This document shows, in pieces, positions 1-64,000 of a DNA stretch of 64,000 bases. The DNA is from Anadara kagoshimensis. Lineage: Eukaryota; Mollusca; Bivalvia; Arcoida; Arcidae. The notes beneath the pieces were generated by a model. That model was not told where the DNA came from and ran no database searches. It saw only the letters and a program-made list of their open reading frames with translations. How positions within the stretch are numbered: the stretch's first letter is position 1; each line of letters opens with the position of its first letter. The stretch is taken from contig CM037873.1 in assembly GCA_021292105.1 (NCBI GenBank), positions 9,649,489 through 9,713,488 on the forward strand, given 5' to 3'. The translations under genes were made by a program, and so were the position numbers.

Positions 1-65
1 CGTATGGGGTTCTTGACCTTGTCCGTATCTATGTTTTCATCAGGTATTCCATTTTACATACATGA

Positions 66-180
66 CGTTCCGGAGCACCCGGTCTCACTTTCCTGGTGAA
101 AGGTCACGTGTCTTACCTGACTGTTTTTACTTTGCTTCTGGATCGTGAATCAGACATGGATTAATATAGATCTTTGTTTT
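66..180 (+). repeat. Retroelement 3'-end copy (family R1)
   Basis: Matches the 3' tail shared by many copies in this window: a block with ggagcacccggtctcact, then ttttactttgcttctgga, then a catggattaatat terminus. Only the tail is present. The copies near 24.9 and 37.2 kb show that this tail follows a reverse-transcriptase-type open frame, so this is read as a strongly 5'-truncated copy. Confidence 0.7.
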
Positions 181-569
181 AAATTGATAGCAAATATACA
201 ACACGACCCACATATACCTTCTCCGATTTGGATGTTTTTCTTCATCAATTTGCTTGGTATAAAAATAAAATAAACTCTATTGTTAGCGTGTAAAAGCTCC
301 CTTGCAAGCTTGCAATGTGAATTGTAAGCCAAATGATGCCTATCTATGATGCATTACTAACATGTGGTCATTCTATACGTTATGAAATATCAACATAAAA
401 GTAATAAAAGTAAGGATTCTAAAATGAACTTAACAGAACATTCCAGAAAATGTACACCACTATCTACATCATATCCTGTTTAATGGGAGTGTTCATCCTG
501 TCATTCTTGTCAGTAATGATGAAATCCTAATGTTTTGTTAATTTTTTAGTAGTATTAATATCATTTTAG

Positions 570-766
570 GACTTATACAACTTCAGGAATTATTCCAGTC
601 AATCAATAACCGAGAATATGCACTAGAAATAGATGTCAAACGAGTAGAAAATGTCAAAACCTGTCTAAAATCACTAAAAGAAATGTATATCCGTTCCCAT
701 GGTAACCAAATCAACGTACTGTTTGACTTACCATATAAAGAAGTAATAAATATTTTAGCACATGTG
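570..766 (+). CDS. ATD exon P1
   Basis: Acceptor tcattttag, donor gtggtaagt. It opens with the last two bases of a split codon, then 65 residues from LIQLQELFQS to ILAHV, with DVKRVENVKTCLKSL in the middle. It is the intact counterpart of the frameshifted minus-strand exon at 60327-60521. Confidence 0.78.
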
Positions 767-3700
767 GTAAGTTAAAAATATATACAAGATTATAAATGAC
801 ATTTTATAGACGATAAATAAAATATTGACATTATTAGATGGGTAGTGTTTAAATAATTTATCGTAAATTATCTGTTGTAAAATTTTTATTTTATATTTGC
901 GATATTGTTGTCGCTCCTTAAACTTGTTACAATCAGCGCCGTTTGTTTATGTTATTTTTGTTATATCAATAGGTAGTGACATGAATTATTTGATTCGTCA
1001 CTCCTTGTTGCAGTCATGGTCAATTACTTTCGTTTTCCTTTACATTTTTCATGGCATTTATTATTTGATTCAACTTTTTGTATCAACCAATGGGTGCAAG
1101 AAAAAGTTATTGGATTGCATTTTACGTCTTCTACTAGGCATCAACATAACTGTTTTCAGATACTTTACCTCGTTTGAAAGAGTACATGTAAATGCACTTA
1201 ATTACCCTATGTTCGACTTATAATTGTCATACACATGTCTCATTTAACTAATACCATTAAGTGCAATGAAGACAACATTCTTGAAATTATCTTGCGTCCT
1301 AACTGTAAACTGTTTACCATTCTATATTTATGTGTTATGCTTTCAATATTACACTGTATATGAAGTAATCTTAATTTAGTTTGTCATTGTAATATCAATG
1401 TATGTAAGTGTATTAGTGAAGCAGATGACGGAAAAATTGTGTAAACGATGGTGCAAGCATCAAATTTGGCTACATTGATTTCCAAGGGCTACTGATTAAA
1501 TAAATGAACCCGATATTTCAGACTTCGTTATAACTAATTATGCCCCCAAACTTTGTGGGAAACTTATAGTGTTTATATACATACAAGAACAATCATTTGG
1601 ACAGGTGTAGAAGGTTTGCCATTGGTTGCTCGTATTTTGATCATGCACATGGTTAGGAAAACATTTAATTCCCAAAATATACTTTTAAAATGGTCTAGCA
1701 TTTTAGTTATGACTTGTTATGTATGCGTTTGTATATAATAATTATTCTATCACATGTATAGTTTTCATGTATGTAGACTAAGGTAAGATCAGAGGAAGCT
1801 GTATTCAAAATAATTATATGACAATTGTGTGTATGATTTCTTATTTCTATTTCAGAAACGAGATGAAACATTCGATCATAGTTTATTCAACATCATGATT
1901 TCAGATTTGGTATGTATGATGATTTATATGTAATTTAATACCACTCGTCTCTAGATCTACGTTTTGATGAAATATTTAGATGTAGACAAAGTTCACAGAA
2001 TAGAAAATGTTAATTTTCTCAAAAGTATATTTTTCTCGCCAATGTAAACACAGTAAAACACCAAAAAACCTTTAGAATGGAAATATAGTGACAAGACGAG
2101 AGTATCATATAATAATCACGAAATGATGTCATATTTTTTCAGAGCTATATTAAGATTACAATATTAAAACATATCACGGTATGGCATATTCAGCTCGTTC
2201 TAACCCTAAAAACTAAGAACTAAAAACATCATGTAACAACAATATATCTAACATCAATTAACATAATTATGTTTAAGTCAAACTTTCACTTACGGCTTAA
2301 GTCTATACATTTTGTATTAATTATTGATAAGATGAGTCACTGTAGCACAATTATCCGGAGCACCTGGTCTCACTTCCCTGATTTAACCTAACTTGTCAGC
2401 TTAATTAAAAGTTTTGACTTTGCTTTGGATTATGGTTTTGTATGGATTAATATGTTTGTTTTCGATTATGCACCATGTGGATAATATTCAAAGGAAAACA
2501 TTTTAAGACGTGGTCCTTGTTCCATGCTACTTCATTTAAAAAGTAAAAAAAATGAACATGATAAATGTTTTAATAGCCGATAAAAGTAAGATAATACACA
2601 GTTTTATGTATAACAAGACTAATATTCTTTTATATAAAACTGTTTTTCCTTAACTGGTCTCGTTAAAACGTTAGATTTAAAGTCTTCTCCAGTAATGATG
2701 AGCAGTGTTCAATTATCTTGTAAAAGGTTTAAAAACTATCATTACAACATTGATTTGTTTTCTTTGAGAAAGTGCAAACATGCGTTTTAAAGGCTTAATC
2801 TGACTAGTATTAAGTCATTTATCATTTTGCGTCATTTCGTTTATATAACTGAATGGTTGCAGAAAGTTTGCAAAGACATAATTAAATGAAGAGGATATTT
2901 TACCAAAGTAGTGATACAAAAATAAGACATTTTCCATTAGTTTTACGAATTATTGGTGTAATCTCACTCGTAAATTACACTGAAATCCAATCGATCGATC
3001 AGAAACTCGAATAACTGCCGCTGTAACATTTCACGAATGAAAATCCGAATTTAATAAATACTAAATAAATTGATTGTATAACTTGATTAATCGAAAAAAA
3101 TATTTTAAAATGTGCAACAGCGTGAAAGTGAAATTAAACCGTTTTTTACGTTATTTATTGGTTATTTTGAAAATTGAGCTTTGTTGATGAAATGCTAAAA
3201 TGTGTAAGTTGGTCGTCACTGTTAGAGTATGAAATTGAATTAAAAGAAGCCAATTATGTGAGTAATAGCTTCAATTTCAAATTAATTTAAATATATTTCC
3301 CCAATGAATGACATGATTGCGTATTACTCGAGTTTTACTATGTAATATTGAAAATTGATATCATGCATATGCATCATCTTGCCTTCAATAAAATATGCAG
3401 CATCAGTATTTCTTCTTCATTAAAAACGAAATAGTAAACAAACATTGTTCTTGCGCATTTGCACCCCTCTTGGCAAATCTATAGTTGGAGTGCAGTTAAG
3501 TTAAGTAATTACATTATATGTGTACGCTCGGTCAATTGTTTCACTTACATGTATATCGAGGCGGTCAGTTTAGAGATTGTGAAGGAAACCGGAGTACTCG
3601 GAGAAAATCGTCAACCTTCGACAAACGACCTTACAAACTATCCACAGGATTGGAATGTAGACGCTGTGACCTGTTACCCTATCGTTAGAGGTGAATGTAG

Positions 3701-6700
3701 ACGCTGTGACCTGTTACTCTATCGTTAGAGGCAAAAATATGTAATCTGTATACGTTTCAGGCGGAGACATTCCCATATTACCAGAGCAAAACATGCTTTA
3801 AGTAGAGGGTCATGTTATTCAGTATACATATCTGTTTTTAATATATACTAGCATTCATATTAATTTTTGTATGTGTAATACTTATACATATACATACATA
3901 TTTTTTATTTTCGCAATCGACAATAAAATACATTATTTCAACAAAGAGTTAGGTTACATAAAATACTTGTTCAATAAACAACCTTGTGGATTCCAATAAC
4001 ACAAACGTGCAATACATATAACATGTATTCATTTTTTAAAAGTTGGTGTTTCCAAATACACAATTTAAATAAATTATATCCTTTACAGGGACAAAGACCA
4101 GTGTCGAAATCAAACTTAGATGAGTATGTGTAGCAAAGCATGCTTCAAAAGTAATTATTGCCGAATCATAACACTTTCAAAGCCTATACATTATAATATA
4201 TCTTAAAATGTCTTTCAATTTGGATTTAATCGGGAATCCTTTCAGACGTATAAATATGAACTTCAAATTCAAGTAGAATTTGATTATTAGATTAGGTCAA
4301 TTACAATATACAGTTTTACATCACAATCTTTAAAGCAAGTCAAAAACTTTGAAAACTAGGAAATTGAGTAAACCCTTGCACAAGGGAAATGAGGCCGCGT
4401 CATCCGTAAGGCGTAGCACCTCTTGTCTAGCTAACTTCATCTGTAGCATGTCATTGAACTATTTTCCATAATGCAAGATAACTTGGGATACAAAGCAAAT
4501 CAGCAAAATTGTGATGACGACCATAAAACTTTTTTTGTGGACCTTGATAAGCCCAGGCCAGTAAAGTCCTCAATTTATATTGTATATTTTTTGTATTATT
4601 CAGACTTTGTCAGAGAACGAATTTGATTCGATAGTTCATTATGGTTTCAACATGACAGGGTTCCAGTTAGTGAAGAACAATGATGAGCTCTTAAATGATA
4701 AGTTACTGGACAGAAGATACCAGAATCTATCACTGCATTTGAAAGGGCAAAGTATTCATGTATGATCCTTTATAAGTATCACCTTCACCTTATCTTTACA
4801 AAAGTCCTAAAACCTGGTATAAATTTAAAATAAAAGTTGTTTCGACTTGTTGTTTTAAAAATAAATCATCGGAATTCAAATCTGATACACAGTTGAACGT
4901 TTGTATGGTCATTGCCTGTAATTTTACTTTCATGTTCTGTTTATATGTCTGACAAAATATTATATAATTATTATCGTTTTTCAACGATTATATACAATGT
5001 GTCGGATATAAGGCCATATCCAATAGATACTATTATTAGGGTGTTTCTGTCCAAGACCATACCAATCTAAGCCACAGCAACATAAATACGTTATTACCTA
5101 ATTATATAAAGTATGTTGCGTGCATACTGTATCTGGTTTAGGTAAACACACTTTTTCCAAAATAATATATTCAAACATCTTAAATCTATTAATCGACAGA
5201 CAGACAGCAACATATTATTCCGAAGTTTGTGCGCTATAATAAAATGTTTCTAAATAGTTAGATTTACAATATGAATGTACCTCTCTTCGATGAAACACGC
5301 AGAAGCAATTTTATTGAAAGACAATTGGGGTCATGTCCCTTGATGTGTATCAATTTTCCCGCAATATTACGTACATCATGATCATGTCCCACACAGCCTG
5401 TCACGTAGTTATGTGAGATACGCTGATCTCGCATGGCAAAAAATCCAAGGGTTGAGACAAATATGGGTATAAAACATTTATTAAAAGAAAGAATTGTAAA
5501 TATAAAAAATGGCATTTCTGCTCATGGCATTTCAAAGGGTAATGCAAGATAGTGTGGCGCGTGCCAAATTCAAAATTAAGGGCTTCATCGAATTTGGCAC
5601 GCGCCACACTATCTTGCATTACCCACTGAAATACCATGATCAGAATGTCATCTCTTGAGATGTAAAATTTGGACATACAGTATACATGTACTATATTACA
5701 GTGTGAAGAAGCATTAGTTATAGACTCCATTGAAGTGTTTACCAAAGCCTTACATCGACTATTTGAAAACAAACCATCTATATACAATGCAATAGCGTCA
5801 CATGAGATATACCTTGACGATCAGACATCGCTGAAATGTGCTGATAAAAAGATAAAACACTCAAACAACGGCAAGGAAATCATGCAAATTATGAAAATGG
5901 TAATATTATATAATTATCTCTAATGACGACAGAATATATGAAATACGTATTGAATGTCATTTTATTTTGTTTTAAGAAAAGTTTTAAGTTGTTCAATGGC
6001 GTTATTGTTGATCTTTTATCATATCGTATTCAATTAGTCGATAGATGGGATTCCATAAAAAACTCTCCACTGCATCTAAACACTCATACCATGTCCAAAT
6101 ATCAGTAATCGTAATACATGTATTTTTGGTTTTAACGACGTTTACATGTATTAAGTTTATCGTTTTAACATTGACTGGTAAAAATGTAGTGTGTGTTCAA
6201 ACAGAGACGTATAAAAGGTTTTATATGTCTCTGGGATAAAAATAATAAGCATAAAATCTTAATTTTGTACCAAATTTCTTTCGCCTTCATACTTTACACT
6301 TGGATTTGCAGATCCTACAACGATTTTTATGCAGCTGGGTAATTTGTATTTTGCATGCAAGGTAATTCACATGGGTATACGGTTTATTATATCGGTTTTA
6401 CGTGTTAAAATGAATGACATTTCAAGGTTGGAAATTAGACATTTTCGTCTAATTATATATCCAAAGAATGTTAAAAGCATGGTTTTATTATATTTTCGTC
6501 ATCATCATAAAATCAAAATCTTTTTTAATCTTTAGATAAGCTGATTTTGTTTACACAGATGCAGTAACATGTCATCAAAATAACAGATACAAATACCCAA
6601 CTGACTTTCATTTAGAGACTTGTCATTTTATTAAGTTTCTTTAACGGCTTTATCACAACTTAAAAGCTTGAAGTGACAGAGGAAACAAAACTGACACTGA

Positions 6701-7478
6701 AATATTTAAATTTCTTTAACAATGAGTTTTTAATTTTATTTTTTTTATAATTTTACTGACTGATTTCACGTTTCTGCTTTACGCTTTGCAGATTTCACAG
6801 AGTCATATCCATGTTAAAATAAAGTGTCTGCAAAACCATATGGATGATACGTTAAATTTGATAATTATCAATTAAAAATGGAATGTTTTTAAGTGCTGAA
6901 ACAATATTGGTGGTGTACCAAATCAGTGTCTAATTTTTAATGTAGAGTATCGTTTAAAATGATATGCATCATTATTTATTTTAACATACATTGACATGTA
7001 GATTTTATAGAAGGAATTGTGGGATGAGGTTTTACGCCCAAATCAAGATTCTTTCACTCATATCTTTCAGTTCGTTCAGGAATAGTACTAGTGGAGATAC
7101 CCCAGGGCAATTACTGGCCTTCAGTAAATGAATTGACAATCTGTCTCAAACAAGGACTTATTTCGACAGCGATTCGAACCTACACATTCGAGTCACTGTG
7201 ACCCCTGAACGAGCATGATAGACAAAAACGGCAACGGGCGCTCCTATCAAAAAAACTAATGAATTCTTTAACGAAGCAAAAATACATTTTGATACTTGTT
7301 TTGCATTGGAATTTTTTCAAATTTTATATGATTTACATACCATTTGCTTTTCTATTTTTAGACAAAATTGCAAGGGTTAACTGGTTATATAAATTTTGAT
7401 AATACTGGTCACAGGAAACATTTTACACTAGATATAATACAAACAACAAAGCAAGGTGCAAATAGGGTGAGTCACATA

Positions 7479-7526
<48 letters not shown>

Positions 7527-8424
7527 AGGTACTTAGATTTCAAAACTTTGATACCTTGACTCATGTGCATAAAAGGACAGCACTCTTAAGCTGTTAGCAA
7601 GTGCGACTTGTTTCGAGTCTTTGTTAAGCCCTTGAATGCTTGAATGTTGCAAAACAACTTTATTTTATTTTATTGTAATTTCAACGTCTGCATAAGACAC
7701 GCTTTATTCACCATATACACTTGTGCTATTTACATTTGGTGCCATTTCTAAATTTTATAGCATCCGTGACTAATGTTGAAAAAGTGTCGCCTATCCTGAA
7801 CAAATTTGGAAATTACTGAATGTACAAATTATCAACTTATCAGACATTTTCAATGTATTTTGATGAATGATCTTTAATTAACATTAGTGAGCAATAAACT
7901 AGAATTCAGACCTATATCACATGATTTATGATTGTACACGCATGTTTTAATGGTATTTAAAAGCTAAATGCAACTCATGGTAAAAACCTAGTGATAAAAA
8001 CTTATTGATACTAGTAAATTACACAATCATTTTTGAAGACCATTTGGCGCCCTAAATATGCACCATTAGACACACAAAGAAAGTTAAAAATAAAAGATAC
8101 GGTAAATACATACAACAAAGGTACAAGTGTATGGCTGTAGATGAGTCTTATTGTAGGCTAAACACGTCCAAATGGAGCAATAAACCTAATGTTGTCTAGC
8201 CTTTTGTCATGTTATGTTTAAGTATTAAAATACAGGAGGATTAAATAGATAAAACTATCATTGCTTTTCTTCATTAGTTGTAGTTTTATTCTTTGTTGTA
8301 GATTGGATATTGGTCTCAGGATAGTGGTCTAAATCTTTACTTGACGTCAGGTATTTATCTGGGGAATCAGAATAACATATCTAACAGAACCAAAGTGTTA
8401 ACCTTAGTCAGCGCTCCCATTTGA
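570..8424 (+). CDS. Glutamate-receptor ATD-only gene or fragment (six exons)
   Basis: Six exons (570-766, 1856-1909, 4604-4759, 5702-5899, 7362-7466, 8302-8424) join in frame to about 276 residues of the clam-shell amino-terminal domain of an AMPA/kainate-type receptor. Recognisable pieces are a GFNMTGFQLV block, GLTGYINFDNTGHRKHFTLD and IGYWSQDSG followed by SNRT. Every internal junction has AG and GT sites and is phase 0. Exon order and sizes match the minus-strand AMPA gene (54 and 54 nt, 105 and 108 nt, and so on). The last exon runs past the point where the paralogue splices to its ligand-binding domain and stops at TGA 8422-8424; no ligand-binding or channel exon follows on this strand. 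The first part of the ATD and the start codon would lie left of the window. It could be a secreted ATD or a decaying duplicate; the open frame across six exons argues against long-standing decay. Confidence 0.8.
1856..1909 (+). CDS. ATD exon P2
   Basis: 54-nt exon between tatttcag and gtatgt, coding for KRDETFDHSLFNIMISDL. It has exactly the length of the minus-strand exon 36946-36999 and corresponds to the segment just before the conserved N-[I/M/V]-T-G-F block of glutamate receptors. Confidence 0.75.
2353..2467 (+). repeat. R1 retroelement tail copy
   Basis: Contains ccggagcacctggtctcact and a diverged terminus, gtatggattaatatgtttg. About 20 bases are missing inside compared with the longest copies. 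Confidence 0.65.
3560..3731. repeat. R2 dispersed repeat with a 40-bp tandem duplication
   Basis: The left part (ccggagtactcggagaaaat, then caaccttcgacaaacga) resembles the repeat at 46385-46560. The right part is two near-identical 40-bp units starting at 3653 and 3693, each with acgctgtgacctgttac. The open frame spanning it reflects the repeat, not a gene. Confidence 0.6.
4335..4440 (-). repeat. R1 retroelement tail copy, inverted
   Basis: Reverse-strand copy: aaaaactttgaaaactagg then gggaaatgaggcc and gtagcacctcttg are complements of the R1 tail. Diverged. Confidence 0.55.
4604..4759 (+). CDS. ATD exon P3 (NMTGF block)
   Basis: 156-nt phase-0 exon between attattcag and gtatga. It contains GFNMTGFQLV, the most conserved stretch of this part of the ATD, with an N-glycosylation sequon (NMT). 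Counterpart of the minus exon 36485-36631. Confidence 0.8.
5506..5651. repeat. Long palindrome (MITE-like hairpin)
   Basis: Two inverted arms of about 65 bp flank a short centre; the inner 35 bp (gggtaatgcaagatagtgtg and following, against its complement at 5589-5625) are essentially perfect. One arm recurs alone at 13274-13345, so this is a dispersed element. It sits 50 bp upstream of exon P4. Confidence 0.75.
5702..5899 (+). CDS. ATD exon P4
   Basis: 198-nt phase-0 exon between tatattacag and gtaata. CEEALVIDSIEVFTKAL aligns with the receptor helix that reads SALTYDGV in vertebrate AMPA receptors. It is 27 nt longer than its minus-strand counterpart (34875-35045). Confidence 0.78.
7020..7210. 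repeat. R2 dispersed repeat
   Basis: Shares gaggttttacgcccaaatca, agattctttcactcatatc and a cgacagcgattcgaacc block with copies near 13640, 46385 and 51460. Family identity is unknown; it may be a SINE or MITE. Confidence 0.5.
7362..7466 (+). CDS. ATD exon P5 (GLTGYINFD)
   Basis: 105-nt phase-0 exon between tatttttag and gtgagt. It carries the family signature GLTG-x-[I/V]-x-F followed by NTGHRKHFTLDII. The intron after it begins with a (TC)n microsatellite within 20 bases of the donor. Confidence 0.82.
7481..7522. repeat. (TC)n microsatellite
   Basis: About 20 uninterrupted TC dinucleotides starting 14 bases after the donor of exon P5. Confidence 0.95.
8302..8424 (+). CDS. ATD terminal exon P6 with stop
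   Basis: Acceptor ttgttgtag, then IGYWSQDSGLNLYL and SNRT, the usual end of the ATD. In the paralogue the exon ends NRTRMVTTVL and splices to DKPYVMY. Here the equivalent donor reads gctccc and the frame runs to TGA after VSAPI. AATAAA hexamers lie downstream at about 8583 and 8684, so a short transcript is possible. Confidence 0.75.
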   Translation: MGYWSQDSGLNLYLTSGIYLGNQNNISNRTKVLTLVSAPI

Positions 8425-9049
8425 AATTCTCCAATCATATTGTGATGGTTTTTCTAAAAGAAAGTGTACCCTCGGGATTCGTTAAATGCAATGAAAAGGC
8501 ATATATACACACTTTTGAAGATATACAAATACACATATAAGAAAAACATTTACGAAAAGCCATTTCAGCTCTAATGGTTGAAATAAAAATAATTTGAACA
8601 AAAGTAAGATGCGTAAATGTCATGGGATTAATTATATAAGAGAATGGAGTTTTATTAGTCGATTTGTATGTATGTCTTGATCAAAATAAACGACCAACAG
8701 CTTTACCTACTTTTACTATTTATGTTTATAAGAGATTAAAACATATCAAACTTTAATGAGTGTAGTTATTGTGTTCTCCAGTCATTGTGTCTTGTTGTCT
8801 TGTAATTGCTGACATAAAAAATAACTTATATATTACAGATTACATGTATGCCGTACTTAAGGATATCCTCAAACGAGTTGAGTTAAGTTGTAGATCCTAG
8901 TCAAGAATATTTCATTTATATCGAGACGTCGCCAACTATAGGCGAAGGTGTATAACTCTTGCCTACATGTGTGTGCGTTGCGCTGATGGCATTATACAGC
9001 AGGGTTCTTTATTGTGCCACACCTACTATAACACGCAACCTCGTTTGTT

Positions 9050-9236
9050 TTAAGTTTCCATCCGAATGAACCGCGACTCTCATTTCGTGATGCCGAGTGA
9101 TTGGCTAAATAACAGTCACTACTCACTTACAAGTCTTGGGTCAGACCCGGCCGGGGATCGAACCCAAAACCTCACACTTTCCTCAAACGAAGATTCTAGG
9201 ATGTTACCGTTAACTAGGCCATCGGTCATCTGTCCA
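9050..9236 (-). repeat. tRNA-derived SINE-like repeat
   Basis: Read on the minus strand: an A-box-like gatggcctagttaacggta, a B-box-like ggttcgatccccggccggg, then gtctgacccaagacttg. The tail gtctga[c/t]ccaa-acttg recurs at 49949-50080, so both belong to one family. Confidence 0.6.
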
Positions 9237-10169
9237 TGTGGTTTACATGCAGCCTGTGATTGCATTTTATACGACGGTTTCTCAAATATTTGGCATTGGA
9301 TGCTGGAATGCTTAAAGCGCATTGCTCTGGCGAAATTGATATTTATAATAATAAGAAATCTATCATGAATGGTTAGATAAAATAGTGGTATATACATATC
9401 AAAACAGGCAATAACTGAGGTCTTGTTTGATATTTTCTGTTCCACGTTTTGCAAAGATATTTTTAGAACAAGAACCTGAGCACAAACTATTTTTTCGTAA
9501 TTGTTGTAAATAACATCAAAATAATAATAAAAAATAAATATAAAAAATTGACTTGAATAACAAAATGTTTCATTTATTATGGGTTCCGTTTATTTTTATT
9601 TGAGATACTCCAAATTCCATTATTTTTGCTGGCATACTTTTTCTTTTTAAATGTTCCTAAATAATGATGTTAAAAGTTACGTAATTATTCAAGAATTATA
9701 TTAGAACTTATTCTTTTTTCTCTTCGTTTTAAATGTTTTAAATTTGTAATAATAATAGCAAATTGACAGGTTCCTATAAAGCACTTTAATTACCAATAAA
9801 GTATTTAATATTATTAAGACTAAGGAAATGAGGTGAAACATTCATTAAAAGACAAAATGTGTCCCTTTGGAATATTTAAAGTCAATTGCTTACTGCTTTA
9901 AGAATGATCTCAAGTTTCAAGTCTCTTTATTTCTCTAATTATAGAGCATATAATATATTTTAATCTAACCCGGAGGACTGAATCACTCATTAATAATTTT
10001 GATGAATTTACATAAATTGTTAATAACAGACACACTTTTTATGAAAATATTTGAAATAAAGGTATCATATTTGGCTTAACTCTAAATTTATAAGGTATAT
10101 AAACAATTTTCTCACACAGACCTAAGACGCTATATTCAAGTGTAATTAAAAATAATTTCATTTGTACAC

Positions 10170-10721
10170 TTGAGTCATACATATTTGTTCGTCCATTTAA
10201 GGTCTATCATATTATTTTTTACGATCGAGATATCATGTGTCATATACTATTTTTTAAATTTAATCATAAAATACATTAAAAAAATGGTATATGACACATG
10301 TACCAAATCAGAAACAAACGCACTAATCCATGTCATAACCAAAATACACTATCTAATGTATGGTGCTTTTCTTTTCATCCTTATGTCCATTAACCAGCTA
10401 AGTTACATGTATAATAGAACACTTGAAGATCCTATTGTCAATAAGTTTCTACGTTTGCTTTGTAGAAAGTATAGGGGATTCTCTGGGTACTGTGGTTTCT
10501 TAAATTATACAAAACTGGTCACTTCGATATTGGGAAAAGAATCAAACCACCATTATTCCCGTTTCGTCCTTTCTTCTAAAACATTGCTTCCTGGTGGCAT
10601 AAACCTATATATTAACACTCCTTGTTTTCAAAGATCGTACGTTGGTGTACATATTAGGACCCAGTTAATTAGTTTAATCAATGATTTACACAAATTTAAA
10701 AAGACATTAAAATCAAAATAA
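10170..10721 (+). pseudogene. 183-codon open frame, unknown; possible receptor relic at its 3' end
   Basis: Longest open frame in the spacer, AT-rich, ending 4 bases before the TIR element. The 5' part contains a hairpin (catgtgtcatatac at about 10234 and its complement near 10288) and a scrap of R1 terminus, so it is unlikely to be coding. Near its end RSYVGVHIRTQLIS resembles RSYVSVYIRLCLIS from helix 6 of the 7TM receptor at 56350-56400; the DNA matches in 25 of 29 bases, all differences transitions. Probably a fragment of a related receptor. Confidence 0.3.
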
Positions 10722-10724
10722 CAA

Positions 10725-12639
10725 TATCAAAGAATGATTCCCAAAACGCCGAGCTATCCGCCTATAGGAATATATACGCAAGAAACTAGGTTACACCCTT
10801 TTCAGGCCTCTATACCCGTCATTACTTCGAGGCCAAGTACAAATAAATCTCTGTGTAAATATATATAATTATATATGTTGCATATGAATATATTTTTCCT
10901 TTTTTATAATGACATGTGTGGAAGCAGGCTTTACTGGTTGGTTAGTTGTATATATAATTTAATTTTTTGTTATTCTGTGCCAAAGTGTAGCGCTACTGTC
11001 AGAAATTGCTATTACTTTTTTACCACAAAAACAAAACCTCGGGTGTCACAATGACTTGTTTTGTTTTGCGGCATAATGCGTATACGTTGTGTCTATTGAC
11101 GGCATGTCAGTGTGATTTCATAGCGATTTAGGCCGTCATACTTGTATTTAGTTGAAATCGGTGATACAAGGCATTCAAGAAACTCTGTTGTTAGAGCCAC
11201 CCGTAGAGCCACCCGTGCTTCAGAGAAAATGCTTGACACCTATGGAGCAGTTTTCAGACCACACAGTGTTGCTAAGAGTTCATGGTAAAGACCAGTTTGA
11301 AGCTTTGTCAAGAGCTGCCCTAACGCAAAGCTTTTAGGCCTTAGTGCTGTGGACTTTACTGATATAACCTTTGTTACAAGATGCTAAGTCCAGTCAATGT
11401 ATAATAGTCATCACCAGAAAGGACATTTGTATAATCGAAATCAATTTCTTTACTTTTACTATGAAGGATTCTTATTTGGAGATTGTTTAATAATTCGGTG
11501 ATTTCCGTTGTATGTAGACTTGAGGAAACTTTTTTCATCTTTGAAGCATCAAATATTACTGAAGGTTTTATATTTGTCTAGATAAATGATTGCAAAGATA
11601 CTTTGACGAAAATGTCGGTTTTTGCCTGAATTGGTGCAAGTTTCATGGCGGAAACTTTTTCTTTGAAAATAAACAAATTGCAATTTATTTGCCGCAGCTC
11701 AAAATTGGCAGGTCTATACATTAAGATTTCAAGTCTATTCGACCGACCTCAGATTCATGATATTCAGTCTTGTCCAGCTAGTGACATTCGTAACACATGA
11801 AACCTACCCCGACGTTTCGTCTATGGCCTTTCTTCGTGCGACGAATGCACTTAGAAAAGTTAGTTTTTGGCATTTTCTTTACTAATACGTGTTCAATATA
11901 CACGAAACACACATAGGAAATGACAAGTGGCCTTAAACTGGATTGTAATGTCGTTATATATATTGTATGTATTAAACAAATATGCGTACATGTTTTTCTT
12001 TCTATTATGTTATTTGTGGCAGAAATAAATAATATTGCATTTAAATTCTAACATAAAGTAAGATAAAAAAGAAATAAAATAAAATAAGTTGAAAAATAAA
12101 ATTGTAACCTCGGGATTCGAACCAACAACGTAAAGCTTACTAGTGCCTACGTATACCCACTACGCCACGCAGGTAGGTATTGACAATAAGGGTTTATGAA
12201 TATCAAGTACGAGTATAGTACGATATATTAAGAGGTTATATTGGGGTAACTCTCTAAACATTGATTTTTACAAAATTCAGTATCAGCGCATATCTCTCCA
12301 TTAACCATACTTTGCATATCTAACAGTAAAATAATATAGTTTTTATATTCAAAATATCTTTAATGGAGAAGCATGCGCTCTATGTGTATTTATTAAAAAA
12401 TTAAACTTGTTGATTTTCACTGACTTGTTCCATGTTTGTATAGAGGCATACGGAGACTTGACCAATGGATTGCATGTGTTAAACATATAATGCAATATTT
12501 TACTGAAATTTTTACCATATAAACTTTTACATAATGATAGTAGCTTTAGTTTTTTTCACTATCAATATGCATTCAACATACTTTTAAATTTTGAATCCTA
12601 TAGGCGGATAGCTCGGCGTTTTGGGTATCATCCTTGATA
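10725..12639. mobile_element. Non-autonomous TIR DNA element, about 1.9 kb
   Basis: Both ends carry the same sequence in inverted orientation: a perfect 30-bp core (10740-10769, beginning cccaaaacgccgagctatcc, and its complement at 12596-12625) with a further 14 or so outer bases related to tatcaaggatgat, less well matched. No transposase frame is inside; the interior is AT-rich and includes a tRNA-like repeat at 12105-12180. A target-site duplication is not obvious because the outer ends are diverged. Confidence 0.7.
12105..12180 (-). repeat. tRNA-like SINE head
   Basis: On the minus strand: tggcgtagtgggtatacgta (A-box-like) and gttggttcgaatcccgagg (B-box). The T-stem pairs poorly, so it is a tRNA-derived repeat rather than a working tRNA. 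Confidence 0.6.
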
Positions 12640-13029
12640 GTTTTAACAGATCTGAAATTATGCGAAATTCCAATTTTGACTAATCAAGCTTTGTGCAACT
12701 GGCCCCAGATACTAGCAATTCATATAACGATACAGGAATAAAGATATTTTATCAGCCCAATAGTTGTGTTTTTAAACCAGTGAACTTTTTTCAATTAAAA
12801 TACTTTGCACCTCATTTTGCATTGTATACACAGCAGAAAATAAAGACATTTTTGAAAACAGAATATAAGATATCAAATTAATTCACCGACTTGTTTTTAT
12901 TTTATTTTATTTTTTTAAAAGGTGGTTTGACGTTAAAAGGGAAACAATCTCTTGATTACTAAGTAAAAGTCAAATCTTACAATAAAAGCAAAAGTCCATG
13001 AAATAATATTAATTAGTAGCTCATAGATG

Positions 13030-13150
13030 GTGGGGAAAACCTTAGTCCCCGGACAAAACCACATACCATTAGCAAACAAATCGACAGATTTTCTCACACT
13101 GGATCGGTCTCGAATGGGGTTCTAACTTAGGCAGTGAGTGGGTATGTTAT
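13030..13150. repeat. R2 dispersed repeat fragment
   Basis: Shares the segment attttctcacactggatcgg and the following ggcagtgag with the copy near 51700. Confidence 0.4.
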
Positions 13151-13273
13151 CCGTAGGACCGGAACTACGTGTACAGGACCACATCAGGCTTAGCAACGGC
13201 GACGTATGTTTGCAAGAACATTATAATTATTATACCTTTTTAATGGCGAACTTTCTTTTAGATTAAAACTTGG

Positions 13274-13345
13274 CCCTTCATCGAATTTGGCACGCGCCAC
13301 ACTATCTTTCATTACCCCTTGAAATACCATGATCAGAATGTCATT
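13274..13345. repeat. Single arm of the 5.5-kb palindrome element
   Basis: 72 bp nearly identical to 5581-5651 (ttcatcgaatttggcacgcg, then cacactatctttcattaccc and ccatgatcagaatgtcat). The mirror arm is absent. Confidence 0.75.
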
Positions 13346-13639
13346 TCTTAAATAATACTGTTAATTAGTAAATAAGAAGTTTGATTCATATATTGATTTT
13401 GATTTTACGTAACCACATAATCATTTAAATAGTTAAAAAATTATCACGGTTCATGTAAAATGTTTTTTGGCATTTTTAGTCATAACCATTACTTTATTTG
13501 TTACATATAGACAAAACTACGTAAGTAAACATGAATTAGGGTTGGAATACGCCAATTGTGTAATGATTATTATTAATTATATAAAAAAAACTAATTGTAA
13601 TATAAGATAATCAAGGAGTGCATTAAAGTGAAGTAATGG

Positions 13640-13965
13640 AGTTTTACACCCAGTTAAGATTTCTTTCACTTACATCGAAATGATTGATATTCGTGTAGGG
13701 AAGGTCGAGAAAACCGTTGTGGCGCCGAGAAAGAAAAAACACCCACATTCTGCTAGCGAACTGATAAACCTTTTTACACTAGCACCCATCTCGAATGTGA
13801 TTTAAAAGGAGGCGGTGAGAGACGCTGTGATACATAATCAAGCTAGACCAACGGAACGAAGCAAGTAAAAAAAATCAGTCGTATTAGTGTCGTATTAGTA
13901 GCTCAGATTATAAAGCATTCGTCAATAGAGAAGACTAGTCTTCGAGTCCTAATTTCACCTTATCT
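13640..13965 (+). repeat. R2 repeat followed by a tRNA-like head
   Basis: First part shares gttttacacccagttaagat and ttctttcact with the 7.0-kb copy. From 13888 comes a tRNA-like stretch, tagtagctcagattataaag and gtcttcgagtcct, resembling A and B boxes. Confidence 0.45.
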
Positions 13966-15029
13966 TTATTTTTCTTGTTTCAAAGCTCACAAAAACAGTT
14001 TGGTTGTTGCTATGTCAACGCGCGGTTCAGATTCGACAATCTAAATGTTGCTACACCATGATCATGTTGGGAGCAGTTGTTCTAACCGCTGGATCATGAC
14101 AGTTCTGTATATTAAGTAAATAAAGCTCATCCTTTTGTCATAATGGCACAATGACAGAAGTTGCTTCATTAAAATAAAAAAGTAAATCGATCGAAAAAAG
14201 TATATAAATTTATTTCGTCGTTAAAATTAAAGGGTACATCTTTCACATTAAAACGAAATACACACATCAAAATAAAACACGAGTTGTTTCCCCTGCAACA
14301 TATCCAGACGAAATAAGGTGTCATATAAATAACACATAAAATACACATTAAGCAGGGAACTGGTTTTAAAATGATGAAAATGCATCATGCAGATGAATCA
14401 ATCTGTCATACACAAATGTAATTATAGAGATAAACATAGGTACATAATTAATATACAAATACAAAAAACAATTGCTCGTATTGAAATGGATGTATAATAC
14501 ATGTTTGTACTAACATATTGTGTATTTCTGACACGTTCAATTGATAAATGAAAAAAAATATTTAAACGCATCCTTAAATTAACACGAGATAATCTATATT
14601 AAGTACTTTTACGCGTATCTGAATTGATAAATGATCCAAAATACTTAATAATTGGCGAAAAGATAAGAAATCACTATAATCACGTCTGTAATTTTTAAAC
14701 TGCAAACTCCATTGTACTATCGTTCTTGGTCACCATATTACAAAGTGATCCAGTAGTCTGTACATCGAAATTCATTTGTTAACACTCTAGGGGCCAAAAT
14801 GCAATTGACCACATCAAACTAGGTCACAGTAACAGCGCTTAATTCAAAGTAGGTCAGTAGGTAAAAAAAGAATCAATATTTAGGTCACTAGATCAAATTA
14901 TTTCAAATCATTTATCTCTTCTTTACACACTAGTAGCCATATATTTGTCCAAACTTTAGTAGGGTTGTTAGATTGATCTTAATATAAGCTAAACTAAATA
15001 GGTATATAGGGCATGTGTGGTTATGGTTT

Positions 15030-15191
15030 ATCAAAAACAAACACACTAATCCATGTCCGAATCACAATCCAGAAGCAAAGTAAAACTTTGGAACTAACAA
15101 GTCAGATTAGACTCTTGAACTTCCACCAGGAAAGTGAGGCATGGTGCTCCGGAAGAGTAAGCACATCTTGTTTAGCCACCCGCCACGTGTA
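15030..15191 (-). repeat. R1 retroelement tail copy, inverted
   Basis: Well-preserved reverse copy: caaaaacaaacacactaatc at its 3' end, then cttccaccaggaaagtgagg, ggtgctccggaagagtaagc and cacccgccacgtg. Confidence 0.75.
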
Positions 15192-15755
15192 TATTAAAGC
15201 ACAGTAACCCCTTTATGCACACCATTAGTAACATGAAGTTTGGAAATCTTCTTCACTCTTGACTATATTGATTTTCTTCACAAAACCTTGCGTATCCTGT
15301 CAAAAAAGTTACTAGGGCATATGATGCTAATACATTTATTAACACTCTAGAAGAAAAACATATACACTTCATCAAACTTGCCCAAAATACTTGTCTTGGC
15401 AAATCTTAATAAGTCTTGATAAATAGACCATTGTTTCAAACTATGGTTCAAACCATTGAAGAAGTAAGTTATAGTTTTTAGGTTACACTATTAAAAGTTA
15501 AGCTTAATGCAAGTTGTATGTATATTTAGGTGAATGCGCAAGGCCTTCATTGTTATCCTGTGTAACAGTAATGTTTAAAAAATAAGACCTTTGTGTCGTA
15601 TGTTGTGATCATTTTCTTATAGTCATCGTTGAACCAAAAAGTGTTCTAAATAGCTGAAATGTTGCATTCAGTTCTGTTTGACCCGCGATGGATGCAAAAC
15701 CTACGATTTATATCACGCTGTTTGAATTCAGTCTATTTAACTTTGACCATTACAC

Positions 15756-15915
15756 ACCTAGCTGGCGTAGTTAGCTAAACAGGTGCTGCTTATTCTTCCA
15801 GAGAACCCAGTCTCATTTTCCTAGTTGAAATTAAAATGATATTAATGTAACTTCTTTTTCATTTTCAAAGTTTGTTTTGGATTGTGATTTGGATTACTTT
15901 GTTTATGATTTAATA
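15756..15915 (+). repeat. R1 retroelement tail copy, diverged
   Basis: Contains gttagctaaacaggtgctgc and a degraded cccagtctcattttccta block, then ttggattgtgatttggatta. Confidence 0.6.
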
Positions 15916-15925
15916 TAATAATATG

Positions 15926-15931
15926 TTTATT
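15926..15931 (-). terminator. Possible polyadenylation signal of the AMPA gene
   Basis: AATAAA on the minus strand about 295 bases after the stop codon at 16226. Position is plausible; no other support. Confidence 0.3.
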
Positions 15932-16225
15932 ACATTAAACAATTTTTATGATGAAAATTATGCGTTTAATAACACAAAAATATTTCTTTGAAGATAATAG
16001 AAACGACACAAACATCAGTGAATCAGCACCATTTAAACTTATACATGTATATTTTAGAAAGGTAATTCCTTTATGATTGCAATACATATAACATTCATAC
16101 ATCATTCAGCCATCCTGTCTCATTGACTTATTTCATACGTTCAATAGTAAAATCCATTTATCAAATTATTACAATGGGTAAATAAATGGTATAGCGGTAA
16201 GACAGTTTAGTTTGTATATTCATGG

Positions 16226-36999
<20,774 letters not shown>

Positions 37000-37149
37000 C
37001 TATAAAAGAAATGATGATCAGGAAACCGAATATATTATATATTTACTATTGTTGCCGGCTCTTATTTCCAATCACTCTATAACACATTATAAATCTTTTA
37101 TATCATACTATGAATGACAAAAGTCGAGAAATGAAGATTTTATTATCTA

Positions 37150-37666
37150 ACTTAAAACTTTATGACAAACGTGATGACTTCAATTTTTCTATTGTCAACT
37201 TTCCTTTTTTATGCAGCAATATACCTTCTTCTCCTGCTTATGGTGTATTTGTTTCCCAATTAATACGCTATGGTAGAGCTTGTTCCCACTACGGGGACTT
37301 TGTACAACGAAGTAGGCTGCTTGCAAATAAATTGTTGACTCAGGGATATTGCAAGCCTAGGCTTATCAAGGCCCTCAAAAAGTTTTATGGCCGTCATCAC
37401 AGTATTGTTGATAAGTTTAATGTCTCTGTGTCCAGGATTGCCTTGGATATATTTGACGTCTCATAGTTCCATGTTCCTTTCACACAATTTTGATTACACA
37501 CGTGGCGGGTGTAGCTAGCGAAACAGGAGGTGCTTACATTTCCGGAGCACCCGGCCTCACTTCCCTGGTGGAAGTTCACGTGTCTAACCTAACTTGTCAG
37601 TTCCAAAGTTTTTACTTTGCTTCTGGATTGTGATTCGGAAATGGATTAGTATGTTTGTTTTTGACT
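37150..37666 (+). mobile_element. R1 retroelement copy with C-terminal reverse-transcriptase frame
   Basis: Open frame from about 37152 to stop 37464-37466 with YDKRDDFNFSIVNFPFLCSN, VSQLIRYGRACSHYGDF and KKFYGRHHSIVDKFNVS, then the R1 tail. It is over 90% like the 24.9-kb copy but truncated at a different 5' point, as expected of separate target-primed insertions. Confidence 0.78.
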
Positions 37667-38747
37667 ATCCATACGCTTCACAATGCTACTTAAATTTGTT
37701 AAATATCTTGAACAACTAAACATTTTAGGTTAAGAAATGCCCGTTAATTTTGCATTGGTAACGATTCACGGAACTTATTTATTTATAAGTAAATTTAAAA
37801 TGTAAATAAAACACTGTAGATAAAAGTTGAAATTAAAAACATGATAGGAATAGGATGCATGTTGTTTAAAACGGTTTTAAAGCTTTTTTATTAAGAATAA
37901 AAATTGATGGTCAGAATTGTTGAAAAAATAGACAATTTTAAAAAAAAACATACATTTCTTCAAGGTGTTACAATCACATAAATACTAATAAAGTTATTAC
38001 ACATTTTTATTCTCAGATATTTTACCATTTTTAAGGTAATATTAAGAGTTAATTCAAAAGAAATTCGCCATTAGGTACTTCCTTCTGCAAGTTTTTCCTT
38101 TTAGGGCATCTATGAATTTATTAATTAACAACATGTGTTATTGATACAATAGATAAAATCTGCCGCGCCATTAAATTAAAAAAAAAACTCGGCCAATATG
38201 AGATAAACTTGGCCAATATGAAAAAAACTGTGCCAATATGAGCGCATGCAAAAATTCTGACAGCATTTCATTGAAAAACAAAATGTCTGACCACATAGCG
38301 CTTCGGAAAATCCAATAGGGTAAGTGCAAATTAAAACTATTTTCTGTTTACAAAATATACTTATTTTGTGTGGAAAAGTTCTTTTGTTTGAAAAAATATC
38401 AATGAAAGTATCCCACAAAATATACAAAATGCTACACATTTTCATTAGCTTGTCTCTCATGTCTTGTAAGCGTTTCTTGAACTCGATATGTTTACAAACA
38501 ATCTGACTACAACAAGCCCGTCCAACGCAATGCAGCGAATGTCTGACAAGCATGTGTCCTCAGGAGAAGGTATGCTTGAGTTTTTGTCACATGATTTGAA
38601 TCGGTATGAAATGATGTCAGATCTAGAAATTTAAGATTCCGATTTGATATCGATATCAATCAACACTCACAAAATACTACAAGCAGATTTGTTGATGTGA
38701 CAATTGATGAGACCGACAAATTCATTGAGAGTACTGCAAACAAAAAG

Positions 38748-39601
38748 TAATAGTGATTTAAAAATATTTAAAGAGTGGGCAGTAAATGTTGGTGAACAAA
38801 GAGAGATAATAGAAATCCCACCAGAGGATCTTGATTCACTACTTGCTAAATTTTTTTCTAGGTAGGTAGGTACGATACAGATCTATGATCAAACAGAAGT
38901 ATTAATGGACTTTTGGAAATAGTATACGAGGTTATAATAGTATAAAAATGTCAGTGTCGAAATCTGTATAACACTTTGGTAAAATCCACCCATCCCCCAG
39001 TTGTCAAGAATTTATCACTAGTATTATTTGTAATGAGATGAAAAACTTTATACTTATTAATATTGAGGAGTTGCCTGTTGGTTTGATTACATCAATATTC
39101 TAACCCTGAATGAAGCTATAATCTTTATTTGATGTTGAATATGATAAAAATATCAAAAAATTTGCTACATTAATTAGGCCAACTGTAGTTTTCATTTTAA
39201 TTAAATTGTCAGTTCCTCCTAGCTTTTCATTTTTTTAGAAATTGCCTTAATCAGCAGAATTTCTACTTACCTTTGCACATTGAAATTGAATTATGATGTG
39301 ACATGGACTACATTTCGAAATCAACTAACTTATTTGTCATCAGGGATATGGAAAAGGGATGGTACTGAATATGAACCAGACTCAATAAGCAATGTGTATA
39401 ACAGTATTGATAGATATCTAAGAGATGAGAAAATAACCAACTGCAATATCAAGAAATATGTTATATTTAGTCATTCTAGACGAGTATTGGAATCAAAAAG
39501 AAAATCCTTAAAGTTCATGGGAAAGAGAAATAAACAAAACAAAGCAGAGGCATTGGCTAATAAGGAGCTGACTATATTACATGACAAGAAAGCTGTATAA
39601 C

Positions 39602-39634
<33 letters not shown>

Positions 39635-39694
39635 TTTTCCCAAGGTTGATTGAGTAGGCCTTTTATACTAAAGTTGATTACATGAAATTGACTT

Positions 39695-39735
<41 letters not shown>

Positions 39736-40796
39736 ATATCATAATATACAAGATATATACACAAACACTGTACTGTTAACAGTTAAATGCAACTATAATA
39801 CTTAATAGAGTACACATAATTTTATCAAAATATTTTTTAAATTTCACAGCAAACCCAGAATTTTTATTGAATTCAGTTTGGCTGAACAATGGTGTTTTTT
39901 TGGCTTAAGGGGTAGACAGGACCAACAAATCTTTTGTGGGGAGATATCACATTGAAGAAAACCTCAGATGAAAAAGAGAATTTGGAATTTAATGGTAAGA
40001 AGTTTCATAGGATTTCTTTAATGGAACACTATAAACATTTGTTGTTAACAATGCACTTTGAAAATAAGCAAAGATAAAATAATTTATTCCGAAAAATATA
40101 AATTAAAACATCACAGTCCACTTAAAATCTGTAGTTTTATAATCAGTGTCACCAATATGTGTTTATTGTGCCTTGTGGTTTTCATGTTTCTAAGGCTCTA
40201 TCATTGCTATTACATCCATCCCATGACTCATTAGGTTGCTAAGTACATATTTTTCACATACAAATTTCCTTCTATTGTTAAAGCTATATAATTTTTTTTT
40301 GCTTTTCAGATAATCAAATATTAATCTGTCTTTGTTTTTGTCAAACATCTAGTTAAATGTACATGTACCATTTAATATTGTCTTTTTTATAATTTACTAA
40401 AATAGTATTCTGCATTGTTTTAAGTTAGATTATTCTGTTAGATTTGAGTTATTATATACTTTTAAAGCGCAGTGCAAAATCCAAACAAGTGTTAAGCCAA
40501 AGATGATTGAGATCAAAGGGAATGGTAATTGTCCTGTCACACTCTACAAGTTATATGCATCGCATAGGCCATATGATCTAAACACACCAGATAGTAAACT
40601 TTACTTGAGGCCTTTAATAAATTCATCTGGAAATGTTTGGTATTCACATCAACCTTGTGGGAAAGGTCAGCTTGGCTAAATGATGAGAAAGTTAGCTAAA
40701 AAGCGGGAATTAACTTGTAGAAAAGTTAATCATTCCACAAGAAAAACATTTGCCACCACACTAGTACAGGGTGGAGTTCCACCTCATCATCTTTAA
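38748..40796 (+). pseudogene. Crypton-type tyrosine recombinase, broken
   Basis: Fragments in order: SDLKIFKEWAVNVGEQREII and LLAKFFSR (38748-38871); donor tag|gtaggt joining in frame to 39340, giving FFSRIWKRDGTEYEPDSIS, then IDRYLRD and KAEALANKEL to a stop at 39598-39600; NPEFLLNSVWLNNG near 39850 with a stop and frameshift just after; and 40465-40796 with NTPDSKLYLRP, an in-frame TAA, then HSTRKTFATTLVQGGVPP. The order matches the KIAA1958/Crypton family (core-binding part, then recombinase). H-x-x-R of the catalytic set remains in HSTR. Several stops and frame changes show it is dead. Confidence 0.7.
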
Positions 40797-41132
40797 TACT
40801 AGTATTTAGTGTAATGTTACCGTCACAAAAAAAAAACAATGATTGTATTGTTGACAATATAGGTATGTCTGCAGCTTGACCTATTAGTGAGACAAGAGAA
40901 ATAAGGGAAATTATTATTGTTAAAACGTACATTGATAGTGTAAAAGGTCCCTTTTCCTAATTTTACTGGTGGTACCATTAATATAAACATAATGCCACCA
41001 CAGCTACAGTAGATTTCCACATGTGAAAGAAAGCAGTTCACTTGTTATAATTAAGTATTTGTTATTTAATGAATCAGTTATGTTATTATTTGTATTTTTT
41101 AAATGTTTGAAATGTTAATTAATAAAATTATC

Positions 41133-41234
41133 ATTAATCAGGTATTTTCATATTGGACCAGTTATTTGACCGAGGCCAATATGACACACATACGGGGTCA
41201 AATAACTGGGCCAATAGGAAAATAGCTGATTAAT
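41133..41234. repeat. Palindrome, about 39-bp arms
   Basis: attaatcaggtattttcata and following (41133-41171) is inverted at 41196-41234, with a 24-base centre. Several mismatches. Lies at the right edge of the Crypton-like region. Confidence 0.75.
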
Positions 41235-41866
41235 AATATAGTATTATTTTATTTGGATTTACATGTACATGAATACGACTTTGGTTCTTATAACGATATC
41301 TATGCGTGGTTACAAATAAGGGTTGGTTCTGTCTTTGACATTGTCACCACGGTACTTTCATTTTAAAATGAATATGTTACCTTATATATTCTTAACAACT
41401 TTATAAATTTACACATCGTTATTTATTTTGTAACCATTGTATGTTACTTTTACATCTTGGATTGCAATCTATACATCTGGTCTTACTAAAATAACGACCT
41501 TATACTTATCCCTCATTCTATTCATTGAGTTGATGTTTTTGTGGTCTGTTTCTACCGGACAGAGCTTTCTTCCAATTTGCTAGTATTTTGGTATTTATAT
41601 ATTGTTATTTTGTCATATTATCGCATATAATTTCATACAATTATTCTTTGGTACTAGTATATAATATTGTCATTTATTCAATTGTTTAATGTTTAATGTT
41701 ACAATAATAATTGCATTTAATGTATTATGAATTTTCTACTTCAATTTATCTTTGAATAAATGACATTTTCCTTCAGTGATGTTGTTTACTTGCTTTTTTA
41801 TCCTTATTTGCAAATATAGCTCGGATTCTGGCTTTGACCTTTATGTCTCATGGTTTCCGGTATGTT

Positions 41867-41904
41867 ATATGTGACTGCGACTAGGAAAATGGGTCCAGTT
41901 GCGC
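41867..41904 (+). repeat. Left terminal inverted repeat
   Basis: 38 bp; pairs with 47503-47540 with four mismatches. Core ggaaaatgggtccag is perfect. Confidence 0.8.
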
Positions 41905-41906
41905 TC

Positions 41907-41947
41907 TGACGTCAAACTGAGAAAATTGGACAGAAAGTCTGACGTCA
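41907..41947. promoter_or_regulatory. Two CRE-like TGACGTCA palindromes
   Basis: Perfect 8-bp palindromes at 41907-41914 and 41940-41947, each preceded by TC, 33 bp apart and about 550 bp upstream of the first ATG. TGACGTCA is the consensus CREB/ATF site; it could equally be a subterminal transposase-binding repeat. Confidence 0.45.
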
Positions 41948-42495
41948 GCAATGAGCAAATCATAATCAGTTGATAATTGCGCACCTTGCATTGATTGAAA
42001 ATTCAAGTTATAACGGAGTTCAAATTTGCCGTGTAACTAATTCAAAAACGTGTATTTTTTAAAACGTGTGCACTTTCTATATGTTAATTTAATTGTACAT
42101 TATTAAAATAATAATAAATCAGTATATTATAGATAATACAATAAATTTGCGCACACATTTAAATGAGTATAATCGCGATCGTATTTGTTGAGTATTTTAG
42201 TGAATTTTGCGATAACGATAAAGTATTTGCGTCATTTTTATCGCGCCTCTAAATCTCTATAGTATAGATAGTGATCGTATTTACTTTGGATTTTTAAAAA
42301 GATATTATCGTAGAATTTTAGTTCAGTAAAATCATAGTGTATTTATGAATGAAGAAAGGGGGAATAATTCATTTATTGTAAACGGAAGTTTGACGGGAGT
42401 TATCTTGTTGTTAGTGTAAACAAATGGCGGGAGTTATGACAGACGATAATGTTGACAAATCAATGGTGATGTGAATTTATTTTAATTTATTCATC

Positions 42496-42759
42496 ATGAG
42501 CCAGGAAAGTCAGGCAACTTCTGTTCCGTGGGAAATCTTGTCCTTAAACGACGAAACATTCATTGATGAACTATTGAAAGTTGATGAACTTTATTTTTCC
42601 CGTGACTTGCCAGATTCAGTTAGTGTCGAAAGTGATGACAGTTTTAACTATGAATCGGACCTAGATTCTGAAATTGAAAATGAAATCGGTGCCCTTTTGG
42701 ACCATTCTGATGTTGATAAAAGGGAATATCTTGTTCAGGAAAATTCAAAACAGATACAT
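42496..42759 (+). CDS. Transposase-like gene, exon 1
   Basis: 88 codons from MSQESQATSVPWEILSLNDE, rich in Asp and Glu, to a strong donor cat|gtaagt. An acidic start like this is common in this family. Start chosen as the first ATG after an upstream stop. Confidence 0.6.
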
Positions 42760-43732
42760 GTAAGTGTAATTTTTTTAATGGCCAACCATGTATCCTTGGT
42801 ATAAACTTTACAACTATACTAGACCACAGAGATATGTGTAGAGAGATGTCTAGGGAGGAACTTGATTTGGTGATAAAAGCTGAACTTATATCTCATAGAC
42901 GATCAGGGGAACATACAACAGCCAAAAGACATAAAGTAAAGGAGAGAGAAAGACCCCATCAGGAGTATTTCCTGTATGGCCATAGAGTATGTAGAACAAC
43001 TTTCTGTTTTGCCCACTCAGTTGAAAAAAAAAGTTACAGGCTATAGGTCGGTCATTGGATCAGGAGGGGTTAAAGGCAAGAACGCATAAAAATGCTGGAT
43101 GTAAGCCTGCCAACAGCTTAACTTTTATCGATCGAGAAAGGATAAAAACTTTTATATGCTCATATGCTCGAGACAACGCCTTACCTTTGCCTGGGAGATT
43201 ACCTAATTTTAGAAACTCTAATGTTTTACTGCTTCCATCAGACAAAAGTGAAAGTGACATACATGGTTTATATGAGGAAGTGGCCAGTGAAGTAGAATAC
43301 AGAAGTGTCAGTTTAAGAACATTCCAAAGACTCTGGCATGACCTATGTCCACATGTAACAATTATGCAGCCATGTACAGATCTGTGTCAAAAATGTCAAG
43401 TATATTCTCACAAAATTTCAAATAGTGGTGGCTTGTCAGAAGAAGAAAAGCAAAACATTATTGAAGAGTATAACATGCATGTGACCTTAGCTAAAGAACA
43501 AAGAGATTATTATAGGACCCAGGTCAATGACAGTAAGGACAAATTTGCCAATTTGGATGAGAACTACAAAAAGTCAGGTAAATAACTTTATTTTTAAAAA
43601 AAACACTCAAATTTGACAAATACTTTGTCCATTGAAATTTTCAAAATATATAATTTGGGACCAACTTTAGAATTACTGTTAAAATTAATGTCAATATTTT
43701 ACATTTTTTCAAAACTGTTACTGCAGATAAAT

Positions 43733-43768
<36 letters not shown>

Positions 43769-43811
43769 AATGATAAAAAAAGCTTCAATATTTACTTGAC
43801 AAATTGTTGAT

Positions 43812-43875
<64 letters not shown>

Positions 43876-45174
43876 TTTTACCAATGTATCTGAAATAATT
43901 TGTGTTGATTCTGACATACCCTACATTGATTCAATTACAGGGAATGTACCAGGATCTATTGAAACAAAACTGCATTACTCATGGGACTATGCACAGACTG
44001 TTCATTACCCACACCATGCTCTACAGACAAGTCCTATATATTTCAAGACTCCAAGAAAATGCCATGTGTTTGGAATGTGTTGTGAAGCTTCAGGTAACTT
44101 GTCATTAATAATATTATACAAAATTTTTTTACAAACTTTTTGTTACAGTACATGACTGACATAATTGCTGGATAAAAAATTCATATTAGACATAAAATTT
44201 GGTCAGGTCCTAACCAAGCTCATTTTCCATAGCTTTATCAATTAATTTCTTAATTTCATTTCATAGAAATTAATTCATGGTAAAACTACATCAGCATAGC
44301 TTACTGATACAGATATAAGACTAGCTTGATTTGCTTCCTGATACAGATATAAGACTAGCTTGATTTGCTTCCTGATACAGATATAATACTACATGTAGCT
44401 TGATTTGCTTCCTGATACAGATATAAGACTAGCTTGATATGCTTCCTGATACAGGTATAAGACTAGCTTGATTTGCTTTTTATTATTATTAAAACTTATT
44501 TCTTATCTAATCACTTTTTCAAGAGTGTCATAATTTTATGAGTAAATTACTTATTACTATTTAACAAGTGAAATATCAATTTAATCTTGTTCTTGTAGGA
44601 AAGCAAACATTTTACCTCATCGATGAAGCAGAAAGTCAAGGGAAAGGTCCAAATTCAGTCGTCAGTTTTGTTCATCATTACTTCAGAACATATGGATATG
44701 GTGAAAAAGATGTCTGTGTGCACTTTGACAATTGTGGGGGACAAAACAAAAATAATGTGGTGTTATGGTATGGCATGTGGAGAGTAATTGTTGGTAAGTT
44801 TATATTTAGAATTTGATATAATTAATTATTTAAATTTATCCCTATTAACTTGTAACATGCCATACTGTCTTTTAAAAGCACACATAACACATTCATTCTT
44901 AACAATATGATTAATGGTAAATTCCATGTATAATCACAAAATATTTTATATTTTAGTTTAAATGTATCACACATTGTTTTGAGATCCAGTTATTATCATA
45001 ACACTGACAGTATATCAGCATAGCCATAAAACTTTTATTTTGTAATACTTGCAGGCTTACATAGAACATTGGAATATTCCATGATGATTGCAGGACACAC
45101 TAAGTTTGAACCAGACTGGCATTTTGGTATATGGAAAATGAAATGGAGAAACTCTTCTGCTGAAACCATGGAAC

Positions 45175-45213
<39 letters not shown>

Positions 45214-46120
45214 ACATTGTATTTTGTCTCTTGACATACTGATTAATTTAGCATCAATCATCAAATGTGATCACTTATTAAATAACATTAAAGTATATAT
45301 ATGATTACACATGGATTTGTTAGCATTAAAACTAGATGTCATGACAACATTATTAGTATCTCATTTAGAGGTTTTGTGTTTCATTATTGACAAAATAGTC
45401 ACTGTAGTTATAATATGATACCAACTGTAACTGCACATAGGCACAGATAATTATTTATCTTACATCACATGGCTTGTGATATATTTATGTTTTCAAAATA
45501 ATCTTGACTGGTATACCACTTTAATCAATCAATTTCAAATGAGCATTTAAGGCCTTTTTATGTTCCTGTTTTTGTCTTATCTTTAACATGTTCAATGGAT
45601 CATAGAAAAAGTGAAATGGCTAAATTTTAAGACTTGTGACTGTTCTACTCAGCTAAACTTTTTTTTCACATTTGTTTTATTTCAGATAGCTGAAACGGTA
45701 GACAACTCTAGTCGAAGTGGACATAATGTTCATCAACTGATTAGTGATGGTGACAACTCTGTCACATTTCATGATTGGAAGACATATCTGAAACAGTTTT
45801 TCAAACCACTTAAACATATTTCACATTTTCATCATTTTCTGGTTTCATGTGACCAACCTGGAGTTGTGTTTTGTAAAGAAAATGCTACTTCTGAGCAGTT
45901 AATGTTTAATCTGTTGAAAAACAAATCTATATTACTAAGTATAAATGATTCAGTAAATGCATTATCTGTAAAAAGTTTAGATCCTGCAAGACAATGGTAT
46001 CTTTATGAACACATAAGAGATCACTGTCTGCAAGATGAATCCAAAGACAAAACTTGTCCAAAGCCATGTGTTCCAAAGGCAGAAATTAAATTAGATTCAA
46101 AACATAAATCAAAAGAATAA
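42496..46120 (+). CDS. Transposase-like protein with SWDYAQ / DNCGGQNKN / GHTKF motifs (six exons)
   Basis: Exons 42496-42759, about 42830-43577, 43941-44093, 44599-44793, 45055-45176 and 45686-46120; the last four junctions are canonical and in frame. Domains in order: acidic N-terminus; a CTDLCQKCQ cysteine motif; HYSWDYAQ; GKGPNSVVSF; VHFDNCGGQNKNN; AGHTKFEPDWHFG; a helical C-terminus. Such proteins are widespread but uncharacterised in invertebrates (often labelled DUF7869, from memory). The conserved Asp in SWDYAQ and FDNC and the acidic TKFEPD suggest an RNase-H/DDE-type fold; this is inference. The position between matched TIRs supports a transposase role. Two breaks: exon 1 (phase 0) does not join exon 2 in frame, and an A9 run at 43024-43032 shifts frame inside exon 2 (7 or 10 A would restore the family reading). 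So it is either recently disabled or affected by sequence errors. AATAAA overlaps the stop. Confidence 0.72.
42830..43577 (+). CDS. Transposase-like gene, exon 2 (frameshifted)
   Basis: Acceptor near accacag. Frame one reads REMSREELDLVIKAELISHR to VCRTTFCFAHSVEKK; frame two, from the A9 run, reads LQAIGRSLDQEGLKARTHKN and LPLPGRLPNFRNSNVLLLPS, then the cysteine motif to YKKS and donor tcag|gtaaat. The two parts belong to one conserved protein. Confidence 0.65.
43736..43874. repeat. (CA)n and (TA)n(TG)n microsatellites in intron 2
   Basis: (CA)n 43736-43764, then (TA)n 43814-43834 joined to (TG)n 43835-43874. The CA and TG runs are complementary and could pair across 70 bases. Confidence 0.93.
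43941..44093 (+). CDS. Transposase-like gene, exon 3
   Basis: Phase-1 exon from caattacag to cag|gtaact with KLHYSWDYAQTVHYPHHALQ and PRKCHVFGMCCEASG. The SWDYAQ Asp is a candidate catalytic residue. Confidence 0.78.
44306..44478. repeat. 34-bp minisatellite, five units
   Basis: Units of ctgatacagatataagacta plus gcttgatttgcttc; the third has a small insertion (catgta). In intron 3 of the transposase-like gene. Confidence 0.9.
44599..44793 (+). CDS. Transposase-like gene, exon 4
   Basis: From ttcttgtag to gttg|gtaagt: KQTFYLIDEAESQGKGPNSV and VCVHFDNCGGQNKNNVVLWY, the family's most conserved block. Confidence 0.8.
45055..45176 (+). CDS. Transposase-like gene, exon 5
   Basis: From acttgcag to gaacag|gtgtgt: LHRTLEYSMMIAGHTKFEPD and WHFGIWKMKWRNSS. 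The donor GT is the first unit of a (GT)n microsatellite (45177-45207). Confidence 0.78.
45177..45207. repeat. (GT)n microsatellite at a splice donor
   Basis: About 15 GT units directly following exon 5. Confidence 0.95.
45686..46120 (+). CDS. Transposase-like gene, exon 6
   Basis: 145 codons from tatttcag to TAA 46118-46120: IAETVDNSSRSGHNVHQLIS, LKQFFKPLKHISHFHHFLVS, and DPARQWYLYEHIRDHC before a Lys-rich end. Confidence 0.78.
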   Translation: MAETVDNSSRSGHNVHQLISDGDNSVTFHDWKTYLKQFFKPLKHISHFHHFLVSCDQPGVVFCKENATSEQLMFNLLKNKSILLSINDSVNALSVKSLDPARQWYLYEHIRDHCLQDESKDKTCPKPCVPKAEIKLDSKHKSKE

Positions 46121-46384
46121 TAAATTCATAAATTCTGATAACTTGTGTCTCTTGTATGTAATATAGATAATTTATTTTACCAAAATCCACTGTATAGAAG
46201 TTGTGGTTTTAAGCCAAGGTATATCTTCCAAAAGTTAAAAAACTTAAGACATAATGCTTCCCTTCCTCAATTCAGGAACTAGTTAAATTAAATAGAAACA
46301 ATGATATGCATTTTTTTAATATAAATTATGTTAGTTTGGTAGACTAGCATTGTAAAAATAGTTTTAGTGTAGAAGAGTAAGAAT

Positions 46385-46560
46385 GTATGACACCCCAGTC
46401 AAGATTCTTTCACATATATAAAGACTTTATCTTTTGGAATGGTAGAGGATAACTGAGTGTCCAAAGAAAACCAACAACCTTCAGCAAGTAAACTGACAAA
46501 CATTTTCACAATAGGATGTGCCAGGGTGGAAATTAAACCAGGGAGGTAAGAGGCACTTTT
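46385..46560. repeat. R2 dispersed repeat inside the transposon
   Basis: gacaccccagtcaagattct, ttcacatatataaag and aaccaacaaccttcagcaag mark the best-preserved R2 copy in the window. Confidence 0.55.
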
Positions 46561-47160
46561 ATTCTAGGTGGTGTGCTTTAGAAAACTTGTCAGTCTGGGT
46601 CCACATAAAGTCACTACATACAGTCATGAGGAATTCATTACAAATGACAATAAAGTACTGTGAAATTAAACCCATATAAAGAACATACACCATATTCATC
46701 ATGATATTGTTGATGGAAGATGCTTGTATACTGCTCTGAGAGGAGGGGTTTGGTGGCTTTTGAATAAAAAGTTGTTTTCTTTTACACTTAATGCAATAGA
46801 ATTAGACACATGTTTACTTATATCAGACTGGCAGAATGTGCTGTAACATTAACCTTGGAATAGCTCGGTTGGTTTGATTGGATAGAAAAAGAAGAACAAA
46901 ACAATTGCACCCAATAGCTAAATTTTACATACCGGTAATTTTAGTTACCATAATGAGTTTTTTACCTGAATGTAACTTTATGGCTTAATTGAGTAATTAA
47001 CTAAGCATCATAAAGTAAAACTTCTGTGTAAAAATGAACCCAATGAAAAATGCAGGTAAATAAAGTTTTTACGACACGTCTAGTCCAAATATTAAGTCAT
47101 TACTTTGGAAAATTTCTTAAATCATGCATTTTTCTCCGTTTTCTCACATTTTCCTGTTGC

Positions 47161-47174
47161 GTTACCATGGTAAC
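47161..47174. promoter_or_regulatory. Perfect X-box-like palindrome
   Basis: GTTACCATGGTAAC fits the RFX consensus GTNRCC-N(0-3)-RGYAAC. About 370 bp inside the right end of the transposon. Confidence 0.35.
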
Positions 47175-47502
47175 GGATATTTGGTTTAAACAAAAATTTA
47201 ATTTGATATACTGAGATCCAAAATTTGAAGGGGTTAATATTTTAAAATTGTATTGCTAACACATCAGAAATTGCATTGAAATCAAGTTTTAGATAATGCA
47301 ATAAAAACTGCAGAATTTCTGTCAATTTTTGTAGAAGTTTAAAGAGCGTATCATATTTTTAAACTTTTTTTTAAAAAAAAACGCAGAATAGTAAATCCTT
47401 CATAACTTTAAGAATAATTGAGATATCGACCTAAAATTTTCAGGTTATGTTATTCATTCTTAGTGGTATTGAAAAATGCAAAAATCTGAAAATGTGATTT
47501 TT

Positions 47503-47540
47503 GCGCATCTGGACCCATTTTCCCAGTCACGGTCACATAT
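47503..47540 (-). repeat. Right terminal inverted repeat
   Basis: Contains ctggacccattttcc, complement of the left-end core. Confidence 0.8.
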
Positions 47541-47572
47541 CATGTACATTATAACAGTAAGTGTATGGTCAT

Positions 47573-47675
47573 TTCAAAAACAAACCTACGTATCATGTCA
47601 AAATCACAATCCAGAAGCAATTAGAAACTTTGAAACTGACAAATTAGGTTTAACACGTGGACTTAAATACCTAAG
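47573..47675 (-). repeat. R1 retroelement tail copy, inverted
   Basis: Begins caaaaacaaacctacgtatc, then aaatcacaatccagaagcaa and aggtttaacacgtggactta. Starts about 30 bp beyond the transposon's right end. Confidence 0.7.
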
Positions 47676-48055
47676 TTACATAAAAATCAACAAAGTATCT
47701 GTACTTAGGTACATAATTAGGCCTACGATGCTTCAAACAGGGATAATAATGTCAAAATCACGTGATAACAATAATTAATTTGCTGCCGACATTAGCTACA
47801 CGGATCCTTAACAGACGTAACACCTACGTAAATGTAAGACTTAATTAGGGTTAACAAATTACTTAGCAGTAATTAGTTGATACAAAATTTGCATTTCATG
47901 TTGCCTATGACAATATCTCTGTGTCCCCTGGAAAGTTAATTAAACAATCATTATGCAATTGAGCATAATAACTATATATAAAAACTCAAAATGTATAATA
48001 AATTTCCATTTATATGCATCAATACTGAATGGAAGAACACTTGCCAGTGATAAAA

Positions 48056-48507
48056 ATGAAAATTCTCTTAAGTATCTATGTTATTCTTATATTTACACTT
48101 TCAATGTTTTATGCTATGAATTCTTCCAACACGAGAAGTAATAATCAAAGTGGATTCAATCAAGAAATTAATGCTACAACAGTTCATAAAACAAGAAATG
48201 AAGCAACAAAAAATCCAGTGGAAGAACTCCAAGTAAAGGGAAAGAAATTGTTACCATCGCTCTGTCGTAAACCGTTTTTTGAAACTAGATCGGCGCGCAT
48301 GCATACAAAACTAACGAAAAGAGATATTCCCTTAAAAGACATTTGTTCTAAAAGTTCCTCGTGTGAATATAATGAGAAAATGGATGTCCCAAATTGTTAC
48401 TGTGATACTGCATGTTTAGAATTCAAGGATTGTTGTTATGGTTTCTATGGACACAATGCATCAACTGAATTTTCTGATATTATTTTACACAAGAAGAAAA
48501 GTCACCT
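48056..48507 (+). CDS. Receptor exon 1: signal peptide and SMB-like module
   Basis: Met at 48056 starts a hydrophobic signal sequence; an upstream in-frame Met at 48029 gives a longer, less typical start. The SMB-like module has the Cys spacing with C-Y-C-D and D-C-C. Coding runs straight into the inverted-repeat insertion and meets a stop after KKKSHL. Confidence 0.65.
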
Positions 48508-48690
48508 TTAAGGATCCTTAAAGCCCCCTTAAAGACTCATTAAATGGGGCTTTAAGGATCTTTAAGGGGTCTTTAAGGACCTTAAATGTGTCTTTAAGGT
48601 CTCTTTAAGGACATCCTTAAAGATCCTTAATGGAACTGAAATTTTAAGGATCTTTAAGGCGGCTTTAAGGATCTTTAAGGATTCGTTTAA
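48508..48690. repeat. Left inverted array
   Basis: About fifteen ctttaagg or ccttaaag words in both orientations, so the array could fold on itself as well as pair with the right one. Confidence 0.8.
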
Positions 48691-49016
48691 TAAACACAGA
48701 AAACAAATTTCTTTACATTTTTTTAAATTTTAAATTTATAAAAATGTGATGTTAAATATAATTATTTAACTTATTATACTCTTACACTGTTTTTATTTTA
48801 TTTTATTGTTTTATTTAAAAAAAAATTATTTTATTTTATTTTTTTTTTATTTATTTATAAAATTTGTAAATTTATAAAAAATAAACTTATTTTTTTAATC
48901 ATTTTTCTTTATCAATTTATACTAATTTTGGTTGTTTTGCAAGTAGTCCTGAAATCATAAATAAAGAAGAACACATTATTTAACATCATTTATTACAAAT
49001 TTACTTATCTAATTTC

Positions 49017-49100
49017 GCTCGCAGCGGGACTTGAACTCACTACCCTTAGTTCCCCAGATCCTTTCCTGACTCTACATCCTTATCCATTGGGCCACGGAAG
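49017..49100 (-). repeat. tRNA-like SINE head
   Basis: Minus strand: tggcccaatggataaggatg (A box, tRNA-Arg-like) and gagttcaagtcccgc (B box), but too long between the boxes for a cloverleaf. Confidence 0.6.
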
Positions 49101-49228
49101 ACATGAATATGCAATATATATTTGTAAACTATATTAGTACCCGGTAGCCTAAGGATCACGTGACTAGCTCTAAATCTTTCAGATTTAATAATAAAATATA
49201 TAAATAAAATGTTTTACTCCATTTAAAA

Positions 49229-49236
49229 AATATTTT

Positions 49237-49262
<26 letters not shown>
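49229..49262. repeat. (TTA)n microsatellite
   Basis: About eleven trinucleotide units. Confidence 0.9.
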
Positions 49263-49267
<5 letters not shown>

Positions 49268-49776
49268 GCTCTTTCATTCTTGAGAGGAATATTTTTTAGG
49301 TTAATTTAACTGACTTAAGATTTCTGATCAAAGGAAGACGGGCATATCAAACCTTTACCTGTAATACACTTATTTATCTGACTGGCAAACATCACTTTTA
49401 TAAAGATCAATTATCGATCAGATATCCATTCCTATTTGTATAATCTTAATCATACTACTGCTTTTTTATTAAAATATTTCAATAATTCTTGAAATTAAAA
49501 CAATAATTTTAAGTAAATTTTATTTAAAATTGTCTTTTATAATTTAGTTACATTTTTGTTGTAATACCAATACTTATTTCCTTGTTTGATAAACAACTAT
49601 AATATTGTACCAGCGACATTTAATAATCTGTACAAAATGGAAGGACGAGTTTGAATGATAATTTGTTATAATCTTAATTTATCCTTCAAAATCTCGCATT
49701 TAACTTAAATGACTGTTTTATGAGGGAAACAGTGAGAATGTTAAATAAAATAATTTCAGAAATTAATTCAATTCAC

Positions 49777-49802
49777 GGTGAGAGAGAGAGAGAGAGAGAG
49801 AG
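49777..49802. repeat. (GA)n microsatellite
   Basis: About thirteen GA units. Confidence 0.92.
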
Positions 49803-49948
49803 AAAAGGGGGTGCACATGTTAAACATTATAATAATAGTACTCTTTACAAATTGAAACAGTAGAACTAGCGACATTTCCTACTGTTATAAATCTGGTAAA
49901 ACTGTTTAAAAAAAATATTACCATTGTCATACTCAAAAGCGGATCCGA

Positions 49949-50080
49949 GTGAATAGTCACTACCCTTTTTCAAGTTTTGGATCAGACCCGGCCAGAGACC
50001 AAACCCGCAACCTTCCACTTCTGGAGCGGACAGTCGACACTCTACCGAGCTGGCTGCTACCGAAGTGGAAGGTCTCCTTC
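49949..50080 (-). repeat. tRNA-derived SINE-like repeat
   Basis: Minus strand: agctcggtagagtgtcgact (A box), gcgggtttggtctctggccg (B-box-like), then gtctgatccaaaacttg. Same family as 9050-9236. Its head is duplicated with the following DNA (next entry). Confidence 0.6.
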
Positions 50081-50499
50081 CTCCCCTTTTTTCAACACTT
50101 GTTTAAAATTATCTATATGACATCCATCTGAACATACTAGTTAATTTTATTATATTAATTAAATTATTACATTATTGTACTAAATACTCAGTATAATGGT
50201 GCAACACACAAGAATCCTTTTTACCAGAAAATAGCACTTATAGCACCGGCCAGAGACCAAACCCGCAACCTTCCACTTCTGGAGCGGACAGTCGACACTC
50301 TACCGAACTGGCTGCTACCGAAGTGGAAGGTCTCCTTCCTCCCCTTTTTTCAACACTTGTTTAAAATTATCTATATGACATCCATCTGAACATTCAAGTT
50401 AATTTTATTATATTAATTAAATTATTACATTATTATACTAAATACTCAGTATAATGGTGCAACACACAAGAATCCTTTTTACCAGAAAATAGCACTTAT
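49990..50499. repeat. 258-bp tandem duplication
   Basis: Units from 49990 and from 50248 are about 98% alike, both starting ggccagagaccaaacccgca and ending ccagaaaatagcacttat. Confidence 0.9.
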
Positions 50500-50705
50500 C
50501 ATTTTAGATTTGTTCCATAAAGCCAATAACGGGCGGATAGAATAAAAAGTCAAATAAGTTGGAATTTATCTATTAAAACCAATTAAAAATTAAAAAATGT
50601 ACAAAAAATGTACAAAAATTGGGACTTTTATATGAAAATAGGACTTTGCGCTATAAAAATATACAAAAAGATAATCTTATGTGCTAAAAATGTACCATTC
50701 TAATT

Positions 50706-50707
50706 AG

Positions 50708-50747
<40 letters not shown>
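50706..50747. repeat. (TC)n microsatellite
   Basis: TC run with one interruption. Confidence 0.93.
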
Positions 50748-51459
50748 GGGCCCTGACCCTTGGTCCCAATATTCATTTATGATTAATGGAATTACTCTTT
50801 ATGGAATCTGTCCTTGAATAAGAATTATTTTTGAAGTACTGATAACAGCCCAGTTTAAAATTCATGCTTTCTGACAAGACAGAAGTGTCTTAATTAGTAT
50901 TACTAATCAGCTAATTAACGTCATTTACTAATACTAACTGGGTTCTTTCATGCCTAAGTGATCAGGTAAATAACATTATCACCTAAGACTGGTCAGCACT
51001 ACCTGAATTCTTTCATACCTCAGCGAACTAGTACATTACATCATCCTCTGATTGCAATTACCTACCTGTACACGAATTAATTAATCAGTACCACTAATTA
51101 ACTGGTCCATCCACTGGTTGCTTGACAATTTGCGGTAAGCGAGAGGGAAAAAAGTCGGAAAGCAGGGGCAAATGTTGGGGTGCCCCCCTCCCCGCCCACC
51201 TACCTCCATCCCGCTGGATCTGACACTGCATGATTTCCCATATTTGAATTATTTTTAAACAGAACGAAAAAAGTACACGACACTGCAAATCCAAATTCTC
51301 TCTCCTCTCTCTCTCTTTCTCTCCTAGATATGACAATATTCCAACGTCAGCTGCAGACTGCTAATATTTTTTTGTGTTTGAACAACACCATTTGATTTAT
51401 TTCTGGAGAAAACTTTTTTACTTTTTTCTCAACATAATCAGGATAACGGGATAGCAGAG

Positions 51460-51760
51460 TATAGAGTTTCATTCCTGTGTCAAGATTATTTCACTTTTAT
51501 CATTATTTGATTCAATGAATAAGAATTCTAGAATGGCCAAGAATGTAAAACCTGAGCGAACTGACAAATTTTCTGAGATTATGGCCTGTCCCAGTTTAAT
51601 ATTTTGTCAGTTTGTAACAAAATTGTATAGTCTTGTGTAGAGACTTTAAGTTCAAGGATAGTGAAAGAAATCGAAGTGCATTGAGATTAGAACCAATATT
51701 CGACAAGCGAGTTTTCTCACACTAGATTTTCCCTAAAGATGTGAACCAAGACAGTGAGAT
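51460..51760. repeat. R2 dispersed repeat, diverged
   Basis: gtgtcaagattatttcactt near the start and cgacaagcgagttttctcac with cacactag near the end match R2; the middle is expanded. Confidence 0.45.
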
Positions 51761-52047
51761 CAAGATTTTGCTAGTTATATTGAGGCTGTCAGTTCTAGGA
51801 TTATTAATGAAACGGAAACACACAGAGAACCCCATTTTCGGCAAGAAAACAAATTAAAACGATAATTAACTTAAAATAAATGCCGATGATATAAATGTTT
51901 TTTTCTTTTAATTGTTTCATTATAAATCATAACTTTATTAGCCCGAAATTCGTTAACTTGGATTGCGGACCTATTCTATGATTAGAAAATCATGCTTATA
52001 GTTTTCGCTTGTGGGAAAAAGTTCCGATAGACAACTCTCAGCTCCGA

Positions 52048-52048
<1 letters not shown>

Positions 52049-52093
<45 letters not shown>

Positions 52094-52384
52094 CTCTCTC
52101 TCTCCATAAACAACTTGATCAGAGAATACAAGTTATTTTACTGGATCGATCGAGAAATTATTACATGAAGAAGATAGTCCAAATGAATCTATCAGTTTTG
52201 TCTATGAAATTGTGGTTTATTTATTTATTTATTTATTTACATGAGTGTTTATTTATTTATTTGATTATTTATTTATTTATTTATATGATTATTTATTTAT
52301 TAATTTATATGATAATTTATTTATTTATTTATTTATTTATTTATATAATTATTTGATTATTTATTTATTAATTTATATGATAAT

Positions 52385-52415
<31 letters not shown>

Positions 52416-52910
52416 TTAATATGAATGCACATTTCAAGGTCATGAAATAAGAAATATCAAATAATGGTAGTTTAAAAACTGATGATGTACAAGTCTTCGC
52501 TCTGTCCTCTCTCTCTATCTCTCTCTCTCATATTTCATATACTTATTAAAGTTTTTAAAAATATTATTTATTTATTTATTTATTTACACACAAATAACAA
52601 TTGGTAAAAAGTATCTAAAGTATCCCTAACATTACTACTCATGTAGATTAATCATCAGATTCCATTAAAATTCAAATCCATCTAGGTAATTAAAGAGATT
52701 AACAACACACGGTAAATTTTTCAGGTAGAATATACTATCGTCTGGTTAAAATGAGTTTGAATTTGCTTCTGTTATCAATTAGTTAGGTAAGTTGTTGATG
52801 AGATACCGGGGAAATGTTGATGATCATCAATTAGGAACCATGATCTGTTTATTACCTATGGGCATAAATCCATAATGATAAATAGTCAAAACTACACTTT
52901 TTTAGTTTAA

Positions 52911-52947
<37 letters not shown>

Positions 52948-53136
52948 AAATAAGAAGTTGTACATTGAATCAATTTAGAGCTGGTACATAATAATCGGAG
53001 CAGTATAGATTATAAATAAAAATAAATAAATAAATAAATTAATTAATTACTTTGAAAACAATCATGAAATTTTATCACCGGACATTTATTTTTAATCGCG
53101 TTTTTCTCCAATTATTTTTGTGTAATATATACCAAA

Positions 53137-53192
<56 letters not shown>
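52049..53192. repeat. Cluster of (TC)n and (TTTA)n / (AAAT)n microsatellites
   Basis: (TC)n 52049-52104; (TTTA)n 52218-52417 with interruptions; short TTTA runs near 52565; then the opposite-strand phase AAAT/AATA at 52907-52946, 53013-53041 and 53132-53192. TTTA and TAAA runs are inverted relative to each other and could pair. Confidence 0.92.
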
Positions 53193-53261
53193 GGTGCATC
53201 CTTAGCCAATTCAGGGTGGTTGAAAAAACACCATTATATCATTTAAATACATGTGTATGTC

Positions 53262-53456
53262 AGGGTGATCCTTAAAGATCCTTAAAGCCGCATTAAAGAT
53301 CCTTAAAATTTCAGTTCCATTAAGGATCTGTAAGGAAGCCTTAAAGATCCTTAAAGAAGATGGTGGTCCTTAAAGGGGTCTTTAAGGAGGCTTTAAGGAT
53401 CTTTAAGGACATCTTTAAGGATCTTTAAGGATTCCTTAAAGACCCTTAAAGGAGGG
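53262..53456. repeat. Right inverted array
   Basis: Mirror of the left array, ending ccttaaagacccttaaagga just before receptor coding sequence resumes. Confidence 0.8.
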
Positions 53457-53463
53457 ATTTGGT

Positions 53464-54135
53464 CTTGTGTTATATAAAGATTACATAGAATGTCGTCTTG
53501 ATATAATACCTGGTAGATCTTCATATACTAAAGGATACTGGATGGTCATGAAATGTCCAGAGAATTACAAGATAGATGCTGTGTCTGTACGATGCGGTAA
53601 TACAACTAGAGAAGATATCCCAGTTACAGATGAAAAAGGTATCGTATATGGAAATGTTTACTGTGCCCGCTGTCATGGAGCGATCAATTATATTCCATGG
53701 ACTGTAAGACTATCAATTATAGGCAGATCATGTTACAATTATTTGCAAAAGGACATTCTCTTTCAAAAGAATCTTTTGTCCAAAAGTAATATAGGACAAC
53801 TTCAAGATAATTCATGTGCATTCATATATATGTCTCCTAGAGGAAGGATACGACCCCGTACCTGTTTCACAACTTTAAGCGTGTCACCAGCTAAAGAAGA
53901 AACTGGAAGTTGCCAAAACCATCTTAACCCGGTCATAGTTGACTTTAAAATAATATACAGAAACATTTATTGTGCTGATAAATGGAATTATCTGAAATGT
54001 GATATTGATGGATTTCCGTATGACGATGGCAAAAAGTCTCAAATATATCCACTGACTATTCTCTTTACTGTACAACTTCCACAATTTGATGAAGAAAGCC
54101 TTTGCAGCCCCTACAATCAATTGGATGACAAAACG
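53464..54135 (+). CDS. Receptor exon: Cys-rich ectodomain
   Basis: Open from the edge of the right array to donor acg|gtaata. Contains YWMVMKCPENYKIDAVSVRC, GIVYGNVYCARCHGA and several paired Cys. The coding start cannot be fixed: either an acceptor at ttatataaag or readthrough from the interrupted exon. Confidence 0.65.
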
Positions 54136-54263
54136 GTAATACAATAAACATTCTTAATGTTCCATAGTCTGTTTTGAGATTGTTTTAAATGTTTTGATTC
54201 ATTTCTTTTAATTCTATTTCCAAAATACGAGATTATCTCTTTTGACATGTACTATTTTTATAG

Positions 54264-54405
54264 AATTGTGCGAATGAAAAACTTGACGAAAGAGCCAAAC
54301 AAGACAAAACGTTAGACTCCTGCTTTCAAAATTGTCTACTTTTACTGTCAAGTGAGATCATATCAATTGATGTAGTTATAACACTTTATAAGGGCCCCAA
54401 GGGTG
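54264..54405 (+). CDS. Receptor exon: short Cys segment
   Basis: From atttttatag to ggtg|gtaaat: NCANEKLDERAKQDKTLDSC to VVITLYKGPKG. The end phase does not fit the next exon. Confidence 0.45.
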
Positions 54406-55054
54406 GTAAATAAATAATAAGAACAATATATTAACCCAAATTGTGATGTAGTTTTAGTTTGTGTCGGCTTTTTCCGAGTCTATCCTTTCATATATTAAGC
54501 TGATAGATACAGTCGAACATCCCATGCATCCCTTAGACCTCTTTAAAGGATCATTTGCTTTTCAAGGCCAGTTAAATTTTATCCAAATAGTTGTTAAATA
54601 GAGATATTTGAACCTTTATATAAATGTCACCTGCCCATAAAAGCCACTGTTAGTGGTTTCCTTAGGTGGCCTTTATAGACAGGTTTGAATGTTTATGATT
54701 AGGATCTGAACTTCATTATTGAAACAGAATATACACAGAAACGTTTTAACTCCTTTTGTTAGAAAAATGCAATTAAATGCTTAAATCTAAAAATGTACTA
54801 TTCTGCTGTTTGGTCTTCAATATCTGTGTAAACAATTATTTTCTTTTTCAGAAACGGTAATACTTTGATTTAATTGCAACTTGCAATTTTTTGCCGATTT
54901 TCTTTTGAATTTCGCCGCTTCCATAAGCTTTATTATTACGATGTACAAACTAATATAACTTTTTATCTCGCTTTATTGAGAACTTGGTTAGAAATATGCT
55001 ACTTCAATATATGAATATTGAATCTATTTTACGATAGTTTGGTTTGCATTTCAG

Positions 55055-56474
55055 GGAATGTGTTTTCCTAACACATGTGAAGAAGATACAGATACCTGTA
55101 AAGTGGGAACAAACGATATGTTTATACGGAATTACGTTCTTAAAATAAACTTGTTATTAGCAAGCGACAGTATTATTGATGCAAATATTTCCCGTGGTGC
55201 TTTGTCGATGTTTACGACATGTTTACCACATCAACAATATGATCTAATGTTTAGACCATATTCATCTATCAATAAGACATTTTTATATACATTGGATTCA
55301 AATATCAATGGCGGAGTTAAATCGGTAATTAATGCAACATTTGCATTCGTTTTCCGTAAAACTGTCAATAAAAAGACATTAACAAACTTAAAATTGAGAA
55401 TGGAGAAGATGGAATTGAACTACACTAGATCGTCTCCATCAATTCCGAAAGAAAATCTAATCAAGATATGGAGAATTTGGAATCCATTAGATCTACATCT
55501 AAGTTCGGAGTTTACAAATCTTGAATGGGCAGGGTCATCTATGACATTAAAATACCTTGACTCCCTACAAAATTTAGATGATTTACCTATATTGGATAAT
55601 ATACCAAGCAAATGTCATATTGAGATGGTAGATGTGAGGGAGACAATCAATGGCAAATGGCGCTACATCAATAATTTTTACTTCCAGATGGAAAACATTA
55701 ATATGTCGAAACCTTCAATTGAGAACAACCGGCGTAATTTCAGCAAAAATGACAATCAGTTTGCTCAAGGTCTTTTGACTTATATTACTTTAAGTATTTC
55801 ATGTGGAGCGGTCGTTCCAACAATTATTGTCCATCGATATTTAAAGCTAGTATCCTCTACACCTGGGATGATCACAGAGCAAATACTTATATTATCACTG
55901 AGCTTTGGTATCAGTTTTATGACTGGGATCACTCCTAAAACAAATTATATTCTGTGTTTCAGCATTGACCCATTATCTTATTATAAGCTTTTTTACATGG
56001 ATTAGTATTTTTGTCTGTCATACACTCAAACAGCTTCGAAATTTAAAGAAAGCTCATAATAATTCACCTCTCAATAATCGCCGATTTCCCAAGACATATT
56101 TTGTTGTTGGTTATTTGGGTCCTGTCTTTATGATAACACCCCCTGCAATCATTGAACTATGTGGATGTACAAATATAAAGATAGGATATACCGATTTCGC
56201 TTGTTTCCCTACAGGTTATCCCGCAAATCTAGTTGTAGTTGTTTTACCAATAATGTTATTTGTATTGATTCATTTACTCTGCTTGTGTTACGCCGGTTGG
56301 TGTCTTTACAGAGTGAGAAATGATTTACCTCAGTTTGGCTTAAGGACATCAAGATCGTATGTTAGTGTGTATATTAGGTTGTGCCTAATTTCAGGTTTGT
56401 CATGGGGTTTGGGTGTTCTATCAGAGGCTATGGATAGTGATCTAATTCGTTATTTCTTCATTCTACTATCTGGC
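55055..56474 (+). CDS. Receptor exon: stalk and helices 1-7 (frameshifted)
   Basis: Acceptor gcatttcag, then GMCFPNTCEEDTDTC, a stalk with several N-glycosylation sequons, and TM1-TM2 in one frame. From about 55945 the conserved C-V-S-A-L-T-H-Y start of TM3 and TM3-TM7 lie in the +1 frame. Stops at TGA 56475-56477. Coding resemblance continues after it (HGLIFTLCIVTTETFRQLF) to TAA 56631-56633. Confidence 0.65.
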
Positions 56475-56737
56475 TGACATGGGTTAATATTCACGTTATG
56501 TATTGTCACTACAGAGACTTTTAGACAATTATTCAAAGAACATGTATTAACATCCAAATCAACAGCGCAAATAGACATGGAGATGGTCCAGAATGATCAT
56601 GAAACTCAATCGAATAACGATGTCCCTGCCTAATATATTTATGTCTTAGTCATTGTAACAACAAGACAGTTATAGGATAAAAAGTTTAGATGTATTAGAT
56701 TACCCTCACACTGATGTATTGACATCATGGTCCTCTA

Positions 56738-56743
56738 AATAAA
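56738..56743 (+). terminator. Possible polyadenylation signal of the receptor
   Basis: AATAAA 105 bases after the natural stop at 56633; another at 57281. Confidence 0.35.
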
Positions 56744-58328
56744 GTACCTATCCCAGGCAATATAAGATACGGGCGTTATGATTAGTTTGCTTAAAACGGT
56801 GCCGACTGTTACTTGTAGGATAAAAAGTATTATAATATTGAAACAGTTCAGTCTCTATATTAATTTTACGGTTATATTGATTCCTTATTCACGGAACTCA
56901 TGATACAGCACGAAAAACTTCACATGATGTAATTTGATGGGCTTCATCCCGTGCTAATCACTGTTATGCGTGGTCGTAACGTGATGCATTGTTAACGTTA
57001 AATATTTGCAGGTCATGCGGTGCATGGAAATTATTTGATCTTTTTACAGAGGTTATGGAGAAGACAAGAAATATCATTATACATGTATTAATAAAACGTG
57101 TAGGATCAATTGGAGGGGGAGGGTAATGTTATGTGGTGTCGTCGTTTTAATCGTCGTTCATTTTTTATCTCTACAAAGAATGTTTCTGTTTTAAGAATAG
57201 TTAACGGATTACTGATGATGTTTGAATTTTACTCTAACTAGTTCGGAGGGAAGTCATTGTTCAGATTGTTTTACTGTATCAATAAATGCAAATTGCATTT
57301 GATTGGGTCATCAAAACACAAATATGTCTCATTTACTACATTTGCCTAACCAAAGAAGTATAACCGTTTCTTGGATACGTTTCTTCTAGAAATCGAAGCA
57401 ATGAAAATCGACATTATAAACGATCTTATGCAGTTTGAGAACAAGATCGATATAACATCTAGGGGTGCGATTCTGTACTCGATAAACTTATTAATAATAG
57501 TAAAAATACTGGTTTTTAAAAACATTTTGTTATTTTGTTGAAAATATTACATTCAAAGTTGTTTAACGTGTTTGTTAAGTTATTGGGGTATTGGTTAAGT
57601 GTTTCAATGAGAATAACATGAAAATAGCTTGATGGAACATCATTTGAATATTAAAATGTAATATTATTATCTTCAAATTTCAAGATAATATTGTTGTCTG
57701 TATACTTTAATGTTGTAATGATATGAATAAGAAATAAAATAAAAATATTCAAAATTACTGTACAACCTTTACCTCTGTCACGTCAGCAGTTCATTATACG
57801 GTGTTGTTATCCTTACAACTGTATTTTAGTATGTGTTTGAAAAAGTCCCTTTACTAATTCATTGATCTAGAGAATAAGTATATTTGACTATTCATATACA
57901 AAAAGGACCCTTTTGAAATACGTTTAAGATATTTTCAATTGGTATTATATTTCTTAAGCACCAACATTGGGTGTAACAAAAATATTTTATATATATGCAG
58001 GGACTATCAAATCAAAAACAAACATACTAATCTTTTCACCCAGTATTGACAGTATCGATCAAGATTTATGGAATCAAATTCATTTGTTTGTATGTTTCAA
58101 ATACACGAACCATATGTGTGATTTGAAGAGGTCATAGATGAACATTATGATTAAACATGATGTACAAAACTTTTTGTATCACGAACGAAAGTTTGGATCA
58201 CAAATACATTATCAATGGTTGTGACCACACAACTACTGACATAAACAACCAGCCAACACACAGTTTCAAAAGTGCATTCCGGTTACTGAAGCTTAATTAC
58301 CAGTATCCCCCACACGAAGAACACCTTT

Positions 58329-58417
58329 TATCTTTTTAACCTAACTTGTCAGTTCCAAGGTTTTTACTTTGCTTCTGGATTGTGATTCGGACATGGATTA
58401 GTATGTTTGTTTTTAAT
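58329..58417 (+). repeat. R1 retroelement tail copy
   Basis: Very well preserved terminus: aacctaacttgtcagttcca to tggattagtatgtttgtttt. An inverted scrap of the same terminus (caaaaacaaacatactaatc) lies at 58014-58033, so about 300 bp are bracketed by opposite R1 ends. Confidence 0.8.
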
Positions 58418-60326
58418 TGTTCATTAAATCGCATGATTATTGGTGATATTCCTGGTAATTAACATTTACTTAATAGAGGCATAATTATGATCAATTTTTA
58501 GTTTGGTTTATTAAAATATTTTGCTGGGCGTGGAAATGAGCTAGAAAACCAAATAAATGCGACACAATTAATTAACTTCACACTTAGTGTGTATAATGCG
58601 AACACGTGCCATTAAGTTCATGTTGTGATTCTAACAAAACCATTGTGTTGAGCGCGGACTTTATCTTGTCAAAAATAATAGTGAACACTAATTAACATCA
58701 CACCAATGGAACACACGAATGACATTGAACTCATTCCATTTTCAGCCACCGCAACCAATAACACAAAATAAAGGGTGCGTAACATTCGGCTTCATTTGTG
58801 ATGTCATTTAGATACGTAAATATTTAAAAACGCGAAATCTATCAGCGGAATCTTCATTTACTCGTTGCAATTGAGTGTTGCATTACATTATAACGCCTTC
58901 ACCTAACAAACGCAAATTAAAAACCTCCCCAAGTTTTAAACAACATTTTTTCAGTCAATGATTTATTGGTGAAACATTTCTGTTGATTGAATTTAAAGCA
59001 ATCTGTGAAGAAAAACATGACGTTATGCTGTACACTTAATTGATGGTGTGCTTATCAAGAAAGTCCCTTAAGTAACTAAAGTAGAAACATTGAATAAAAT
59101 AATTGAATCATCACGTTCTTTCATTGGATGTTGTATTACACAATTAAAACAAGTAAACATTTGATATTTAACTGTTAACTCAATGCTCTAAAGGTTTGTT
59201 ACTTTAAACATACAATGTATTCAATGGTTTTTAAAATGTTTTATTCAGATAAATGGTTTGATTTTGTTAGCGAGTGGTAAACATTCAGAACAAACAAAAT
59301 AACCGATAGCTTTAAATACACTTGTCATTAAATAATGAGAATAAGAACGAATGGCAAAAGAAAAAAGACCAGATAAATACATACGTGTATTGAGGCAACC
59401 GATTAAGACAGAGGGCGATTACTGAGCCGAGTTGTATTAGTTCAAAGTAATTTGTTTCATCATCTTGGGAAAGATTAGAGTACAAAAAGGAATAGAAATA
59501 GTGTTCTGTCCTTGATGTCGAAGATTGGTAGAACCAATAGCTAAAGCGCAGACCTGTCGAAAAAGTATCGCTAAGCTAAAGCGAAGGTATCGAAACTGGG
59601 TTGCAAATAAGAATAACTTATAACAAAAGCCTGCAAAGGTAGCAGCTGCCGAAACAGTGTGAAGATTTAGGTAACGTGGGCCGAAATGAGCTGCAATTGC
59701 ATTATGTAAGTATAATACATTCAAGAGAACAATATTGTATATGGTACCAGTTTTTATTACTCTTTTATTTTAATAAAAAAGCTATACCAATTTATGTCCA
59801 AATCACAATGCCAAAGCAAAGAAAATCTTTTATACCAGACAAATTAAATTAAACACGTGAATAGCCACCAGTAAAGTGAGGTGGGGTGCTCCAGAAGTGT
59901 AAGCACATCCTGTTTAGCTAGCTTCAACCACCCAGTGTGTAAAATTATTTACACTTTAGAAAGTTGTTACCTCACAAAAAGAATAAATTGCATTGCTTGT
60001 TTAGACATTTTGTTACACTATCTTGTTGAAGGGCATTCTCCGTTTTTCTATCTATTTACCAATCATCTATCTTTTTATATTTGATAACAATGCGGGCCAA
60101 ACATATTAGTGGGACAACCACTACAAATGGAGTCGAACCAAATATATTTATTATGTTGAATTTGCTTTAGATCTCAAACAATTCCTTATCCACACCACTA
60201 AACACTTACTCCAGTGACCGTCCAAAGTCGGGTATTTTATATAAATTGACCCAATATGTACCCTACAGTGTTTTGCTGGTTTCGTCATTTGGTATTTAAA
60301 ACGTATTCAATTGTATCCATACATAC
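58418..60326. other. Non-coding stretch
   Basis: AT-rich DNA with one inverted R1 copy. The 95-codon frame on the minus strand at 59437-59724 shows no domain or splice context. Confidence 0.5.
59793..59935 (-). repeat. R1 retroelement tail copy, inverted
   Basis: tttatgtccaaatcacaatg, ccagtaaagtgaggtggggt and agcacatcctgtttagctag match the R1 tail complement. Confidence 0.75.
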
Positions 60327-60521
60327 CAAATCCTGGATAATCATATCTGAATCTTTGATAGAGATGTCCAGTAATATCCTTAATGGTTCTGTATCGTCTC
60401 TGTTATATACATCCTTGAGTAATCTTAGACAGTCCGATATATTATCAGCTCTCTTAACGTCTAAATCTAGATTCCATCCATGTTTGTCTAAAGACTGGAA
60501 GCTGTTGTAGTCGACTTAATC
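60327..60521 (-). pseudogene. Glutamate-receptor ATD exon with frameshift
   Basis: Minus-strand exon between ttattacag and gtatgt, homologous to plus exon P1. The first codons LSRLQQL are in one frame; FQSLDKHGWNLDLDVKRADN and DCLRLLKDVYNRDD to MIIQDL are in another. The exon is 195 nt, P1 is 197 nt, and the two bases are missing at cagcttccag, where P1 codes E-L-F-Q. Strand and order fit the next upstream exon of the AMPA gene, 23 kb away. It may instead belong to a third, dead receptor copy. Confidence 0.7.
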
Positions 60522-61644
60522 CTGTAATAATAATGTTCATACTTGTAAGTTGAAAACGACACATTTGATGTTTATTCTATTATCATTTGCTACTTGTGAA
60601 TGCATTTTTCATACGTAGCACATTACAGTATTTAACCCGTTTACCTTATAAATATCCATTATACAAAAAAGTCGGCTACAGTAAAGACCTGTCAAAAGTT
60701 TAAATTAAATCTAATCGGCAGCACATCTCCGGTCCTCGTTAGCTATTTCTCAATATATAGCTTTTGACAGCAGTCATCTGTCTCCCGACAGCTTTTCGGG
60801 GGAGACAGCTTTTCGGTCTCCTGCTATCGGTCACTCGACAGCCGAACTTCTACTGTATTTGTTAGACAGATTTGTACTTTATTTGAGTTACCGTTAGTCT
60901 CATGACTTGTGTCTTTTAGTTGCATTACATCGCGTTTTGACAAAAGGCAGCTAGCTGTAGATTTGTAACTGTCTTCATTAAGTATAAGTATTCAGTATAT
61001 TATATAACAATAATATATTTTCATGTCACTAGTTCATCAACAAGTCGAGGTTTACAATTTAATAGGCAAATTTTTATCCAACTTGTTAATTGGAACAAGT
61101 ACAACAGATGTTAATGATTGAATTTAATTATTTAAATAATTAAAATAAGCCCAAAATTGGACTTGACGAGAGGTTGACAGGTCATGCTAATTTATGGAAT
61201 GTAAACATTATTCTTGTCAATAAGTTGGTGTAGAATATAATAGTGATTGTAAATATTCAGATATGTTTGTAACTAAAATATTATCTAGGTTTTTACTTTC
61301 ATGCAGACAGATCTGAAACACTAGAATTTGTTCATAACTAAAATTCTTGAGTATTCATCAGCAATATCCATTTTATAATTTTTGACACAATATATAAACA
61401 CCGATGGTCATTTATATTTGGAATCCGTCCTACTAGCAAAAAGGGGTAGACTTGAAAATGTTACGAGTGCCAAAATGTTAGTTGTACTTATGTTAACAAA
61501 ATTAGACGATGGAACATCATTGAAGTTCATCCCAGACACGAGAAGTAACCTTTGCTATATTTAAATATATCTATATCAATAAAAAGATTGAAATCGATAT
61601 TTGTAACAGTTTTATTAGCCTGAAAATTATTTATCACATTTATA

Positions 61645-61780
61645 GGAGGTATGTATCCTTCCAGAGCACCCGGTCTCATTTCCCTGGTTAAATTTCACGT
61701 GTTAACCTGGTTTGCCAATTTCAAAGTTTTTGCTTTCCTATGGGATTGTGATTTTGACATGGATCTGCATGTTTGTTTTA
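61645..61780 (+). repeat. R1 retroelement tail copy
   Basis: ccttccagagcacccggtct, then a diverged ttggattgtgattt-like terminus and gacatggatctgcatgtttg. Confidence 0.7.
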
Positions 61781-62439
61781 TGTTATGAAAATAATGGCCT
61801 TATAAGTAAAAGTTTGAGATGTTATTTTCATTATTTTTGCTTTTTCTAATTCGTTTACATTAGGAGAAATCGTAACTTAATCTCTATACACGTTTTTACA
61901 TGTGCAATTACTATTTACAATCAGTATCATGGTTACTTAATATATTGTGTTTTATATGGGAAGGTTGTCGGGTATAAGACAAGTTTATGTCTCTAGGTCA
62001 TAATTTAACATTAAGGAGCTGACGAAAAGATCCGTAATGAGCGATAAATCTTCATTATTTAGAGTTATATGTGACATCCATGTGTACTAACCACTTTATG
62101 CTGACTTTATAAGCTTTATATTGAGGCCAAATTCACTGTAAAATCCCATTTATATCCTTTTGTGTCCTCAAGATTCCTGATAGCTACACTTTGTAGGAAC
62201 AATTACTAAACAAAGTATAAATTGACACCTTCATATAGCTTTATAAAACTACAAATGTCGAATCTGATCGATTTTTACCATTCATGAAACGAAACCAAAA
62301 ATAACACCTTATTTATCAATGAAATTACTACAGAATAACATGTCTTACAAGGAATCCGTGTGCTTTGAAAGACTAGGTTCAAAAACACAACGTGCGTTAA
62401 GAATAAAAACAACCAACATACCAAACCTACAATGACGTG

Positions 62440-62910
62440 CATTTTCTTTTTTCTCAAATTTATTTTGCTTTAAAATGATGTTTCTAGCTAGTTTAATACA
62501 TCAACATTTCATAACCACAAAACACAATATTTGAGATATTTCATTTCGAACACTGGTAAAAATATTAAATGACACAACTATAATTGAAGAAATCATGCAA
62601 AAGTTTGTGTTTTTTGTGTCAAGTTTCTTTAATTTAAAATGATATCACTAGCTACATTTATTTTAGTACATTAATATTTTATAATCAACAAACACAATAT
62701 TAAAGATATCGGATTGGAAAGAACTGGTAAAAGTATGAAATAATATGTGTGAAAAATAATTTCAGTTTCGTTCAATCAATAATTGTCTTTTTTAAACACA
62801 AACTATAATTACCAAACGCAGTATTTTAGCTACATGTATTTGATTGCAAAAAAGTAAAAATATGAAATGAAATGTGTGAAAAATAATTTAAGTTTAGTTT
62901 CATTTATAAT
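62440..62910. repeat. Degenerate tandem repeat, about 165-bp period
   Basis: Roughly three units, each with a tctagcta or cactagctac word, aacaaacacaatatt and actggtaaaa-tat-aaatga. Strongly diverged, so old. Confidence 0.5.
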
Positions 62911-64000
62911 TGTTTCTTTTTTAAATTAACTATTTGAGGACAATAAATTGTTTAGTCTCTCGTTATTTCTAAGAATAACGTGCTAAGAAAATTGAAATTT
63001 GAGTTCACAAACAATCTAGAATTCTTTTTTGACATTTCTAGCGTAAATAATATTAATGTACCATATAACATATCATTTTGTGTGTTTATTTCTAGGAAAT
63101 TGCCCGTAAATTCCAATTACCTTCTTTTGTTAATAATAAGGTTTTGTAAGATAATTACTTTTTTCCCTTTCTATAATTTGTAGAATAATTAAAAGTCACT
63201 TTCTCTCTAATCTTATTTAATAATTGGTATCGTTCACCTATAAAAGAAGTAATTACACATTTTGTTTTAATTTTATGGTATTTAAACAACGTTCATTCCA
63301 TCTGAAAGCTTATATAAATGTTCTTCCACAGTATTCCATTAGCTTGACATCATAACGATTTAAATCAGTCCAGACCTGTGCGAAAGTTAAACAATAAGCT
63401 AACGAATTAATATCGAATATGCTGTTCATCCCTGTCACTGGTTAGCTTTATCTCGTCAGCTAATGGGCAGCTACATTGTATCTTCCGGCAGCTGTTTGGT
63501 CACTAGCGAATCCATATCTCAGTCACTCAGAAGACTAGCTTCGACTCGTTTCGTTAACGTCAGAGTTAAAATTCGATAAGTCTGCATTTTGCCCTACATT
63601 TATAAAGCATATGAGTACATATATTTAGTGCATTGCATTTGTGCTTGACTTTCTTCAAAATCGATATTTTTCAAATGTTGTATTAAATAACAATTATGCC
63701 CTTTAGTGTGTAAAATGTATAAGCTGCATGTTTTGTGCAAAGAAACGATAAAGCCAACCAGTTTACTCGTATCACATCATCGAGGAAAACACCTATAAAT
63801 TCTGTGATTAAGAAGCTTACAAATTAAAAAAAGTAAAATCAATAGGCACCAGGGTGTACAATAGGTCGAGTAGCAACTTTATATCATATATGATGTAGGC
63901 TCGCATACCATATTTAGTTCAATATATGCAAGGTTTATAAGAGTTTAGGTGGACTCCGACGCAGATATACAAATAACGACGTGCCACATGGCGTCTACAA

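Follow-up and report, generated by a model that had tools for sequence, protein, structure and literature searches.

Sola elements encode DDD transposases, make 4-bp target duplications, and are found in bacteria and metazoa, according to the portion of the published description used here (PMC10741241). The section consulted on Sola2 gives inverted ends of 12–21 bp and a 4-bp AT-rich duplication of the form AWWT (ATAT, AAAT, or ATTT) (PMC3627910), and the part of the bivalve survey drawn on gives curated Sola1 elements a mean length of 5445 bp (PMC10294476). IS481EU duplicates about 4, 15, or 25 bp and IS3EU 6 bp, and the ends of IS481EU and IS3EU/GingerRoot read TNT..AYA or TA..TA in the extract used (PMC10045372).

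Here we analyse positions 41867–47540 of a 64,000-nucleotide stretch of Anadara kagoshimensis DNA (the window). This segment is almost certainly a cut-and-paste transposon that encodes its own transposase of the DDD type, a protein of the DUF7869 family. To the explanation as a whole, in which the element is a transposon, its DUF7869 protein the transposase, Sola its home, and the bacterial relatives insertion sequences, we assign a probability of about 0.68.

Paired inverted ends recur in the genome

The initial annotation had claimed 38-bp inverted ends matching at 34 of 38 positions, and we confirmed both the length and the count (Table 1). Shuffling the pair of 400-bp end regions 200 times gave no 38-mer better than 27/38, and a repeat search extends the real inverted pair to 45 nt at 84%. 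We searched the source animal's own assembly (1.115 Gb, 36 contigs) with a 101-bp left-end query and a 121-bp right-end query. Of the 95 left-end candidates 40 were scored, and all of them matched; leaving the window aside, 27 of 39 start at 41866–41869. On the right, where 40 of 124 candidates were scored, 19 of the 39 others start exactly at 47540 and 30 start within 3 bases of it. An exact 29-base left-end pattern has 38 matches in the genome, and its reversed control has none. In 15 of the 20 loci fetched for their left-end matches there is a clean left/right pair, so that paired terminal inverted repeats exist at many loci, as the search for further copies proposed earlier had anticipated. 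The boundaries first drawn, 41867 and 47540, hold up, with matches recurrently starting at or near them; the outer ATAT that they enclose is wholly or partly target duplication.

The ends read ATAT-GTGAC...GTCAC-ATAT in 15 of 16 clean pairs (window included), and the sole exception, L024, reads ACAT-GTGAC...GTCAC-ACAT. Because ACAT is not palindromic, it is a direct duplication lying outside the inverted repeat. Unpaired ends follow the same A-N-N-T rule, with AAAT in L020 and L023 and AATT at the right end of L019. With A and T as the outer bases in every case, the strings are identical whether 4 bp or only the two middle bases were duplicated. The target duplication is either the entire outer ATAT (4-bp reading; element limits 41871–47536) or just its two central bases (2-bp reading; limits 41870–47537). 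Beyond ATAT or ACAT the flanks differ in 16/16 pairs, and a rough k-mer check for longer duplications found no 9-mer common to both flanks in these 16 pairs. In L012 alone, both flanks (those of 1776 and of 5289) contain an 18-bp near-repeat (ATCATAGAATTAT.AGTG) that is not in register with the ends; it can be read as a tandem host repeat or as an older event.

L009 is followed on its right by a 104-bp tandem array of 2.9 units with 97% matches. Two further array units read GTCACTATATCAGCATTATTAG, a sequence that the element splits as GTCACT-ATAT...ATAT-CAGCATTATTAG; on the left side only about 10 bases (ATACGTCACT) agree with the array units. These adjoining units are likely an empty site that matches the element boundaries, which is the comparison by which the initial annotation had suggested defining the ends.

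Table 1. Features of the window element (window coordinates) and inverted ends of its bacterial relatives
Feature	Coordinates	Strand	Description
Left target-site duplication ATAT	41867..41870		4-bp reading; 2-bp reading: TA = 41868-41869; 16 clean pairs, L009
Left inverted end, 38 bp including duplication	41867..41904	+	repeat search, genome matches, shuffles
Exon 1	42496..43577	+	start MSQESQ; C-x-C...C cluster; DLCxxC
Exon 2	43941..44093	+	SWDYAQ, first Asp; fold position from alignment to predicted model
Exon 3	44599..44793	+	DNCGGQNKN, second Asp; fold position from alignment to predicted model
Exon 4	45055..45176	+	GHTKFEPD, third Asp; fold position from alignment to predicted model
Exon 5	45686..46120	+	C-terminal part and stop
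Right end region (~165 bp) common to gene-less copies	47376..47540	+	element 5510-5674
Right inverted end, 38 bp including duplication	47503..47540	-	repeat search, genome matches, shuffles
Right target-site duplication ATAT	47537..47540		clean pairs, likely empty site
L044			inverted ends 40 bp, 97.5%
L045			inverted ends 43 bp, 100%
L046			inverted ends 39 bp, 87%
L047			inverted ends 30 bp, 96.7%
L048			inverted ends 39 bp, 100%
L052			inverted ends 61 bp, 95%

One five-exon gene lies between the ends

A single DUF7869 gene lies between the inverted ends in the window, L009, and L010, in keeping with the one gene first seen there. It has five exons in place of the six originally proposed: exon 1 is one uninterrupted frame of 370 codons in L010 (about four residues are missing from a conserved stretch), so the first intron of the earlier model is not needed, and that model was rejected. 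The eight splice sites are identical across the three copies, which measure 5.6–5.7 kb; L009 and L010 are 97.3% and 97.7% identical to the window copy over their full length. Compared with L010, the window copy shows two frame breaks of 1 bp in exon 1. The break near 42750 is specific to the window and absent from L009 and L010; the other is in an A-run near 43025, whose length is common to the window and L009 and differs from L010. L009 also deviates at the start of exon 1. The window element is a frame-broken copy of a recently active transposon.

Between L009 and L010, differences number 9/1976 in the exons and 56/3567 in the introns and outer parts (Fisher p = 1.2e-4). Exon divergence is also lower between the window and L009 (p = 9e-4), and the window–L010 comparison is not significant (p = 0.10). 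Rough pN/pS values are 0.28 for L010 versus L011 and 0.53 for L010 versus L015. Together, the lower exon divergence and the pN/pS values fit protein-level selection between insertions.

The protein is predicted to have an RNase H-like core

Two AlphaFold models have the RNase H order of elements with three Asp where expected, and the closest structure matches are retroviral integrases and DDE transposases, so that the fold comparison suggested at the outset did recover a predicted RNase H-like core. In the predicted model and alignment, the Asp of SWDYAQ, DNCGG, and TKFEPD occupy the DDE/D core positions. All three are conserved in an alignment of relatives, and 41 residues separate the second from the third; no C(2)C motif was found between D475 and D517 (alignment A2). 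The earlier proposal that these motifs form a DDE/D-like core is supported by the predicted fold and by conservation, and the core would be catalytic on this model. At E ≤ 1, Pfam returned DUF7869 and sub-cut-off noise, with DUF7869 alone above the cut-off; neither an rve match nor a mariner-type DDE domain was found by sequence in these Pfam searches. The protein had no sequence match in the PDB, and NCBIfam held no family above cut-off for two bacterial proteins.

On this model, the only recognised gene would encode a DUF7869 protein of ~660 aa that acts as the transposase. Its N-terminal Cys-containing, helical part may bind the ends, leading into the RNase H-like core with the three Asp. 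Transposase molecules would bring the 38-bp ends together and excise the element. Joining would take place at an ANNT target, in most cases ATAT, of which 4 bp or the central 2 bp would be duplicated. Derivatives that have kept only ~85 bp at the left end and ~165 bp at the right end are probably moved in trans by the enzyme as well.

Most copies examined lack the gene

We examined 21 copies, the window and the 20 loci with the best left-end matches after it. DUF7869 coding matches are present in five of these, namely the window, L009, L010, L011 (where the match is split by about 3.4 kb), and L015 (where it is degraded); the right ends of L011 and L015, whose positions were given by the genome search, fall beyond the fetched stretch or on its margin. 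The other 16 have no DUF7869 coding match. Among them, L019 combines two left ends with a single right end, and the stretches fetched for L020 and L023 contain no right end. The gene-less copies have about 81–85 bp of the left end in common with the coding element. On the right, the region listed in Table 1 recurs at 87–91% in eight gene-less copies and as a match of 179–182 bp in three more, and the match is longer in L013 and L024 (403 bp at 74–75%).

Fourteen gene-less elements (L012–L014, L016–L018, L019, L021, L022, and L024–L028) measure 2.1–5.4 kb. The longest frame is at most 115 codons in the 14 gene-less copies with frames listed, and L012 is internally related to the 13 other elements. 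Judged from these sequences, the 14 are probably non-autonomous partners of the coding element.

Six bacterial relatives have inverted ends

Relatives are found in both bacteria and metazoa. A scan of a prokaryote genome collection gave 31 pattern matches, 13 of which encode relatives, and inverted ends of 30–61 bp flank 6 of these 13 (Table 1). The six elements measure 2055–2719 bp and hold a single frame of 635–668 codons each; the only other frame of at least 150 codons is antisense (176 codons, in L046). Four of the six open with ATGGGG or AAATGGGG. In Desulfocicer vacuolatum DSM 3385, an ORF of 657 aa lies between perfect 43-bp inverted ends, and a neighbouring rve ORF (PF00665; L045:3193-3723), which we read as IS3-like, runs into the left inverted end and stops there. 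Two of 86 genomes of this bacterium's family have a match, its own included, and each of the four bacterial genomes searched has one relative. No inverted ends were found in L049, L050, L051, L053–L056, and L061, several of which are short or truncated at a contig end. Plasmids gave no match, and none of 8 pattern matches on viral contigs is a relative. By their sequence organisation, the bacterial relatives look like insertion sequences matching the animal element.

Other DUF7869 genes in the same genome

A family search of the genome listed 88 exon-level matches of 146 candidates, and six anchor places among those listed were read as three further families (B, C, and E) with two copies each. 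Their inverted ends are weak or absent. The left limit of family B could not be set, and L032 contains no inverted counterpart of its right end; family E has no inverted ends within the end windows. The family C unit (L033/L037 and L034/L038) measures 5.6 kb in C2 and 7.0 kb, with an insert, in C1. Its two ends carry AAAAGGGCCCTTAG in inverted orientation (over 14 bp in C1, 13/14 in C2), ~7 nt out of register, and this motif resembles AAAATGGGTCC inside the ends of the window element. The first copy of family C also has TGTTTCAAACATAACACAAAT in both flanks. These three families are the weak point in extending the transposon reading to every DUF7869 gene.

A distant DUF7869 branch is represented by an intronless frame on the minus strand of L043 (840-2999), 720 codons of which were fetched; its motifs read DNCTGQNRN and GHTQMECD. 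A 1019-codon frame with the same score as L043 occurs at four places among the family-search matches listed. This branch is perhaps a second, intronless mobile family.

Discussion

The link between this protein family and a DNA transposon that the initial annotation had drawn now rests on ends that recur as pairs, a likely empty site, and a predicted RNase H-like fold, and we regard the predicted transposase role of the DUF7869 protein as well supported. We weighed this role against a passenger or accessory gene in an element mobilised by another, unseen transposase. The lack of a DUF7869 coding match in 16 of the 21 copies would agree with a passenger, as would the other DUF7869 genes of the genome without clear inverted ends. 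Against this, the 5.6-kb copies hold no other recognised gene, the protein has a predicted integrase/transposase fold with conserved Asp, and in six bacterial elements of 2.06–2.72 kb the strand that encodes it holds no other long frame within the inverted ends. These elements and the predicted fold disfavour a passenger, which we hold to be very improbable. An ordinary host gene with inverted ends due to chance or segmental duplication has a gene-like exon–intron structure on its side; against it, many contigs carry the ends amid differing flanks, shuffles stay at or below 27/38, and an empty site is likely. We rejected that explanation on copy number and on the paired ends with different flanks, and give it next to no weight.

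Assuming the transposase role, the element likely belongs to the known Sola superfamily (Sola1 or Sola2), beside which it is set by published descriptions, and DUF7869 is probably an unlabelled Sola-type transposase. As far as the consulted parts of those descriptions go, it shares with Sola the putatively catalytic DDD signature (three conserved Asp), short inverted ends, an occurrence in bacteria and metazoa, and a size of ~5.5 kb. Against the AWWT pattern given for Sola2 in the section used, the element has ATAT in 15/16 pairs, ACAT in 1/16, and AAAT, AAAT, and AATT at single ends, the 2-bp reading giving the same strings; unlike Sola2 as described there, L024 with ACAT falls outside AWWT. 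It is somewhat unlikely, in our view, that DUF7869 elements, with the same transposon nature and transposase role, form a superfamily of their own that converged with Sola. In Pfam only DUF7869 rose above the cut-off, NCBIfam and PDB sequences returned nothing, literature word searches found no mention of DUF7869, of DNCGGQNKN, or of GQNKN with transposase, and the duplication could be 2 bp, unlike Sola; yet the target pattern, the three Asp, the length of ~5.5 kb, and the spread over bacteria and animals all fit Sola features in the published portions compared. A non-Sola superfamily reaching from bacteria to animals, with ANNT targets and a new bacterial insertion-sequence family, is unlikely; if true, it would explain a large unannotated gene family. 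The likely Sola identity lowers the novelty of the element. What is new here is the bacterial relatives with inverted ends.

Other integrase-like systems differ from this element. The third acid of retroviral integrases is Glu. The present element is a transposon with inverted ends, its third acid is Asp, and its protein has no PDB sequence match. Compared with Mos1 (Tc1/mariner), IstA, and TnsB, the protein is larger and has different N- and C-terminal parts, and Pfam recognises only DUF7869. IS481EU and IS3EU/GingerRoot have an integrase-like core as well, and differ in duplication lengths and ends, so far as the extract describes them, and in the lack of an rve match in Pfam here. The target duplication of piggyBac and Kolobok is TTAA; all 16 pairs have ATAT or ACAT, and both were discarded. 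The duplications of hAT, Zisupton, and Merlin are about 8 bp, as are those of P elements, and these too were set aside, the flanks beyond ATAT/ACAT differing in every pair, with the out-of-register near-repeat of L012 as the one partial resemblance.

Many DUF7869 proteins are named only uncharacterized in databases (641 relatives at E ≤ 0.001; 120 of the 641 listed). Those that are transposases should be masked instead of being counted as host genes, and possible domesticated copies could be looked for. The bacterial elements, with one frame in 2.1–2.7 kb, offer a simple test system for the enzyme and its target choice.

Downstream of the element, long frames at window positions 48029–56477 presumably belong to an animal gene of the somatomedin-B/adhesion-GPCR type, which their motifs resemble. 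The right flank (47574–47664) contains a ~93-bp repeat, which recurs, whole or in part, at 74–86% in L042, L041, L028, L011, L026, L025, L024, and L034.
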